Shown here: in pieces, positions 1 through 64,000 of the stretch
How positions within the stretch are numbered: the stretch's first letter is position 1
How the letters are laid out: every line of letters starts with the position of its first letter
Assembly: GCA_003003615.1 (NCBI GenBank)
Contig: PVWD01000002.1
Location: 1-64,000 of the forward strand
Length of the DNA stretch: 64,000 nucleotides
Direction: 5' to 3'
Source: a filamentous cyanobacterium CCP2
GTDB lineage: Bacteria; Cyanobacteriota; Cyanobacteriia; Elainellales; Elainellaceae
Made by a program: the position numbers and the translations under genes
The notes under the pieces: generated by a model
Told to the model about the DNA's origin: nothing
Databases searched by the model: none
The model's input: the letters and a program-made list of their open reading frames with translations, nothing else

Positions 1-849
1 GAACTGATTGAAACTCTCAAATCCCGTCAGTTTGATGCCGCCATTATTTTTACCAGTTTCAGCCAAAGCCCTCATCCTCCCGCCTTCATCTGCGCCCTGG
101 CCGGAATTCCAGTCCGGATGGGAGAGTCCAAAGAAGTAGACACCGGAACCCTCACTCACGCGCTCCCACCCGCACCTGACACCCTTCACCAAGTCGATCG
201 CAACCTTCGCCTGATTGAATCCCTTGGCTTTCAGACTTCCGATCGCCGCCTCGCTCTGCACATTCCTCCTGCCAGTCAACAGACTGCTTTGCAACTCCTA
301 CGCCAATTCTCTCCTTCCTCCACGCTCCAAAATTTTCTCTTATTTAACCCCTGGACAACCTGCCCATCGCGTAACTATGACCCCGATCGCTTTGCAGTAG
401 CAGTCCGGCAGTTGAGTGATCAAACGGGGTATCCAGTGGTAATGACGGGAGTTGAGAAAGACCGCAGTCGATCGCAGTTACTTTTGGAAAGATTAGGCGA
501 TCGGGTAATTGATCTGATGGGGGCAACTAATCTGTCAGAACTGGTGGCGTTAATTGCAGCAGCAAAATTACTCTTATCCAATAACACCTCTACCATGCAC
601 ATTGCCGATGCAGTGGGAACGCCCAGCATTATTTTATTTGCAGGGACAGAAATAGAGTGCCAATGGCAACCCCGCAACAGCCCGTCTCGCCTTTTACGTC
701 GTCCTACGCTTTGTAGTCCATGCTATGCCTTTACCTGCCCCTATGAACGGCAATGTTTAGACATTGAGCCAGAAGCGATCGTTACAGCCGGATTAGAACT
801 TCTTGAAGAGTGCGATTCAAAAAATACCGTGAAATATTCAAGCTCATGA
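1..849 (+). CDS. Glycosyltransferase family 9 (heptosyltransferase-like), 5' end missing
   Basis: The reading frame is open from base 1, so the gene starts before the window; the first internal ATG is at 118. The C-terminal half shows the GT9 signature: a stretch around SNNTSTMHIADAVGTP followed by a W-P segment and a Cys cluster (CSPCYAFTCPY...C). GT9 enzymes transfer heptose or related sugars from nucleotide donors onto lipopolysaccharide or other surface glycans in the cytoplasm. The stop codon overlaps the next start (ATGA at 846-849), so it is probably the upstream member of a translationally coupled glycosyltransferase operon. The sugar and acceptor cannot be read from the sequence. Confidence 0.85.
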   Translation, partial: ELIETLKSRQFDAAIIFTSFSQSPHPPAFICALAGIPVRMGESKEVDTGTLTHALPPAPDTLHQVDRNLRLIESLGFQTSDRRLALHIPPASQQTALQLLRQFSPSSTLQNFLLFNPWTTCPSRNYDPDRFAVAVRQLSDQTGYPVVMTGVEKDRSRSQLLLERLGDRVIDLMGATNLSELVALIAAAKLLLSNNTSTMHIADAVGTPSIILFAGTEIECQWQPRNSPSRLLRRPTLCSPCYAFTCPYERQCLDIEPEAIVTAGLELLEECDSKNTVKYSSS

Positions 850-2081
850 GCATGTCTGATATTGCATTTGTGGCTGGCTCTTACCAACCTAATCGATGTG
901 GCGTTGCCCATTATACAGCGCATCTACGAGATCGATTGGCGCAAAGAGGAATTCCTTCTCTTGTCCTAACGACTCATTCCGCCACAGGATTTACAAAAGA
1001 TAAAACAGTACTTGGCACTGTGAACGATTGGCACTTAGCCGATCTCATTCCGCTCATCCGGGCAATTCACAAAACAAATGCATCACTTTTACATATTCAG
1101 CATGCAGCCGGAACCTATGGATTCGATCGCGCTTTATTCCTCCTACCGCTCCTGTTGAAACAAACTGGATGGAACGCACCTATCATCACAACGGTTCATG
1201 AATACGGTTGGTGGGAGTGGCAACCTAAGGGCATTCCACCACAGTTCATTGAATGGCTCAAAACTTGGGGACAGAAACGGGGATGGTGGGACAGAGAAGA
1301 TGGATTTTTACTCACCCAGAGTGATGCCATCATTACAACCACAACCGACATTGAGCAAATGATTCACGATCGCCTGCCACACCTTAAAGCAAAGGTTCAT
1401 CGCATCCCGATCGCTGCCAATGTAGAAGTGACACCGTGCGATCGATTACAAGCACGTCAAGCAATCCGGCAACGGCTTGGCTGGTCAGAAAATACGGCGA
1501 TCGTTGCTTTTTTTGGTTTCTTGCATCCGGTCAAAGGATTGGAAACACTATTGCTTGCCTTTCAGCAGGTTTATTTAACCCATCCCCAAGCGCGGTTACT
1601 GCTGATAGGTGGCGTAGAAACCCTTGCTTTGCCTAAAGAGCAGGCAACTCAATACTGGAATCAACTTTGCTCTAAGATTACTGAATTGGGGTTAGGTTCC
1701 GTCGTTCATATGACAGGCTATTTGGATGCCAAACATGTTTCCACCTATTTGGCAGCGTCCGACATCGGCGTTTTACCCTTCAATCATGGCGTAACACTCA
1801 AAAGTGGCTCCCTACTGACGTTGATGGCTCACGGTTTACCTATCATTGCCAGCCATGCCACACCGCCCGACCCACAGCTCAATCATTCCACCCTCGTAAA
1901 AACAGTTGCACCTCGACAAAAAGCTCAGTTAGCTACTGCACTGACTGAACTACTCACTCATGCGCCCCTCCAACAGCACCTTGCCGCAGCCAGCTCAGAA
2001 TTTAGCCAACAGTTTACCTGGCCACGCATTGTTGATGCTCATATGAAGATTTACCAATCAGTAGGTTATCCCTCGCAATGA
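846..2081 (+). CDS. Glycosyltransferase family 4 (GT-B fold)
   Basis: 411 residues from ATG 846. This start is preferred over an upstream in-frame ATG at 810 because it gives the ATGA overlap with the previous stop. The N-terminal half begins FVAGSYQPNRCGVAHYT, a GT4-type glycine loop; the C-terminal half has GFLHPVKGLETLLLAF and a donor-binding region near DIGVLPFNHGVTLKSGS. The usual E-x7-E motif is not obvious there (T/L/S-rich instead), so donor binding may be atypical. Its stop overlaps the next start (ATGA at 2078-2081). A surface polysaccharide or lipid glycosylation role is inferred from context. Confidence 0.85.
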   Translation: MSMSDIAFVAGSYQPNRCGVAHYTAHLRDRLAQRGIPSLVLTTHSATGFTKDKTVLGTVNDWHLADLIPLIRAIHKTNASLLHIQHAAGTYGFDRALFLLPLLLKQTGWNAPIITTVHEYGWWEWQPKGIPPQFIEWLKTWGQKRGWWDREDGFLLTQSDAIITTTTDIEQMIHDRLPHLKAKVHRIPIAANVEVTPCDRLQARQAIRQRLGWSENTAIVAFFGFLHPVKGLETLLLAFQQVYLTHPQARLLLIGGVETLALPKEQATQYWNQLCSKITELGLGSVVHMTGYLDAKHVSTYLAASDIGVLPFNHGVTLKSGSLLTLMAHGLPIIASHATPPDPQLNHSTLVKTVAPRQKAQLATALTELLTHAPLQQHLAAASSEFSQQFTWPRIVDAHMKIYQSVGYPSQ

Positions 2082-3232
2082 AACCAATCCTTTCCGATCG
2101 ATCGCTTCACGTTGTTGTTTACACGGATTCAGCCGGTCTGGGTGGAGCAGAAATTAGCTTGGGGCATCTGGTTGGAACAGTATCCAAGGAGATTCAGATT
2201 ACAGTAGTCGGGGTATCAGAACCGATTGTAAACTTCATTGCCGATCGTCGTCCGACCACAAATCGCAGGATCTTATCCGATCGCGGATTTTTTTCATTCC
2301 TACAACATATTTATACCTTCTACGGATTACGTCCTGATATCATTCATATTAATCTCTGTAGTCCTTGGGCTGGGGCAATCGGTCTTATGGCAGCACTTCT
2401 CCTACCCCAGGTTCGCACTGTTCGGGTTGATCAGTTACCTCTGCGTACCACAGATATACTCACCCTATGGCGAACTCGCTTACTATCATTACGTGTTGAT
2501 GCTCATGTTGCAGTTGGAGAGGCAAGTGCACGACGCATGGAAGATTTCTATGCCTTGGGACGTAATACGGTTATTTCTATTCCAAATGGTGTTCCTGACT
2601 TTGCGCCTTCGGGTGCTGTTCAGAGTGCTTTTACTCAGGCTCAGGGCAATCAAGCTCAGGGCAAATGGATGGTTGTAGGCAGCATTGGACGACTGGATGC
2701 CATGAAAGCCCACGACGTATTCATCCAGGCGATCGCTGAGGTTGAGGGAGTAGCTGCCGTGATTCTGGGCGAAGGTGAACAGCGATCGAGTTTGGAGCGA
2801 TTGGCAGTGGAGTTGGGAGTCAGCGATCGAGTCAAGCTGATGGGCTGGGTGGAGCAGCCGCAGTCTTATTTGGCTAATTTTGATGTCGTCGCCATGCCTT
2901 CACGCTCAGAAGGGTTTCCGTTGGCAATGGTTGAGGCAATGCTAGCCGCTCGTCCGGTTATTGCAACACGGGTGGGCAGTATGCCTGAAGCAATCCTTGA
3001 TCATCAAACTGGAATTTTGATTGAAAAAAATGATGTGCAGAGCTTAGTAAGAGCATTACAAGAACTACGCGATAATCCTAAACTGCGAATTCAACTCGGC
3101 AACCAAGCACGCAACTTCGCGCTAGCACAGTTTACAGCAGAGGCAATGGCTACAAAGTATGAACGCTTGTGGCAACAGAGTTTGTCAAACCCTCGATCGC
3201 CTCGTTTCCGTGTTTCTCGTCCCCCTGATTAA
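2078..3232 (+). CDS. Glycosyltransferase family 4
   Basis: 384 residues, third gene of the coupled glycosyltransferase run. The N-terminus has the GGAEISLGHLV loop typical of GT4 enzymes. The C-terminal domain has GSIGRLDAMKAHDVFIQA, then VAMPSRSEGFPLAMVEAML, which contains the canonical E-x7-E donor-binding motif (EGFPLAMVE). The protein ends in a short basic tail. The two preceding genes overlap by 4 bp, so all three are likely made from one mRNA and act in the same glycan pathway. Substrates are unknown. Confidence 0.9.
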   Translation: MKPILSDRSLHVVVYTDSAGLGGAEISLGHLVGTVSKEIQITVVGVSEPIVNFIADRRPTTNRRILSDRGFFSFLQHIYTFYGLRPDIIHINLCSPWAGAIGLMAALLLPQVRTVRVDQLPLRTTDILTLWRTRLLSLRVDAHVAVGEASARRMEDFYALGRNTVISIPNGVPDFAPSGAVQSAFTQAQGNQAQGKWMVVGSIGRLDAMKAHDVFIQAIAEVEGVAAVILGEGEQRSSLERLAVELGVSDRVKLMGWVEQPQSYLANFDVVAMPSRSEGFPLAMVEAMLAARPVIATRVGSMPEAILDHQTGILIEKNDVQSLVRALQELRDNPKLRIQLGNQARNFALAQFTAEAMATKYERLWQQSLSNPRSPRFRVSRPPD

Positions 3233-3268
3233 GGCAGATAGAACAGCAGTTAGAATTGACAATTTCCC

Positions 3269-3661
3269 TTATTCTGAAGCGGAGGGCGATCGGTTGCTTG
3301 CAGTCTCACAAAGTACCAATTGTTCAGAACAATTTTGGTTGGCAGGTTCCCTATGCGTGGATTGCTCCTCCTGCTCATCGCCCAAAGCCACAAACAGATC
3401 ATGCTCTGAATTCATTTCATCCAGAGGAGGCAAATCAAACACTTTTTCAGAAGCAGAGCGAGGCTTTAGGTAAAGCCAGCCGATGAAGAAGACCGTTGCC
3501 AACAGCAATTGAATGATATTAATGGCAGTTAAATCATTATTGGAAAAAATAGCAATCGTGCGATCGATCATTCCAACAATCCAGGCAGAGGTTCCAAAAA
3601 GCCAGATCCGATGCTTAACAGTGAGCCGTTGTACAGGTTCCAAAGATTGATTGCGACGCAT
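3269..3661 (-). CDS. Small two-helix membrane protein, paralogue of the neighbour upstream
   Basis: About 130 residues from ATG 3661, chosen over an upstream in-frame start at 3703 because a GAGG ribosome binding site sits about 9 nt before it. Two hydrophobic segments with the pattern W-x-x-G-M-I-D-R-T-I-A-I-F-S-N-N and IQLLLATVFFIGWLYLKP are clearly related to residues 20-70 of the next gene upstream on this strand (GVVDRAITIYSDN, LLGWLYLKP). The rest is a soluble acidic tail with no recognised domain. It looks like a duplicated membrane domain that lost, or never had, the large C-terminal domain. No function can be named. Confidence 0.6.
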   Translation of the reverse strand: MRRNQSLEPVQRLTVKHRIWLFGTSAWIVGMIDRTIAIFSNNDLTAINIIQLLLATVFFIGWLYLKPRSASEKVFDLPPLDEMNSEHDLFVALGDEQEEQSTHREPANQNCSEQLVLCETASNRSPSASE

Positions 3662-3739
3662 GAATTTAAACCTCGTAGCGAACAAAATAACGAATTGAAT
3701 CAATCACGATACGTTTGGAGTTGCACAACTTCACTATCC

Positions 3740-4675
3740 TTAACGTGCCGATTCTAGCTGATTTGCAGAATGTTGAGATGAACGGTTTGAACCATACAAA
3801 TCAACGAATCTTCTAAAGAGCCACATGGTCTGATGACCTGAAGACTGACTGGAGCGAAACGCATGCAGCAAATTCCGATTTGCTAATTGACGTAAATAGG
3901 GTAGATCCTCAAAGAGCGTCAAACAAGCAGCAAAGTGAAGTAGAGCTTGCAGCAAAAATTTAGGCCCTTCCAAATCGCTATAGATATCAATGAGGAATTC
4001 ATGCTCCGCCTCATTAATCGGAAGAACATTAAAGATAATAATGATTCGCTTTTCCCCATAAACTGGAACACTCAGTTCAACCATATAGGGCGTATGCAAG
4101 ACCAAATCCACCTCTACAACGGGTCGTCGCCAGATACGTAAAACATTCATCGGTGAGTCTAAAACCGTTTGGAAACTGACTGTGCCACCGATCGCAGTGG
4201 GTTGAACATCACTAATACCAACCACCCGCAAATTTCCTAAACTGAAACTGTGAACATTTTCTAAATGTTTCAAATTAAGCAAATGGTAAATTTGACAGAG
4301 ATAGGGAAACGGCAACACATAGCATTGACTAATTTTATGCTGCGCTTGCAGTTCATCCATTCTCGCCTGAGCCGTGGACAGATAAACTTTATCTTGATGA
4401 GAAAGGTTTTTCTCTCGATATTGTTGCAATTGTTCACTGCCATTACTTACCCAATCTTCCTCAGGTTTGAGATATAACCACCCAAGGAGTAAAATCGTCG
4501 GGATAAGAAGCTGCAAAAATTCGATCGCTGAAACGTAGTTATCAGAATAGATAGTTATTGCTCTATCCACAACTCCAAACAGCAAAGAGAATATTCCTAA
4601 AATCCAAATGTTATTCCTAAACTTATGGATAGGACTTTCAGCAGCAGATGAATCCATGTAGATATCACTTTTCAT
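3740..4675 (-). CDS. Hypothetical membrane protein with soluble C-terminal domain
   Basis: 311 residues. There are two predicted transmembrane segments at about 28-45 and 55-75, the second ending GWLYLKPEEDW. A roughly 220-residue soluble domain follows, rich in beta-like stretches (VSFQTVLDSPMNVLRIW, MVELSVPVYGEKRIIIIF). AAGGA lies about 11 nt before ATG 4675; an in-frame ATG at 4660 is possible. The downstream gene repeats only the membrane part. I recognise no family. The pair is separated by about 80 bp and probably co-transcribed. Confidence 0.65.
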   Translation of the reverse strand: MKSDIYMDSSAAESPIHKFRNNIWILGIFSLLFGVVDRAITIYSDNYVSAIEFLQLLIPTILLLGWLYLKPEEDWVSNGSEQLQQYREKNLSHQDKVYLSTAQARMDELQAQHKISQCYVLPFPYLCQIYHLLNLKHLENVHSFSLGNLRVVGISDVQPTAIGGTVSFQTVLDSPMNVLRIWRRPVVEVDLVLHTPYMVELSVPVYGEKRIIIIFNVLPINEAEHEFLIDIYSDLEGPKFLLQALLHFAACLTLFEDLPYLRQLANRNLLHAFRSSQSSGHQTMWLFRRFVDLYGSNRSSQHSANQLESAR

Positions 4676-4999
4676 TATGTTAAAGTTCCTTAAACCTTAG
4701 TTGGATTGAATGGTTAGATGAAGGTAAGATCTTTTAGAGAAGTAGTAGGGAAGCAGTAGAGACGCAACCTGCCGGGGAGTAAGTAGAGACGTAACAAACA
4801 GGGATGCAAAGATTTTGTAGCTGAATAGACAGCTACTGAGCTTAACCAAACCTAAGTTTTGGAGCGAACCAAGAAGAGGCGACCCAGATAAGACAGGCAT
4901 CCTATCTCAAGTCTATACAATTATTAACAATCCTAACAACTGCTGACTGTATTGCGTTCTACCAAAGGTAGAGTTTGGCAAGTTGCAGTATGTAAGTAA

Positions 5000-5040
5000 A
5001 GGAGGATCTTTAACGTCCCTGAGGTGTTGCCAATCCTCCT
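5000..5040 (-). terminator. Hairpin downstream of the 5310 small gene
   Basis: AGGAGGAT at 5000-5007 and ATCCTCCT at 5033-5040 form a perfect 8-bp inverted repeat. On the minus strand it is followed by TTTACTT. It lies 31 bases after the stop of the small gene ending at 5071, which suits an intrinsic terminator, though the 25-nt loop is long and the T tract is weak. Confidence 0.4.
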
Positions 5041-5070
5041 GCTAACTGAGGGTATGAACGGAATAACGCC

Positions 5071-5310
5071 TTACTTTGCAACTAATGCCGATTTTTGAGC
5101 TTTCGCACTAGGTACTAGCTCCCAGCCTGCTTTCATCAGCTTTTGATAAGTTGCCCAGCCTTTCGAGCCTCCGGGAATAGGATAATCTGGAACTGAAAAC
5201 TGAGGATAGGAAAGATAGGATCGCCAAGGTTGATTTGGCTCAAGCCGTAAGTGTAGAATCTTTTCTCCATCAGAACTAAATGCGGAGAGCCAGCTCATTT
5301 GTCCAGCCAT
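5071..5310 (-). CDS. Conserved small hypothetical protein
   Basis: 79 residues from ATG 5310. An AGGAG lies 7 nt upstream of this ATG; the in-frame TTG at 5316 would leave no spacing. The protein contains FSSDGEKILHLRLEPNQPW and VPDYPIPGGSKGWATYQKLM, ending in a Lys/Ala-rich tail. It has no transmembrane segment or signal peptide. I do not recognise the family. It is isolated, with more than 600 bp before psaL. Confidence 0.6.
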   Translation of the reverse strand: MAGQMSWLSAFSSDGEKILHLRLEPNQPWRSYLSYPQFSVPDYPIPGGSKGWATYQKLMKAGWELVPSAKAQKSALVAK

Positions 5311-5316
5311 TTTCAA

Positions 5317-6003
5317 ACTCCTTTTAAGCGATTTGCATTGGGTGGATTCGCCATAAACTTAAAGCAAGTTTATGAGTATAGCGAGCCTATTTGAATGACA
5401 GCATGCAAAGGAGAAAAATCTACTCACATGACTGATTCAGCTTTCAGAAACAATAGGATGCTATATGCATACTGTTCTAACAAACGAAAATAATGGGAGA
5501 CTTCTATCAAGAGTAATGATCTCTAGAATAAGAAGAGTGACAAGAATTACAGAATTTTTAATATTTTGCAGATGAAATATTTGAGAGATAAAAATTAAAA
5601 GAGTAAAATTCCAGATTTAGCGTCTTTATCTTTATCAGCCCCAGCTTACTATCAATAGTAGAGCGATTACATCGATAGTCAGCAATTAGCAATAGGGAAG
5701 GAAAGTAAATAATAAACAATCACTGTTTTGATATAACCTTCATTTTTCAAGATTCAATATTAACTATTTAGTATTTCTGTTTCTTTTTAAGAATTAGCCT
5801 CTATTCCAGATCCCATACAAACATTTGAAGGCAGACCTCACTCTACTCATTAGAGCCGATCGCCTCGAAATGTTAACGCAGGATGTATTCCTAATATCAT
5901 TCCATACCTGCCGACGATGCAGCCTAGGAAAGATGTTTGATAGCGGAAAACTCCCTAAGATGACCGTAATTACAAAATGACGATCTTCATGGAATCGTAA
6001 GTA
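5317..6003. other. AT-rich intergenic region upstream of psaL
   Basis: 687 bases without a supportable gene. The 5520-5800 part is markedly AT-rich compared with the rest of the window, and only ORFs of about 20 codons occur. It should hold the psaL promoter, but I could not find a convincing paired TTACA (HLR1/RpaB-type) element or a clean -35/-10 pair; a single TTACA lies near 5972. Confidence 0.5.
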
Positions 6004-6534
6004 ATGGCTACTTTTGTTGACAAAATTGAACAGTCAAACGATCGCCCTTCCGATCTAAGAAATCGTGAGGTTGTTCATCCTGCAAATGACCCGCAGAATG
6101 GAAACCTTGCCACTCCGATTAACTCCTCTGGCTTTACTCGCGCCTTTATTAATAATCTGCCTGCCTACCGACGTGGACTTTCTCCCATCCGGAGAGGTTT
6201 GGAAGTTGGTTTGGCCCATGGCTACTGGTTGGTTGGGCCCTTTGTAACATTTAATCCGTTGCGTTATACAGATGTCGGGCCGCTAGCTGGACTATTCTCA
6301 GCGATCGGATTAATTTTAATCTCGACCCTCGCCATCTCTCTGTATGCAGCCAGCAATCCGCCGAAACCCGTCACGACAATTACCACTCCGAACCCTCCTC
6401 AAGCCCTTACTACAGAGGAAGGTTGGAATGAATATGCAACAGGCTTTTTCCTGGGTGGGGTTGGTGGAGCGATCGTCGCATACACCCTGTTAGTCAATGT
6501 CGGAACGTTCCAAGAGTTTCTAAGCATTCTGTAA
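6004..6534 (+). CDS. psaL: Photosystem I reaction centre subunit XI
   Basis: 176 residues. The family core is plain: FTRAFINNLPAYRRGLSPIRRGLEVGLAHGY, then three hydrophobic segments (about 75-95, 102-122, 148-168) and GFFLGGVGGAIVAYTLL. PsaL sits in the thylakoid membrane and forms the contacts of the photosystem I trimer or tetramer. It is about 20 residues longer than typical PsaL (around 155), mostly at the N-terminus and in a Pro/Thr-rich lumenal loop (KPVTTITTPNPPQ). It stands alone: no psaI or other photosystem gene is adjacent, so it may be a second copy rather than the housekeeping one. The ribosome binding site is weak. Confidence 0.95.
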   Translation: MATFVDKIEQSNDRPSDLRNREVVHPANDPQNGNLATPINSSGFTRAFINNLPAYRRGLSPIRRGLEVGLAHGYWLVGPFVTFNPLRYTDVGPLAGLFSAIGLILISTLAISLYAASNPPKPVTTITTPNPPQALTTEEGWNEYATGFFLGGVGGAIVAYTLLVNVGTFQEFLSIL

Positions 6535-6603
6535 TTGCGCGTAATTGTGACAGTTATCCAACGTTGCAGAGTCCTAAATTGAGCGAACTCATTTGATGAA
6601 CAG

Positions 6604-6640
6604 GTAGAGATGTTACTGAACGTCTCTACTTCCTTTTCTA
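6604..6640 (+). terminator. Hairpin plus T-rich tail after psaL
   Basis: GTAGAGATGTT (6604-6614) pairs with AACGTCTCTAC (6619-6629) over 11 positions with one G-T wobble and a 4-nt loop; a T/C-rich tract follows. It is 70 bases after the psaL stop. The TAGAGACGTT...AACGTCTCTA type is also a dispersed cyanobacterial repeat, and single copies of the arm (GTAGAGACG) appear near 4763 and 4790. Confidence 0.6.
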
Positions 6641-6698
6641 CTTCCTTTCACCAAAGTCTTTAACCCATTTAGCCACAATTCGTTGAGTCATTATAGAA

Positions 6699-7721
6699 AT
6701 GCAACTGAAACCGATCGCACAACAGGTTGTTGTTGTTGTAGGAGCCTCTAGCGGAATTGGCCGCGAAGCAGCGTTGCGATTTGCTCAACGAGGAGCAAAA
6801 GTCGTTGTTTCTGCCCGCAGTGAATCAGGATTAGCATCGCTTGTTGAAGAAATTCAGCAAATGGGAGGAAATGCAACTGCAATTACTGCGGATGTATCTA
6901 GTTTTGAACAAGTACAAGCGATTGCAGACAAAGCGATCGCAACCTACAGCCGCATTGATACATGGGTACATGCCTCCGCTACAGCCGTTTTTGGCACATT
7001 TGAGCAAATCAGCGTTGAAGAATTTAAGCGCGTCATTGATGTGAGCTTAATGGGACAAGTCTACGGAGCAAAAGCCGCACTGCCCTACCTAAAGCAAGAG
7101 GGACGGGGTGCCCTAATTCATATCTCGTCGATGGAAGGTGTACGGGCCCTGCCGTTGCAAAGCCCATACTCAGCAGCAAAACACGGAATTGAAGGCTTCC
7201 TTGAATCCTTACGAGTAGAGCTAGAACACGAAAAACTCCCTATCAGTGTCACTAGCATTAAACCTGCTGTGATCAACACACCGTTTTACAACAATGCCCG
7301 CACCAAGCTAGGCGTAAAACCAACTGGAATTCCTCCCTACTATCAGCCAGAATTAGTTGCTGAAGCGATTCTCTACACCGCAGAACATCCAACTCGCGAT
7401 TTTATTGTGGGGGATGTCGGACGAATTTTAGATTTACTACAACGTCTCTCGCCCTCATTAGTAGACTCACTATTGCTGCTGGCGGGATTTCCACTGCAAA
7501 AGACAGATGAATTAAAGTCAGAAGACGATCCTCATAACCTTTACGAGTCCCAGCCTCAATACGATCGAGTCAAAGGCGATTTTGATCATCTGACTATCCC
7601 TAGCCTTTCTGATTGGTTTGCGAGACATCCAGCAGTTAAAACCAGCGTAATTGCTAGCTCAATTGTTGGAGTAACCGCTTTAGCTCTGCTAGCTTCCCCT
7701 CTGTTTAAGGACAATGTTTAA
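6699..7721 (+). CDS. Short-chain dehydrogenase/reductase with C-terminal membrane anchor
   Basis: 340 residues. It has the Rossmann NAD(P) motif GASSGIG at about 16-22, catalytic Ser in HISSMEG, and the YSAAK active-site motif. The usual NNAG is replaced by HASAT, as in some SDRs of this group. After the catalytic domain come about 70 extra residues ending in one hydrophobic helix (TSVIASSIVGVTALALLASPLF), so it is probably tail-anchored. The substrate is unknown. It is followed by an SRPBCC protein and a second SDR on the same strand, suggesting a common task in redox or stress chemistry (inference). Confidence 0.85.
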   Translation: MQLKPIAQQVVVVVGASSGIGREAALRFAQRGAKVVVSARSESGLASLVEEIQQMGGNATAITADVSSFEQVQAIADKAIATYSRIDTWVHASATAVFGTFEQISVEEFKRVIDVSLMGQVYGAKAALPYLKQEGRGALIHISSMEGVRALPLQSPYSAAKHGIEGFLESLRVELEHEKLPISVTSIKPAVINTPFYNNARTKLGVKPTGIPPYYQPELVAEAILYTAEHPTRDFIVGDVGRILDLLQRLSPSLVDSLLLLAGFPLQKTDELKSEDDPHNLYESQPQYDRVKGDFDHLTIPSLSDWFARHPAVKTSVIASSIVGVTALALLASPLFKDNV

Positions 7722-7874
7722 GAACAATGAGCTTTGAGCCTTACCAGATTATTCTTGTATTCTTAGCAATGTCGATTATCCTTGTCGATCGCAGTTCCAT
7801 TCACTCTCTTTTCCATTTATAGAAACAAACCCATTCACACCCCAATGTCATTCACTCTCAAGGAGAACAAAATC

Positions 7875-8585
7875 ATGGAAGAAAGAACAAATCACCAAAA
7901 TCAACCCTCTGAACAGGGCGGTCAACTCAGCGATGCAGAACGGTGGGCTTCTCTAGTCGGTGGCGGTGCGCTCGTCCTGATGGGCTTGCGGCAACGCTCT
8001 TTAAGAGGAGCTTTAATGACACTTGCTGGAGGCGGATTAGCCTATCACGGAGCATCAGGTCAAAAAAGTATGCAGGAACGAGTAGGGGATGCGGTAGGGA
8101 CGAATCAAAGCATCAAAGTTGAAAAGTCTGCAACAATATTAAACAAATCCCCTGAAGAGCTTTATCAAATCTGGCGTAACTTTGAAAACTTGCCTAAATT
8201 CATGAGACATCTGAAGTCTGTTACTGTGCTGGATGAGCGTCGATCGCACTGGGTCGCCAATGCACCTGCTGGAGCAGAAGTAGAATGGGATGCTGAAATC
8301 ATTAGCGATCAGGAAAACTGGCTGATTGCTTGGGCTTCGGTGGAAGGAGCAGATGTAGATAATTCTGGCTTTGTGCGCTTTCAACCCGCACCGGCTGGAC
8401 GCGGAACGGAAGTGAAAGTTGTCCTGGAATACACTCCACCCGCAGGAGCCATTGGAGCAGCCCTTGCCAAACTGTTTGGAGAAGAACCAGAACAGCAAAT
8501 CGGAGATGATTTGAGCCGCTTCAAGCAACTCATGGAAGCCGGTGAAATTGCTACCACAGAAGGTCAACCATCGGGGCGGCAGTGA
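7875..8585 (+). CDS. SRPBCC (START/cyclase-like) family protein with N-terminal membrane segment
   Basis: 236 residues from ATG 7875; an AAGGAG 7 nt upstream settles this start over in-frame ATGs at 7782 and 7845. Residues about 15-60 are a glycine-rich hydrophobic segment (VGGGALVLMGLRQRS, LAGGGLAYHG) as in DUF2892-type proteins. Residues about 75-215 are a polyketide-cyclase/COQ10-like fold with ATILNKSPEELYQIWRNFE and NLPKFMRHLKSV. Such domains bind hydrophobic ligands. It lies 17 bp before the next SDR, so it is likely in the same transcript. The ligand cannot be inferred. Confidence 0.85.
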   Translation: MEERTNHQNQPSEQGGQLSDAERWASLVGGGALVLMGLRQRSLRGALMTLAGGGLAYHGASGQKSMQERVGDAVGTNQSIKVEKSATILNKSPEELYQIWRNFENLPKFMRHLKSVTVLDERRSHWVANAPAGAEVEWDAEIISDQENWLIAWASVEGADVDNSGFVRFQPAPAGRGTEVKVVLEYTPPAGAIGAALAKLFGEEPEQQIGDDLSRFKQLMEAGEIATTEGQPSGRQ

Positions 8586-8602
8586 ACATCTGAATAACCA
8601 CC

Positions 8603-9415
8603 ATGACTTCTACTGTACTCATTACGGGTGCCTCACAAGGAATCGGCAAAGCCACTGCATTACTGTTTGCCCAACAAGGCTATAACATTGTCCTTGCAGC
8701 ACGTCACGCCGATCGTCTCAATGAGGTTTGTCAGACCATCACGGCTTCCGGTCAGTCGGCCCTTGCAGTGCCCACCGATGTGCGAAGCTTTGATCAAGTC
8801 AATGCCTTAGTTGAAACTGCTCTAGATTACTACAAGTCGATCGACGTATTAGTGAACAATGCCGGAATTTATATTTCTGGGCCAGTGGCACAATTTTCTT
8901 TAGAAGATTGGCATCAAACCATTGATACGAATCTGTGGGGATATATTCATACAGTTCATGCACTTCTACCCCATTGGGTTGAGCAGGGAAACGGCACGAT
9001 CGTTAACGTAAGTTCAATCGGGGGCAAGGTTGCTGTTCCCTATTTAACGCCTTACACCACGAGTAAATTTGCAGTTACAGGATTCACTGAAGCTCTTCGT
9101 ACAGAATTGTCCTCTAAGGGGATTCATGTCTGCGGCATCTATCCAAACTTAATCAAAAGCAGCTTCTTAGAACGCGCCATTTTTCGCGGAGAGAATGCTC
9201 AGGACGTTCACGATCGAAGGCGGCAAGTGAGCCAGACTCTCAATGCTCCTATGGTTGAAAAACCTGAAGATGTGGCGCAGGCAATTTGGAAAGCTGTACA
9301 GAATAAAGAGAAGGAAGTGCTAGTGGGTTCGGCTAAGCTAAGTGCCACAGCAAATGAGGTTTTTCCTGGAATAATGCAGTGGATGTTAAAACACATCTTC
9401 AAAAATAGAGATTAG
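8603..9415 (+). CDS. SDR family oxidoreductase
   Basis: 270 residues, classical SDR. It has GASQGIG for nucleotide binding, NNAG (VLVNNAGIYISGP), catalytic Ser in NVSSIGG, and the YTTSK motif. Length is normal and there is no membrane anchor, unlike the SDR at 6699. The C-terminal part (SGFSTIGALR-type region in other SDRs) is variable and gives no substrate clue. It is the last gene of the SDR / SRPBCC / SDR group; a strong hairpin follows immediately. Confidence 0.88.
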   Translation: MTSTVLITGASQGIGKATALLFAQQGYNIVLAARHADRLNEVCQTITASGQSALAVPTDVRSFDQVNALVETALDYYKSIDVLVNNAGIYISGPVAQFSLEDWHQTIDTNLWGYIHTVHALLPHWVEQGNGTIVNVSSIGGKVAVPYLTPYTTSKFAVTGFTEALRTELSSKGIHVCGIYPNLIKSSFLERAIFRGENAQDVHDRRRQVSQTLNAPMVEKPEDVAQAIWKAVQNKEKEVLVGSAKLSATANEVFPGIMQWMLKHIFKNRD

Positions 9416-9417
9416 AC

Positions 9418-9468
9418 AAAGATTAGAAGGATTGGAAGATAATAAATTTTCTAATCCTTCTAATCTTT
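9418..9468. terminator. 16-bp perfect hairpin, probable bidirectional terminator
   Basis: AAAGATTAGAAGGATT (9418-9433) and AATCCTTCTAATCTTT (9453-9468) are exact reverse complements with a 19-nt loop. The right arm ends in TTTCT, giving a short T tract on the plus strand. It begins 3 bases after the SDR stop and so most likely ends that operon. Confidence 0.75.
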
Positions 9469-9671
9469 CTGCCTGAGGATGGACGAAGAAACAATATTTT
9501 TTCCTCTATGGTTGTATTAGTTAATTCGCACAGTGATTCGTTTCAGTGCGCGTTTAGCAAACTATTTCCCGTCAAAGAAAATTGCAAGCCCATTCTAAGA
9601 CAGTGATATTAAGCTCCATACATGCGATCGGAGCTTCAATGTCATGTATTGAACTAAACAAAGGTTTCACC

Positions 9672-10421
9672 ATGAAGGAAGCATTGTTAAATGCAGAAAC
9701 GGCGATCGAATCGTATTCGCCAAATCAAGTATTTTTTTGTCCAGAAGAATCTCATTTCTATTCTCAATGTCTAGAAAAACTTGTTCTCAAGAATTGCGCT
9801 GATGACGAATTAGTGATTGAGTTTGGGGCTGGAGATGGTAGCCCTGTGATTAATGCATTATTGAAAACTCAATTTAAAGGGCTAATTCATGGCTATGAGT
9901 TAAATCCCGTAGCCTGTGAGGTTGCCCGCAGCAAAATTCGGCAGTATCAACTTAGCAGAAAATATGTCATTCACAATACTTGCTTCTTTAAGGGCTTGGA
10001 ATCACTCCCAGCAAATTATTTGATTGCCAACCCGCCCTATCTTCCTGCACCAGATGACAACATTTATATGCCTTCTCTACACGGCGGCATCGATGGAGCC
10101 ACCATTACCAAAAAACTGCTCTCCGTTGATTGCGAGAATGTTTTGTTAATGATCTCAGGCTATTCTAACCCGAAAGAAACACTTGAATATGCTGTTAGCC
10201 AAGGCTATAAAGTTGTAGATTTTATGGTTTCACCGCTACAGTTTGGCTATTACAGTTCTGAACCCAAAGTGAGACGCTGGATCACAGAACTTCGTAAGCG
10301 GCAGCAAGCTTTCTACTCCCAAAACATTTACTTCTTGGCAGGCGTATTGTTTAAAAAACAAGGCAGTAATGCTACTCCTGACCTGACAGATGAACTTATT
10401 AAGGTCATGACGGTGCTGTAA
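9672..10421 (+). CDS. SAM-dependent methyltransferase with NPPY motif
   Basis: 249 residues from ATG 9672 (AAAGG 8 nt upstream); in-frame ATGs at 9582 and 9639 are less well placed. Motif I is VIEFGAGDGSPVINA, and the catalytic motif LIANPPYLPAP is the NPPY of N6-adenine, N5-glutamine (PrmC/HemK-like) and RlmG-type methyltransferases. The target is therefore probably an amino group on nucleic acid or protein, but the target-recognition region is not one I know. It is a single gene with its own terminator. Confidence 0.75.
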   Translation: MKEALLNAETAIESYSPNQVFFCPEESHFYSQCLEKLVLKNCADDELVIEFGAGDGSPVINALLKTQFKGLIHGYELNPVACEVARSKIRQYQLSRKYVIHNTCFFKGLESLPANYLIANPPYLPAPDDNIYMPSLHGGIDGATITKKLLSVDCENVLLMISGYSNPKETLEYAVSQGYKVVDFMVSPLQFGYYSSEPKVRRWITELRKRQQAFYSQNIYFLAGVLFKKQGSNATPDLTDELIKVMTVL

Positions 10422-10462
10422 TTCAAATTTTTCCTTGTCTCGTTGAATTAAAAGATGCAAAA

Positions 10463-10490
10463 GGAGGAGTTTTGTTGCTCCTCCCTTTCT
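10463..10490 (+). terminator. Intrinsic terminator after the methyltransferase
   Basis: GGAGGAG (10463-10469) pairs with CTCCTCC (10478-10484) over 7 bp with an 8-nt loop, followed by CTTTCTTT. It lies 42 bases after the methyltransferase stop. Confidence 0.7.
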
Positions 10491-10614
10491 TTGTTATGAG
10501 AACTATAGCCCTATGCAAGTACGTTAAGACAGTTCCGTAATGCCAATCACCTGAGATTGTCCTAACCTTTCCATCCGTTGCCATAAATCTACTGCAAATA
10601 GGGCAGTACTTTAG

Positions 10615-10809
10615 CTATTCCATTTTACCGATCGCCTGATTAACATCCGTTGGAGTATCAAATTGTTCATCGGGAAGCTGTTCCAAAACAGAGCGAATCT
10701 TATCATCAGCACCATGTTTTTCCGCAGTTTTAATCAGGTCTTGCTTACTGGCAGGATAGTCCACACCCTTCAGATGCTTTTGTAGTTCAATGGGGTTTAC
10801 TTTAGCCAT
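10615..10809 (-). CDS. DUF2795 family protein
   Basis: 64 residues. The DUF2795 pattern is clear: LQKHLKGVDYPASKQDLIKTA, then HGADDKIRSVLEQLPDEQFDTPTDVNQAIG. These are small helical proteins of unknown function, often encoded near stress genes. TAGGAG lies about 7 nt before the ATG. The gene is monocistronic. Confidence 0.85.
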   Translation of the reverse strand: MAKVNPIELQKHLKGVDYPASKQDLIKTAEKHGADDKIRSVLEQLPDEQFDTPTDVNQAIGKME

Positions 10810-11250
10810 GTCTGCTCTCCTAAAATACTCAGCATTCTAGGAGAATCCTAATCTACTCGATCGCATTACCACCTCATTCTGTGGGAGTGTCTTCGATCGG
10901 TCTATCTCCACCGCATTACTGATGCTGCGATTAACCTTAATTGTGTTATTGAATAGAGTATTCATCTCGTTCATAAACGCATCTTCAAACAATAATTTGA
11001 TAGAAAATTCATTAAGGGAATGCTTGAAAAGGCTTCCTATAGTGGTTAAGAAAATAATTGGGCAACTTTCTTGTGAGATGGGCATCTTGCCCGTCCTTCC
11101 ATTAAACAACCAAACAGAAGAACGGCTTAATCAAAAAATTATCAGCCCACCAGCCCAGATTGCCTCTGATGAGGGAAATCTTTTGAAGCTATCTGCTCTA
11201 TGCTGAAAGCGTGGGTAAACTTTTGAGCTGCGAACAGGATGGATCACAGA
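10810..11250. other. Intergenic region between divergent DUF2795 and aldo/keto reductase genes
   Basis: 441 bases. It should hold both promoters. Open frames on both strands (10837-11109 minus, 10922-11206 plus) have no ribosome binding site or recognisable protein and run through a dispersed GGGCATCTTGCCCGTCC palindrome at 11080-11096, so I regard them as chance. Confidence 0.5.
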
Positions 11251-12132
11251 ATGGAAATGAAACATCTGGGCAACACTTCTGTTAAGGTCAGTGCGATCGG
11301 CTTAGGTGGAATGCCGTTATCTTTGAGTGGCAGACCAGGTGAACCTAGGGCGATCGAGGTTATCCATCGGGCCCTAGATTTGGGTGTAACGCTGATTGAT
11401 ACAGCAGATTCTTACTGTCAGGATGAATCAGATAAGCACCATAATGAGCAATTGATTCGCAAGGCCCTTCAGCATTATTCCGGTGATACAAGTCATGTTG
11501 TTGTCGCTACAAAAGGTGGGTTAATGCGTCCTGAGGGAGCGTGGACACGAAACGGCAACCCTGACCACCTCCGGGCAACAATTTTAGACAGCTTCAAGGC
11601 ACTGGGGGGCAATCAGCCGATCGACCTTTGGCAATACCATGCCCCTGACCCAAACTACACGATTAAGGAATCCCTGACTCCTGTGCAAGAAGCTGTACAT
11701 GAGGGCATTATTCGCCATGTAGGAGTGTCAAACTTTTCAGTGGAGCAAATTCAGCAAGCACGCGAGCTGGTAGAAGTCGTCTCGGTGCAAAACCAATACA
11801 ATCCCTGGCATCGTCAACCAGAGCAGGATGGAGTCCTGGCATACTGCGAACAGGAAGGTTTATCCTTTTTCCCTTGGAGTCCATTAGGAGGACGGCGGCG
11901 CGTCGGCAATTTATCAACGATGACTGCGATTAACCAGATGGCTCAGGAAAAGCAAATTTCGATTTACTGTCTGGTATTGGCATGGCTACGAGCCAAATCT
12001 CCCTGCATCATTCCCATTCCAGGAGCCAGCAAACCTGAAAGCATTGAGGATTCCGTTAAGGCTGCTGCAATTCATTTATCTCCTACAGAAGTAGAACAAA
12101 TCGATCGCGCAACCACCCACGCAATGGCGTAG
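11251..12132 (+). CDS. Aldo/keto reductase
   Basis: About 293 residues from ATG 11251 (AGGATGG 8 nt upstream; an ATG at 11239 is also in frame). The catalytic tetrad is visible: Asp in LIDTADSYC, Tyr in the same segment, Lys in VVATKGG and His in LWQYHAPDP. The cofactor region IPIPGASKPESIEDSV is that of NADPH-dependent AKRs. The TIM-barrel length is normal. It reduces carbonyl compounds; the specific substrate is unknown. Confidence 0.9.
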   Translation: MEMKHLGNTSVKVSAIGLGGMPLSLSGRPGEPRAIEVIHRALDLGVTLIDTADSYCQDESDKHHNEQLIRKALQHYSGDTSHVVVATKGGLMRPEGAWTRNGNPDHLRATILDSFKALGGNQPIDLWQYHAPDPNYTIKESLTPVQEAVHEGIIRHVGVSNFSVEQIQQARELVEVVSVQNQYNPWHRQPEQDGVLAYCEQEGLSFFPWSPLGGRRRVGNLSTMTAINQMAQEKQISIYCLVLAWLRAKSPCIIPIPGASKPESIEDSVKAAAIHLSPTEVEQIDRATTHAMA

Positions 12133-12186
12133 TCGAAAGACATGCTTGAGCGCATCCCATTTACGCAAATGGGCGATTACCGTAGC

Positions 12187-12206
12187 GCAGGCATCTTGCC
12201 TGTGAG
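12187..12206. repeat. Dispersed palindrome, GCAGGCATCTTGCCTGTGAG copy
   Basis: One of at least seven copies in the window with the core GGCATCTTGCC or its complement. It lies 55 bases after the aldo/keto reductase stop and is preceded by GTAGC, as is the copy near 20860 on the opposite strand (GCGCTACGG). Confidence 0.7.
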
Positions 12207-12260
12207 AGATTTGTCATGCAAATGCAAAACTGAAATACACCCGACATGCTTTTTATTCAT

Positions 12261-12995
12261 TCAGATTTTCTTTGCCTTACCGATATACATAACGGACGGA
12301 TCTTCGTTGATGGTGATGCTAAAGTTTCCAGTTCTTTTGTAGCGGAAATAGGCTGCAACGTTATCAGCGATCGTACTGCCAAAAATATTGAATCCTTTAA
12401 TTTCGATTTCAGCGAAGCCCGTCTGCTGCATGAGATGGGTCAGTTCGGCAGGTTTAATAAATTTTTGCCAATCATGAATGCCGCGAGGAATTTCTTGCAA
12501 CATATTCTCTAAAAGCCAAATCATAATCAGCCTCGATTTTAAGGTTTGGTTGATCGTGTCGAAGCAAAATATTCCACCCGATTTCAATACTCGATGGATT
12601 TCCAAAACGGTTTGCTGTACATCCGCAACATGTTCTAATACATCGACACAAACCACCACATCGAAACTATTCTCTGGATAGGGTAAGTTCTCAGCAAATC
12701 CATGTTGATAGTCAATCACTAGAGCGTTCTGGTCAGCGTGTACCTTGGCAGCGAGAATACATTGTTGCGATCGATCAATTCCTGACACAGTTGCCCCCCG
12801 ATGGGCAAGAAATTCACAGGAAAAACCTCCTCCGCATCCCACATCTAAAACATGTAAGCCATTCCATCTAGCGATGTGGCGATCGAAGTATTGAAAGCGG
12901 GGTAAGTTTAGGTGATTGAGTGCATAAATTTTAGCCGTTTCATCCCACCACTGAGCAGCAACACTATCATAAAACTCTAGATCATTCGGTGCCAT
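12261..12995 (-). CDS. UbiG-like class I methyltransferase
   Basis: 244 residues. It starts NDLEFYDSVAAQWWDETAKIY as UbiG-type enzymes do, with SAM motif I HVLDVGCGGGFSCEFLA and VVVCVDVLEHV. UbiG proteins O-methylate quinone precursors, but cyanobacteria make plastoquinone, so the substrate here is probably another small molecule. It is transcribed divergently from the GT2 gene at 13080 with 84 bp between them, which suggests shared control. UbiG-like is certain at fold level; the precise reaction is not. Confidence 0.8.
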   Translation of the reverse strand: MAPNDLEFYDSVAAQWWDETAKIYALNHLNLPRFQYFDRHIARWNGLHVLDVGCGGGFSCEFLAHRGATVSGIDRSQQCILAAKVHADQNALVIDYQHGFAENLPYPENSFDVVVCVDVLEHVADVQQTVLEIHRVLKSGGIFCFDTINQTLKSRLIMIWLLENMLQEIPRGIHDWQKFIKPAELTHLMQQTGFAEIEIKGFNIFGSTIADNVAAYFRYKRTGNFSITINEDPSVMYIGKAKKI

Positions 12996-13079
12996 ATCTA
13001 TCTAATCAATCATTCCTTTTGGCTGTAATTCTGCTTACAATTCAAGTAGATTTATCTTCATTATTCCGTACTTTTTGCT

Positions 13080-13844
13080 GTGGCATTTCAAGTTTCCATT
13101 GTAATTCCTACCTTGAATGAAGCGGCAGTCCTTGGTCAAACCTTGCGCTGTCTTTATTCTCTTGATCCACCTGCCTGGGAAATTCTGGTTGTCGATGGTG
13201 GCAGCCAGGACAATACGATCGCCATTGCAGAGACTGCTCTACACGATTTTGTTGAGAAACCAACCTCTGTTGAAATTATTTCATCTGAGCAACCTGGACG
13301 ATCGATCCAAATGAACCGAGGAGCTGAGTTGGCCACTGGAGAGGTACTTTGTTTCCTCCATGCAGATACCCTGGTATCACCAGATTTAGTTAGCACAATC
13401 CACAAAACGCTCACAGATTCCACTGTAGTCGGTGGTGGGTTTATTTCACTAATGGTCGGCCCCGACAAAACCCGATGGATCATGTCGCTGCATAATTACC
13501 TAAAAACCTACTACGCTCCTTTGCTCTTTCGTCCCCATTTATTTCTGTTCAAAGGTCTACGTTTACTCTTTGGTGATCAGGTCATGTTTTGCCGACGGCA
13601 AGCATTTTGGAACTGTGGTGGTTTTGATTTGGATTTACCGATTATGGAAGATGCCGATTTATGCTTAAAGCTAATAAAGCATGGCCGAATTCGCCTGGTA
13701 AATCGCATTGTTCAATCTTCCGATCGTCGGGTTGCAAAGTGGGGTATCTTCAAAGCCAATCTAATTTATTCCTACGTTGGGTTTCTCTGGGGAATCGGCG
13801 TTTCACCCAGCTACTTAAAGCAGTTTTACGAAGAGATTCGCTGA
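13080..13844 (+). CDS. GT2 family glycosyltransferase, TIGR04283-like (arsenosugar/selenodomain-associated)
   Basis: 254 residues from GTG 13080. The GT-A core is seen in VSIVIPTLNEAAVLGQTL, ILVVDGGSQDNT, and CFLHADTLVSP (the DXD-type site). The QVMFCRR and GGFDLDLPIMEDADLCLKL segments are typical of the TIGR04283 subfamily, which is found beside arsenosugar radical-SAM (ArsS) genes or selenium-domain genes. Its 3' end overlaps the convergent DUF547 gene by 19 bp. Neither ArsS nor ArsM is visible in this window. Confidence 0.75.
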   Translation: MAFQVSIVIPTLNEAAVLGQTLRCLYSLDPPAWEILVVDGGSQDNTIAIAETALHDFVEKPTSVEIISSEQPGRSIQMNRGAELATGEVLCFLHADTLVSPDLVSTIHKTLTDSTVVGGGFISLMVGPDKTRWIMSLHNYLKTYYAPLLFRPHLFLFKGLRLLFGDQVMFCRRQAFWNCGGFDLDLPIMEDADLCLKLIKHGRIRLVNRIVQSSDRRVAKWGIFKANLIYSYVGFLWGIGVSPSYLKQFYEEIR

Positions 13845-14530
13845 TTCAGGCTCCAATCGTAATTGAAATAACGAATCGGCGTAGCAGAACAGAGAGCGAT
13901 CGACGGTGAGAGGTACTGCTGAATGTATTCAGGAATCGAATCAGCAACGGTTAAAAAATCTGAGCGATACCACTTAAAAATTTTGCTGCAATAGAGCGTT
14001 TGAGTTGCCGCATCATAACGGACTTTATCAGGATTATTGATAAACCGTTTGGCATCCTCTTCCAACTGGCTTTGTACGGTTTCTGGAAAATAGGCTTCAC
14101 GGCGCAGTAAAGGGCATCCAACCGCAGCGCATACCAACGCAAAATGAATTTTGGGATTGTTAAAGGTCGGACGTATAACCTTGTGTTCAATGTGATTCAG
14201 ACTATACTGGCGATCGGTTAAGGAATAAATCGGCTGTTGAAAAAACCAGAAAAATGCAATCCAATTCGGAATTCCAAAAACCTTGCGCTGAATCGATTGG
14301 ATCGGGTATTGTTTCAAAATTTGCTGAATCACGAGTGCATTGTAAAGATTCAACCAAAAGGCAAGCTGATCCTCTTGATTGGGCAAAGCTTGAGGGTCGA
14401 TCGTAGCGAATTGATTCAGCCAATCAGCCAGGGATTGAGCCGACTCTTTTTGCCAAGCCCAGTAGTTCACTCGTCCTTGAGTATCAACATACTGGTGTAA
14501 CATTTGGTTCCAAGCATCAAAATCAAACAT
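13826..14530 (-). CDS. DUF547 domain protein
   Basis: 234 residues from ATG 14530 (AGG 8 nt upstream; the ATG at 14566 is less well placed). The family core is present: DQLAFWLNLYNALVI, HFALVCAAVGCPLL, and the Cys/Arg segment preceding AYFPETVQSQLEEDA. DUF547 proteins have a cysteine/histidine-protease-like fold but no established reaction. There is no signal peptide. In many cyanobacteria this family lies close to TIGR04283 glycosyltransferases and rhodaneses, as here. Confidence 0.85.
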   Translation of the reverse strand: MFDFDAWNQMLHQYVDTQGRVNYWAWQKESAQSLADWLNQFATIDPQALPNQEDQLAFWLNLYNALVIQQILKQYPIQSIQRKVFGIPNWIAFFWFFQQPIYSLTDRQYSLNHIEHKVIRPTFNNPKIHFALVCAAVGCPLLRREAYFPETVQSQLEEDAKRFINNPDKVRYDAATQTLYCSKIFKWYRSDFLTVADSIPEYIQQYLSPSIALCSATPIRYFNYDWSLNQRISS

Positions 14531-14580
14531 GAGTGAACCTGCTAAACCCACAACTTTATTAAACACATCGTTCTAAAAAT

Positions 14581-15033
14581 ATGTCTTTTCTGCGATCGAT
14601 CGCCTGGACTGGAGTCAAATTATTTTTACGCATGCAGTTTTCAGATGTGGCGCACCTTTCACCGACAGATTTAGCAAATTGGCTAGCACAAGCCGAAAAC
14701 CCACCATTCCTTTTGGATGCCAGAACCGCCGAAGAGTATGCAGTCAGCCATTTACCCAATGCTCATTTAGTACCTAAGTCACCTCCCTACATTAGCGGAG
14801 CGGAGCTAGATTCAGAAACACCGATCGTTGTTTATTGCTCCATTGGTTATCGTTCTGCTGTTTTGGCACGGAAGCTGCAAGCCGCTGGATACAAAACCGT
14901 ATTCAATCTGGAGGGATCAATTTTTCAGTGGGCAAATGAAGGACATCCAGTGTTTCAAAACCGTCAAGTTGTGAATCAGGTGCATCCATACAATGCTCAT
15001 TGGGGGAAGTTACTCAATCCCGAATATCGCTAA
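14581..15033 (+). CDS. Rhodanese-like domain protein
   Basis: 150 residues. The single rhodanese domain has FLLDARTAEEYAVSHLPNA and an active-site loop YCSIGYRSA with the catalytic Cys intact. It has a short basic N-terminus and no clear signal peptide. Such proteins move sulfane sulfur or act on arsenate-like oxyanions. It is divergent from the DUF547 gene by about 50 bp, so the two probably share a control region. Confidence 0.88.
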   Translation: MSFLRSIAWTGVKLFLRMQFSDVAHLSPTDLANWLAQAENPPFLLDARTAEEYAVSHLPNAHLVPKSPPYISGAELDSETPIVVYCSIGYRSAVLARKLQAAGYKTVFNLEGSIFQWANEGHPVFQNRQVVNQVHPYNAHWGKLLNPEYR

Positions 15034-15134
15034 AACCATCCTGGAGCAAATTTGCCCGATGCCACAAAATCCCTATCTGAAGACAGGTTCAAATCGCCTG
15101 AGTTTCCTTCAAAAGGCAGGAGAAACTTAAACCA

Positions 15135-16070
15135 ATGCTCTCTAAAGTGACGGTAAGAAGATTTGTAATTGGCAAAACCGTTAAAAAAATGTTCATTCAG
15201 AAAAAGATTCTTGCTGCGATCGGTTTTTATGGGCTGGTTTCTGCTGGTAGTTTACCTGCAATCGCACAAACGCCAACAACTCCTGGGCAAACCATACCGG
15301 GGCAAACTGTACCAGGGCAAACCGTGCCAGGACAGACCGTGCCAGGACAAACCGCGCCGGGACAAACCGTGCCAGGACAGACCGTGCCAGGACAAACCGC
15401 GCCGGGACAAACCGTGCCGGGACAAACCGTACCAGGACAAACCGTACCGGGACAGACCGTGCCGGGGCAAACTGTACCAGGGCAAACCGTGCCGGGGCAA
15501 ACCGTGCCGGGGCAAACCGTACCAGGACAAACCGTACCGGGGCAAACCGTACCGGGAACCACTACCGAACAGCAGCCCGTCCCAGAGCCTACCTTTCCAG
15601 CCGATCCGGTCTTTCCAGGAGACTTTGCACCAACTCCAGAAGCTCCCGCAACGCCTGACGGAACGATCGCCCCTCCCCAAACTCAAACCACTCCAGCAGC
15701 ACCGCCTGAAATTCAGGTTGTTCCGGCTGAAGTTCAACCTGCTCCCCAAACGAGCGCCCCTGAAACGGCCCCATCTAATGTTCAAATTGTGCCACCCGGA
15801 GGAAGCGTCATTATTTCCAATCCTTCCCCAACCCCCACGATCGTAGAAGTATTGCCATCTCAGGTGGGTAGTACTGCCCAGCCAGAAGGCGTTATCCAGC
15901 AGGAAGGGGTTACTCAACAAGTGCCTGCGGTTCAAACATCTACCGCGCAGCCGATCGGCCCTACTTTTGCTCCGGCAGAATGTCTACAGGGTGAAGTATA
16001 CGTCAATCTGCCTCAGTGGGGCGGCGGTGCTTGTTTAGCTCCTGGACAATTTGAAAATATTGCTCGATAG
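15135..16070 (+). CDS. Secreted Pro/Gln/Thr-rich protein with 19 PGQT pentapeptide repeats
   Basis: 311 residues from ATG 15135 (AGGAG 12 nt upstream); an internal ATG at 15189 would give a more standard signal peptide ending PAIA-Q. After the signal come 19 units of T(V/A/I/T)PGQ (residues 48-142), then a Pro/Ala/Val-rich linker, and a C-terminal segment with two Cys (AECLQGEVYV, GGGACLAPGQ). The repeat region has no helix-forming content and is probably an extended spacer in the periplasm or on the cell surface. No enzymatic domain is seen. Low complexity makes homology searching unreliable. Confidence 0.75.
   Translation: MLSKVTVRRFVIGKTVKKMFIQKKILAAIGFYGLVSAGSLPAIAQTPTTPGQTIPGQTVPGQTVPGQTVPGQTAPGQTVPGQTVPGQTAPGQTVPGQTVPGQTVPGQTVPGQTVPGQTVPGQTVPGQTVPGQTVPGQTVPGTTTEQQPVPEPTFPADPVFPGDFAPTPEAPATPDGTIAPPQTQTTPAAPPEIQVVPAEVQPAPQTSAPETAPSNVQIVPPGGSVIISNPSPTPTIVEVLPSQVGSTAQPEGVIQQEGVTQQVPAVQTSTAQPIGPTFAPAECLQGEVYVNLPQWGGGACLAPGQFENIAR
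15276..15560 (+). repeat. 15-bp coding tandem repeat, 19 units
   Basis: Counted directly: 19 consecutive 15-bp units with the consensus ACCGTGCCGGGACAA, the last ending in ACC. Two adjacent 45-bp blocks (15321-15365 and 15366-15410) are identical, each made of units V-V-A, showing recent higher-order duplication. Third positions vary (CCA/CCG, GGA/GGG, CAA/CAG) in older units. Confidence 0.95.
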
Positions 16071-16140
16071 TTTATTGCTCCATAGAGCGTGTGAGGGCAA
16101 GGTTACGCCTACCGTTCGCTGTTCAATTTTTAAGATTGGG

Positions 16141-16860
16141 TCAATTTTCCAAAATCGGGGCTTCGTCGCGTTGAACAGATCGCCCTAGCTGCGGTTGAAT
16201 CACCAAACTCATGCTGACAGCCCAAGCAATGGAGACCATCCATCCTGCAATAATATCGCTTGGATAATGCACCCCTAAATATAACCGTGTCCAACCGATC
16301 GCAATGGCAAAGCCGCTACCAGCCAGCAATACCCAGATCCGCCAGCGAGTTTTCCAGGTCAAAATCACCAGCGCAGCAACAAACACCATACTCGACATCG
16401 CATGACCGCTCGGAAAGGAAAAATCCGTTAGGGGGGGATATTCCCACAAACTAGGGCGAACACGATGAAACCAAGCTTTTGCTGCACGGTTGATGACAAT
16501 CTCACCAAACACAGTAATAAAGAAATACGTTAGCGATCGCCATCGTTTGGCGTATAACAAACCCAGAGAAATGACGATCGAAACAGGCAAAACGCCCCAA
16601 ACTGTACCAAAGTCAGTTAGCGTAGTAGCGAATCGATCAAGTATCGGTTGAGATGTGGAGTGAATGGCTGACAAGATGGCAATGTCCCAGCTTAATCCAC
16701 CTTCAAGTTGCCAAATTTGTACGGCAAGCAATCCAAAAATCAGCAAGGGAAGGAACAACCCCAGAACAGCAACCAGTAATTGGGGCCATTGATAACGGAA
16801 CCACTGCTGAAGAAATTGAGCAAAGGATGTTAGTCGATCGCCAAGACGTAAATCGATCAT
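16141..16860 (-). CDS. PAP2 family membrane phosphatase
   Basis: 239 residues from ATG 16860 (GGAGG 12 nt upstream; an upstream TTG at 16893 is possible). The three PAP2 motifs are complete: KAWFHRVRP, PSGH, and TRLYLGVHYPSD. Five or six transmembrane segments are expected. The family removes phosphate from lipid phosphates such as undecaprenyl pyrophosphate or phosphatidic acid at the membrane. The window also holds uppP, the unrelated BacA-type enzyme, at 19954. Confidence 0.9.
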   Translation of the reverse strand: MIDLRLGDRLTSFAQFLQQWFRYQWPQLLVAVLGLFLPLLIFGLLAVQIWQLEGGLSWDIAILSAIHSTSQPILDRFATTLTDFGTVWGVLPVSIVISLGLLYAKRWRSLTYFFITVFGEIVINRAAKAWFHRVRPSLWEYPPLTDFSFPSGHAMSSMVFVAALVILTWKTRWRIWVLLAGSGFAIAIGWTRLYLGVHYPSDIIAGWMVSIAWAVSMSLVIQPQLGRSVQRDEAPILEN

Positions 16861-17295
16861 CTGGTTTGTAAGCCTCCAGAAAATGGGGGGCAAAACTATT
16901 GCAAAGGCGATCGTACAACTTGTGTAGCTCTTGAACCTGTATCGGATGGACGAATTCCATCACAAAAGTTAGGACGGCCGAGCTTGCCGCAATCCATTGC
17001 CACAGCGCACAAATCCAGAAAAGTACGGTATCTTTATCAAGATACTGGTGCTTTCCTGGGAAAGCATGATAGACTCACTACATCGATAAATCGATCGGTT
17101 TACCGTATTTACTAATGTATGGTGAACGAAGCATTGTCCTTGTAAACTGAACCGCCATAAACTGAGCCGCCATAAACTGAGCCGCCCCCAGAATAAATTT
17201 GACGTTACGTCGATCGAGCCGCCCAAAAAGGATATTGAGGGTCAGGCACTGAACCGAACCGACACCACCTTTTGGAATCATTTCGGGATAACTCT
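16861..17295. other. Intergenic region with a three-unit tandem repeat
   Basis: 435 bases between the PAP2 start and a small plus-strand gene. It contains three 15-bp units of TAAACTGA(A/G)CCGCC(A/C) at 17143-17187 and no other supported gene. Both promoters must lie here, but no clear -10/-35 pair was identified. Confidence 0.5.
17143..17187. repeat. 15-bp tandem repeat, three units
   Basis: TAAACTGAACCGCCA, TAAACTGAGCCGCCA and TAAACTGAGCCGCCC follow each other without spacing. The region is non-coding and lies about 110 bp upstream of the small gene at 17296. Confidence 0.9.
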
Positions 17296-17445
17296 ATGCA
17301 AACCTCTGATGATGGACTGTTGTTACGGTTGGTTCGTAAACTCAAACATCACTACACCAAGCTCCAGGACTGGGTTAATCGAGAGATTGTCGCTGACGAT
17401 CCCTATGATGTGGAGACGCTCTTTCCAGAAGAACACGACTCTTAA
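17296..17445 (+). CDS. Small acidic/basic hypothetical protein (49 aa)
   Basis: 49 codons plus stop. It begins MQTSDDGLLLRLVRKLKHHY and ends in an acidic tail DVETLFPEEHDS. The organised basic helix followed by an acidic tail and the sharp ATG-to-stop frame suggest a real small protein. The upstream GGGATAA is only a weak ribosome binding site. It is convergent with the FHA-cyclase gene. No family is recognised. Confidence 0.5.
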   Translation: MQTSDDGLLLRLVRKLKHHYTKLQDWVNREIVADDPYDVETLFPEEHDS

Positions 17446-17500
17446 TCCACAACTGCAAGCCAGTTCACCCAAGGCGATCGATATTAATGAGCCGGACGTG

Positions 17501-18550
17501 CTAGTTGTCACCCTCATCCTCGGTTTCGCCCATTTCCTCGTTCTTGCTTTCCTCTTTCTCCCCACCTGAAACCAGCCGCAAGAAGGTTTCTAATTCATCA
17601 AAGGTTCCAGCATAGGTAATCGTTGGAACGTCATATCCCTTCAAGTTCACAGTTTCTTGCTTAAATAAACTCGTTCCAATCCCCTCTTCGGTCAAATATT
17701 CGTAGGTCGTTTCACCCAAAGCAACATCCATCCCAATTTGCTTCGTTGAAGACTCTAGCCGGAATGCCGCGTTGACCGTATCTCCCAGAGCCGTATAGTC
17801 AGGTCGATCGCCCGTCCCAGTATTGCCCACCATCGCATAGCCCGTATTCAGCCCCGCCCCAATCCGCAACGGAAACGGCAGAGGATACCGCTCATGGAGC
17901 TTGCTGGTCATTTTGTGGAGTGCGCTAAGGGCATGGGCAATTCGCATCATTTCTTCATGGCTGACCCCTTGTGCCCCATGAATCCACACCGCCATTACAG
18001 CATCCCCAATGTACTTGTCTACCCAACTGCCATATTCACGAATAATATCCCCGGCACACCGAAACCAGGTTCCAATCACTTCGGACAAAACCTTTTCATC
18101 AATTTGACGAGTCATTACCGTAAAATTACGGATGTCCACCACCAGTACGGAGATTAAGCGGCGAACGTGTAGCGTAGCGGTTGCTGTGAACTCTTGGGAA
18201 TCTCCACCAATCGAGGAGTGATCAGCCACCTGTTCAATGTCAGGTGTATAAAATTCCAGTTCAGTTTGCCCAAAGGTCAACCGATCGCCATTGTGAAGGG
18301 TCACAGGAACGCTGACTCTCCGCCCATTGACAAACGAACCATTACGGCTCCCCAAGTCAATTAAATAAAATTCTCCAGTTTCCATGCGCTGTAGCATGGC
18401 GTGGTTGCGGGAGATCCACCGATCGGGTAAGACAAAATTATTATCGTCCCCTCGTCCAACCGTCCAGCAGTTGCTGCCGATCAGAGAAAGAAAACGATTA
18501 CCCGATTCCGTTCGTAGGATCAAATGAGGAGTGGATTGTACTGTCACCAC
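17501..18550 (-). CDS. FHA domain-containing adenylate/guanylate cyclase
   Basis: 349 residues from GTG 18550. The FHA domain (about 10-100) has WTVGRGDDNNFVL, ISRNHAML and LGSRNGSFVNG, so it can bind phosphothreonine peptides. The class III cyclase domain (about 130-310) has metal Asp in VVDIRNFT and in YIGDAVMAVW, and DYTALGDTVNAAFRLE. The domain makes cAMP or cGMP in the cytoplasm, probably under control of a Ser/Thr kinase through the FHA domain (inference). The last 20 residues are highly acidic. Confidence 0.9.
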   Translation of the reverse strand: MVTVQSTPHLILRTESGNRFLSLIGSNCWTVGRGDDNNFVLPDRWISRNHAMLQRMETGEFYLIDLGSRNGSFVNGRRVSVPVTLHNGDRLTFGQTELEFYTPDIEQVADHSSIGGDSQEFTATATLHVRRLISVLVVDIRNFTVMTRQIDEKVLSEVIGTWFRCAGDIIREYGSWVDKYIGDAVMAVWIHGAQGVSHEEMMRIAHALSALHKMTSKLHERYPLPFPLRIGAGLNTGYAMVGNTGTGDRPDYTALGDTVNAAFRLESSTKQIGMDVALGETTYEYLTEEGIGTSLFKQETVNLKGYDVPTITYAGTFDELETFLRLVSGGEKEESKNEEMGETEDEGDN

Positions 18551-18879
18551 AGGCTAAGAAACCTTAAATGTTTCCTTAAATAGTGCATCCTGACATATCT
18601 CGTTTAGGAGAGAAGCAGTTCAGGTGAATACAGGTATACAACCACTGAATTATAGAAAGCTTCTGCTTAACCTGCACTCCGCATGAACCGTTATTTTTCT
18701 CTAAATTAGCCGATGAATTCAAACTTACCAAGATGGATGCCTACCCCAATAGGTTTGAATTTACCTCCAATCATATCCTTGCCTGCCTCGGATCAGCCAT
18801 CAAAAACGACCAGCCCTTTTCTAAAGAACTGGTCATAAAAGATACCTTTGCATTTCTTATTAAAAATGAAACCCTTTGC
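18551..18879. other. Intergenic region between the cyclase and DUF3120 genes
   Basis: 329 bases. It holds the promoter side of the cyclase gene and the terminator of the DUF3120 gene (18802-18834). No further gene is supportable. Confidence 0.5.
18802..18834 (-). terminator. Intrinsic terminator of the DUF3120 gene
   Basis: On the minus strand GACCAG pairs with CTGGTC (18808-18813 / 18829-18834), with a 15-nt loop, followed by G and TTTTT (18802-18806). It is 46 bases past the stop. Confidence 0.75.
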
Positions 18880-19722
18880 TCAAGCCGTTAGAGCGACTAG
18901 CCAAAACAACCCATCCACCAAAATCGTACTAAGGACAGCTCCGCTAAACGTCCACCAGTGCAGGTGAGATGAGCGTAAAGGTAAACTGCCAGTCATCAGC
19001 AGAAATACGGCCAATGCGATTGCCCAACCCGTTCCCCAAGGAGTCAACATTTGAGCAACAGCACTCTGAAAAATGGGCTGCACCAAATCAGGCTCAGCAA
19101 GCATCACCTGCCGCCAGTGGGGCATCAAGTTGACGATGTAGAAATATAGATCGGTAATCGCAGTTCCCAGCAAAGAGCCTAAATAGAACCAGTTGCCGAC
19201 CCGTCCCTGCCCCTTCAACAAACTCCACACGGCAAAGGGCAGCCCGATCGCCTCAATCGGCAAATGCCACAAGGGTTCCCAGCGCAGCCACCCCCAATAC
19301 ACCGAGCCAGCCAGCCAGGTCAAGGTAAATCCCAGCAGCAAATCGCCCCATGTGTGGGTTGTAGGGCGCGATCGAAGGGAAAGGCTAATCCACAGCCAAA
19401 CTCCAGTGAGAACAAGGCTTAGCCAGGGAAAAACCCGGACAAGGGGAGCTTGAAAGAAGACAGGAACCGAAACCAGAAAGGCCGATGCGGCAAAGACAGC
19501 CCAAGTCTGTCGGAAAGATACCCAACCCAAGGACAGAGACATTCCTTCAAGCGAGTTGCCTAGCGAATCCGCGTAAACCTCTTTGGTATAGAGCGGCGTT
19601 TCCGCATAGGGCAAATCAGTTGTGTAGGACGGTTTCTCCGTATATAACGGCTCAGAGTATCGCTTTTTGGTAGACAACTCTTTGGTAGACAACTTTTTTG
19701 AAAGGGGCGAATCGAGTGACAA
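18880..19722 (-). CDS. DUF3120 membrane protein
   Basis: Up to 280 residues from TTG 19722. The conserved part (from about residue 65) has several transmembrane segments and the family features WGDLLLGFTLTWLAGSVYWGW and HLPIEAIGLPFAVW. The first 60 residues are a Ser/Thr/Lys/Tyr-rich stretch with small internal repeats (KKLSTKELSTKK, YTEKPSY...YTKEVY) and may not be translated: the upstream ribosome binding site is poor, and an ATG at 19542 would give about 220 residues, near the family norm. The function of DUF3120 is unknown. Confidence 0.75.
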   Translation of the reverse strand: MSLDSPLSKKLSTKELSTKKRYSEPLYTEKPSYTTDLPYAETPLYTKEVYADSLGNSLEGMSLSLGWVSFRQTWAVFAASAFLVSVPVFFQAPLVRVFPWLSLVLTGVWLWISLSLRSRPTTHTWGDLLLGFTLTWLAGSVYWGWLRWEPLWHLPIEAIGLPFAVWSLLKGQGRVGNWFYLGSLLGTAITDLYFYIVNLMPHWRQVMLAEPDLVQPIFQSAVAQMLTPWGTGWAIALAVFLLMTGSLPLRSSHLHWWTFSGAVLSTILVDGLFWLVALTA

Positions 19723-19953
19723 AGGTTTTCTGATAATTTACTTTACTTTTTTTAACATACCATATCTTTATCCCCTAGGGGGGCATCCTTTAAAGACTAT
19801 CCTAACGATTTTGGGCTTTCCCATAAAGGTTTTCTAAAGTATGCACTGGACAATAGGCGAAACTCCAGGCAAACTCCTAAGCTGTAGGTTGATTTCGAGC
19901 TTCCCATTCCGCAACAACCTGCGGACTGTTGACGTTTATCAATAGAGGCTGAC

Positions 19954-20778
19954 GTGGAACTTATACAGGAATTGTTTCAGGCTTTTGTTTTGGGTATTGT
20001 CCAGGGAATTACGGAGTTCTTACCCATTAGCAGCACAGCCCACCTCATCATTGTTACGAAAGGTCTTGGCTGGACGGGCTTGGTTGGGCAAAAGTTCTAC
20101 GTTGATGCCATTCAGTTTGGAAGTGTGATCGCGGTAATCATGTACTTCTGGTCAGACATTCGCCAAATTTTGTCTGGCAGTTGGGATGCCTTTCGCCAAA
20201 AGGACTGGCAGCGCGATGAGTGGAAAATTTTAGTTGGAATTGCGATCGGAACGCTTCCCGTGCTGACGATCGGGTATCTAATCAAAGACGTTGCTCCTGA
20301 CAGCCCTCTGATCATTGCCATTATGTCGATCGTGATGGCGTTGTTGCTGGGCTTAGCTGAAAAGGTTGGCAGCCACAAGCGTAAGTTTGATTCGCTCAAA
20401 ATTTCAGATGGTGTTTTAGTTGGGTTGGGTCAAGCTTTAGCCCTGATTCCGGGAACCTCTCGCTCTGGCTCTACGCTGACGACTGCCATGTTTTTGGGAT
20501 TAGAGCGGCAAACAGCAGCCCGCTTTTCCTTTCTGCTTGGAATTCCAACCTTGGTGATTGCCACGCTGTATCAGTCGTTGAAGTCTTTTGAGAGCGTTGA
20601 TAACCTGCTTGTGTTGCTGATGGGGATTGCCTCAACGTTTGTCTTTTCTTATCTGTCGATCGCCTGGTTACTGCGTTATTTACAGCGTCAAAGTAACTGG
20701 GTCTTTGTTTGGTATCGTTTGGGGTTAGGGGCAGTGCTGCTCATTGCGATTGCCACGGGCTTTTTCCAGGAAGGTTAA
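19954..20778 (+). CDS. uppP: Undecaprenyl-diphosphatase (BacA type)
   Basis: 274 residues from GTG 19954. The two catalytic motifs are intact: GIVQGITEFLPISSTAH and PGTSRSGST. About eight membrane helices are expected. The enzyme dephosphorylates undecaprenyl pyrophosphate, recycling the lipid carrier for peptidoglycan and polysaccharide synthesis. It is a single gene; a GCAGGCAAGATGCCTGC palindrome 63 bp after the stop may act as its terminator. Confidence 0.95.
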   Translation: MELIQELFQAFVLGIVQGITEFLPISSTAHLIIVTKGLGWTGLVGQKFYVDAIQFGSVIAVIMYFWSDIRQILSGSWDAFRQKDWQRDEWKILVGIAIGTLPVLTIGYLIKDVAPDSPLIIAIMSIVMALLLGLAEKVGSHKRKFDSLKISDGVLVGLGQALALIPGTSRSGSTLTTAMFLGLERQTAARFSFLLGIPTLVIATLYQSLKSFESVDNLLVLLMGIASTFVFSYLSIAWLLRYLQRQSNWVFVWYRLGLGAVLLIAIATGFFQEG

Positions 20779-20817
20779 ATCACCCAATGTGCAATTTGTT
20801 CCAATCTCTTGTGGGAT

Positions 20818-20865
20818 GGGCATCTGTCCCGTCCAGACTCAGCAGGCAAGATGCCTGCGCTACGG
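20818..20865. repeat. Two copies of the dispersed palindromic repeat
   Basis: GGGCATCTGTCCCGTCC at 20818-20834 and GCAGGCAAGATGCCTGC at 20842-20858, followed by GCTACGG. Adjacent opposite-oriented variants of the same family as at 11080, 12187, 21999, 25992 and 46042. Confidence 0.75.
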
Positions 20866-20910
20866 AAAATCAGAAATTTCAGGCTTTAAGTTGGACATCG
20901 CCTTAAATAT

Positions 20911-21801
20911 CTACTTTTTACCGATCGCCTTTTTGACCAAATCAGGAATTTGTGAAGGCCGATCGGCGACTGGAATTTTGGCTCGTTTGAAGGCAGCTAG
21001 CTTGCTTTCGGCGGTGCCAATGTCTGCCCCCATGCCCGCTAACGAGGCGATAATCGCTCCGGCATGACCCATCAATTGCCCTCTGGGGGCGGTTTGTCCG
21101 GCAATGTAGGCAACGACTGGCTTGTCAATCACCTCTGCCACATAATGGGCTGCCACTTCTTCCGTGTCGCCTCCAATCTCGCCCACCAGCACAATCACAT
21201 CGGTTTGTTCATCTTCCTCCAGGATTTGCAGCCACTGCTGAAAAGACGATCCCAAAATCCGATCGCCCCCGATGCTAACTGCGATCGATTGTCCTAACCC
21301 AGCATGGCTCAGTTCTTGGGCAATTTCATAGGTCAACGTCCCACTGCGGCTGACGATGCCTACTCTCCCTGGCGTATAAAACTGAGGCGGATGCGTTCCC
21401 AGCAAAATCTGCCCTGGCACAATGATCCCCGGACTATTTGGCCCCACAATCAGCGTTTCGGTTGCTTCTGCCTTGCGGATCAGCCGAATTGTATCTAGGG
21501 GCGGCACGCCTTCAGTAATGACAATAATTTGCCGAATCTCAGCAGCGATCGCTTCCAGAGCCACATCCAATGCCGTGTAGGGGGATGCAAAAATAATGCT
21601 GACATCAACCTTACCCACCTGCTCCAGGGCTTGTTCCACCATGTCGTACACGGGAATTTCAAAAGCCGACGTACCACCCTGTCCTGCGCTCACACCCGCC
21701 ACAATTTGAGTACCATAGTCCCGCATGAGCGGTGCATAAACCGAACCCAGGGGTTCCATGATCCCTTGAATCAGGACTTTACTATCAGAGGTCAAGTTCA
21801 T
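20911..21801 (-). CDS. sucD: Succinate-CoA ligase alpha subunit
   Basis: 296 residues from ATG 21801; an upstream in-frame start at 21852 would add 17 non-homologous residues. It has the CoA-binding region VLIQGIMEPLGS, VGPNSPGIIVPGQ, and the active-site His in GHAGAI. SucCD makes ATP or GTP from succinyl-CoA in the TCA cycle. It lies about 255 bp after sucC on the same strand, with one repeat copy in the gap; co-transcription is plausible. The residue set favours succinyl-CoA over malyl-CoA ligase, but I cannot exclude the latter. Confidence 0.85.
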   Translation of the reverse strand: MNLTSDSKVLIQGIMEPLGSVYAPLMRDYGTQIVAGVSAGQGGTSAFEIPVYDMVEQALEQVGKVDVSIIFASPYTALDVALEAIAAEIRQIIVITEGVPPLDTIRLIRKAEATETLIVGPNSPGIIVPGQILLGTHPPQFYTPGRVGIVSRSGTLTYEIAQELSHAGLGQSIAVSIGGDRILGSSFQQWLQILEEDEQTDVIVLVGEIGGDTEEVAAHYVAEVIDKPVVAYIAGQTAPRGQLMGHAGAIIASLAGMGADIGTAESKLAAFKRAKIPVADRPSQIPDLVKKAIGKK

Positions 21802-21998
21802 AGATTGAAAAATAAGGACATACGATCGGCTGAGCAATATCAGGTTAAACAAAAAGGATGCAAATGATTGAATCAGGAGATTTCAGGTAGGGGCGTTTCG
21901 CGAAGGGTTTTTACTACAGAAATGCTAAACAATGACCCAATCTTTTCCTAAATTCCATCATTATTTGCAGGAGTAGTTTTTAAGAATTCTTTGAGAAT

Positions 21999-22015
21999 AG
22001 GCATCTTACCCGCCC
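21999..22015. repeat. Dispersed palindromic repeat copy
   Basis: AGGCATCTTACCCGCCC, a diverged copy of the GGCATCTTGCCCGCC family, in the sucC-sucD spacer. Confidence 0.65.
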
Positions 22016-22055
22016 AGATTGTACAACTTATCCAACATTCCACCGCCTCCCCCAG

Positions 22056-23243
22056 CTACCGCTTAGCGGTTTTAGTCGGCTTGGCCAGGGCGATCGCTTG
22101 GGTAATCGCTTCATCCAGCGGCTCAACAGCGAGAATATTCATTTCGGCGAGCAGCGTTTGGGCTTCAGCAAATTCTTCCCCCACCAAACGAACAACCAAT
22201 GCAGGAGGGGGGGTTGTCTTGAACTGCTGCTGAAGATGCTCCGTAATGGATTTGGCGATCGCAACGCAGGGAACAACGCCACTCAAAATATTAATCAAAA
22301 TCACCTTCAGTCCTTCATGCTGGCTAATCAGCCTTAACCCCTGCCCCAGGCGATCGTGCAATGACTCCAGGGAACCGCCGTAGTGGTGTTCTCCGCCCAA
22401 ATCCACAAAGCCCATTGGCTTGCCTTTGGCAGCACCAATCAAATCAAGTATCGTCATGGCCAGACCTGCCCCATTACACAGCACCCCAATGTTTCCGTCT
22501 AGCTTCACCAATTTCAGGTTTGTGGCAGACGGATCAATAGACCGTGCTCCATTCAGGCGATCGGGTGATGCCGAACCTTGCGACGATCGGGGAAACAGTT
22601 CCACCAAATCAGGATGCCGTCTTAACGCCGCATCATTCACAACGACTTTGCCATCCAAAGCCATCAGCTTTCCCGATGAACTGACCGCCAAAGGATTGAT
22701 TTCTACCAAATCCAGATCCTTTTCAGCAAACAGGTGATACATTTTTTCCACAATCCGGCTCACAGACTGGATCAAATCCCCCTGTAACCCCATTTTCAAC
22801 GCCAAGCGACGGGCATAAAACGGTGAAAATTCCTGCTCCACAATCACCTGTTTCACCTCAGACAGCTTTGTCTCCACCTCTTCACCGCCAAACTGCGACC
22901 CCAACAGCATTGGGCGACGGGTTGAGGTATCCAGCACCACCGCCAAGTAAAACTCTCGGTTTGCCTCATATTTTGCTTCCGCCAGCAGCACCGACGGGTA
23001 ATTGCCCATAATTGGCAAATGAAAAATTGCTTGGGCCGCCGCCATCGCATCAATTGTGTTGTTCACAAACTTAATTCCGCCCGCCTTGCCGCGCCTCCCG
23101 GTGTAAACCTGCGACTTGAGGACGATCGGATAGGGAATGCTGAGGTTTTTTAAATCTCTGGGTTGGTCAATTCGTTGGGACGGCAGGACGGGGATGTCCA
23201 TTTGTCGGAATAGTTCTTTAGCTTGATACTCTAGCAGTTCCAT
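22056..23243 (-). CDS. sucC: Succinate-CoA ligase beta subunit
   Basis: 395 residues. It has an ATP-grasp fold with the N-terminus MELLEYQAKELFRQMDIPV, the nucleotide site VLKSQVYTGRRGKAGG, metal-binding VEINPLAV, and the C-terminal GNIGVLCNGAGLAMTILD. An extra loop of about 20 residues (near RSSQGSASPDRLNG) precedes the CoA-ligase domain. It works as a heterodimer with SucD. Length and motif order match the ADP-forming enzyme. Confidence 0.9.
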   Translation of the reverse strand: MELLEYQAKELFRQMDIPVLPSQRIDQPRDLKNLSIPYPIVLKSQVYTGRRGKAGGIKFVNNTIDAMAAAQAIFHLPIMGNYPSVLLAEAKYEANREFYLAVVLDTSTRRPMLLGSQFGGEEVETKLSEVKQVIVEQEFSPFYARRLALKMGLQGDLIQSVSRIVEKMYHLFAEKDLDLVEINPLAVSSSGKLMALDGKVVVNDAALRRHPDLVELFPRSSQGSASPDRLNGARSIDPSATNLKLVKLDGNIGVLCNGAGLAMTILDLIGAAKGKPMGFVDLGGEHHYGGSLESLHDRLGQGLRLISQHEGLKVILINILSGVVPCVAIAKSITEHLQQQFKTTPPPALVVRLVGEEFAEAQTLLAEMNILAVEPLDEAITQAIALAKPTKTAKR

Positions 23244-23500
23244 AATAATGTTGTTAACTCAGAGAGATACACCTGGTTTGGGATGGAGCATAGTTGAAAT
23301 GGAGGATGACGATCGCAGCACTTACAAATCAGAAAGTAGGGTTAAACCATTGCCGCGATAGAAAAAATTCCCAGGATAAAAAAAATCTTGGGTTGCTCAA
23401 GGGGTTACTCAAATGAAGCAGCCGTTTTCCCTGTAACAAATCTGCGTTCAGGGTGCAGTAGATTGAATACCATTGGGTTAACAGGCAATTGAGGTAGCGC

Positions 23501-24586
23501 ATGGAAATCGGTGTGCCAAAAGAGACGAAGGATCAGGAATTTCGGGTTGGGCTTAGCCCGAATAGCGTCAGAGGGCTATGGGACAGTGGACATACGGTGT
23601 TTGTTGAAACAAACGCTGGGCTGGGAGCAGGCTTCACGGATGCAGATTATCAGCAGGCAGGAGCAAAGATTGTACCAGACCCCAAGGCAGCCTGGGATCA
23701 TGAAATGGTTGTTAAGGTAAAAGAACCCCTGGCTCCAGAGTATCCTTTCATTCAAAAAGGGCAGATTTTGTTTACCTATCTCCACCTGGCGGCCGTTCGC
23801 CCCCTCACAGAGCGGTTAATTCAGTCTGGTGTAACGGCGATCGCCTATGAAACCGTTGAACTCCCTAACCACAGCCTACCGCTTCTTACCCCCATGAGTA
23901 TCATTGCCGGGAAGCTCTCGGTGCAGTTTGGGGCACGTTTTTTAGAGCGTCAGCAAGGCGGGCGTGGAGTTCTGTTGGGGGGGGTGCCTGGCGTGAGAGC
24001 TGGCAAGGTTGTAATTTTGGGTGGGGGAGTCGTTGGCACGGAAGCCGCTAAGATGGCAGTCGGTTTGGGTGCCCAGGTGCAAATTTTGGATATTAACCTG
24101 GAGCGGCTCGCATACCTGGAAACGCTGTTTGGTTCCAGGGTGGAGTTGCTCTATAGCAATGCCCCTCAGGTTGAGGCGATGGTTCCCAATGCTGACCTGC
24201 TAATTGGGGCAGTATTAGTGCCTGGACGGAAGGCTCCAACCCTCGTTTCGCGGGATTTGGTGGCAAAAATGCGTCCGGGTTCCGTCATTGTGGATGTGGC
24301 GGTAGACCAGGGCGGCTGTATTGAAACCCTGCACCCCACTTCCCATACAGAGCCAACCTACGTGGAATCAGGTGTGGTGCATTACGGCGTTCCCAATATG
24401 CCAGGGGCCGTTCCCTGGACAGCCACCCAAGCCTTGAATAACAGCACTTTTCCTTACGTGTTAAAGCTGGCCAATCATGGACTGAAGGCATTGGAAAATG
24501 ACGAAGCATTGGCAAAAGGGCTAAATGTTGCCAATCATGCGATCGTCCATCCGGCAGTACGAGAAGTATTCGCAGATTTAGCGTGA
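23501..24586 (+). CDS. ald: Alanine dehydrogenase
   Basis: 361 residues. It begins [20 protein letters not shown], with catalytic Lys near VKVKEPL, His in LFTYLHLA, and the NAD site [17 protein letters not shown]. The enzyme interconverts L-alanine and pyruvate plus ammonia with NAD. GAGGT lies 7 nt before the ATG. No exact GTA-N8-TAC NtcA site was found upstream (a GTA-N7-TAC occurs near 23458). Confidence 0.95.
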
Positions 24587-24680
24587 AGTGCCATAATCAA
24601 ACGCTACGCCTATCATAAATAAAGACATGAATAAAGATTAAAACCAGCAAAGCAAATCTGAACTAACGGTTAAGTGCGTT

Positions 24681-25382
24681 GTGGCTCCAAAATTAAACGA
24701 ATCTTCAACGTCCGATCGAACGGATACGCGAGGCTCTGACTCCTTTTGGTGGAGTATTACCCTGGCAGTCATTATCTGGTTCTTGCTCACCCTGGCAAGG
24801 GATAACGGCTGGTTTCAGAAACTTTTTCTGCGATCGGCAACTGACCCCGTTTGGGATTACACCCCGGCCCCCTTGGTGATGCAGGGCGGTGATCCCTACA
24901 TTCGGGCCCTGATGCGAACGATTTCTGCGAGCGAATCCAATAGCCCCCGGCCCTACTCTATTCTTTACGGCGGGCAACATGTTTATGATCTCAGTCGGCA
25001 TCCCGATTTGTGCATTACGATCGTCGCTGGCCCCAACACCGGAGACTGCACCACCGCCGCCGGACGCTATCAAATGCTGACCACCACCTGGTATAGCAAA
25101 GCCGAAGAATACCATCCACGCAGCCCGTTTCTCTTCTTTGGGCAAGATTACAGCTTTGAAGCGCAATACCAGGATGAGGTGGTTTACCATTGGCTCAACG
25201 ATCCCTCTGCTTGGGGGATAGACTTATCCCAACTCCTCCGCGACGGACAAATCAACGAAGTTCTGCAAATTCTTTCCCCCACCTGGACGAGCCTCGGCTA
25301 CGGCATTGAAACCAATTCCATGTCTTCCTTTTTGCCAGAAATTTATCAGGAAATGCTGCAAGAGGAGTTGAGAGGGGGGTAG
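24681..25382 (+). CDS. Membrane-anchored GH104 muramidase (lambda endolysin-like)
   Basis: 233 residues from GTG 24681. One transmembrane segment (about 23-42, WWSITLAVIIWFLLTLA) precedes a domain that follows the lambda R / GH104 fold: catalytic Glu in ISASES, a YGG...DLSRHP segment, AAGRYQMLTTTWY, and SPTWTSLGYG. It is therefore a lytic transglycosylase or lysozyme facing the periplasm. No phage genes surround it, so it looks like a domesticated cell-wall enzyme. Confidence 0.8.
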   Translation: MAPKLNESSTSDRTDTRGSDSFWWSITLAVIIWFLLTLARDNGWFQKLFLRSATDPVWDYTPAPLVMQGGDPYIRALMRTISASESNSPRPYSILYGGQHVYDLSRHPDLCITIVAGPNTGDCTTAAGRYQMLTTTWYSKAEEYHPRSPFLFFGQDYSFEAQYQDEVVYHWLNDPSAWGIDLSQLLRDGQINEVLQILSPTWTSLGYGIETNSMSSFLPEIYQEMLQEELRGG

Positions 25383-25499
25383 AAAGGCGAAGTTTTCCGT
25401 CTGTATGGGCAAGGAAAAAGCACGATCGCAAATTTCCATAAAAAGTATCTGGATATGCTTGATATTTCTCAGGCGTATCCTTTATGCTGTTGCGATGCT

Positions 25500-25768
25500 G
25501 GTTTTTTCTCGGAAAGAGCCAGTGAACCCAAAAACCGGCTTAAGGTGAGGTGTAACGCTGATTAGGGAAGCTAGCAACAACCCTAACCAGCTAACCTGAC
25601 TCTCTGAACGCAGCAGAGAGCTAGGCTGTGCTGATTTTAGATCATGGTATCTAAAATGAGTCGCCTCGCTGATGCAACACGAAGTCTGGGGTTGTTTTTC
25701 AAGATTTTTTTGGAAGAACCCCCACACCTTAAGCCTTTCTTCCCCCATTCATCAGCGAGGAACTAAAT
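25500..25768 (+). promoter_or_regulatory. Highly structured leader with the ribosome binding site in a stem
   Basis: Read by hand: (1) TTAGGG 25562-25567 / CCCTAA 25581-25586; (2) CTCTCTG 25600-25606 / CAGAGAG 25614-25620; (3) ATTTTAGAT 25634-25642 / ATCTAAAAT 25649-25657; (4) GGCTTAAGGTG 25537-25547 / CACCTTAAGCC 25725-25735; (5) CCTCGCTGATG 25664-25674 / CATCAGCGAGG 25750-25760. All are perfect. Stem 5 contains GAGG, the ribosome binding site of the gene starting at 25769. Stems 4 and 5 cross each other, so they form a pseudoknot or exclude one another. It matches no riboswitch class I know. Confidence 0.55.
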
Positions 25769-25969
25769 ATGTCTTCAGAGTTCAACGAACTGCTGCCCGT
25801 CACATCGGATGAACGGGTGCAAGTTTGGATTATCGGTACCCGCGATCAGGTGATTCATTTAATGAATGAGATTTACGTCCGCAAAGTGGCAACCGATCGA
25901 GTCCAGTTTACCCCCATCATCCCCGCTCCCTTTGCCACAGGGAAATACATGACCGTTCTCGTGCGGTAA
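25769..25969 (+). CDS. Conserved small hypothetical protein (66 aa)
   Basis: It has the core VWIIGTRDQVIHLMNEIYVRKVA and ends GKYMTVLVR, without a signal peptide or transmembrane helix. The start is set by GAGGA 7 nt upstream, which lies in the leader's last stem. The regular alpha/beta-like pattern suggests a folded small protein. I cannot name a family. It is followed by a dispersed repeat copy and the convergent ftsH. Confidence 0.65.
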   Translation: MSSEFNELLPVTSDERVQVWIIGTRDQVIHLMNEIYVRKVATDRVQFTPIIPAPFATGKYMTVLVR

Positions 25970-25991
25970 TTCATTTTTGAACCGATACAAA

Positions 25992-26019
25992 GGGGCAGGC
26001 AAGATGCCCGCCCCACAAG
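25992..26019. repeat. Dispersed palindromic repeat copy, GC-rich form
   Basis: GGGGCAGGCAAGATGCCCGC followed by CCCACAAG at 25992-26019. It sits between the convergent ends of the small gene and ftsH and could terminate both. Confidence 0.75.
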
Positions 26020-26070
26020 AGTTTTAGTTTTAGATTCAACGATATGCAGTCAGAGGGTTAGCTTTTTCCC

Positions 26071-27951
26071 TTAAACGGCTGGTGCAACGTGCATCTTGAC
26101 CTCTACAGGTTTGATCTGACTCAAGAGATCATTTAACGCTTTGCCTTCAATTACCTCGGTTTCTAGTAGCTGAGTGGCGATCGTTTCCAGTAAATCTCGA
26201 TGCTCATGTAGAATGCTCAAGGCCTGCTGGTGGGCGTTTTCCACAATTCCTTTTACCTCCTGGTCAATCGCCTCTGCCGTTTGAGGGCTAACCAACCGAC
26301 GCGGATTCATATCATTACCTAAGAAGTTGTTTTGCTGCCCCTGCTGATAGGCCAGCGGCCCCAGCACCTTGCTCATCCCGTAGGTCGTCACCATCCGTTC
26401 GGCCAGGTCGGTTGCCCGTTGCAGGTCGTTGGCGGCTCCAGTGGTAATGCTCCCAAAGACGATTTCTTCCGCCGATCGCCCACCCAATAGCGTGGCAATT
26501 TGCCCTTGCAGCTCAATTTCACTCATCAAAAACCGATCTTCCGTTGGCAACTGTAAGGTATAGCCCAGAGCCGCCATCCCGCGAGGCACGATCGAAATTT
26601 TTTCGACTCGGCTAGCTCCCGGCATGGCCGCCCCCACCATCGCATGGCCAACTTCGTGATAGGCCACAATCTTTTTCTCTTTTTCATTGAGAACGCGGCT
26701 CTTTTTCTCTAATCCAGCCACAAGCCGCTCGATCGCCTCATTAAAATCAGCCTGGGAAACAGCAGTACGGTTATTACGAGCCGCCAGTAAGGCCGCTTCA
26801 TTCACCAGGTTGGCTAAATCTGCTCCGGCAAAACCGGGTGTGCGGGTGGCAATTGCCTTCAGGTCAATATCCTCACCCAGCTTGACTCCCTTTGCATGGA
26901 TTTCCAAAATTTCTAGCCGTCCCTGTAAATCGGGGCGATCGACCAATACCTGTCGATCAAACCGTCCCGGACGCAAAAGGGCTGGATCAAGGGATTCAGG
27001 TCGGTTCGTTGCCGCCAACACAATCACGGTTTGCTCTCCGGCTGAGAACCCATCCATTTCGGTCAACAATTGGTTTAGGGTTTGTTCCCGCTCATCATTG
27101 CCGCCATAAAATCCACCAGAAGCACGAGACTTGCCGATCGCATCTAGCTCATCAATAAAAATAATGCAGGGAGCCTGCTTCTTGGCCTGTTCAAATAAGT
27201 CGCGCACCCGTGAGGAACCCACCCCCACAAACAGTTCCACAAACTCAGAGCCAGAAATACTGAAAAAAGGCACACCTGCCTCCCCTGCAACCGCCCTAGC
27301 CATCAGCGTTTTTCCAGTTCCGGGCGGCCCCACCAGCAGAACTCCTTTAGGAATCCGCGCCCCAATTTGAATGAATCGCTGAGGACTTTTGAGAAAATCA
27401 ACAATTTCAACCAGTTCGGCCTTCGCTTCTTCGACCCCAGCCACATCAGCGAAAGTGATTTTGTCATCTTCACCTTCCACATACACCTTGGCACGGCTCT
27501 TCCCAATGGAAAGAACGCCCTGCTGTCCGCCCTGGCCACGCCCCAGGAAAAACTGCCAAATGGCCACAAAAATGAGCGGCGGAATCACCCAGCTTAAGAT
27601 ATTGGTGAACCAGCCATTTTTCGGTGGAGGAGTCGCTGCAAACTCTATGCCATTCTCCTCCAGGCGTTTTGGTAGTTCCAGGTCAAAAATAGGCGTTGTA
27701 GCAAAGACCTGTCCAGTTTCTTCACCCTCTGGCTTCAGTTGATAGCGAATTTCGTTTTGCCCAACGGAAACCCGCGCCACTTCTCCATCCTGCACCTGAT
27801 CAATAAATAGACTGTAGGGAACGCGAGGAATAGGCGGCCCGAAAAAATTTGGCAGGATAATGTTAAGAATAAGCAGTAACCCAGAAATGATTAATAAAAC
27901 ATTACCAATTTGCCGCGATCGAGGAGTTTGCGGCTGTTTTTTAATGGCCAT
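26071..27951 (-). CDS. ftsH: ATP-dependent zinc metalloprotease FtsH
   Basis: 626 residues. N-terminal transmembrane segment (about 16-36), a periplasmic/lumenal domain, a second segment (about 113-133), then the AAA domain with Walker A GPPGTGKT and Walker [12 protein letters not shown], the second region of homology, and the zinc site HEVGH in the protease domain. FtsH hexamers degrade damaged membrane proteins, including photosystem II D1. Cyanobacteria carry four FtsH paralogues; which one this is cannot be decided here. Confidence 0.97.
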
Positions 27952-28291
27952 GCATTCAGCGTCCTTTTGCTAACAGGTTTAAGAAAGGGCTATCAGACAG
28001 CAGAGAGTCAATGCTAGAGGTTAGAGCAAGCCATTGGAGCAGTACATCATTCAAATGGCAGAAATCGCTTACAGTTTCCTGGGATGCTCACAACGCTTTT
28101 TCATCTGACATCCTTAAAACTACACACTAATTCTAAATTGTTTACTGAAGGCTCAGAATCAGCCGCTTTGTACGGTTAACGCGAACAAAAGCGAAGGGCG
28201 AACCGCTGTCCGCCCTCACAAGAATCTATTTGTGCTGTTCATATCCTTACGCAAACTCAACGTTAAGACTGCTTTCCGTTTTGTGAGCGTG
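27952..28291. other. Intergenic region between ftsH and DUF2949
   Basis: 340 bases. It holds the ftsH promoter. A 6-bp GC hairpin AGGGCG/CGCCCT (28195-28200 / 28211-28216) lies between the genes without a T tract. Nothing else is recognised. Confidence 0.4.
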
Positions 28292-28489
28292 CTACGCAGT
28301 TTCCATCCATTCAAAAACGCGATCGAGCTGCTCTAGCGTGATGAGTCCATACTGCCAGAGAATCATTGGAATTAAATTGGTGCTTTGCTCCGGCTGACGC
28401 AGGGCCAGGGCAATGGCTGCGGAAGGAACGGCTAACTCTTCTCGAAGAAACTGAATTAAACGGGTTCGGGTTGTAAAGTCCTGAGGCAC
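28292..28489 (-). CDS. DUF2949 family protein
   Basis: 65 residues from GTG 28489, chosen because GGAG lies 7 nt upstream and the length then matches the family; an in-frame ATG at 28564 would add 25 unlike residues. The core LIQFLREELAVPSAAIALALR and IPMILWQYGLITLEQLDRVF is diagnostic. These are small helical cyanobacterial proteins of unknown function. Confidence 0.8.
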   Translation of the reverse strand: MPQDFTTRTRLIQFLREELAVPSAAIALALRQPEQSTNLIPMILWQYGLITLEQLDRVFEWMETA

Positions 28490-28562
28490 AGGTCTGCTCC
28501 AATGTATAAATGATGTGGCTTTAATTGAAGTTTTGTAACAGTCTTTCAGATTTATTGAAGGC

Positions 28563-28590
28563 ATTATAGCGAGAATCTATTGAGCGTGAA
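28563..28590 (-). promoter_or_regulatory. Possible promoter of the DUF2949 gene
   Basis: On the minus strand a TATAAT (28563-28568) is preceded by TTCACG (28585-28590) with 16 bases between them. It would place the start of transcription about 65-70 nt before the GTG start. Confidence 0.4.
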
Positions 28591-28791
28591 CATAAATTTG
28601 CAGAATATTGAGACTTTTTGAGTAGAGGCTTCTATCAAGGGATAGAGGCGTTAGAACCTTTCTTCAAGGGCGATCGGCTCAATTCCTGAATGACTGATAT
28701 CATCCGATCGTAAGATGAGAGAAAAATGAGAGCTTAATGAGGCTTTCTGAGAAAGAATAGGCTAAACAGTAGGCAATTCTAGCGAATTACT

Positions 28792-29046
28792 ATGACTTTG
28801 GCGCATGATCAACAAAAAGTTTACGGACAAACGCTGCCTCAAAAGGCTAAGGACTGAGAAAAAGCTGAGGCCCGGGCACGTATTCATAAAGCAGGACTAA
28901 CGCAACGGGTGCTGCTAACCCCTAAATGTTGTAAGGACATCGTATTGCCATGTCCCTCTCGGAATGGTGTATTCAGTCGAGAATGCGTCAGTTCTGATAA
29001 AGAAAAGATGATTTTGATTGCCCCAGCAGAAGTGACGAAACCCTAA
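28792..29046 (+). pseudogene. Open frame broken by one TGA
   Basis: ATG at 28792 opens 21 codons ending KAKD, then TGA at 28855-28857, and the same frame stays open for 62 more codons (EKAEARARIHKAGLTQRVLL..., ending EVTKP) to TAA at 29044. The charged helical text on both sides of the TGA reads as one protein. No ribosome binding site is convincing. It could be a decayed small gene or chance; I recognise no family. Confidence 0.3.
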
Positions 29047-29251
29047 CAAAGGGCAGACAGTTCCAGAAGCAAATCGTAAAATAGAATACAGAAGCAAAAA
29101 CTGATTTACTCTGTGCTGCATTTGCCCCAATCCAAGCTGGTTTATGTCGATGCGAAAACCGGAGGATTGGTTTTTTGTTGGGAATGTTGGGAATCGTCAG
29201 TTCGAGTTCACCACCATAAGTTTTGGAAAATCTCAAATATCGGAGGATTTC

Positions 29252-29362
29252 ATGAGTTCAGATTTATTTGATGCCCTGACCGTTGCTTTGGTTGTCACTG
29301 TTTTTAGCTGTTTAGTATCTCCTACGCTGGTATGGCTGTTTACCTCTCACCAGCAGGGCTAA
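29252..29362 (+). CDS. Single-transmembrane small protein (36 aa)
   Basis: It starts MSSDLFDALTVALVVTVFSC and ends WLFTSHQQG, one helix with a short tail. An excellent GGAGG is 5 nt before the ATG, so translation is likely. The size resembles photosystem, cytochrome b6f or NDH-1 small subunits, but it does not match PsaI, PsaJ, PsaM, PsbM, PsbX, PetN, PetL or PetG as I know them. Confidence 0.6.
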   Translation: MSSDLFDALTVALVVTVFSCLVSPTLVWLFTSHQQG

Positions 29363-29574
29363 GCTCAGGGAATCCATCTATCTTGTTCCCGATGTACATG
29401 CTCTGTCTTTAAATGTTGCAATCTGTAATTAGTGATCCGCTTCCTCCCCAATCAACCTGCCTTTAGAATAGGCTAGAGGATAGGGTGCCTCCCTCCCCTT
29501 GAGATTAATCAACCGGGGGGACGCTCAATCGGCGGCAATCAATAGCATTCCTTCGGTAAACACGGATTACTTCG

Positions 29575-29997
29575 ATGGCAACAATGATTGGGAGAGTGGC
29601 ACTAAGCGGCATCTGTGCAGGAATTGCCCTGTACGTTGCAGTACGTACCGAAAACGAAAAAGTACAGGCTGCTGCTGCTTTAGCAAGTTCATGTTTGTTT
29701 GGCTTCACTGCGACAACTCTGGTGTTAAGGCAACATCGGGAGCGTAAAAGTCGAGAGCTTAATACTGATGCCTATTTAGAAATGCTGAGGCAGGTAAACA
29801 CACCTCGATCGAGCGTTTCACAGCAGCCTCCAGTCTGTAGAGGATGTTGTCACTATCATGGGCGAGTGTATGGCGGAACCATGTTGGTTTGTGCAATGCA
29901 TCCCTATGGCGTAGAAGACGATCGCTGTAGTGATTGGGAAACCAAGACTGCCGAACCTTCCCAGGAAGATTTGGATAACATTGGCAGCGATTTTTAG
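29575..29997 (+). CDS. Membrane protein with C-terminal Cys/His motif
   Basis: 140 residues. Two hydrophobic segments (about 6-22 and 31-51) are followed by a basic linker and a Cys-rich domain: CRGCCHYHG, then LVCAMHPYG and RCSDWE. The pattern suggests a metal-binding treble. The order of its two motifs is the reverse of that in the DUF6464 protein at 55376. An acidic tail ends the protein. No function is known. Confidence 0.7.
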   Translation: MATMIGRVALSGICAGIALYVAVRTENEKVQAAAALASSCLFGFTATTLVLRQHRERKSRELNTDAYLEMLRQVNTPRSSVSQQPPVCRGCCHYHGRVYGGTMLVCAMHPYGVEDDRCSDWETKTAEPSQEDLDNIGSDF

Positions 29998-30172
29998 TTT
30001 TCTCCCGCAACAACAGAAGTTGAAGCAGTGAGTTGAAGCAGTTAAAGGTTAGAAAATCCCAGGAGCGTTGCCCGAAACGTCTTCACAGATAGGTGAACCA
30101 ATCACTCCGTAAGTGGATTACGAGTTTCGCCTCTTGGGGATTGTCGTCCGTTTATTGACTACCAAACGGTTT

Positions 30173-30207
30173 ACTAATTTGCCAATACATCACTAATTTG
30201 CCAATAC
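30173..30207. repeat. 19-bp tandem duplication at the tetR stop
   Basis: ACTAATTTGCCAATAC occurs at 30173-30188 and 30192-30207 with a 19-base period; the second copy carries the last codons and stop of the TetR gene (minus strand). Confidence 0.9.
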
Positions 30208-30804
30208 GCCATTTAAAAAGATATCTGCCATCCCTTCTGCCATTTCTAGCATTGCTTGGGGAGGCGAATCTTCTGGCATGATCGTGTCACGGCTAAACCC
30301 AGCCACTGTAAACATCCCCAAAAATACCTGAGCGACGGTGCGGGGGTTCATTCGACGGTAAATGCCTTGATCCATCGCTGTTTCAAAAAAGGCCTCTGCC
30401 ACATCGGTCATTTTGACAATGACTTCATTTTGGATTTGCTCACGCAAGTCAGGGTGAAACTGTGCTTCCATGAAGCAGACTCGCATCAAGTCAGCATTTT
30501 GATGTAAGTTCAGCATTCGCCGCCGCATGACTTGTCCGATCGCCTTGTAGCTGGCCATTTCGCTTAGTTCGGTCAGCAAGTCCGTTAAGATTTCTACCCA
30601 TCCCTGAGTTGCCACTTCAACTAGAATTGCTTTCTTATTTTCAAAGTGACGAAAGATCGTCCCTTCAGCAACACCTGCTGCCTGGGCCAACTCACGAGTC
30701 GTAGTGCCGTCATAGCCTTGGCGAGCAAACAGCCGCCTGGCCGCTTGAAGAATTCGAGTTTGCGTTTCTGCCTCCGTTTGGGGGGCACTACGGAAAGAGC
30801 GCAT
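30193..30804 (-). CDS. TetR/AcrR family transcriptional regulator
   Basis: 203 residues from ATG 30804 (a GTG two codons upstream is possible). The N-terminal DNA-binding domain is typical: RILQAARRLFARQGYDGTTTRELAQAAGVAEGTIFRHFENKKA. The C-terminal ligand domain is unclassified. These dimers usually repress a neighbouring transporter or enzyme gene, but no such neighbour is apparent; the nearest upstream gene is over 300 bp away. Confidence 0.92.
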   Translation of the reverse strand: MRSFRSAPQTEAETQTRILQAARRLFARQGYDGTTTRELAQAAGVAEGTIFRHFENKKAILVEVATQGWVEILTDLLTELSEMASYKAIGQVMRRRMLNLHQNADLMRVCFMEAQFHPDLREQIQNEVIVKMTDVAEAFFETAMDQGIYRRMNPRTVAQVFLGMFTVAGFSRDTIMPEDSPPQAMLEMAEGMADIFLNGVLAN

Positions 30805-31114
30805 AGCCACTCGTCGGAAACCGACGCAAAAGGTTTACTTAAAGCTTGAAACAGGTTCGTTAAACCTGCTGCTGTCAATCGAAATATGGAATATATTTCC
30901 TTGCCATTCAGCTTATCAATTCCGAAATGGATACTCACAGGTTCTCTACAAAGCTTCACAGAGATGGTAATTCGATCGGGGTAGCAAACCTACTGTCAGG
31001 TGTGGCAAGAGGGAGATCAAATAGAAGCAGTTAAAATGACGGGGGTATTTGCCCAGGTGCGCGATCGATGGATTACGGCTCACTTAAAAATCAGTTAGCC
31101 CACCAGAGCAACTT
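30805..31114. other. Intergenic region upstream of the TetR gene
   Basis: 310 bases between the TetR start and the end of the kinase gene. It should contain the tetR promoter and operator; I saw no clear palindrome of operator length. Confidence 0.4.
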
Positions 31115-33037
31115 TCATTGCTGCACGATCGGCAATGTTACTGTGAACGTGGTTCCTTGCCCTAAAGTGCTACGAGCCGTAATCTGTCCGCCATGTCGTT
31201 CAACGATCTTACGGCAAATTGCCAGACCCATTCCAGTTCCTTCAAATTCACTGCGGCCGTGCAGACGTTGAAACATTGTAAAGATGCGATCGAGATACGT
31301 TTCATCAAAACCAATACCGTTGTCAGTGAATTGGATTTGACATTGGGCAGCATGCGGTGAAGAATCAGCCAAGATCTCAAAATTTGCGTCTGCCCGGACG
31401 GAAGGAAAGGAAAACAGCAGGAATGAGCTTAGCTTGATTTGAGGCGGAATATTGGGTTTGTGAAACTTGATGGCATTGCTAATGAGATTTTGGAACAATT
31501 GACGCATTTGAGTTGGGTCAGCTTCGATTGTTGGTAGTTCTGTTATTGCAATACAAGCACTGGTTTGCTGGATGGTAATTTCTAAATCAGAAAGGACATC
31601 ATGCAAAATGTTTGTTAAGTTGACCTGTACAAATGGCTTGGCTTCAGTTGTGATGCGGGAAAAGGTGAGTAAATCATTAATTAGAGTTTGCATGCGGTGG
31701 GCAGCGTTTTGCATTCGCCGTAAATAATCCAATCCTTCATCAGATAGGGTATCCGCGTACTTTGCCTGAAGCCGATCGCCAAAGGTCTGAATTTTACGCA
31801 ACGGTTCTTGGAGGTCATGGGAAGCCACAGAAGCAAAATCTTGGAGTTCTTGATTGCTTTGCTCCAATCGTTTGGCAAACTGCCTTAGCTCCGCTTCCGA
31901 TCGCTTCCGGTGCGTAACATCGCGAATGTTGCACTGAATCACTCGCTGATTCCCTGTGCTGTAGGTGCTGCTTACGAACTCCACATCCAAATACTGTCCA
32001 TCCTTAGTGCGAAGCGACAGATCCTTAAACCGTAATGAATCCGCTTCACAAAGTCGTTGCACGATCGCCTGAACGGTTTCCTCTTGCTCTAATACTCCAA
32101 TTTCCCACAGTTTTTTACCCAACAATTCAGAGTGAGAATAGCCTAATAGATTGAGCAAAAACGGGTTCGCTTGAGTAATCTCTCCAGTGTCGGCATCCAG
32201 AATCAGCACACCATCTTGGGAAGCTTCAAACAACTGACGATAACGAATCGCTGAAGCAAGAAGAGCGGCTTCTGCCTGCTGGCGATCGGTAATGTCTTGT
32301 ACGATCGAAAAAACACCAATCACATTACTATCCACATCAACTAATGAGGTGCTGTGCCATTCGCAGACAATCAATCTGCCGTCCGCAGTAATGTTCTGAC
32401 TTGTGCTTGTAATGCTTGTTTTTAAGTCAATTAAAGTTTGCCAAACTCGCTGAAATTCAGGTTGCAGTAGTGAGGGCACAATCAATGCCTTAATCGGCTT
32501 CCCTAGAACTTCACGTCGCTTATATAAAAAGATCTTTTCTGCTCCCGGATTCCATTCCACAATTTCAAAATCCAGATTCCATTCAATGACTGCAAGCGGT
32601 GTTTGTTGGAGATGAAATAGCAGTTTGCGTTCTAGCTGCCGCAGGGCTTCTTCAGTTTGTTTTCGATCGCTGATGTCCTCAAAAATTACACCAACTTGCT
32701 GATGTGGGACAGGAAAAGCCTTCGCTAAAAACACCTTTTCAATGAGTTGCTCATTGCGATAGCGAATTTCACCTAAATCCTTGCTGACACCAGAACGAAC
32801 GATTTCTGCATAGCCTTCAGGGGATTCGATTTTGAGAAAAGCAGGAAAAGGATCACGCTCTGGAACCAAACTTTTTGTCCAGCCCAAATCACTAGAAAAT
32901 CCCAGGATTCTCTGTGCCTGGTGATTGGCAGCCACCAGCCTGAATGTATCGGCATCATTGATATTATCCAGGTGCCAAATCATTAACCCTAAGGGAATAT
33001 GTTCCACCAATTCAGCGAACAGATGATGACCAACCAT
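31115..33037 (-). CDS. PAS-domain sensor histidine kinase
   Basis: 640 residues, no transmembrane segment. Three PAS-type domains are recognisable (about 10-110, 140-250, 265-375), the last two with PAC-like ends (DITDRQQAEAALL, DVTHRKRSEAELR). The dimerisation/phosphotransfer segment is FASVASHDLQEPLRKIQTF, and the ATPase part shows LISNAIKFHKP, DNGIGF and GTGMGLAICRKIVERHGG. It is a cytoplasmic kinase. The start overlaps the upstream gene's end by 26 bp, so the two are co-translated and probably a signalling pair. Confidence 0.92.
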   Translation of the reverse strand: MVGHHLFAELVEHIPLGLMIWHLDNINDADTFRLVAANHQAQRILGFSSDLGWTKSLVPERDPFPAFLKIESPEGYAEIVRSGVSKDLGEIRYRNEQLIEKVFLAKAFPVPHQQVGVIFEDISDRKQTEEALRQLERKLLFHLQQTPLAVIEWNLDFEIVEWNPGAEKIFLYKRREVLGKPIKALIVPSLLQPEFQRVWQTLIDLKTSITSTSQNITADGRLIVCEWHSTSLVDVDSNVIGVFSIVQDITDRQQAEAALLASAIRYRQLFEASQDGVLILDADTGEITQANPFLLNLLGYSHSELLGKKLWEIGVLEQEETVQAIVQRLCEADSLRFKDLSLRTKDGQYLDVEFVSSTYSTGNQRVIQCNIRDVTHRKRSEAELRQFAKRLEQSNQELQDFASVASHDLQEPLRKIQTFGDRLQAKYADTLSDEGLDYLRRMQNAAHRMQTLINDLLTFSRITTEAKPFVQVNLTNILHDVLSDLEITIQQTSACIAITELPTIEADPTQMRQLFQNLISNAIKFHKPNIPPQIKLSSFLLFSFPSVRADANFEILADSSPHAAQCQIQFTDNGIGFDETYLDRIFTMFQRLHGRSEFEGTGMGLAICRKIVERHGGQITARSTLGQGTTFTVTLPIVQQ

Positions 33038-35525
33038 CTAGTTTTTCACCCACTACTCTGTCAATTAACTGTGTGGCGGCTTCTGCTCCTACAGGTTTAC
33101 AAAAGAAATAGCCCTGAGCATAATCACAGTGAAGTGCCCGAATTTGAGCTAAGTGCTTTGATGTCTCAACACCTTCCGCCACAACATCCATTCCCAAGTT
33201 CCAAGCCAGCGTAATAATGGTACGAACGATCGCCAGTTGTTCACCATCTGAGTCAATCTTACTAATAAACGATCGATCGATTTTCAGCGTATCAATGGGG
33301 AAGCGATGCAAACAGCTTAAAGATGAATAACCTGTGCCAAAATCGTCGATCGCTAGATGAATCCCCAACTCCTGAAGCTGGGACAGTGTAGTAACTGCCA
33401 ACTCAGCATTTTCCATGAGAATACTTTCAGTAATTTCCAGTTTCAAAAAACGAGGACTGAGGCCAGTTTCAATCAACGTTTGTTTAATTTCCTCGGTGAG
33501 GTGGGGCGTAAACTGTTTGCCTGAAAGATTAACTGTCATCATCAAGTCATGATTTGAAAACTGTTGCCGCCACTGCTGCATTTGTTTGCAAGCTTCCTGA
33601 AGTACCCAATGGCCGATCGGAATAATCAGCCCCGTATCTTCGGCGATCGGAATAAACTCTGTAGGGGAAATCATGCCTCGTTTGGGATGCTGCCAGCGCA
33701 ATAAGCTCTCAAACCCAACGATTTGCTGTGTTCGCAAAGAGACGATCGGTTGGTAATGCAGCAATAGCTCTTGCCGGTCTAGGGCCCGGCGTAGATCGGT
33801 TTCAATTTGCAGCAACTTAACAGCATGGGTATGCATTCCTGGATTAAAAATTTCATAGCGGCCGCGGCCTTGCTCCTTAGCTCGATACATGGCGGTGTCT
33901 GAATCTCGCAGCAAGTCTTCCGGACGCACATAGTTCTTTGTTCCAAAAGCAATACCAATACTGGCAGCCGTAAACACCTCATACCCCTCCAGCGTAAACG
34001 GCACAGACAGTTCCTTCTGAATCCGTTCTGCCACCAATGTTACTGCGCTTTCGTCCCGTGCATCTTCCAACAAAATCACAAATTCATCTCCACCTAAACG
34101 GGCGATCGTGTCACTCGGACGCAAGCAGTGAGCCAGACGGTCAGCAATGGCAATCAAGAGATGATCGCCTAACATATGCCCCAAACTGTCGTTAATTACC
34201 TTAAACCGATCGAGGTCGATGAATAAAACCGCAAACAGACTGTATCTATGCTGGCAAAGCTGGATCGCATGACGGAGCCGTTCCATCAGCAAAACGCGAT
34301 TTGGCAAGCCTGTCAATGTATCGTGAAGCGCGTCGTGAAGCAGCTTTTCTTCTGCCTGTTTCCAAGCGGTCAAATCAGTCTGGGAGCCTGCCATGCGAGT
34401 CGTTTTTCCCTCTGCATCTTGCACCGCCAACCCCCGGCACAGTATCCACCGATGCCCCCCGTCTCGATGCATCACCCGATATTCTTGCTCAAAGTGTGGA
34501 GTCAAGCCATCCAAATGTTCTTTTAAGTTGCGTTTGACCCAGTGCATATCTTCAGGGTGAATTCGATCGAGCCATTCTTCGATCGCATCGCCAATTTCGT
34601 GTTCCTGGTAGCCCAGCATGGCTTTCCAGCGTGCAGAGTAATACACCTTTCCCGTTTTTAAGTTCCAATCCCAAATGCCATCGTTAGCCCCTTGAACGGC
34701 TAACGCATAGCGTTCTTCACTTTCCCGTAGGGCAGCTTCGGCTTGGATGCGGCCTGTCACGTCGGTTTGCAGCCCAATAAAATTAATCAGTTTCCCTTCT
34801 TCATCAAATACAGGGTTAATGGTGACTTCATTCCAGAACGGGGTGCCATCTTTGCGGTAGTTGACAATCGTACAAACGATCGGCTTTAACTGAACGATCG
34901 CCTCTCGCATTTGCTGCACAACCCTTGGATCAGACTCTGCTCCCTGGAGAAAACGGCAGTTTTTGCCAATCACTTCTTCGACACCATACCCCGTTAGCTT
35001 GGTAAAGGCATCGTTTACAAAAATCACTGGGTTACGCGGCTGATTTGGATCAGTAACAACAACCCCCGTACTGATATTACTGATCGCCAATGCCAGTTGA
35101 TGTTTCTCTCGCAGGGCTAAACGTAGCTTTTTCAGCGTGTGTGCATGTTGAATAGCGTAGCGGATAGTGCGTTCTAACATGAGGGCAGTCATTTCCCCTT
35201 TCAGCAAATAGTCTGCGGCCCCAGCTTGCATTGCAGCAACATCAATTTTGTGATCTCCCTGCCCTGTCAGCAAAATCATGGGAGCATCACAGTTACAACC
35301 GATCGCCTCTTTCAGTAATTCCAATCCACTGCACTGCCCCAGCCGATAATCGACCAGGTACACATCGTGCTGTTTCTGAACCATTTCAGCCAAGGCTTTA
35401 TCATAGGTTGAAACCCAATCCAGCCAAAATGATTCCCCTTTGATTTCAGAAAACAGATCCCGTATGAAAATGTAATCATCCTCATCATCATCCACCAACA
35501 GCACTCTGATTAAAGGGAACGGCAT
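33012..35525 (-). CDS. Response regulator with PAS, GGDEF and EAL domains
   Basis: 837 residues. The receiver (1-125) has acidic residues VDDDEDD, phospho-Asp59 in YLVDYRLG and Lys109. Two PAS/PAC units follow (about 145-395). The GGDEF domain has an intact RLGGDEF and an upstream RPSD inhibitory site, so it is probably an active diguanylate cyclase. The phosphodiesterase domain has FESLLRW in place of EAL but keeps ITESILMEN and IDDFGTGYSSL. It makes or breaks c-di-GMP under control of phosphorylation, perhaps by the overlapping kinase. Confidence 0.93.
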   Translation of the reverse strand: MPFPLIRVLLVDDDEDDYIFIRDLFSEIKGESFWLDWVSTYDKALAEMVQKQHDVYLVDYRLGQCSGLELLKEAIGCNCDAPMILLTGQGDHKIDVAAMQAGAADYLLKGEMTALMLERTIRYAIQHAHTLKKLRLALREKHQLALAISNISTGVVVTDPNQPRNPVIFVNDAFTKLTGYGVEEVIGKNCRFLQGAESDPRVVQQMREAIVQLKPIVCTIVNYRKDGTPFWNEVTINPVFDEEGKLINFIGLQTDVTGRIQAEAALRESEERYALAVQGANDGIWDWNLKTGKVYYSARWKAMLGYQEHEIGDAIEEWLDRIHPEDMHWVKRNLKEHLDGLTPHFEQEYRVMHRDGGHRWILCRGLAVQDAEGKTTRMAGSQTDLTAWKQAEEKLLHDALHDTLTGLPNRVLLMERLRHAIQLCQHRYSLFAVLFIDLDRFKVINDSLGHMLGDHLLIAIADRLAHCLRPSDTIARLGGDEFVILLEDARDESAVTLVAERIQKELSVPFTLEGYEVFTAASIGIAFGTKNYVRPEDLLRDSDTAMYRAKEQGRGRYEIFNPGMHTHAVKLLQIETDLRRALDRQELLLHYQPIVSLRTQQIVGFESLLRWQHPKRGMISPTEFIPIAEDTGLIIPIGHWVLQEACKQMQQWRQQFSNHDLMMTVNLSGKQFTPHLTEEIKQTLIETGLSPRFLKLEITESILMENAELAVTTLSQLQELGIHLAIDDFGTGYSSLSCLHRFPIDTLKIDRSFISKIDSDGEQLAIVRTIITLAWNLGMDVVAEGVETSKHLAQIRALHCDYAQGYFFCKPVGAEAATQLIDRVVGEKLDGWSSSVR

Positions 35526-35833
35526 ATCTGAGACAGGTAAATTAAAGGGCGATCGTTGTTAACGGAGCGAGGAAAAACGTTCTTTGAAGGACTCCAGAGG
35601 GTGGAGTTTAGTTGAGAAAGACAAATTCCTTCCAACCGCTTTGGAGGACGATCCAGAGCGTTGGAGAGTGAAATAGAGTTTCCCTTGCTTATCGTTCCCT
35701 GAAACCGCCCATTTCTATAAGGATGCAGAACGGTTGTCCTCGTCTCTTGTTTGCCTTCCTAGGAACGCCATATGCAACTTACAGCGATTTTCATTTGGTT
35801 AAGCACTACTCCCTACTCCCCACTCCCTACTCC
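35526..35833. other. Intergenic region with an STRR tract
   Basis: 308 bases upstream of the response regulator gene and downstream of nanE. It contains the heptamer tract at 35805-35841 and presumably the response regulator promoter; nothing else is recognised. Confidence 0.5.
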
Positions 35834-35841
35834 CTAACTCC
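35805..35841. repeat. STRR heptamer tract (CCCTACT / CCCCACT)
   Basis: ACTACTCCCTACTCCCCACT and following CCCTACTCCCTAACTCC: five or six heptamers of the short tandemly repeated repetitive type known from filamentous cyanobacteria. It runs into the 3' end of nanE and supplies its stop codon. Confidence 0.85.
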
Positions 35842-36565
35842 TTTTGTCTTTTTGAAGCGCGGCGCAGTAGGTTGCCACTTGGGCATCAATTCCAGTAATG
35901 GCTGTGCCCACCACGATCGCATAAGCCCCCAGCGTTAAGGCTTGATGGGCCATTTCGGGGGAAGCAATGCCACCTTCGCAGATGCAGGGAATCTCCAAAG
36001 CTTGAACCATCTGGCGCAGGAGGTCGAAACCGGGGGGAGAGAGATGGCGAGTTGCTGCCGTGTAGCCGTAGAGCGTTGTTCCCACCAAATCTGCCCCTGC
36101 CTGGACTGCATGAATAGCTGCCTCCAGCGTATCAACATCCGCCATGACGGGCTTCCCTAACTCAGTATGAATCTGGGCAATTAGCGATTCAACAGTTTCC
36201 CCATTGGGGCGTTCTCGTTGGGTGGCATCGATCGCAATGATATCTGCTCCGGCACTGGCGATCGTCTGGGCATGGTCAAACTGAGGCGTAATGTAGACTT
36301 CATACCCTGGAATTTGTCGCTTCCACAGTCCAATAATGGGGGCTGAGACTCGCTGCCGCACGGCCTGCACATGGGCAGGAGTGTCAATCCGAACTCCGAC
36401 GGCTCCTTGGTTGACAGCAGCTTGGGCAATGGCAGTGATCACGCTTGGCTCGAAGAGGGGAGAATCGGCTGGAGCCTGGCAGGATACAATCAAGCCCTGG
36501 TTTAATCGAGGCAGGAGGGACTGAATCAGCGACGGGTTTAAGCCTGATATGGGGAAGCCTGACAT
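35834..36565 (-). CDS. nanE: N-acetylmannosamine-6-phosphate 2-epimerase
   Basis: 243 residues from ATG 36565 (a TTG at 36583 is in frame). The TIM barrel shows LIVSCQAPADSPL, VGVRIDTPAHV, PIIGLWKRQIPG, ADIIAIDATQRERP, KPVMADVDT and CEGGIASPEMA, all NanE features including the catalytic Lys and Glu. It interconverts ManNAc-6-P and GlcNAc-6-P. No nanA, nanK or sialic acid transporter is seen; glk is divergent by 212 bp. Confidence 0.9.
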   Translation of the reverse strand: MSGFPISGLNPSLIQSLLPRLNQGLIVSCQAPADSPLFEPSVITAIAQAAVNQGAVGVRIDTPAHVQAVRQRVSAPIIGLWKRQIPGYEVYITPQFDHAQTIASAGADIIAIDATQRERPNGETVESLIAQIHTELGKPVMADVDTLEAAIHAVQAGADLVGTTLYGYTAATRHLSPPGFDLLRQMVQALEIPCICEGGIASPEMAHQALTLGAYAIVVGTAITGIDAQVATYCAALQKDKRS

Positions 36566-36777
36566 GGAAAGTAGTTGACCCAATCACGAAGGAGCATCCT
36601 CATTATCAAACGGTTTGGAGGATGTAGCTCTGTCTGTCAACGCTTTCGTGAAAACCTTCACTTTTTGGATCACGATTTATCAAGATTGTTTGCAAAATAG
36701 AAACAAGCTTGGTTTGTTGAAGCAGTTGCCGCAGACTAGGTAGAAAGCAGTTTGTTAACGAATGTGTTCTTAGAAGC

Positions 36778-37827
36778 ATGACCCAACTATTGGCAGGCGA
36801 TACAGGCGGCACCAAAACGATTCTCCTCCTGGCAGAACTCCACGAGACAGAAACCGGAACGAAGCTCAAGGCATTGTACGAGTCTCGATATGTCAGTGCC
36901 GAATTCACAGATTTGGTGCCGATGGTGCGGAAATTCTTGGGAGAAGCCGCCGAGTCACTGGGCAAACCGCCAACCCCCCAAAAAGCCTGCTTTTCGATCG
37001 CCGGGCCCATCGTCAACAACACATGCAACCTGACAAACCTGTCGTGGATGTTAGATGGCGATCGCATTCAACAGGAATTAGATCTGGAAAAAGTCCAGCT
37101 AATCAACGACTTTGCAGCAGTCGGCTATGGCATTGTTGGGCTGGATGCGTCCGATATTCATATTCTGCAAGAGGGCGAACCTCAGGCAGAAGCACCGATC
37201 GCCGTGATTGGGGCGGGTACTGGCTTAGGGCAAGGCTTTCTGATTCAGCACAATGGGCAATATCGCGTGTATCCATCTGAAGGGGGCCACACCGACTTCG
37301 CTCCGCGCGATGAGCTAGAATTTCAGCTTTTGAAATATTTGCGAGACAAGCTAAATATCAACCGCATTTCCGTAGAACGGGTTGTGTCTGGTATGGGCAT
37401 TGCTGCAATTTACCAGTTCTTGCGCGATCGAGACTATGTAAGTGAATCACCAGATGTGGCAGAAGCCATCTGCACCTGGGAACGGGAAGCCGGAAAGGGT
37501 GAAAAAAGCGTTGATCCGGCTGCCGTCATTGCCACTGCTGCTGCGGAAGGGCGCGATCGGCTCTCAAAGGAAACAATGGAACTTTTCGTCAGCCTATACG
37601 GAGCCGAAGCAGGCAACCTGGCCTTGAAACTGTTACCCTTCGGAGGGTTGTACATTGCCGGAGGTGTTGCCGCCAAGAACCTTCCGTTGATGAAATCCGG
37701 CATTTTCATTGATGCCATGACCAATAAAGGCCGAATGCGACCTTTGATGGAACGAATTCCGGTACGGCTGATCCTCAATCAAAATGTCGGCTTACTTGGA
37801 GCCGCACTGAACACTGGGAGACTCTGA
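36778..37827 (+). CDS. glk: Glucokinase
   Basis: 349 residues. It has the nucleotide site GDTGGTKT, a sugar-binding segment LTNLSWMLDG with INDFAAVGYG, and the GAGTGLGQGF and EGGHTDFAP loops of the bacterial Glk (not ROK) family. It phosphorylates glucose to glucose-6-phosphate. Its end is 32 bp from the convergent gltA. pfkA at the right window edge belongs to the same pathway but is far off. Confidence 0.93.
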   Translation: MTQLLAGDTGGTKTILLLAELHETETGTKLKALYESRYVSAEFTDLVPMVRKFLGEAAESLGKPPTPQKACFSIAGPIVNNTCNLTNLSWMLDGDRIQQELDLEKVQLINDFAAVGYGIVGLDASDIHILQEGEPQAEAPIAVIGAGTGLGQGFLIQHNGQYRVYPSEGGHTDFAPRDELEFQLLKYLRDKLNINRISVERVVSGMGIAAIYQFLRDRDYVSESPDVAEAICTWEREAGKGEKSVDPAAVIATAAAEGRDRLSKETMELFVSLYGAEAGNLALKLLPFGGLYIAGGVAAKNLPLMKSGIFIDAMTNKGRMRPLMERIPVRLILNQNVGLLGAALNTGRL

Positions 37828-37859
37828 GCCAATCTCCATCCGGCAAGATTTGAGCTTCA

Positions 37860-39038
37860 TCATCCCGTCACAAACCCAATCAACGCCTGATCCTGCACTG
37901 ATTGGCGTTTTTCCACGGAAATGTAAGGAGCGTTGCGCGGCCCCGTATAAATTTGCGTGGGACGGAAGATGCGGTTTTCGCCGAGTTGTTCTTTCCAGTG
38001 GGCCAACCAGCCTGCGGTGCGGGCGATCGCAAAGACAGGGGTAAACAAGTCAGTGGGAATGCCCAGCTTGCGGTACACCAGCCCAGAGTAGAAATCTACA
38101 TTTGGGTAAATGCCCTTGTGCCCCAATCGCTCCGAGACAGATTGCTCCATTGCCAAAGCAATATCGTAGTATTCATCTCGCCCAAACTTTTCAAATAGCT
38201 GCTCCGCCAACTGTTGCAGGATGCTGGCACGCGGATCTTTGACTTTGTAAACGCGATGCCCGAAGCCCATGATCTTCGTTTTCTGCTGAAGGCACTTGTC
38301 TAAATATGCCTCAACGTTATCCACAGAACCGATTTCCTCCAGCATAAAGATGACTTCTTCGTTAGCTCCTCCATGCAGCGGCCCAGCCAACGTTCCCACG
38401 GCAGAGGCAATCACACCATAGGGATCTGTCAGCGTGGAGGCTGTCACCATTGCCGAAAAGGTAGAGGCATTAATGGTATGTTCGGCGTGAAGGAGCAAGC
38501 AGATGTCAAAAATGCGGGCTGCCAGGGGGTCGGGTTCCTGCTCGGTCAGCATGTAGAGAAAATTGCCTGCATAGTCCAGGTCATCGCGGGGCTGAATCGG
38601 GTCATTTCCCTTTCGCATCAGTTGAAAGGCAGCAACCATTGTGGGAATTTTGGCCAGCAGCCGCACCACAGCAGCCCGAATGTAGGCTGGGTTGTCTAAT
38701 GCTCGTCGGGAATAGAACAGCCCCAAGGCAGCAGCACAGGCTTGCAGCGCATCCATGGGGTGGCCGCTTTCCGGAAAACACTTCATCATGTCGCGAATCC
38801 GGTACTTTAGCCGTCGATGAAACCGAATTTCATGTTCAAATTCATCTAGCTCCTCTTGCGTGGGCAAGCCTCCCCAAATCAACAGATAGGACGTTTCCAG
38901 GAATGTGCTGTGCTGCGCCAATTCCTCAACATTAATACCCCGATACTCCAGAATGCCATTCTGGCCGTCTACAAAGCTAATGCTAGATTGGGTTGCAGGG
39001 ATTCCTTCCAGCCCCGGTCTATATTCACAGAACGTCAT
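37860..39038 (-). CDS. gltA: Citrate synthase
   Basis: 392 residues. It has the signature GFGHRVYKVKDPRA, the active-site His in LAGPLHGGANEE, and catalytic Asp in YPNVDFYSG. Type I/II short citrate synthase length fits. It condenses acetyl-CoA and oxaloacetate at the entry of the TCA cycle; sucC and sucD elsewhere in the window belong to the same pathway. Convergent with glk. Confidence 0.95.
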   Translation of the reverse strand: MTFCEYRPGLEGIPATQSSISFVDGQNGILEYRGINVEELAQHSTFLETSYLLIWGGLPTQEELDEFEHEIRFHRRLKYRIRDMMKCFPESGHPMDALQACAAALGLFYSRRALDNPAYIRAAVVRLLAKIPTMVAAFQLMRKGNDPIQPRDDLDYAGNFLYMLTEQEPDPLAARIFDICLLLHAEHTINASTFSAMVTASTLTDPYGVIASAVGTLAGPLHGGANEEVIFMLEEIGSVDNVEAYLDKCLQQKTKIMGFGHRVYKVKDPRASILQQLAEQLFEKFGRDEYYDIALAMEQSVSERLGHKGIYPNVDFYSGLVYRKLGIPTDLFTPVFAIARTAGWLAHWKEQLGENRIFRPTQIYTGPRNAPYISVEKRQSVQDQALIGFVTG

Positions 39039-39444
39039 AGTTTCACCGTGCGCCTGAAATGTCTGTAGTTATTAAGCTTACCTAGATTGGCACACACTTT
39101 GCTGGGAGTTTGTCTGTTTTGCAGCACTCCGATCCATTTTGAAGTTTAGATTTTGGATTGTGGATTTTGGATGTCAACGGCTTGAATGGCTAAATGTTTC
39201 AAATGTTATGACGCATAAACGGTTGATATTACTCTGCACAAGGCCCGCAGACAAGGCAAAATGGGGATTGGTGATGTACCGTTTTACCAGATGTCCCCTA
39301 CTGCAATAAAGCTGATCCACCGATCGTCCACCGATGGCAGAGGGCGACCTTCCCTGGGGTGAGAGCATAGCGCAGTGCAGTGTAGCCACCTCCTTCCCTA
39401 TTTCCTCCGAAAATCCAAAGTCCAAAATCTAAAATTCCTCTGGC
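39039..39444. other. Intergenic region between gltA and trhO with a long inverted repeat
   Basis: 406 bases between divergent genes. Most of it (39145-39433) is enclosed by a 24-bp inverted repeat; the gltA promoter must lie in 39039-39144. Open frames inside have no coding support. Confidence 0.6.
39145..39433. mobile_element. MITE-like element with 24-bp imperfect terminal inverted repeats
   Basis: TTTAGATTTTGGATTGTGGA plus TTTT (39145-39168) and, on the other strand, TTTAGATTTTGGACTTTGGA plus TTTT (39410-39433) match at 22 of 24 positions. The 241-bp interior has no gene. I could not see a target-site duplication, so a mobile origin is a suggestion; the GATTTTGGATT motif is a common cyanobacterial intergenic repeat. 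Confidence 0.4.
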
Positions 39445-40341
39445 ATGGCTTTAGTCGTCGCAACGTTTTATAAATTTGTCAAACTGTCTGATCTTTCAGA
39501 ACTCCGATCGCTCCTTTTGTCACACTGTCAAGCGCAAAATATCCGGGGAACAATTTTGTTAGCGCAGGAAGGCATTAATGGCACGATCGCAGGAACCCGT
39601 GAGGCGATCGATTCAGTATTGACCTATTTGCGTTCCGATCCACGTCTGGCTGACCTAGAGCATAAGGAATCGCCTGCGGAGGAGATGCCCTTCGATCGGA
39701 TGAAGGTGCGGCTGAAAAAGGAAATTGTGACATTGGGGCTGCCTGAGGTTGACCCGACGGAGCAAGTGGGCACGTATGTTAGCCCGGAAGAGTGGAACGC
39801 GATCGTTTCTGATCCAGACGTAGTGGTGATTGATACTCGTAATGCTTATGAAGTGGGCATTGGCACGTTTAAGGGGGCAAAAAACCCGGAGACGAATTCC
39901 TTTCGGGAATTTCCAGAGTATGTGCAGCAACACCTTGACCCTACTCAGCATAAAAAAGTGGCCATGTTTTGCACAGGCGGGATTCGCTGCGAAAAAGCTT
40001 CCTCCTTTATGCTGTCTCAAGGTTTCCAGGAGGTTTATCACCTCAAGGGCGGCATCCTGAAGTATCTGGAAGAAGTTCCTCCTGATGAAAGCCTGTGGCA
40101 GGGGGAATGCTTTGTGTTTGATCAGCGTGTTACCGTTCAGCACGGTCTGGAAGCGGGAACCCATGAAATTTGCTGGGGTTGCGGACACCCTGTTTCGGCA
40201 GCCGATAAAGCTTCTCCCCAATACGAAGTCGGGATTTCTTGCCCCCACTGCTACGATCGCCTGACCGAGGAAAAGCGCGATCGGCTAGCAATGAAGCGAC
40301 GGCAATGGCAGTTGGCGCGGCGTGGAAGGATTGAGGACTGA
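39445..40341 (+). CDS. trhO: tRNA uridine(34) hydroxylase (rhodanese-related)
   Basis: 298 residues. The N-terminal acylphosphatase-like part has [17 protein letters not shown] and the rhodanese domain carries [16 protein letters not shown] with catalytic Cys. C-terminal Cys pairs (CWGCGHP and SCPHCYD) complete the TrhO/YceA pattern. It hydroxylates U34 of certain tRNAs in the cytoplasm. The ATG lies 11 bp after the inverted-repeat element, which may carry its promoter. Confidence 0.92.
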
Positions 40342-40469
40342 TCACCGTATGAACGTTTCGGAGCAAACCGATCGCTTCCCAGCAATGCAAAATCTACGGA
40401 GCTAGTTAACGGTAAAGTCCAGCGACACAACTTGACATAACCTGTTTTACAGATTTTGCATTTGAGTTT

Positions 40470-40890
40470 TTAGCCTGCTCCACTTGACGGTGGCACTTGA
40501 AAGTTATTCCCAACATAGTTTTGCTGCGTCATATCTCTAGAACCTTTCATACTTAAAGAAGCACCAAGATAACCAAGCGTTGTGAGTAGAAAGTCAGAAA
40601 ACACATCTGGAATTTGACGTTCTGAAAACATTCCAACAACAAAAGCAGAAACAATACTAAGTCCTATACCCAAATATGGTTGTAACTATCGCATCTCTTG
40701 TTAGGATCAATTGCCATATCTTACTTTGATTTTCATGTAGCTGATTTTTAAGATCTTCACATCGCTTTTCAAATTCATCTAATTCACTATTTAATTTTTC
40801 TCTTAATCCCTCATCTTTTACTGTATATATTAAGTCTTCAATTTTTCCGACTGTCTGCTCTGCTTTAAAGCTTTCCATTGAATCAAGCAA
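40470..40890 (-). pseudogene. Coiled-coil membrane protein gene split by a one-base frameshift
   Basis: The upstream part (40890 down to 40657) encodes a charged coiled coil KLNSELDEFEKRCEDLKNQL and runs into LTRDAIVTTIFGYRT then stop. The downstream part (from 40673) continues GIGLSIVSAFVVGMF. Removing one T from ATATTTGGG near 40672 joins them into a seamless transmembrane helix (TRDAIVTTILGIGLSIVSAF). This is either a disrupted gene, a sequencing error or, less likely, programmed slippage. No family is recognised; coiled coil plus helix pairs resemble holin-like or membrane-tether proteins. Confidence 0.6.
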
Positions 40891-41211
40891 TATCGTTTCT
40901 AATCAATGAATGATTCGAGGGCGTATCAGGGGATTATTCGCAGCTACTGACAGGAGACTTTCGGGCTTTTCAATACAGCATTCGAGATGAGGTCATCGCC
41001 CCATGAAGCTGCCGCGAGATATGACCGGGCAAAACCTCGCGAAATTTCTGAAAAAGCGAAGAAAATCAAAGCAAATCTACCCTGTCCCCTATTCAATTGC
41101 AGCAATCTTAATTTTTCTAACCTATCTATCCGTTGACACATCCCCCACCCCCCGATCGATCGATTGAGGAAGATAGGCTAAAATAGAGGAGAATATCTTA
41201 CTAACCTTTGC
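40891..41211. other. Intergenic region with remnants of a toxin-antitoxin module
   Basis: 321 bases. It contains a 30-codon fragment ending in TGA at 41004-41006 and an overlapping hicA-like remnant. The remainder holds the yqeK promoter with CGATCGATCGATTG just before the gene. Confidence 0.5.
40914..41167 (+). pseudogene. hicA-like toxin remnant with upstream partner fragment
   Basis: The ATG at 41003 opens MKLPRDMTGQNLAKFLKKR, closely like the start of HicA toxins (MKLPRDLSG...L), then turns into unrelated hydrophobic text and stops at 41167, without the GSH...HITIPAH core that HicA needs. Immediately upstream a fragment ending FRAFQYSIRDEVIAP* overlaps it in ATGA fashion, as coupled toxin-antitoxin genes do. 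This is most likely a decayed HicA-type module next to another damaged gene. Confidence 0.5.
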
Positions 41212-41841
41212 ATGGGAGAAATTCCTGGAATATTGCGCCAAAACGTTTTAGACTGGCTTGCTTACAATGTTCCTGAGTCTCGCATCAGCCACATCTTGAG
41301 GGTGGAGCAGATGGCGGCTGCCCTTGCCCAGATGCATGGACTAGATGAGGCAAAAGCGGCACAAGCAGGGTTGATGCACGACCTGGCTAAGTATTTCAAA
41401 CCGCAAAAGTTGTTGGAAATGGCGCAGCAGGAAGGGTTGCCGATCGATCCAGTAGCAGAAGCGAACCCTCACTTACTCCATGCCGATGTCAGCGCGATCG
41501 TCGCTAGAGATGTGTTCGGCGTTACGGATGAAGAAATATTAGCGGCAATTGCAAATCATACCTTGGGTAGTCCCGGAATGCCGCCCATTAGCTGTGTAGT
41601 ATTTCTATCCGATACTTTGGAACCTGGACGTGGAGAAACTCCAGAGTTAGATGCCCTGCGCCAAATTAGCCAAACCAACTTAAGCGAAGCCATTTGGATG
41701 ACTTGTGACTACACGCTGCAATACTTGATTGCAAAACATCGTCTAATTCATCCCCGTGCCATTGCCACTCGCAACTGGTTTTTACATCACAGCAAATCGT
41801 CTACCCATCCCCTCTCCAAACCCGTTTCTGCTTCTCTTTAA
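41212..41841 (+). CDS. yqeK: HD-domain protein YqeK (diadenosine tetraphosphatase family)
   Basis: 209 residues. It has SHILRVEQMAAALAQMHG, the HD pair in GLMHDLAK, and HADVSAIVARD, IANHTLGSPGM, FLSDTLEPGR, all YqeK features. The family hydrolyses Ap4A and is usually placed next to rsfS, as here. The C-terminal 15 residues are Ser-rich and variable. Confidence 0.92.
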   Translation: MGEIPGILRQNVLDWLAYNVPESRISHILRVEQMAAALAQMHGLDEAKAAQAGLMHDLAKYFKPQKLLEMAQQEGLPIDPVAEANPHLLHADVSAIVARDVFGVTDEEILAAIANHTLGSPGMPPISCVVFLSDTLEPGRGETPELDALRQISQTNLSEAIWMTCDYTLQYLIAKHRLIHPRAIATRNWFLHHSKSSTHPLSKPVSASL

Positions 41842-42069
41842 CGCCTATGATGATTTTTTTAATTTTCATTTCTCTCGCTACCCAACGTCCCCATTCCGGT
41901 GCAGCCGGTTTCTATCCAACGTGCGTTGGGCGACGACGATGTTTCTCAACGTGAGCAGCTCGTTAAATGTTCATCTCAAATCATTTCACCCGTTCATTCA
42001 CCTATTCATTGCAACTGTCGTTCTCAAATGCAACACAATGTCGATCAAACTAGGAGCATATAGTTTTTA

Positions 42070-42543
42070 ATGGTAGATTCCTCTTACCCTCGGATTTCGT
42101 CCCAATCTGCTTCAGAGAAAACAGGGTTTTCAGCCCACGTCAGCCGTTCTGACGACCCCAGTTACAAACTGGCTCTCACCATTGCTGAAGCAGCAGACGA
42201 TCGCAAAGGAGCCGATATTCTTCTCCTCAACGTGGCAGATGTGTCCTACATTGCTGATTACTTTGTAATAGTCACTGGATTTTCCAATGCACAAGTGCGG
42301 GCAATTTGCAATTCTATTGAAGAGAAAGTGCAAGAAGAGTGGCACCGTGATCCTTTGCGACGGGAGGGACAGTCAGAGGGAAATTGGGTGCTGATGGATT
42401 ACGGCGATGTCATCGTCCACATTTTCCTGCCCAAAGAGCGAGCCTTCTATAACCTGGAAGCGTTCTGGGGGCATGCTGAGCAAATTCTGTTTACATCGCT
42501 CTCAAATGCCTCTATTCACCCCGTCCGAGATTCGTTAAAGTAA
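42070..42543 (+). CDS. rsfS: Ribosome silencing factor
   Basis: 157 residues. The RsfS core is clear: DILLLNVADVSYIADYFVIVTG, EGQSEGNWVLMDYGDVIVHIF and YNLEAFWGHAE. It binds ribosomal protein L14 and blocks subunit joining during starvation. AGGAG lies about 12 nt before the ATG. The N-terminal 35 residues are extra and Ser-rich. It follows yqeK by 228 bp. Confidence 0.94.
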   Translation: MVDSSYPRISSQSASEKTGFSAHVSRSDDPSYKLALTIAEAADDRKGADILLLNVADVSYIADYFVIVTGFSNAQVRAICNSIEEKVQEEWHRDPLRREGQSEGNWVLMDYGDVIVHIFLPKERAFYNLEAFWGHAEQILFTSLSNASIHPVRDSLK

Positions 42544-42591
42544 AGGCATCTGGCTTCTAAAACCAATCTCAAAGACACAGCTAGGTGTGTT

Positions 42592-43089
42592 ATGCCTTCT
42601 TCTGCCTCTGTTTGCCCTGTCCCTGTCGAACAACAGCCCATCAATGAATATCAGGAATTAAAGGAGTCCTGGTTTTTTCGATGGGGAACGTTAGACACAG
42701 GGGGATACCTCAAACCGATCGTGATTCTCTGGAGCCTGAGCTGGCTGATTTCCTTTCCTGTGGCAGCCACCAGCTTTTCACCAACTAAGGCTTCAGTCCA
42801 TTTTTTCCTATGCGGGGCAGCAGGGGCAATGATACTACCCACTCTGGCACTTGTACGACTCTATCTGGGTTGGTGGTATGTCCGTAATCGGCTTTCCCAA
42901 CCCTTGGTCGTTTATGAAGAGTCGGGCTGGTATGATGGGCAAGTCTGGGAAAAGCCAGATGAAATCTTGCAGCGCGATCGGCTGATTGTCACCTATCAGA
43001 TCCAATCCATCCTCAACCGGCTCAAAATCACCTTCAGCGTGATTGCTGGACTGTTTGTGTTGGGATCTGTGGCGTGGCGAGTTTTTTAA
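42592..43089 (+). CDS. CGLD27 (DUF1230) family membrane protein
   Basis: 165 residues. Starting VPVEQQPINEYQELKESWFF, with two or three transmembrane segments and the conserved YVRNRLSQPLVVYEESGWYDGQ region. The family is conserved from cyanobacteria to chloroplasts and green algae (CGLD27) with a role in photosynthesis and iron stress not fully defined. The order yqeK-rsfS-CGLD27-asparaginase is a known cyanobacterial arrangement and suggests an operon. Confidence 0.9.
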   Translation: MPSSASVCPVPVEQQPINEYQELKESWFFRWGTLDTGGYLKPIVILWSLSWLISFPVAATSFSPTKASVHFFLCGAAGAMILPTLALVRLYLGWWYVRNRLSQPLVVYEESGWYDGQVWEKPDEILQRDRLIVTYQIQSILNRLKITFSVIAGLFVLGSVAWRVF

Positions 43090-43110
43090 GGAGTATGGCA
43101 CAGGCTACGA

Positions 43111-44067
43111 ATGACAAGGGGAAAACGTGTAATACAGACCGCAGAGCTTCAGGTTCGGCTGCTGCGTGAGGGAATTATTGAATCCACCCATCGGGTTCAA
43201 GCCGTTGTGGCAGACAATCGAGGACGGGCACTCTCTGTGGCAGGCAGTCCAGAAACCGCTACATTTATTCGGTCTGCCCTGAAGCCGTTTCAGGCTTTAA
43301 CGGTGGCTACAACGGGGGCACTGGAGCGATTCAGCTTAACCGATCGCGATTTGGCGATTATGTGCAGTTCTCACCAGGGAACGGTGGAGCAAGCACGGCA
43401 AGTTTTTAATATCTTATGGCGATGTGATGTTGACCCGTCTGCCCTACAGTGCCCTATCCCTCCAGGCAAACGGAGCCGTTTAGAGCACAACTGTTCTGGT
43501 AAGCATGCCGGAATGCTGGCAGTGTGTCGGCAGCTAAATTTTCCCTTGTCCAACTACACCCAGCGCAACCATCCGGTGCAAAAGCTGATGATTGGCAAAA
43601 TTGCTGAACAGCTTCGGATGCCGCCCGATGAACTGATTCATGCCCATGATGATTGCGGTGTGCCCACCTATTTCATGCAGCTTGTGCAAATGGCGACGCT
43701 TTATGCCCTTCTGGCATCGGGTGACAGCTTAGACATGGAACGGATTGTGCGGGCAATGACTCACCATCCCACAATGGTGGCAGGGGACGGGCAGTTTGAC
43801 ACTGAACTGATGCGGCTAGCGGGTGGAGAGTTGGTCAGCAAGTCGGGTTCAGAGGGGATTCAGTGTGTTGGGCGAGTGGGCGAAGGGTTGGGCTTAACCA
43901 TTAAAGCGATGGATGGAGCCAAACGGGCCAAGTATGCCGTTGCCATTCACCTATTGAAGCAAATGGGCTGGATTAGCCCGACGATCGCCGAAACCCTAAC
44001 GGAAACCTTTATGACTTTGGGCAACTTCAAGCGGCTGGAAGTCATTGGGGAACTAGTTTTACCCTAG
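43111..44067 (+). CDS. Asparaginase (plant/Rhizobium AnsA-like, PF06089)
   Basis: 318 residues. It has ALKPFQAL, CSSHQGT, EHNCSGKHAGMLA and DDCGVPTYFM motifs of the PF06089 family. It probably hydrolyses L-asparagine to aspartate and ammonia; this family is unrelated to E. coli AnsA/B. GGAG lies about 20 nt upstream and there are 21 bp after CGLD27, so co-transcription is likely. Confidence 0.88.
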   Translation: MTRGKRVIQTAELQVRLLREGIIESTHRVQAVVADNRGRALSVAGSPETATFIRSALKPFQALTVATTGALERFSLTDRDLAIMCSSHQGTVEQARQVFNILWRCDVDPSALQCPIPPGKRSRLEHNCSGKHAGMLAVCRQLNFPLSNYTQRNHPVQKLMIGKIAEQLRMPPDELIHAHDDCGVPTYFMQLVQMATLYALLASGDSLDMERIVRAMTHHPTMVAGDGQFDTELMRLAGGELVSKSGSEGIQCVGRVGEGLGLTIKAMDGAKRAKYAVAIHLLKQMGWISPTIAETLTETFMTLGNFKRLEVIGELVLP

Positions 44068-44108
44068 AAAGTAACCTTAAAGAGACAGGCAAACTTAAAG
44101 GACGAACT

Positions 44109-44639
44109 CTAAAAGTGAAGATGCCGGATTAGATTGGCAGCATAGGAACGACGACCTTCGCAACCGGATTGGGTTCGATGTTCCGCTTCAGCTTGGTGGT
44201 TGTCCCACCAAACACTATATTGGGCAGAGTTATTTCTACCATTAAAGTACGATCGCCAATCAAGTCCAATAAAGGCGATGTGGAGCGTTCTACCTGTTGC
44301 AGGAAAGAAAACATCATATAAGTAGGTTCCACCCTCCTCATTGCCTGCCCACGTCACCCTTGCTAAATCACCCTCTAGGTCAGTGAATTCATATCCAACT
44401 GGAGCAGGTGCCTCTTGAGCCGCAAAAATCGCAGAACAAGCTGTGCTGGGTGCGGGCTGCGAAGGAGCAGGACGATTAGACGGAGGAGGAGGTGAGCTGC
44501 GGTGGCAGTGGTACTCACCCGTGCTGCGGTTCGTATGACAGCCACTAGAGTCAGTTCTGCCTGGGTGTGCCACTGCTGCTTCAGGCAGGTTGAGCATCAG
44601 TACTGCAACGAGAAGGGTAAAGGTACGAATTTTGTTCAT
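44109..44639 (-). CDS. YHYH-type secreted protein
   Basis: 176 residues from ATG 44639. Signal peptide (LLVAVLMLNLPEAAVA), then HPGRTDSSGCHTNRSTGEYHCH, a short HxxxCHxxxxTGxYHCH motif seen in cyanobacterial periplasmic proteins, then a Pro/Ser linker and a C-terminal domain with Cys at both ends (TACSAIF, SGCEGRRSY). The motif suggests metal binding. The function is unknown. No ribosome binding site decides between this ATG and an upstream TTG. Confidence 0.7.
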   Translation of the reverse strand: MNKIRTFTLLVAVLMLNLPEAAVAHPGRTDSSGCHTNRSTGEYHCHRSSPPPPSNRPAPSQPAPSTACSAIFAAQEAPAPVGYEFTDLEGDLARVTWAGNEEGGTYLYDVFFPATGRTLHIAFIGLDWRSYFNGRNNSAQYSVWWDNHQAEAEHRTQSGCEGRRSYAANLIRHLHF

Positions 44640-44815
44640 GGAAAGTTCCAATGTACAGAAGTAAGCGGAGGAGGCTGTTTGACTGCCTCACAAGATCTCG
44701 CTCTCCTTTACATCAGGGTTCCCTGATTTCGCTGGCGAATCAACTGCTAATGGGCTTGCTCCATCGATACTCGCACCGATAGTACAAAGCAAATTACAGC
44801 TTTTCGCCTTTTTCA

Positions 44816-44887
44816 TGGGTCGCCTGGGATTCGAACCCAGGACCAATCGGTTAAAAGCCGAGTGCTCTACCGCTGAGCTAGCGACCC
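44816..44887 (-). tRNA. trnK: tRNA-Lys (anticodon UUU)
   Basis: The minus strand folds as a full cloverleaf: acceptor GGGTCGC / GCGACCC, D arm GCTC...GAGC, anticodon stem CTCGG-CTTTTAA-CCGAT with UUU, T arm CTGGG-TTCGAAT-CCCAG, discriminator A. No CCA is encoded (ATGA follows). 72 nt. Confidence 0.97.
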
Positions 44888-44998
44888 TTGTCTTCATCTG
44901 AAGAATTTCCAGACCGTATATAAGAGTAACACATCGTCGGAACAGTTTGCCAAGAAATCAATGCAATTCTGCAATAAATTGGGTAACGCTAGAGGCGA

Positions 44999-45919
44999 TC
45001 AGTTGCGGTGGTTGTTGCTGTATTGGATTCGCGCTCCTGCCCAAGCTAGCTTTTCTCGCAAGGTTTGGAAATAAGAGTAATTCTCCCGGAGAATGATGAA
45101 CTCAGCAGGATGATCTGCCATGCGAATATCAACGCGCTGCCCCGGCCAAATGGCTGTTGCCAATACCCCGTCCATCCACAGCTTTGTATTGAGATCCTGA
45201 TCGGCAAGGGGCCAGATGCTGACCACAGAACCAGCTGGCAACACGATCGGCCGACTGGATAAGCTAAGGGGGCAAATGGGAGTCACAATCAGCCCATCCA
45301 TGCCAGGATGAACAATCGGGCCGCTAGCTGCAACGGTGTAGCAGGTTGAGCCTGTGGGGGTGGCTACCAGCAAGCCATCTCCTTGATATTGATCAACGAC
45401 CTCGCCATCGATTTCCATTTCCAGGATAGAAGTAATCATCCGATCGGCTGAAGCTGGCTTCACGCACATTTCGTTCAACGCTAGATACCGATCGCTCATC
45501 GGTTCAAGGTTCGTGCGATTTCCCTCAAAAGTCATTGCCTGCAACATCATCCGTCGCTGTACCGCAAACCGATCTTCCAACAACCGATCCCATACTGCCT
45601 CGGAGTCGCGAAATTCATCTGGCGATTCGGTTAAAAAGCCTAAATGCCCCCCCACATTCACAGCCAAAATGCGAATTCCTTCAGGGGCCAGGTGGCGGGC
45701 TGCTGCCAATGCTGTGCCATCTCCGCCCAAAACGATCGCCAAATCAATGGGCTGCTGCACGGAGGCCAGAAAAACTGGGTAGGGATTATCTTTTGAACCA
45801 GATGGGCCCAACAAAATCCGGCAGTTGCGCTTTTCCAACTGAGCCGCACATTGCTCTGCCCACCGCTTACTGAGTGGATCGCCCGCCTTATGGACAATAA
45901 TGACTTGATTTAATTCCAC
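44999..45919 (-). CDS. nadK: NAD kinase
   Basis: 306 residues from GTG 45919. It has GGDGT at about 62-66, VNVGGHLGFLTE, and the C-terminal PTGSTCYTVAASGPIVHP loop. It makes NADP from NAD in the cytoplasm. Cyanobacteria usually carry two NAD kinases; which paralogue is not resolvable here. It is downstream of the ndh cluster on the same strand, as often seen. Confidence 0.93.
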   Translation of the reverse strand: MELNQVIIVHKAGDPLSKRWAEQCAAQLEKRNCRILLGPSGSKDNPYPVFLASVQQPIDLAIVLGGDGTALAAARHLAPEGIRILAVNVGGHLGFLTESPDEFRDSEAVWDRLLEDRFAVQRRMMLQAMTFEGNRTNLEPMSDRYLALNEMCVKPASADRMITSILEMEIDGEVVDQYQGDGLLVATPTGSTCYTVAASGPIVHPGMDGLIVTPICPLSLSSRPIVLPAGSVVSIWPLADQDLNTKLWMDGVLATAIWPGQRVDIRMADHPAEFIILRENYSYFQTLREKLAWAGARIQYSNNHRN

Positions 45920-46041
45920 GCTGCCCGATCGCCCAAATCGCTTCTCGCATTTAACTTAGCATTCTGGATAAGTAAACTGTCCGAACAACGGGAGAAACTC
46001 AAGACTGCGAGAGAATGCGAATTTAATAACCTGAAATTCTC

Positions 46042-46065
46042 GTGGGATAGGCATCTTGCCCGCCC
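46042..46065. repeat. Dispersed palindromic repeat copy
   Basis: GTGGGATAGGCATCTTGCCC followed by GCCC, between ndhE and nadK; same family as at 25992 in opposite orientation. Confidence 0.75.
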
Positions 46066-46115
46066 AGTCACAAAAGCAGAGTCATTATTGGTTATTTAAT
46101 CCACAATCCCAAGCC

Positions 46116-46421
46116 CTACCATTTCAGCAAGTTAAATTGCTCCATATCCACCGTGTCACGGTTGCGGTAAATGGCTAGCACGATCGCCAGACCCACTGCT
46201 GCCTCTGCTGCTGCGATCGAAATCACAAAGACTGCAAAGACCTGCCCGCGAATCCCTTGGGGATCAAGGTAGTTGGAAAATGCCATTAAATTGAGGTTGA
46301 CGGAGTTCAGCAGCAATTCGATCGACATCAACACGCGAATGGCGTTACGGCTGGTTACTAGCCCATAAATGCCAATGCAAAATAGGGCGGCGGCGACTAA
46401 AAGAAAGTATTCAAGCTGCAT
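46116..46421 (-). CDS. ndhE: NDH-1 subunit 4L (NdhE)
   Basis: 101 residues from ATG 46421 (an ATG at 46451 would add 10). It has three membrane helices and the conserved Glu in [18 protein letters not shown]. NdhE is a membrane subunit of the NAD(P)H dehydrogenase-like complex 1 that carries cyclic electron flow, respiration and CO2 uptake in thylakoids. Last gene of ndhA-I-G-E. Confidence 0.96.
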
Positions 46422-46519
46422 AGCATTTGGTTTGAATAAGATTTCGTACAAAAAACTGGTAAACCAGACAGAACGAGAAGCAAATCTCAGCCTGCCAATG
46501 GCTCATCCCTAATCCTCAG

Positions 46520-47125
46520 CTACTTTTTGCCAGAAATCAACTCGCGAGGACGCTCAGGCAATTTCAAGGCAACAGGCGGTTCTCGTCCATCTTGATCTGC
46601 CAGTTCATCAGGCAACAAGTCGCGCCGCGCCAAAACGATCGCTCCAATCATCGCCATCAACAGCAGCACCGATGCTAGTTCAAAGGGCAACAGAAAATCG
46701 CTAAAGAAATGTTTTCCAATCACCACCATTGCGTCATCCCCAGCCGGAGGGGCGATCGAAATTACCCAGGGCGTTGCCAGGATCATGGTTCCCAACAGGG
46801 CAAATAACCCCAGGCAAACAGCTCCGGTTGCAGCCCTACCCAGCCAAACATTTTTGACTGGAGCAAAATCTTCGCGCTTGTTCACCAACATGATCCCGAA
46901 CAGAATCAGGACGTTGACAGCTCCCACATAAATTAAAACCTGGGCGGCTGCCACAAAGCCAGCATTCAGCAGAATATACATTCCCGACATACTGACAAAC
47001 ACTAAACCCAGCAAAAAAGCCGAGTAAACAATATTCGCCAGCAACACCACACCCAATGCGGCTCCCAGCATCATCGCTGCCAGCACGGCAAACGAAACAA
47101 GTTGAACTCCGTCGGCTAAATTCAC
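46520..47125 (-). CDS. ndhG: NDH-1 subunit 6 (NdhG)
   Basis: 201 residues from GTG 47125 (GGGAG 12 nt upstream). Five membrane segments with NIVYSAFLLGLVFVSMSGMYILL and QVLIYVGAVNVLILFGIM are typical of NuoJ/NdhG. It forms part of the membrane arm of NDH-1. 30 bp separate it from ndhI. Confidence 0.96.
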   Translation of the reverse strand: MNLADGVQLVSFAVLAAMMLGAALGVVLLANIVYSAFLLGLVFVSMSGMYILLNAGFVAAAQVLIYVGAVNVLILFGIMLVNKREDFAPVKNVWLGRAATGAVCLGLFALLGTMILATPWVISIAPPAGDDAMVVIGKHFFSDFLLPFELASVLLLMAMIGAIVLARRDLLPDELADQDGREPPVALKLPERPRELISGKK

Positions 47126-47155
47126 AACTATTTCGGCTCCCTCAAACCTTGAATG

Positions 47156-47767
47156 TTATTTCGTTTCAGCACTTTTTGATGCGGCTTCCATCTCTTCCAA
47201 AATTTCCTCTGGAAGCTTGCCTGCCCGACGAGTTCCCTCCGGCACATCATGACCACTCAAAACGCCCTTCGGCAGGTATGCCAATTCGCGAATAGGAGTC
47301 ACCATTGGATCGGAATGCGTCACGCTATAGGGCAGCCGTCCCAGAGCCACGTTGTCGTAGTTGAGTTCATGGCGATCGTAGGTTGCCAGTTCATATTCTT
47401 CTGTCATGGAGAGGCAGTTAGTAGGGCAGTACTCTACGCAGTTGCCACAGAAAATGCAAACTCCAAAATCAATACTGTAGTGGTTGAGCTTTTTCTTCTT
47501 CGTTTCTTTGTTAAATTCCCAATCCACAACCGGGAGGTTAATCGGGCAAACCCGAACGCAAACTTCACAAGCAATGCACTTGTCAAATTCAAAGTGAATT
47601 CGGCCACGGAATCGTTCTGAGGGAATCAGCTTTTCGTAAGGGTATTGAACTGTAACCGGGCGACGTTGCATATGGTCAAAGGTGACGGACAAGCCCTGAC
47701 CAATGTATTTTGCCGCCTGGACTGCCTCTTTGGTGTAATCGCCCACTTGCTTGAGGAACTTCAGCAT
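47156..47767 (-). CDS. ndhI: NDH-1 subunit I (NdhI)
   Basis: 203 residues from ATG 47767. Two 4Fe-4S motifs, [12 protein letters not shown] and [12 protein letters not shown], mark the electron-transfer subunit at the membrane-arm junction. The C-terminus ends in an acidic tail ([13 protein letters not shown]). An in-frame start at 47797 is less likely, as the family begins [15 protein letters not shown]. Confidence 0.97.
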
Positions 47768-47809
47768 CGTGTGTCTCTCTTCAGGTCGGTTGAACAAAAG
47801 AAATTAAGG

Positions 47810-48928
47810 TTAGCCGCCAAATGCAACTGGAAAGGCCAGTTTTAGTCCTGCTGTCAGTAGCAAATTGACAAGGGAAACCGGAAGTAGGAACTTCCATCCC
47901 AAGTCTAGCAACTGGTCAATGCGGACTCTGGGCACCGTCCACCGCAGCAAAATGGCAATGAAGATCATTAAGTAAGTCTTGAACAGCGTCATGACAATGC
48001 CTAAGCTTGCCGTAATGACCTGAAGCCAAGCCGTCGATTCGCTTACACCCAACCAACTTGCCAGCAAACTCACCGGAATGGGAGATTCCCAACCACCTAG
48101 GTACAATACTGCAATTAAAAAACAAGACAGCACCAGGTTGGCGTATGACCCCGCGTAAAACAGCATAAAGCGAACCGCTCCATACTCCGTTTGGTAGCCT
48201 GCCACCAACTCTTCTTCTGCTTCTGGAAGGTCAAAGGGCATTCGCTCTGCTTCGGCAAGTGCTGCAATCCAGAAAATTAAAAAGCCAACGGGCTGCCGCC
48301 AAACGTTCCAGCTTAAAATGCCGTAATCTGCTTGCTGCGCCACAATGTCGATCGTACTCAGCGAGTTTGACATCATGACAACGGCCAACACTGCCAACGC
48401 TAGAGGGATTTCATAGCTAATCGACTGTGCAGCCGCCCGCAGCCCCCCTAACAAAGAATACTTGTTGTTGGAAGCATACCCTGCCATGAGTAGACCGATC
48501 GGCGCAATGCTGGAAAGCGAGATCCATAGGAATACGCCTACGCTCAGGTTTGTAATCACCAGGTTTTGTCCAAACGGCACGATGAGATAGGACAAAAACA
48601 CAGGAATAAAAACCAGAATGGGAGCCAGCACAAACAGCCAAGGGTCAGTCTTGGCGGGCAGCATATTCTCTTTAAATAGGAGCTTCACCACGTCAGCCAC
48701 CGGAACCAACATGCCTAACGGCCCCATGTATTCTGGCCCGATGCGCTGCTGGGCGGCGGCTGAAATTTTTCGCTCTAGCCACGTTGAAACAAGGGCCAGC
48801 ACCGTGACTGCCCCCACAATAATTACCATTGGTAATGGAATCCAGACGACTTTGGCGACCCCGTGAGGCAAGCCTAGTCCCTCAAGAATCTGGATGAAAC
48901 TTCCTTGCAAATCAATTCCTGAACTCAT
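47810..48928 (-). CDS. ndhA: NDH-1 subunit 1 (NdhA)
   Basis: 372 residues from ATG 48928 (AGGA 5 nt upstream); an ATG at 48949 is in frame but would add 7. It has eight or more membrane helices and the quinone-binding loops [22 protein letters not shown] and [21 protein letters not shown]. It is the first gene of the ndhAIGE transcript. Divergent from the kinase gene at 49145. Confidence 0.97.
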
Positions 48929-49144
48929 GTTTCCTGCCAAAGGCAACAAGGTTTATGAAGTTTTTTAAGCAAAACCTCCAGCCTTAGTATACCGTTGCGG
49001 GACAGGTTGCACGGTGTTACAGCTAGTGGAAGTTCAGAGAACTAGTATAAGCAGTTCTTAATTGACTTCGGCTTTAACCGGGTTTCTCGTTATTAGGGCT
49101 GGACGAATGGGAAATCTAGCTATACCAATAGGCAATTTTTAGCG

Positions 49145-51637
49145 ATGACAATGCTTCAGCCCTCTCATCCTCCATCGTTTTGGCGAAACCTGCTGCCTCG
49201 ATCGCCGCAGTCAGGAACCGCAGCCTCAAATTCTACTGCTTTGCCGCGCCGCGTATTCATGCGTTTATTAATGGGTGGAACAACTCTGGCTGTGAGCTTG
49301 GCTGGTTATTGGTGCTATCAAGTAGTTCGCAACTTAACTTTAGAAGGATTAAAGGACACCGCATTTTTAGAGGTACAGCAAGGAAGCGATGAAATAGACA
49401 CCTGGCTCAGCATCCACAAAGCATCCTTAGAAGCAAGCGCGAATAATCCTACCTTTCAGACGATGAATTGGCAGGTAATTGAGCCATATCTTCAGGCAGA
49501 AGAGCGTAGACTGCCCGAATTTACCTATTTTGGCATGATCGATCGCGAAGGATGGCTCTACACAACCCTGGCAGATCAGCCAAACGGTGAGATTAACCTC
49601 AAAGACCGTCATCATTTTCAAGGGGCAATGGCAGGACGCAGCAGCTTGTCTGATCCAATCATTGCGCGGATTCCGGCAGGGGCAAGGGTCGTGGCTTATG
49701 CGATTCCGGTATGGTCGGGTGTGCCAACTCGTGAGCAACCTCTGGGAGAAGTGCTGGGGGCAATGAATGCAGTCATTAGTATTGATACGGTAATGGATGT
49801 CGTCAATCGGCTTGATTACGGGGAAAACAGTTATGCTTTCGCGCTGAACTCGAAGGGAGAGGCGATCGTTCACCCTGATCCAGCGTTAATGTCTACCGTC
49901 GAGCGTCCGGCTCCTAGCCTTTTGAAAGCAGCCGATCGAGGGTTAGCACAAATTTCCCAACAGATGATCAATAAAGAGCAGGGCATCGAACGAGTTAAGC
50001 TGGACGGCATCTGGCAATACGTTGCCTATATTCCCCTGGAAGAAGCTGACTGGTCTGTGGCTCTGGTCATCCCGCGCCAAAACATTGAATCTCAGCTTCG
50101 CCCTCTGGATATTATGGCCTTAGCCGTTGTTGCCCTCGCTGCGGCCATGCTGGGTGTCCTTTGGCAGGTGCAAGCCTTTGAGCAGACCCAACTAAAAAAG
50201 TCTAAGGTGGCAGCAGATGCAGCAAACCAGGCAAAGAGCGAATTTTTGGCCAACATGAGCCATGAACTTCGGACTCCGCTCAACGGCATATTGGGTTATG
50301 CCCAAATTCTCGATCGCTCCCAAAGCTGGGGTGAAAAAGAAAGGCAAGGCGTTGAAATTATTTACCAGTGTGGGACTCACCTGCTGACATTAATCAACGA
50401 TATTCTTGACCTGTCAAAAATTGAAGCGCGAAAGTTAGAATTGCAGCCACATTCCATCCACTTTCCAGCGTTTTTGCAGGGTGTTATAGAAATTAGCCGC
50501 ATTCGGGCTGACCAAAAGGGCATTGAGCTTGTGTACTTGCCCGATCGCCATTTGCCAGAAGGGGTAGAAGTAGACGAGAAACGCCTGCGGCAAGTGCTGA
50601 TTAACTTGCTAGGAAATGCAGTCAAGTTTACAGACAAGGGTTCTGTCACCTTTAAAGTGGCAATCCTTGGCGTAAACGAATCAACAACCCGAATTCGCTT
50701 TCAAGTCGAAGATACGGGGGTTGGCATTGCTCCAGAGGCGATCGATAAGATCTTTAATCCCTTTGAGCAAGTTGGGGAAAGTCGGCGACAGACCGAAGGG
50801 ACAGGGTTAGGGTTAGCCATCAGCCAACAAATTGTCAGAGCAATGCAGTCTCAACTCCAGGTTGAAAGCCAGCTTGGGGTCGGCAGTACGTTTTTCTTTG
50901 AAGTGAACCTGCCCGTTGCGACCGAATGGCGGCAAACCATGAGTGCCTTTAGGGGGCAAGAAATCATCGGCTATCAGGGCGATCGAAAAACCATTTTGAT
51001 CATCGATGACAAATGGGAGAACCGATCGGTTGTCGTGAACCTGTTAGAGCCGATCGGATTTACCGTATTTGAAGCGGAAAATGGGCAGGCCGGTTTAGAA
51101 AAAATTGCAGAACTTAAGCCAGACCTGGTGATCACTGATTTGATTATGCCCGTGATGAATGGTTATGAGATGCTGCACGCCCTGCGGACTTCCGATGGGC
51201 TAAAAACAGCTCAAGTGATTGTCTCTTCAGCCTCCGTATCCCAAATTGATCAGCAGCAAAGCTTGGATGCAGGCGGCGATGACTTCTTAGCCAAACCCGT
51301 CCAGGCAAAAGAATTGTTTCCCTTACTGGAGAAATTTCTCAAGGTTGAGTGGAGCTATGTTGGAACTGAACCAAAGCCCAGACTAGCAGCAGTAGAAGCC
51401 CCTCCTCACTCCCAGCCCCCAGCGGACCTGGTTATTCCCCCTGCCCACGAATTGAAACAACTATTGAAACTGGCCCAGCAAGGACGACTAAAAGCCTTGA
51501 AGGAAGAAATTCAGCGGATAGAACAGTCTAATCCAACGTATGTAGGCTTTGCCCAGCAGATCCAGCAATGGATAAAGACATTTCAAGCAGAGAAAATTGA
51601 ACAGTTCATTCAGTCCCATTTAGATGGCAAGCGTTGA
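49145..51637 (+). CDS. Hybrid sensor histidine kinase with Cache-like extracytoplasmic domain
   Basis: 830 residues. TM at about 40-60, a PDC/Cache-type sensor (about 70-320) with [16 protein letters not shown] and [15 protein letters not shown], second TM at about 325-345, then HisKA ([17 protein letters not shown]), an ATPase part ([33 protein letters not shown]), a receiver (IIDDKWEN, phospho-Asp in VITDLIMP) and a C-terminal helical tail. No HAMP is evident. It senses an external ligand. The next gene, another kinase, starts 29 bp on, so they may act together. Confidence 0.93.
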
Positions 51638-51666
51638 TATCAACATGCGACTCCGAGAAAAACATC

Positions 51667-52968
51667 ATGTCTATCTTCACCCCTCAACTAATCCTTGTCA
51701 TAGACGATACGCCAACCAACTTGGAGGTGATTTCAGAAGCTTTAACAGATGCGGGCTATGAAGTTGCAACTGCCATTAACGGCGAACGTGCCCTCAAACA
51801 GATTCAGCATACGCTACCAGATTTGATTCTGTTAGATGTGCAAATGCCTGGTATTGATGGGTTTGAAACCTGTCGTCGGCTTAAGGAAAAACCCAAAACA
51901 TCTGATATTCCTATCATTTTTATGACGGCTCTTTCAGATACCGAAAGCAAGGTGACAGGGTTCAGTTTAGGCGCAGTAGATTACATCACTAAACCTTTTC
52001 AAGAGAAAGAGGTGCTGGTACGAGTAGAAACTCATCTTAAATTGCACAGCCTCACCAAGGAACTAGAACGCCGAGTTGCAGAACGAACCACTGAACTGTC
52101 TGCCACAGTAGAACGGCTACAACAGTCGCAGCTCCAGTTAATTCAAAGTGAGAAAATGTCGGCATTGGGAAATTTGGTGGCAGGAGTGGCCCACGAAATT
52201 AACAATCCGATCGGCTGTATTGCAGGGAATTTAAAACCCGCCAGAGAGTATATTCAAGACTTGTTTCACCTTATCGACCTTTACCAAGCAAACTGTTCTA
52301 ATTTAAGCCAGGAGGCAAAAGACGCGATCGCCGCGATCGACCTGGACTATATCCGAGAAGATTTGCCCAAGCTCATCACCTCCTTACAAGAAGGAACCGA
52401 TCGCATTTGTAGCATCAGCATGAGTTTGCGGATTTTCTCCAGAGCCGACCAGGAACATAAAGTGCCATTTGATATCCATGAAGGACTGGACAGCACTATC
52501 CTCATTCTCAAGCATCGCCTCAAAGCGAATGAATATCGTCCTGCGATCGAAGTCATCAAAGACTACGGAGAACTGTCACCCATTGACTGTTTTCCTGGTC
52601 AATTGAATCAAGTCTTTATGAACCTGCTGACCAATGCCATTGATGCTTTGGAGGAGGTGAACCAGGGCCTTAGCTTTGAAGAAATTCAAGCTCGCGCAAA
52701 TTGCATTCTGATTCAAACGCGCTTACTCACCCCCGACAAGGCCCTCATCCGAGTGCAGGACAATGGCTGTGGAATGGCTGAGTCTGTGAAGCAAAGAATC
52801 TTTGATCACCTGTTTACAACTAAATCAGTGGGGCAAGGGACGGGGCTGGGCTTGTCGATCGTTCATGAGATTATTGTTAAGAAACACAGTGGACGGATCG
52901 AGGTTCAGTCTACTCCTGGAAAAGGAACAGCGTTTTTGATGCAGCTTCCCGTCAGGCAAGAAGTCTAG
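51667..52968 (+). CDS. Response regulator fused to histidine kinase
   Basis: 433 residues from ATG 51667; an in-frame TTG at 51634 would overlap the previous stop. An N-terminal receiver (LVIDDTPTNLEVISEALTDAG, phospho-Asp in LILLDVQMPG, Lys in ITKPFQ) is followed by a coiled linker and a kinase core with GVAHEINNPIGCIAGNL, LLTNAIDALEE, DNGCGM and GTGLGLSIVHEI. Such REC-HK proteins receive phosphate from another kinase, probably the hybrid kinase immediately upstream. Confidence 0.92.
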   Translation: MSIFTPQLILVIDDTPTNLEVISEALTDAGYEVATAINGERALKQIQHTLPDLILLDVQMPGIDGFETCRRLKEKPKTSDIPIIFMTALSDTESKVTGFSLGAVDYITKPFQEKEVLVRVETHLKLHSLTKELERRVAERTTELSATVERLQQSQLQLIQSEKMSALGNLVAGVAHEINNPIGCIAGNLKPAREYIQDLFHLIDLYQANCSNLSQEAKDAIAAIDLDYIREDLPKLITSLQEGTDRICSISMSLRIFSRADQEHKVPFDIHEGLDSTILILKHRLKANEYRPAIEVIKDYGELSPIDCFPGQLNQVFMNLLTNAIDALEEVNQGLSFEEIQARANCILIQTRLLTPDKALIRVQDNGCGMAESVKQRIFDHLFTTKSVGQGTGLGLSIVHEIIVKKHSGRIEVQSTPGKGTAFLMQLPVRQEV

Positions 52969-53125
52969 CGTTTAAGATTGCAAATTGTCGCCCTTTTTTG
53001 TTGCCATTTTTTTAATCTCAAGCTTTTTGATCTCAAGCTTTCAAAGGATTGATTTAGTACAAATATACTGATAGAATCGATCGCATCTAACCTATCACAA
53101 GCATAAAAACGTGGAGGATATCGGC

Positions 53126-53548
53126 ATGGATGAAAATCCCAGCATTCTTTCGCACGTTTCGATCGGCACGAATCAGTTTGAACGCGCCGTAGCGTTTTAT
53201 GATGCCGTGTTGCCAACCCTGGGCTGCAAACGCATGATGGAGCATCCAGGAGCCGTTGCCTACGGTAAAGAATATCCCGAATTTTGGGTGCAAACGCCAA
53301 TCGATGGTCAGCCTGCAACGGTTGGAAACGGTTCGCACATTGGCTTTATTGCCCCAACTAAAGACGCTGTTCATGCGTTCTATGAGGCGGCATTAGCGGC
53401 TGGAGGTTTGGATGATGGTGCCCCCGGAGCCAGACCTGACTATGGTGAACCTTATTACGGCTGTTTTGTGCGCGACCCCGATGGACACAAAGTAGAAGCT
53501 TCCTACTGGGACATGCAACTCATTCAAGAGCTTTATGTTGAGCAGTAA
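53126..53548 (+). CDS. VOC (glyoxalase/dioxygenase superfamily) protein
   Basis: 140 residues from ATG 53126 (GGAGG 8 nt upstream). Paired beta-alpha-beta-beta-beta modules with ILSHVSIGTNQFERAVAFYDAVLPTLG, HIGFIAPTKDAVHAFYEAALAAGG and CFVRDPDGHKVEASYWD. Metal ligands are likely His in SHVSIG and Glu in VEASYW. It may be a glyoxalase or fosfomycin-type enzyme, but the substrate is not defined. It is monocistronic. Confidence 0.88.
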   Translation: MDENPSILSHVSIGTNQFERAVAFYDAVLPTLGCKRMMEHPGAVAYGKEYPEFWVQTPIDGQPATVGNGSHIGFIAPTKDAVHAFYEAALAAGGLDDGAPGARPDYGEPYYGCFVRDPDGHKVEASYWDMQLIQELYVEQ

Positions 53549-53993
53549 AGACACAAACGGATGAGATTCTGAATCAGTTGATTCGTTGATCAATGGATGT
53601 TTTTACTTTTCTAAAACGTGGGAATGAGCCAGAAATCCGCCAAGAGTAAACTTTAGTATCATTCATTTTGCTCTAATTCTAAAAGCGGTATATTGGGAAT
53701 TGAAGCTGATAAGCTTCCCTGGCAGATTTAACAGCCAAGTTCACATTAGAAGAGAGGTAAAAGAGCTGTTTCATCTGAATCTGTCTCGTTCAACCGTAAC
53801 AGCATCCATCCGAAACATTGATATTTCCTCCGGCTAGTTGTAAGGGAGCCATGCGACGGATTGCATTGATGAGTCATCAGTGATTCAATCCCGGTAACTC
53901 CAGATAGAATGATGTAGGAGAGGAGATCGCTCAACTGTTTCAGACCTTGGGTGCTGTTACTGCTTTTAAAGCCATACGAGACAGGAAAAACAC
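53549..53993. other. Intergenic region before the TIR-like gene
   Basis: 445 bases. A minus-strand open frame at 53746-54000 (84 codons) overlaps the next gene's start and has no support. Nothing else is recognised; the promoter of the 53994 gene lies here. Confidence 0.5.
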
Positions 53994-54761
53994 ATGGCAA
54001 TCATCGCACTGAAAGCTTGGTACATTGACGAATACGAACCCATTCGAGAGTTGGAAAAACGTCCTCACGATTTGCGCCTCAGTAAAAATAGCTTGCTAAA
54101 GTCAGCCTTGCGGGCTGATTTTTTAGAAGATAGCGAGGATGTAAAAAACTCTCTTTGGTTTCAACGATATTTAGAGGGCGAAACAGTTGAGTTTTATATT
54201 GAAGGCAGCGGCGGTTATGCCATTTCTAATATCGATCTGATTAGTCATGAAATCTACTTCACCAAACAAGATGTCATGGCCCATCTCGATCCAACAATTT
54301 TTCTTTGTTACCAAACGGATCATCCGCAATCCAGCGATCTATTACGAGATGAAATTCAAAGCTTCTTAGATAAATTTAATAAACGATCGCGCTTTCCCCT
54401 CACCCTAGAAGAATCCCATCGGCTCGCAGAGGGGCCGGTTCGCCTTAACAGTGGATTGATGCGGAAGATTCGGAAGTGCCTATTGTTCATTGCAGACAGC
54501 ACACCCATCCTACAGATTGACGGCAACCCTCCCCAACTGATTCCCAGCCCGAAAGTCTGTGTTGAGGTGGGCTACGCGCTGCAATGCAAACGAGCCGAAC
54601 AGTTGCTTCTCACTCAACTAGAGCGATCGGATGTGACAGGGCAATTTCCTTTTGACCTTCCCAGTAGTAGCCGCCTCATCTTTCGCAACAAAACTGACCT
54701 CCATAAAACCTTGCCGCAGGTAATGGAGGAGCAATTGCAACGGTTTAATCTCATCGCTTAA
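53994..54761 (+). CDS. Hypothetical protein with TIR-like nucleotide-binding C-terminus
   Basis: 255 residues; AGGA 8 nt before ATG 53994. Residues 1-95 are an unknown beta-rich domain (EGETVEFYIEGSGGYAISNIDL). Residues about 150-250 read RKCLLFIADSTPI, PSPKVCVEVGYALQCKRAEQLLL, FPFDLPSSSRLIF, the pattern of TIR-like/predicted nucleotide-binding domains (nucleotide loop, E-x-GYA helix, PFDL strand). TIR-like enzymes cleave NAD or make signalling nucleotides in antiviral systems, but many such proteins are not defensive. Fold inferred by eye; activity unknown. Confidence 0.6.
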   Translation: MAIIALKAWYIDEYEPIRELEKRPHDLRLSKNSLLKSALRADFLEDSEDVKNSLWFQRYLEGETVEFYIEGSGGYAISNIDLISHEIYFTKQDVMAHLDPTIFLCYQTDHPQSSDLLRDEIQSFLDKFNKRSRFPLTLEESHRLAEGPVRLNSGLMRKIRKCLLFIADSTPILQIDGNPPQLIPSPKVCVEVGYALQCKRAEQLLLTQLERSDVTGQFPFDLPSSSRLIFRNKTDLHKTLPQVMEEQLQRFNLIA

Positions 54762-54840
54762 GGGGATAAAGCTTGTACAAAACGCCCTTGTTCTCCGAAA
54801 AAATGGTTAATCTGAGAATGAGCAATCAGAGTGTGGCAAT

Positions 54841-55302
54841 ATGACTTCTTCCCTGCCAGCAGTAAACCATCTCTCAACCTTGTACCAACAGGATTATTAC
54901 CAATGGCTACAAGTGACAGCACATTTGCTGCGGGAAAAACAATTTTCTGCGCTAGATACAGCGAACTTGCTAGAAGAAATTGAAGAGATGGGGAGAAGCG
55001 AGAAGCGGGCAATGTACAGCAACTTGAAGATTCTGCTCCTGTACCTGTTCAAGGATGAATATCAACCCGAAATGCGATCGAACAGTTGGAAATCTAGCAT
55101 CGTAGAGCATCGGCAAAGACTCCAGCACGCTCTTAAAGAAAGTCCCAGCTTGCAACCCTATTTGCCTGAAATTTTTAATGACTGCTATCAGGATGCCAGA
55201 GAACTTGCAGCCGCAGAAACCGGGCTGGCGATCGAACAGTTTCCATCCGTTTCCCCCTTTTCAGTTGAAACCACGCTCAAAGCTGGCACTTCTGAATTTT
55301 AG
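54841..55302 (+). CDS. DUF29 family protein
   Basis: 153 residues. It follows the DUF29 pattern: LYQQDYYQWLQVTAHLLREKQF, ANLLEEIEEMGRSEKRAMYSN, and RSNSWKSSIVEHRQRL. These helical proteins are abundant in cyanobacteria and their function is unknown. It lies 79 bp after the TIR-like gene, so the two may be one transcript. Confidence 0.88.
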   Translation: MTSSLPAVNHLSTLYQQDYYQWLQVTAHLLREKQFSALDTANLLEEIEEMGRSEKRAMYSNLKILLLYLFKDEYQPEMRSNSWKSSIVEHRQRLQHALKESPSLQPYLPEIFNDCYQDARELAAAETGLAIEQFPSVSPFSVETTLKAGTSEF

Positions 55303-55360
55303 CTAGAGGGTTTCTGAACGCACTAAGCCCGAAACTCCCACTGAAACTCCCAATTGATCG

Positions 55361-55395
55361 CCCACTCCCCACTCCCTACTCCTCACTCCTCCCCT
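55361..55395. repeat. STRR heptamer tract (CCCCACT / CCCTACT)
   Basis: CCCACTCCCCACTCCCTACT and following CCTCACTCCTCCCCTCA: five heptamers of the STRR type, as at 35805. It forms the last codons and stop of the convergent DUF6464 gene. Confidence 0.85.
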
Positions 55396-55738
55396 CATAA
55401 AACCGGCATCCCTTACAAGGCCCAGACGGATTTACAGCACAACGAACCAATTCAGACCGAGCATTGTAAAGACAGGTCATGTCACCAATCACCCAGCATC
55501 CGTTGATTAGGCTGCGCTCGGCAGGGCGTTGAGCGGATTGAACATAGAGCGCAATTTTGTGGAGATGATACTTCCCAGATTTGAATTGGTAACGGTGACG
55601 ACGTTCTAGGACGGTGTAAGTTTTGCCCTCTAAGTCGAGGAAAGCCCCTGGTTGCGGATTCCAATCTAAGTAGACATTTCCGATCGTTTGAGACGGCTGG
55701 CTTAGAATAATCTCTGTTGGTAGAGACTCTTGCTCCAT
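55376..55738 (-). CDS. DUF6464 family protein
   Basis: 120 residues. An N-terminal beta-rich part (GNVYLDWNPQPGAFLDLEGKTYTVLERRHRYQ) is followed by the Cys motif TCLYNARSELVRCAVNPSGPCKGCRFYE. Four Cys probably bind metal. The function is unknown. The last five codons come from an STRR tract. It is convergent with DUF29 and divergent from the TIR-WD40 gene. Confidence 0.85.
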   Translation of the reverse strand: MEQESLPTEIILSQPSQTIGNVYLDWNPQPGAFLDLEGKTYTVLERRHRYQFKSGKYHLHKIALYVQSAQRPAERSLINGCWVIGDMTCLYNARSELVRCAVNPSGPCKGCRFYEGRSEE

Positions 55739-55964
55739 GACGCTATAGTATTGCTTACATTACTAATGGATACTATCGTACTCATTTACCGAGCGAGGAA
55801 ACACTTCGTTCATCTTCAAAGTTTTCTCGGAAAAGGCGATGGTTCACCGTGTAGTTGGATTGGAGATTTTCAAATAAAATTTCAACTTTTCTTAGACTCC
55901 TTTGTTCGGTTGATTATCCTGAATAGAAAGCTAGTTCTCTATACGCTTGAGAATTCTAAACTAC

Positions 55965-58900
55965 ATGACTGAGAATTCTGAACCCATTTATAGCCCGCGT
56001 GAGAATGATATTTTTATTGCGTACTCGCCAGAGGATGATTTTTTTGCAAAGCGGTTAGAGAAAGCCATTATCAAATTGGGACGCGATCCTTGGATTGATA
56101 CACAGGATCTTCCCCCTGGTTTGAAATCTGACATGGCAGAGGCATGGGAACACATTGAGGTTGGGATTAAAAATGCAGATGTGTTTGTCTTGATTCTCAG
56201 CCCTGCTTCGATCGCCCTCAAACGAAATCAACAGGAATTAGAGCTAGCCGCACAATACAAAAAAAGACTTGTCACCATTGTGTACCAAACGGTTGAGGAG
56301 TCACAGCTTCCAAATCATTTGCGTACCTCTGAGGTGTCCTGGCTCTCTGTTGATCCGACTCAGCCAACCGCCAATATTGAAGAGATTGCCAAAACTATTC
56401 TACATATTCACATTCATCAGCGATTGCTGCTCCGGGCAACAGAGTGGCATAAAAGCGATCGAAATCCCGACTTCCGATTGCATGGGTCAGACTTAGAGGC
56501 AGTTCGACGTTGGTTTAAGCAAAATGTTGATCGCTATCCCCACCTGACCCGGCTTCAGCAGCACTATATTGATGAAAGTGTTAAAGCTGAAGATAAACAC
56601 CCAGAACCGAAACAACTTGATGTCTTTATTTCCTATTCTCGACGCGATCGAGCCTTTGCCGAAGCACTGTGTCACCAACTTAAAAAAGCAAATCTTAATA
56701 TTTGGGTAGATTGGGAGAATATTCCGATCGCCGCTGATTGGCGACAAGAAATTCGCGAAGGCATTGAAGCTGCCCATACCTTTTTATTTGTTATCAGTCC
56801 TGATTCGGTGGCTTCCACCTACTGCCACGATGAAATTGCTCAAGCCGTAGGTAATAACAAACGAGTCATTTCAATTGTTTATCGCAAAGACTATGAGCGA
56901 AGCTGGTTTGACAAAGTTTCTGCCCTTGCCACCATTCGTCGCCACAACTGGCTGCATTGCCACTCGGTTGATTACCTTGCTCATACCACCCCCAAGCTGA
57001 TCCAGGCAATTAACACCGATCTAGACTATGTGAAAGCTCACACTCGCTTGCTGTTGCAGGCGATCGAATGGAAAACCCAGGAGCGACGGGAAGAATTTTT
57101 ACTGCGAAAAACCGAGCTAATTGCTGCCCAGCAAATACTACTCAAAGGCAAATCCATTGAACACCAGTGGATTTCTCAAGGACGCATTGAAAGGCTTCCT
57201 TCCATTCCTCTGCCAACCGAACTCCAGGAAGAATTTGTCAGAGAAAGTGCTGAACTAGAAGCAAAAATCGCACAGCAGGAAAAGAAACGGCAGCGACGAA
57301 TCCAAATTTTAGCAGGAACAGCCATTTTCTTCCTAGGGCTAACCGTGTTTGCCATTTTTGGCCAAATTCAGGCACAGAATCGCCAAATTGAGGCACTGGT
57401 TTCCTCGATCGAAGGGGTACAAGAACTGGATGCTCTCATTAATGGATTGCGAGCCGGACAAGAACTCGATCGCTGGGGATGGATCATTGAACGACTGGAA
57501 CCAGATTTGCGGGTGCGGGTGGTGACAGCCCTCCAGCAGCAGGTATATAACTTACGGGAACTCAACCGCTTGGAAGGGCATGAAGCGGCTGTGTTTAACG
57601 TCAGCTATAGCCCCGATGGACAACTGATTGCCTCTGCCAGCGACGATGGCACCGTAAAACTCTGGAATCGCCAAGGGCAACGGGTGGCAACGCTCAGACA
57701 CGAAATGGAGTCCGAAAGGCGACCTTCTGTGGTGCATGTTGCGTTTAATCCTGGGGTGGTTTCTAATACCTACACGTTGGCATCGGCTGGAAGTGGGCAC
57801 AAGGTTTATCTCTGGCAAATTCGCCCAACTGCTCGTGGAGGGTGGTCGGCTGAACTAGCTCAAACCTTGGAGGCTTCTGAAGTTTTTGAGACTGCCACGC
57901 CTGAAAGCTCATCTCCCAATGCAATGAAGCGGGTCTTTAGTCTCAGCTTTAGTCAAGGGGGACAAGTGCTGGCAACGGGCAGTTCGGATGGCATCGTCAC
58001 CTTGTGGCAACGTCAAGCCTCTGGGCAGTTTGCTCAGCCCTTACGCATTGAACACAACAACAATAGCTCTGTTCTTAGCCTCAGTTTTAGCCGATCGAGT
58101 CGAGGGGAAATCAAGCTGGCGGCAGCGGATGCAGAGGGGCTAATTCGAGTTTTTACAAGCAATGACTTTTTCAAAAGCTTTAACACATTGCAAGAACTGC
58201 GGCATCCGGGGCAAGTTTTGAGTTTGGCGTTTAGCTCTGATGGCCAAACGCTGGTTTCCGCAGGGGATAGTGGTATTTTGAAGGTTTGGGCAAGTGAGGG
58301 CACGGGTGAACTTATCCAAACGCTGGAAGGGCATGAACGGACTGTGTACCGGGTGGCGTTCAGCCCAGATGATCGCACGATCGCATCGGTCGGTGAGGAT
58401 GGTTCAGTTCGGCTCTGGCGAAGAGAGGGGACAAGCTGGCGAAACCCTGTTGATTCTAGAGTATTGCGAGGACATCAGGCTCCTGTATACCGGGTGCAGT
58501 TTAGCCCCAACGGGCAGACGATCGCCACCGCAGGGGCCGATGACGTGGTTCGCCTCTGGACATGGGACGGCACTTTGCTAGACAGCCTAGAAGGACACCA
58601 GGATGAAGTCTTGAGCATCGAGTTTTCCAGTGATGGACGGGCCCTAGTTTCTTCTAGCCGAGACAAAACAATTCGATTTTGGAAAATTGATAGCTCTATT
58701 GATGTCCTACCCCACGCCTACCGAGTCTATGACTTAAGCTTCACCTCCGATGGCAGGGTGATGGCTTCCAGTGGGCAAGACACAATTCGCCTCTGGCGCA
58801 CCTCCGATGGAACGCCATTACTGAATGAACCCATTCGCCAAGAGGGAACCATCTCCAGCATTAGCTTTGCCCCCGGTGGTGACATGGCAAGCATTGAAGG

Positions 58901-59852
58901 ACAACTGCTGGCGGCAACCGGGCAAGATGGTGACATCAACCTGTGGACGCTTGAACGCACTGCAACTGGCTATCGAACCAGGCAAATTCCAGGGCAAGAA
59001 GACCTCAGGCATGACAGATCTGTTCACAGTGTTAGCTTTAGTCCAGATGGACAGCTTTTGGCTTCGGCTGGGGTGGATGGAATGGTCAAAATTTGGCGGT
59101 TAGAGGCGATCGGTGACAGTTACAAAGCCACTCCGATCGAGGAACTCCAGCCATTCAAGGGGACAGTCCGCACGGTTAGCTTTAGCCCAAATGGAGAATT
59201 GCTTGCTGCTGGGGGACAGTTTGGCATTGTCCAGGTTTGGCAGTTAGAACGCCAACAGGAGACTTTAGAAACCCGCTCACTTTACACCTTGCAAGAGCAT
59301 CAGGGGACAGTCACCAGCGTTAGTTTTGCCCCAAACAGCCGAGTTCTTGCCTCTGGAAGTTCTGACGGCACCATCAGACTTTGGAACTTGAGCGGAACGC
59401 TACCTCAATCCCAGGTTTTAAGAGGTCATGGAGATGAAGTGCTAAAAGTGAGCTTTAACCCAACCGGAGACTATTTGGCTTCTGCCAGCCGAGACGACAC
59501 GGTAAGGCTTTGGACATTGGAAGGCAATTTGATCACAACGCTAAGAGAACACCGTAGAGAAGTCTCTAGCATTGGTTTTAGCCCTGACGGTAAGCTGCTT
59601 GCTTCTGCTAGCTTTGATGCGCGAGCACTGCTATGGCAGCTATCTGAAAACTTTGACCTGAGCAAATTTCTGCTGGAGGGATGCCGATTAGCCCACGACT
59701 ACTTGGTGACGACCGCACAATCTGACAGCATGGCAGCGATGCAATATCGAGATGCACTGGCAGAAGTTAGAACGTACTGTCAAGACTCACTGTCACCAGA
59801 AGACATGCAGCGAGGGGTTTTACAACCCGAAATCAAAGAACCAACAAACTGA
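55965..59852 (+). CDS. TIR-TIR-transmembrane-WD40 protein
   Basis: 1295 residues from ATG 55965. TIR 1 (about 15-150) has DIFIAYSPEDD and the conserved Glu91; TIR 2 (about 218-350) has DVFISYSRRDR and YCHDE with the putative catalytic Glu290. A coiled linker and one transmembrane helix (about 448-466, ILAGTAIFFLGLTVFAIFG) are followed by 14 or 15 WD40 repeats (about 545-1245), enough for two seven-bladed propellers, and a helical C-terminus. No NB-ARC domain is present. Bacterial TIR domains often are NAD-consuming; WD40 would scaffold a partner. Defence or programmed cell death is an inference. Confidence 0.92.
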   Translation: MTENSEPIYSPRENDIFIAYSPEDDFFAKRLEKAIIKLGRDPWIDTQDLPPGLKSDMAEAWEHIEVGIKNADVFVLILSPASIALKRNQQELELAAQYKKRLVTIVYQTVEESQLPNHLRTSEVSWLSVDPTQPTANIEEIAKTILHIHIHQRLLLRATEWHKSDRNPDFRLHGSDLEAVRRWFKQNVDRYPHLTRLQQHYIDESVKAEDKHPEPKQLDVFISYSRRDRAFAEALCHQLKKANLNIWVDWENIPIAADWRQEIREGIEAAHTFLFVISPDSVASTYCHDEIAQAVGNNKRVISIVYRKDYERSWFDKVSALATIRRHNWLHCHSVDYLAHTTPKLIQAINTDLDYVKAHTRLLLQAIEWKTQERREEFLLRKTELIAAQQILLKGKSIEHQWISQGRIERLPSIPLPTELQEEFVRESAELEAKIAQQEKKRQRRIQILAGTAIFFLGLTVFAIFGQIQAQNRQIEALVSSIEGVQELDALINGLRAGQELDRWGWIIERLEPDLRVRVVTALQQQVYNLRELNRLEGHEAAVFNVSYSPDGQLIASASDDGTVKLWNRQGQRVATLRHEMESERRPSVVHVAFNPGVVSNTYTLASAGSGHKVYLWQIRPTARGGWSAELAQTLEASEVFETATPESSSPNAMKRVFSLSFSQGGQVLATGSSDGIVTLWQRQASGQFAQPLRIEHNNNSSVLSLSFSRSSRGEIKLAAADAEGLIRVFTSNDFFKSFNTLQELRHPGQVLSLAFSSDGQTLVSAGDSGILKVWASEGTGELIQTLEGHERTVYRVAFSPDDRTIASVGEDGSVRLWRREGTSWRNPVDSRVLRGHQAPVYRVQFSPNGQTIATAGADDVVRLWTWDGTLLDSLEGHQDEVLSIEFSSDGRALVSSSRDKTIRFWKIDSSIDVLPHAYRVYDLSFTSDGRVMASSGQDTIRLWRTSDGTPLLNEPIRQEGTISSISFAPGGDMASIEGQLLAATGQDGDINLWTLERTATGYRTRQIPGQEDLRHDRSVHSVSFSPDGQLLASAGVDGMVKIWRLEAIGDSYKATPIEELQPFKGTVRTVSFSPNGELLAAGGQFGIVQVWQLERQQETLETRSLYTLQEHQGTVTSVSFAPNSRVLASGSSDGTIRLWNLSGTLPQSQVLRGHGDEVLKVSFNPTGDYLASASRDDTVRLWTLEGNLITTLREHRREVSSIGFSPDGKLLASASFDARALLWQLSENFDLSKFLLEGCRLAHDYLVTTAQSDSMAAMQYRDALAEVRTYCQDSLSPEDMQRGVLQPEIKEPTN

Positions 59853-59856
59853 AGAG

Positions 59857-59964
59857 ATGGAAGACGAAAGACAGGGTGAAGAATGGAATGCGGCAACGGA
59901 ACTAACTCGATCGACAGCTAGAGGGATCATTGACCGGATCACAGGTTGGCTGAGTTTGAAATAG
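59857..59964 (+). CDS. Possible small protein (35 aa) after the TIR-WD40 gene
   Basis: MEDERQGEEWNAATELTRST followed by a short amphipathic helix ending WLSLK. It begins 4 bp after the TIR-WD40 stop but lacks a good ribosome binding site, and its 3' part is antisense to a better-supported secreted-protein gene. Low support. Confidence 0.25.
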   Translation: MEDERQGEEWNAATELTRSTARGIIDRITGWLSLK

Positions 59965-60108
59965 ATCTGAGTCTATGCTGTTTAGCTGTTGTTGACCCGT
60001 TTCAGAACTGTTTGCAGAGACCCCTGTCCCCACAGACGCAGACAGAACTTGAGGTAACGCTAACACTGAAACCAACAACCCAAGAGCAAGCTTAACCTTA
60101 ACAGACAC
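59902..60108 (-). CDS. Small secreted protein (68 aa), GTG start
   Basis: The GTG at 60108 follows a near-perfect Shine-Dalgarno AAGGAGGTGATG by 6 nt. Signal peptide MSVKVKLALGLLVSVLALPQ ending LSA, then a Ser/Gln-rich mature part with two Cys (TCDPVNDPSSCRSS). No family is known. A promoter-like TATAAT and a palindrome lie just upstream. Confidence 0.65.
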   Translation of the reverse strand: MSVKVKLALGLLVSVLALPQVLSASVGTGVSANSSETGQQQLNSIDSDLFQTQPTCDPVNDPSSCRSS

Positions 60109-60127
60109 GTATCATCACCTCCTTGAT

Positions 60128-60158
60128 AAGTGTAATTTTTACACTTTGCCCTATTATA
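60128..60158 (-). promoter_or_regulatory. Promoter -10 and palindrome before the small secreted protein
   Basis: On the minus strand TATAAT (60153-60158) is followed by AAGTGTAAAAATTACACTT (60128-60146), an 8-bp perfect palindrome with a 3-nt centre located about where transcription would start. It could be an operator or a 5' UTR hairpin ahead of the strong ribosome binding site. No good -35 was found. Confidence 0.5.
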
Positions 60159-60352
60159 GGTTGGTTCACTACAAAATGCTTGTGTATAAATACGGAATCA
60201 TAAAATTTTTAGCGTTGAATTGTAGGGACAGGTATTAGAGAAAAAATTTTATCCTGAAGATTCTCGTTAGTGCTGCAAACCCCGATCGCGTGAACGAATA
60301 GGTCTGGAAATACGGAAGGTGTTTCTAAACTTTATGGGTACGCAATCGAAAG

Positions 60353-60385
60353 ACGACCAGAAGAGTAGGGATCACCTCTGGTCGT
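60353..60385 (-). terminator. Hairpin downstream of the 60539 gene
   Basis: ACGACCAGA (60353-60361) and TCTGGTCGT (60377-60385) are perfect 9-bp complements with a 15-nt loop; on the minus strand CTTTC follows. It is about 155 bases past the stop of the gene ending at 60539. Confidence 0.5.
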
Positions 60386-60538
60386 GGAGTGAGTTTGGCA
60401 ACAGATACAAGGCTGGAACAATCGAGATAAACTAAACTCGAAATGAATGGCTAGGGAACACAAGACTTGCCTTCGTTATTCTGTCTGCTGCTATTTCATT
60501 GTTTGGCTTACGCTGCCTAGTCTCAGGTGAGCTTTAAC

Positions 60539-61078
60539 CTACTGAAAGTCTGCCTGACAGGTTTCCAGCATTCGCCGATCGTTTTCGCTCACTTCGCTGA
60601 TATTGTGATAGCCGTTTAGCTGAATTGGCACAGCAACAGAATCGCTTGAAGCAATATAGCCATCTGATTGAACGGCGATCGAATAGTCATGAGCCATTTG
60701 GTTGTAGCTATCAACAACCGTCAGAGCCAGACGATCGCCCTGAAAGCTGCCCTGAAAACAGTCAAAGGAGGAATGGGGTAGATAGAAAGCTCCGACAACC
60801 TGGGCATTATTCACTTCAAACACCATATAAGCTGACCCGATTTGATCGGGTGCCTGGGATTCACCGTAAAGATAGATCCCATTCGCCAATGATGCTGGTT
60901 CAGAAGAACGCTGTGAGCGGTTAGCAGCAGGGGCGGATGAGTCAGAATTTGCCGCTTGCATTTCGTTCGCATAAACAGCAGGGGCAACTAAGCCTAAGCC
61001 GACGAATCCTGATGCCAAAACCAGGCTATTTAGCTGTTTTGTAAACTGTCCAAATCGGTGAGCAAACGGCTTAATCAT
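60539..61078 (-). CDS. Secreted hypothetical protein
   Basis: 179 residues. Signal peptide with h-region LASGFVGLGLVAPAVYA, followed by a Ser/Ala linker and a domain with NGIYLYGESQAPDQIGSAYMV and GAFYLPHSSFDCFQGSF, seen in cyanobacterial periplasmic proteins. GAGGAGG lies 7 nt before the ATG. One Cys pair (DCF, ETC) could be disulphide-bonded. The function is unknown. Confidence 0.7.
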   Translation of the reverse strand: MIKPFAHRFGQFTKQLNSLVLASGFVGLGLVAPAVYANEMQAANSDSSAPAANRSQRSSEPASLANGIYLYGESQAPDQIGSAYMVFEVNNAQVVGAFYLPHSSFDCFQGSFQGDRLALTVVDSYNQMAHDYSIAVQSDGYIASSDSVAVPIQLNGYHNISEVSENDRRMLETCQADFQ

Positions 61079-61352
61079 TTAACTGTCCTCCTCTCTGCCC
61101 TGATGAATGAATGTAAACAATCAGGCGTGTCTGAGCATGTTTTCAGCATAGGAAAAACCTCAGACCCCAGCATCCTCCTATGGTTTCACCCCTTTGGATA
61201 CTCATTTCATCCGATCGGGTGAGCCTGGTTTAATTCCAATGGATGGCTGCTACCTGACTTAACGACTGTAGACGCAAGACCGTATGCTAGAGAGATGTCT
61301 CAAGCTGTGTTGTCGTTTCACTTATTAATCCCCGTTGGAACATTCCTTTAAC

Positions 61353-62558
61353 ATGACTTCGGTGCAACCCTCGACGCAATCTCACAAAAAAGCTAAAGCC
61401 CTTCGTCCAGGTGGTCGTCGCCCTGCCAAGGAACTATGTAGCGAGTGCGGGCTATGCGATACCTACTATATTCACTATGTCAAAGAGGCGTGTGCTTTCC
61501 TCAATCAGCAAATTCCTCACCTGGAAGAACAGACGCATGGACGTAGCCGTAATTTAGATAATCCGGATGACTGGTACTTTGGCGTGAGCCAGGACATGAT
61601 GGCAGCCCGAAAGCAAGAACCGATCGCAGGGGCGCAATGGACAGGAATCGTCAGTTCGATCGCCATTGAAATGTTGAATCGGGGTTTGGTGGAAGGCGTA
61701 GTTTGTGTGCAAAACACCAAAGAAGATCGCTTTCAGCCAATGCCAGTGATTGCCAAAACACCAGAGGAAATTTTGGCAGCACGGGTAAACAAGCCAACCC
61801 TATCGCCGAATCTGTCTGTTTTAGAACAAATTGAACAGTCTGGGCTGAAGCGGTTATTAGTCATTGGGGTGGGCTGCCAGATTCAAGCACTACGAGCTGT
61901 GGAGCAAGAACTGGGGCTGGAGAAGCTCTACGTCTTAGGGACACCTTGCGTGGATAATGTCACCCGCGAAGGACTGCAAAAGTTTTTGGAAACCACCAGC
62001 CGATCGCCTGAGACAGTGGTTCACTATGAATTTATGCAAGACTTTCGGGTGCATTTTAAGCACGAAGATGGATCAAGCGAAAGGGTGCCTTTCTTCGGGT
62101 TGAAAACGAATCAACTCAAAGATGTGTTTGCGCCATCGTGCATGAGTTGTTTTGATTATGTGAACTCGCTGGCAGATTTGGTGGTGGGCTATATGGGGGC
62201 ACCCTTTGGCTGGCAGTGGATTGTGGTACGGAACGATCGCGGTCAAGAAATGCTGAACCTGGTGATGGATCAGCTTGAAACGCAGCCGGTGATGTCTCAG
62301 GGCGATCGGCATAATGCGGTGCAGCAAAGCATTCCTGCCTACGACAAGGGGGTGACGCTTCCCATGTGGGCGGCAAAGCTCATGGGAGTGGTAATTGAAC
62401 GAATTGGGCCAAAAGGACTGGAATATGCGCGGTTTTCGATTGATTCTCACTTTACGCGCAACTATTTGTACGTGAAGCGAAACCATCCAGAGAAGCTGGA
62501 AAACCATGTTCCAGCGTATGCTCAGCGCATTGTGGGTCAGTACAAACTGCCTGATTAA
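61353..62558 (+). CDS. bciB: Ferredoxin-dependent 3,8-divinyl chlorophyllide reductase / F420-hydrogenase beta-like protein
   Basis: 401 residues from ATG 61353 (an in-frame TTG at 61335 is possible). The Cys motif CSECGLCD, a second CMSCFDY and FrhB-like FAD/FeS domain spacing fit the BciB / slr1923 family. In cyanobacteria this protein reduces the 8-vinyl group of divinyl-chlorophyllide; the plant relative HCAR acts on 7-hydroxymethyl chlorophyll. A hairpin terminator follows. Confidence 0.88.
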   Translation: MTSVQPSTQSHKKAKALRPGGRRPAKELCSECGLCDTYYIHYVKEACAFLNQQIPHLEEQTHGRSRNLDNPDDWYFGVSQDMMAARKQEPIAGAQWTGIVSSIAIEMLNRGLVEGVVCVQNTKEDRFQPMPVIAKTPEEILAARVNKPTLSPNLSVLEQIEQSGLKRLLVIGVGCQIQALRAVEQELGLEKLYVLGTPCVDNVTREGLQKFLETTSRSPETVVHYEFMQDFRVHFKHEDGSSERVPFFGLKTNQLKDVFAPSCMSCFDYVNSLADLVVGYMGAPFGWQWIVVRNDRGQEMLNLVMDQLETQPVMSQGDRHNAVQQSIPAYDKGVTLPMWAAKLMGVVIERIGPKGLEYARFSIDSHFTRNYLYVKRNHPEKLENHVPAYAQRIVGQYKLPD

Positions 62559-62865
62559 GTGTCTAATTCAGTCACAAAACAAACCTAAGTTAACCTTTAG
62601 CTTCCCTAAATTCTCGGAGAATTTGGGGATTTTTTAACGCTGAAATTTATTAAATTGTGACAGTTAGCGTATATTGCAAAACGCTTACAAATATTTGAGA
62701 GGCACTTCAATAATCTCAAAAAATCTTAAACCCAAGCAGTCGATCGGACTACCATCTAGCTACACTGAAATTAAGTCAATAACCTGCGATTGTTCCGAGC
62801 TTAAATTCACTCACTGATCTCTGAAATATTTTTGCGATTACCTGTCTATCATCTTTGAAAAATTT
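62559..62865. other. Intergenic region between bciB and the response regulator
   Basis: 307 bases, AT-rich. It contains the bciB terminator (62604-62635) and presumably the promoter of the regulator. No gene is supportable. Confidence 0.5.
62604..62635 (+). terminator. Intrinsic terminator of bciB
   Basis: CCCTAAATTC pairs with GAATTTGGGG around a TCGGA loop (62604-62628), followed by ATTTTTT. 46 bases after the stop. Confidence 0.85.
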
Positions 62866-63744
62866 ATGAGAATTCTAGTTATAGAACCAGATGAGCTTAC
62901 GGCTAGGGTTCTTGTTACGATTCTCAGTAATCAAAACTATGCCGTTGAAATTGCGATTGATGGTCAAACCGGATGGGAACTCATTGATGCGTATCCCTAT
63001 GATTTATTGCTGATTGAAGCTTATTTGCCGGTGCTAGACGGAATTAGCCTCTGCAAACAAATTCGATCGCACCATTATTTAACCCCAATTATTTTGTTAA
63101 CCGATTGTGGTAGTGGGCACGACAAGGCGATCGGGTTGGATGCTGGGGCTGATGATTGTATTGTGAAACCGTTTGATCCTGAAGAATTGATGGCTCGCGT
63201 TCGTGCCCTGTTTCGGCGAAGCTGTGTCAATACTTCACCTGTTTTAGAGTGGGAAAATTTACGGTTTGATCCGACCAGCTGTGAAGTGACCTATGGCGGA
63301 AAACCACTGGCATTAACAGCAAAAGAATGTGCCTTATTGGAGCTTTTTTTGCGAAATCAACGGCGAGTGTTTAACTGTAACTCTATTCTGGAACATCTGT
63401 GGGCCTATGAAGAAATGCCAGGAGAGGAAGCGGTTCGCACTCACATTAAAGGCTTGCGGCAAAAGCTGAAAGCGGTTGGTTGTCCAGCAGATTTAATCGA
63501 AACTGTATATGGAATTGGCTACCGGCTTCGGCCGCCAACAACATCACAAAAACCACCCGATGCAAAATCTCATATTGCTGCTTATCCCCTGGCTCCGCCT
63601 AAAAGCTGCCCGCTCAAATCGTCCCATGAACATCCTTTAAAGCTCATGGAAAACGCCTGGAATTGTCATCGCAATAAATTAAGTGGACAGGTCAAATCCT
63701 GGCACCAAACGGTGAATTCTTTACTGAGCCTATCGACTAATTAA
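62866..63744 (+). CDS. OmpR-family response regulator with Glu at the phosphorylation site
   Basis: 292 residues. Receiver (1-115): RILVIEPDE, and LLLIEAYLPVLDG, where the phosphorylatable Asp of the family is Glu51; the second acidic-pocket residue is Pro8. Thr in LLTDCG and Lys in VKPFDPE are kept. The winged-helix DNA-binding domain (about 125-225) has ALTAKECALLELFLRNQRRVF and VYGIGYRLRPP. A 65-residue Lys/His-rich tail follows. It should bind DNA without needing phosphorylation (inference). Confidence 0.88.
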   Translation: MRILVIEPDELTARVLVTILSNQNYAVEIAIDGQTGWELIDAYPYDLLLIEAYLPVLDGISLCKQIRSHHYLTPIILLTDCGSGHDKAIGLDAGADDCIVKPFDPEELMARVRALFRRSCVNTSPVLEWENLRFDPTSCEVTYGGKPLALTAKECALLELFLRNQRRVFNCNSILEHLWAYEEMPGEEAVRTHIKGLRQKLKAVGCPADLIETVYGIGYRLRPPTTSQKPPDAKSHIAAYPLAPPKSCPLKSSHEHPLKLMENAWNCHRNKLSGQVKSWHQTVNSLLSLSTN

Positions 63745-63805
63745 CAGCAGTCAAGAAACACATTAGTCAAAAAACACATTGGGCAAATTTTGGGGCAGGT
63801 TGGCT

Positions 63806-64000
63806 CTATGAACCTAGACAAATTCCTAACCCCCGTGCGGTTCGTACCATTGTGCCGTTAGGGTCAACGGTGCTGTATTGTTCGATCGCCTCTTGAATGG
63901 GAACGCTAACAATTTGCCGATTCTGCCAAGTGACCATTTGATCAAACTTGCCCTCAGCAATTAGATCTACGGCGGCCACACCAAAGGACGCTGCGGTAAG
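63806..64000 (-). CDS. pfkA: 6-phosphofructokinase, 3' end only
   Basis: The last 64 residues of a gene entering from the right. It reads FGVAAVDLIAEGKFDQMVTW, IVSVPIQEAIEQY and TARGLGICLGS, the C-terminus of ATP-dependent PfkA. The stop is at 63806-63808. Its catalytic part lies outside the window. Confidence 0.85.
   Translation of the reverse strand, partial: LTAASFGVAAVDLIAEGKFDQMVTWQNRQIVSVPIQEAIEQYSTVDPNGTMVRTARGLGICLGS

What the first reader, a model, noticed from the sequence alone, without database searches (positions are those of the whole stretch)
25500..25768. Structured leader hides the ribosome binding site of a small gene
Five perfect inverted repeats (6 to 11 bp) occupy 270 bases. 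The last, CCTCGCTGATG/CATCAGCGAGG, contains the GAGG used by the gene at 25769; another 11-bp pair, GGCTTAAGGTG (25537) / CACCTTAAGCC (25725), crosses it, so the two may be a pseudoknot or a switch. I know no riboswitch class with this layout. A MITE remnant upstream of the gene is the main alternative.
Basis: partly seen in the sequence, partly recalled or inferred. Interest (0 to 1): 0.65.

Follow-up and report, generated by a model that had tools for sequence, protein, structure and literature searches.

The report
Mobile pseudoknot leader with hypervariable loops
The folded RNA in front of this small cyanobacterial gene is a real, conserved structure carried on a jumping unit found 13 times in this genome and dozens of times in relatives; every copy keeps the scaffold but has its own two 7-letter loops facing a conserved opposite-strand promoter signal, which suggests that each copy makes a private antisense RNA to control itself.

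Summary
The leader (25500-25768) folds as described, and the two crossing 11-bp helices are a true pseudoknot. In 73 homologous leaders P1 is 99% paired and P2, which contains the Shine-Dalgarno GAGG, is 91% paired; 20 of 43 pairs show compensatory changes (0/500 shuffles reach this). No Rfam family matches.

The leader is one part of a ~530-bp unit (25440-25969: promoter, leader, 66-aa ORF) with sharp ends. It is dispersed 13x in this genome and up to 41-63x in relatives, almost only in one cyanobacterial family. The ORF is under purifying selection (dN/dS 0.08). Integron-integrase genes or remnants lie directly upstream of 17 of 136 copies in six genomes.

Two hairpin loops of ~7 nt are saturated with differences (63-65%) between copies whose fourfold sites differ by 7%. 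A -10-like box on the opposite strand, 8 nt from hairpin B, occurs in 73/73 leaders and in a second 82-aa family.

Best reading: a mobile unit whose mRNA leader is controlled by a cis-encoded antisense RNA through copy-specific kissing loops, like IncI/ColIb plasmid replication control, with a pseudoknot over the ribosome-binding site. The antisense RNA, the sign of control and the protein's role are inferred.

The parts
25440..25969 (+). Whole dispersed unit: promoter, structured leader, 66-aa ORF; ends at the ORF stop
   Evidence: Similarity between copies starts at ~25440 and stops at ~25968/25969 in most aligned copies; flanks unrelated; conservation falls to zero right after the stop codon in 38 Elainella copies
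25459..25488 (+). Sense promoter-like element TTGATA (25459-25464), 18-nt spacer, TATGCT (25483-25488)
   Evidence: Read from sequence; CGCTTGTGT...TATGCT conserved across copies and genera
25537..25547 (+). P1 5' arm GGCTTAAGGTG
   Evidence: P1 99.3% paired in 73 leaders, 4 pairs with compensatory changes
25725..25735 (+). P1 3' arm CACCTTAAGCC
   Evidence: as above
25557..25591 (+). Hairpin A (HA), 11-bp stem with one A.C mismatch
   Evidence: 95.5% paired, 5 of 8 counted pairs compensatory
25571..25577 (+). Hypervariable loop A (here CTAGCAA)
   Evidence: 52 distinct loops in 73 leaders; 63% difference between copies with 7% fourfold divergence
25595..25625 (+). Hairpin B (HB)
25607..25613 (+). 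Hypervariable loop B (here AACGCAG)
   Evidence: 63 distinct extracted loops in 73 leaders; 65% difference between low-divergence copies
25634..25639 (-). Antisense -10-like box TAAAAT, 8 nt from the base of hairpin B
   Evidence: >=4/6 match to TATAAT in 73/73 leaders, 5/6 in 61; best position of the leader on either strand
25500..25627 (-). Predicted antisense RNA (start ~25627, 3' end uncertain) carrying complements of HB and HA
   Evidence: Inferred from the -10 position; predicted fold has the two complementary hairpins; no transcript data
25631..25660 (+). Hairpin C (HC), variable length
   Evidence: 93.3% paired for its 5 shared pairs
25664..25674 (+). P2 5' arm CCTCGCTGATG
   Evidence: P2 91.2% paired, 6 of 12 pairs compensatory
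25750..25760 (+). P2 3' arm CATCAGCGAGG, contains the Shine-Dalgarno GAGG (25757-25760)
25688..25722 (+). Hairpin D (GGGGTT/AACCCC here; GTGGTT/AACCAC in relatives)
   Evidence: 84.9% paired in 73 leaders
25769..25969 (+). 66-aa ORF (MSSEFNELLP...VLVR), no family in Pfam, NCBIfam or PHROGs
   Evidence: dN/dS 0.08 among 11 copies of this genome

Best explanation
This is a mobile, multi-copy expression unit. SHOWN by sequence comparison: a conserved sense promoter drives a ~270-nt leader that folds into P1 enclosing hairpins A, B and C, with a pseudoknot helix P2 that covers the Shine-Dalgarno of a conserved 66-aa protein; the unit is dispersed with unrelated flanks; two ~7-nt loops (A and B) are hypervariable from copy to copy while the stems are fixed; a conserved -10-like box on the opposite strand points into hairpin B, so that a transcript from it would begin at the base of hairpin B and run through B and A. 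INFERRED: that transcript is a counter-transcribed antisense RNA whose two loops are complementary to those of its own mRNA; it meets the nascent leader by loop-loop kissing and most likely represses the ORF (directly, or by fixing the leader with P2 closed). Because each copy has its own loops, each antisense RNA recognises only its own mRNA, so dozens of copies can coexist without silencing one another; selection against cross-talk, acting on new copies, would explain the loop diversity. Spread probably involves the integron-type integrase that lies next to many copies.
For: Covariation of P1 and P2 together; 221 G.T against 38 A.C cells in helices, i.e. the sense-strand RNA is the selected molecule. 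Loops A/B differ by 63/65% (Kaiparowitsia) and 33/47% (G002) where fourfold sites differ by 7% and the rest of the leader by 4% / 1%. Antisense -10 box in 73/73 leaders with interchangeable forms (TAAAAT, TACAAT, GATAAT, TAAGAT), plus TTGTCA-17-GATAAT and TTAACA-17-TAAAAT in two genera. An 82-aa protein family in the same genome has the same layout: hairpin GACTA[N7]TAGTC with a hypervariable 7-nt loop and TATCAT/TATAAT/GATAAT next to it; L310/L311 carry that protein under hairpins of the ORF66 type. Loop energies: self -12 to -18, other copies -1.5 to -7.4 kcal/mol; only 4 of 220 within-genome pairs share both loops. Loop A comes as C..AA or as its reverse complement TT..G (12 of 52), the two faces of a kissing pair. 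In I-complex plasmids RNAI/SLI loop bases decide compatibility and pairing starts by kissing (PMC10724649; it cites the ColIb-P9 loop UUGGCG, a sequence that is itself one of the loop-A variants). Purifying selection on the ORF.
Against: No transcript data: neither the sense nor the antisense start is shown. The window copy has no good antisense -35. No antisense terminator was identified. A first scan that scored whole promoters found minus-strand scores only slightly above shuffled ones (6.74 against 6.48), although the positions clustered. Part of the -10 box overlaps hairpin C, so RNA structure could conserve some of it. Some G002 copies share both loops, though these look like recent duplicates. 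The sign of regulation cannot be read from sequence.
Confidence: 0.55

Rival explanations
1. Cis-acting translational autoregulator or riboswitch: the 66-aa protein (or a small ligand) binds the pseudoknotted leader and opens or closes P2. The loops are exposed, unconstrained tips and the antisense -10 is incidental.
For: P2 covers the Shine-Dalgarno in most copies; the predicted protein fold is beta-alpha-beta-beta, of the size of small RNA-binding proteins, with S10/NusE and S6 among the top but non-significant hits.
Against: Loops diverge about five to nine times faster than fourfold sites, which unconstrained tips should not; a -10-like box at a fixed place in 73/73 leaders is unexplained; no Rfam riboswitch matches; the structure match has E >= 0.5.
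Confidence: 0.2
2. RNA guide: the unit makes a ribonucleoprotein whose two hypervariable loops recognise target DNA or RNA (as EBS1/EBS2 of group II introns or bridge RNAs do), for example to direct insertion by the neighbouring integrase.
For: Fixed scaffold, constant protein and two variable loops of guide size; integrase next to many copies.
Against: Loops do not match flanks of their own copy on either strand, by longest match or at a fixed offset, nor tRNA anticodon loops in a consistent way; loop A occurs in both orientations.
Confidence: 0.08
3. Selfish dispersed repeat without regulation: a gene family spread by recombination, with leader conservation reflecting recent spread and with loops scrambled by hairpin-tip mutation or template switching.
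For: Unrelated flanks, many truncated copies, integrase remnants, loop A inversions.
Against: Compensatory changes across 16 genomes and dN/dS of 0.05-0.22 show selection on RNA and protein; two separate protein families keep the same layout.
Confidence: 0.1
4. Type I toxin-antitoxin module: the ORF is a toxin silenced by the antisense RNA, and loop diversity keeps the many modules independent.
For: Same antisense logic as hok/Sok and bsrG/SR4, where loop contacts start the interaction (PMC6562991); multi-copy small ORFs with a masked Shine-Dalgarno.
Against: The 66-aa protein is soluble-looking, with no membrane segment apparent in its sequence, and is conserved over its whole length, unlike the small hydrophobic type I toxins (my own knowledge); no toxicity data.
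Confidence: 0.07

Closest known systems
I-complex plasmid (IncI/ColIb-P9, IncB/O, IncK) rep leader control: SLI, pseudoknot, RNAI/Inc antisense
   Same: Structured mRNA leader with a pseudoknot near the ribosome-binding site; antisense stem-loop; short hypervariable loop sets specificity (PMC10724649); loop-A variants include UUGGCG, the ColIb-P9 loop motif
   Different: Chromosomal dispersed units, not a replicon; two variable loops; P2 does not use the variable loop; unrelated protein; antisense RNA only predicted
Type I toxin-antitoxin mRNAs (hok/Sok, bsrG/SR4)
   Same: cis-encoded antisense logic, loop-loop start, masked ribosome-binding site
   Different: Protein not a hydrophobic peptide; antisense promoter lies inside the leader; saturating loop diversity within one genome
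SD-sequestering pseudoknot leaders (preQ1-I, SAM-II, S15 mRNA; from my own knowledge)
   Same: Pseudoknot covers the Shine-Dalgarno
   Different: Much larger, multi-hairpin RNA; no matching Rfam family; no ligand evidence
Chromosomal integrons, atypical type with intI pointing toward attI (Treponema; PMC3607928)
   Same: Integron integrase (TIGR02249) directly upstream of, and co-directional with, the unit in several genomes
   Different: Units are single and dispersed, not cassette arrays; no attC was shown at their ends; each unit has its own promoter
HEARO RNA-ORF elements
   Same: Structured RNA plus ORF, dispersed in many copies in cyanobacteria (my own knowledge)
   Different: No Rfam match; the ORF is 66 or 82 aa, not an HNH/IscB nuclease

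Membership tests
Known Rfam RNA family (riboswitch, HEARO, group II intron, others) | Covariance-model match | tested here: not met
   Whole window: only a tRNA at gathering threshold. Leader at E<10: no plausible family. 13 other copies at E<1: none. Integrase-linked loci at gathering: none
Antisense-controlled leader (IncI/ColE1/hok-Sok logic) | Leader with stem-loops that keep their stems while loops vary | tested here: met
Antisense-controlled leader (IncI/ColE1/hok-Sok logic) | Promoter on the opposite strand reading into the stem-loops | tested here: inconclusive
   -10-like box in 73/73 leaders and in the 82-aa family; -35 good in some genera only
Antisense-controlled leader (IncI/ColE1/hok-Sok logic) | Antisense RNA present and acting on the gene | not testable with these tools
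   No expression data
I-complex plasmid rep control | Controls a plasmid replication initiator | tested here: not met
   Copies are dispersed in the chromosome of G002, one 5.8-Mb contig; the window ORF has no match in PLSDB plasmids and no family
Type I toxin-antitoxin | Short hydrophobic toxin peptide | tested here: not met
   Sequence reading of 66 aa; predicted beta-alpha-beta-beta fold
MITE or other non-coding remnant | No coding capacity, no selected function | tested here: not met
   dN/dS 0.08, compensatory changes
Integron gene cassette | attC site at the cassette end and capture in an array at attI | tested here: inconclusive
   Integrase adjacency, but single dispersed units; no dedicated attC model was available
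Bridge/guide RNA of a transposase | Variable loops match target or donor flanks | tested here: not met

The most novel reading that the evidence does not exclude
Cyanobacteria of this family carry a genome-wide set of dozens of mutually orthogonal sense/antisense kissing pairs on integrase-linked mobile units, and the two loops are diversified by a dedicated or template-switch process (including loop inversion) far faster than neutral sites. This would be a chromosomal, copy-by-copy version of plasmid incompatibility, shared by two different small-protein families.
Probability: 0.35. Interest if true: 0.85.

Novelty: new variant of a known kind. Interest (0 to 1): 0.72.

Why it matters
It would be a new structured RNA class with two uncharacterised small-protein families, and a natural library of dozens of apparently orthogonal loop pairs per genome. 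It offers a directly testable case of how multi-copy elements avoid cross-silencing, and may link integron-type integrases in cyanobacteria to a mobile RNA-plus-protein unit. Natural orthogonal antisense pairs are also useful parts for RNA control circuits in cyanobacteria.

Tried and rejected
(1) Rfam: nothing. (2) Protein families: Pfam, NCBIfam and PHROGs give nothing for the 66-aa ORF, Pfam nothing for the 82-aa ORF, and no solved relative by sequence. (3) Structure: pLDDT 75.6; best PDB fold matches are S10/NusE and S6 at E >= 0.5, not usable. (4) Loops as insertion guides: no match to flanks, to the rest of the unit or between the two loops. (5) Loops as tRNA-anticodon partners: one of six tests deviates (loop A, z 3.5 against a plain letter shuffle) and is explained by the shared CAA/TTG ends. 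(6) Nucleotide-level empty sites from joined flanks of G018 copies against G027/G309: only an unrelated repeat matched; gene order gave the partial answer instead. (8) A family call on a mis-specified reference failed and was not repeated in that form. (9) Literature searches found no description of these units.

Full report
OBSERVATION. The inverted repeats exist at the stated coordinates. The leader is more stable than shuffled sequence (z -3.4). The P2 helix contains GAGG at 25757-25760, 8 nt before the ATG. P1 (25537-25547/25725-25735) and P2 (25664-25674/25750-25760) cross in the order P1-5', P2-5', P1-3', P2-3', an H-type pseudoknot.

IT IS A DISPERSED UNIT. A search with the leader found 15 matching pieces in the window's own genome and copies in many relatives. 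The 66-aa ORF has 13 matches in the own genome, 14 in G002, 22 in G015, 41 in G022 and 63 in G030. In a sample of 390 genomes of the class, 24 had a match at E <= 1e-5: 22 in the window's own family and two in one other family, one of these only distant. Named carriers include Elainella saxicola, Kaiparowitsia implicata, Pegethrix bostrychoides and Drouetiella hepatica. Similarity between copies starts at ~25440 and stops at the ORF stop; flanks are unrelated. In 38 Elainella copies conservation drops to zero directly after the stop codon. In Kaiparowitsia most ORFs read a few codons into the flank. In G002, one 5.8-Mb contig, the copies are spread singly over the chromosome. At the window's site, the alanine-dehydrogenase and lysozyme-like gene order is kept in G002 without the unit, and none of 11 orthologous loci in relatives carries it.

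THE RNA IS REAL. On 73 distinct leaders (alignment A1) the named structure has 93.6% of cells paired, 20 pairs with changes on both sides and a covariation score of 0.215 against 0.130 in shuffles (0/500); sliding destroys it. P1: 99.3% paired, 4 of 10 pairs compensatory. P2: 91.2% paired, 6 of 12 compensatory (for example A-U in 38 sequences and G-C in 33 at columns 159/268). Wobble pairs on the sense strand outnumber their DNA-complement equivalents (221 G.T against 38 A.C), so the sense RNA is what selection sees.

THE PROTEIN IS SELECTED. Mean dN/dS is 0.08 in the own genome, 0.06-0.22 in others. It has no known family; the model is beta-alpha-beta-beta with moderate confidence and no significant fold match.

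HYPERVARIABLE LOOPS. Alignments within G002 and G015 showed near-identical copies differing mainly in two hairpin tips. Loop B is 5-8 nt, usually 7. Between copies whose fourfold sites differ by 7%, loop A differs by 63% and loop B by 65% in G015, and by 33% and 47% in G002; the rest of the leader differs by 4% and 1%. This is roughly five to nine times the near-neutral rate, so neutral drift of unconstrained tips does not explain it. There are 52 distinct loop-A and 63 distinct extracted loop-B sequences in 73 leaders; 12 of the loop-A set also occur as exact reverse complements, none of loop B. Loops match neither the flanks nor the rest of the unit.

ANTISENSE PROMOTER SIGNAL. A generic scan placed the best minus-strand -10 at one position in 49 of 90 copies. 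On the alignment this position has a minus-strand hexamer with at least 4/6 identity to TATAAT in 73/73 leaders (61 with 5/6), 8 +/- 1 nt from hairpin B; it is the best position of the leader on either strand, against a background of 0.5% for 5/6. The forms change (TAAAAT, TACAAT, GATAAT, TAAGAT) while the match stays. Good -35 boxes at 17 nt occur in G015 and G018, weak ones elsewhere; the window copy has only the -10. A transcript from it would start at ~25627(-), at the foot of hairpin B, and fold into the complements of B and A.

A SECOND FAMILY WITH THE SAME LAYOUT. Next to two intact integrase genes of the own genome (C53, C357) lies an 82-aa ORF on the opposite strand. At least 16 near-complete copies exist in this genome and 9 in G002. 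Their leaders share a hairpin GACTA[N7]TAGTC with a 7-nt hypervariable loop, beside which TATCAT, TATAAT or GATAAT stands on the minus strand in all 22 copies. Two G002 copies carry the 82-aa protein under hairpins of the ORF66 type (L310, L311). This repeated layout is the strongest argument that loop plus antisense -10 is a functional module.

INTEGRASE. TIGR02249 integron-integrase genes or remnants lie directly upstream, on the same strand, of 6/14 units in G002, 3/9 in G009, 3/22 in G015, 2/63 in G030, 2/9 in G011 and 1/19 in G035 (my reading). By simple density well under one would be expected. In G002 a ~1.3-kb block (integrase remnant plus unit) recurs at 88-99% identity at several places. 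The block starts at CTAAC in different contexts, which resembles an integron core site; this is suggestive only. An integron with intI transcribed toward attI is known from Treponema (PMC3607928). Mobilisation by the integrase is an inference.

MECHANISM. Kissing-loop control explains most features at once: fixed stems and free loops, ~7-nt loops, an antisense start at the hairpin foot, tolerance of loop A in either orientation (a sense loop C..AA meets an antisense TT..G and the reverse), and loop differences between coexisting copies. In I-complex plasmids the loop bases of RNAI decide compatibility and pairing starts by kissing (PMC10724649). Predicted loop-loop energies are -12 to -18 for self and -1.5 to -7.4 for other copies, and only 4 of 220 within-genome pairs share both loops. 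P2 adds a cis block on the Shine-Dalgarno. Repression is the likely net effect by analogy; the sign is not shown.

LIMITS.

Noticed in passing
G000:C53, C357, C447, C274:75762-76004 and others (L171, L172, L292-L311): Second multi-copy family, an 82-aa ORF with its own structured leader, a hypervariable 7-nt loop and an adjacent minus-strand -10 box; one copy lies tail-to-tail with an ORF66 unit on the window's own contig.
   Followed up: partly
L165, L166, L167, L169, L342-L346: Integron-type integrase genes, intact or internally deleted, directly upstream of the unit; ~1.3-kb integrase-remnant-plus-unit blocks repeated in G002, starting at CTAAC.
   Followed up: partly
L038, L039, L041 (G000:C524, C122, C274): Three leaders carry a related ~110-nt insertion between the P2 5' arm and the P1 3' arm, enlarging the loop without breaking P1 or P2.
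   Followed up: no
L040 (G000:C429): Leader copy without the ORF and without a recognisable P1 3' arm or P2 3' arm: a broken unit.
   Followed up: no
G018 copies (L050, L052, L053, L060, L086, L094), right flanks: Right flanks share a GGGGCTAC...GTAGCCCC hairpin (terminator-like) followed by tandem palindromes of the type ACAATGCGATTGT.
   Followed up: no
window 11080, 20841, 21999, 25994, 46049, 47210: GGGCATCTTGCCCGCC-type palindromic repeat, 6 matches in the window against 0.66 expected; often abuts unit ends in this genome.
   Followed up: partly
Kaiparowitsia copies (L072-L074, L080, L085, L151-L157, L160): ORF stop is supplied by flanking DNA, giving C-terminal tails of different length; most right ends read GTGCGATCGC, a HIP1-like octamer.
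   Followed up: partly
L287 (Nostoc sp. TCL26-01 plasmid) and other Nostocales plasmids: Distant single-copy relatives of the small protein (WSPLLPxPNPGEVMSIL signature), one ~420 bp upstream of a XerC/D-like recombinase gene.
   Followed up: partly
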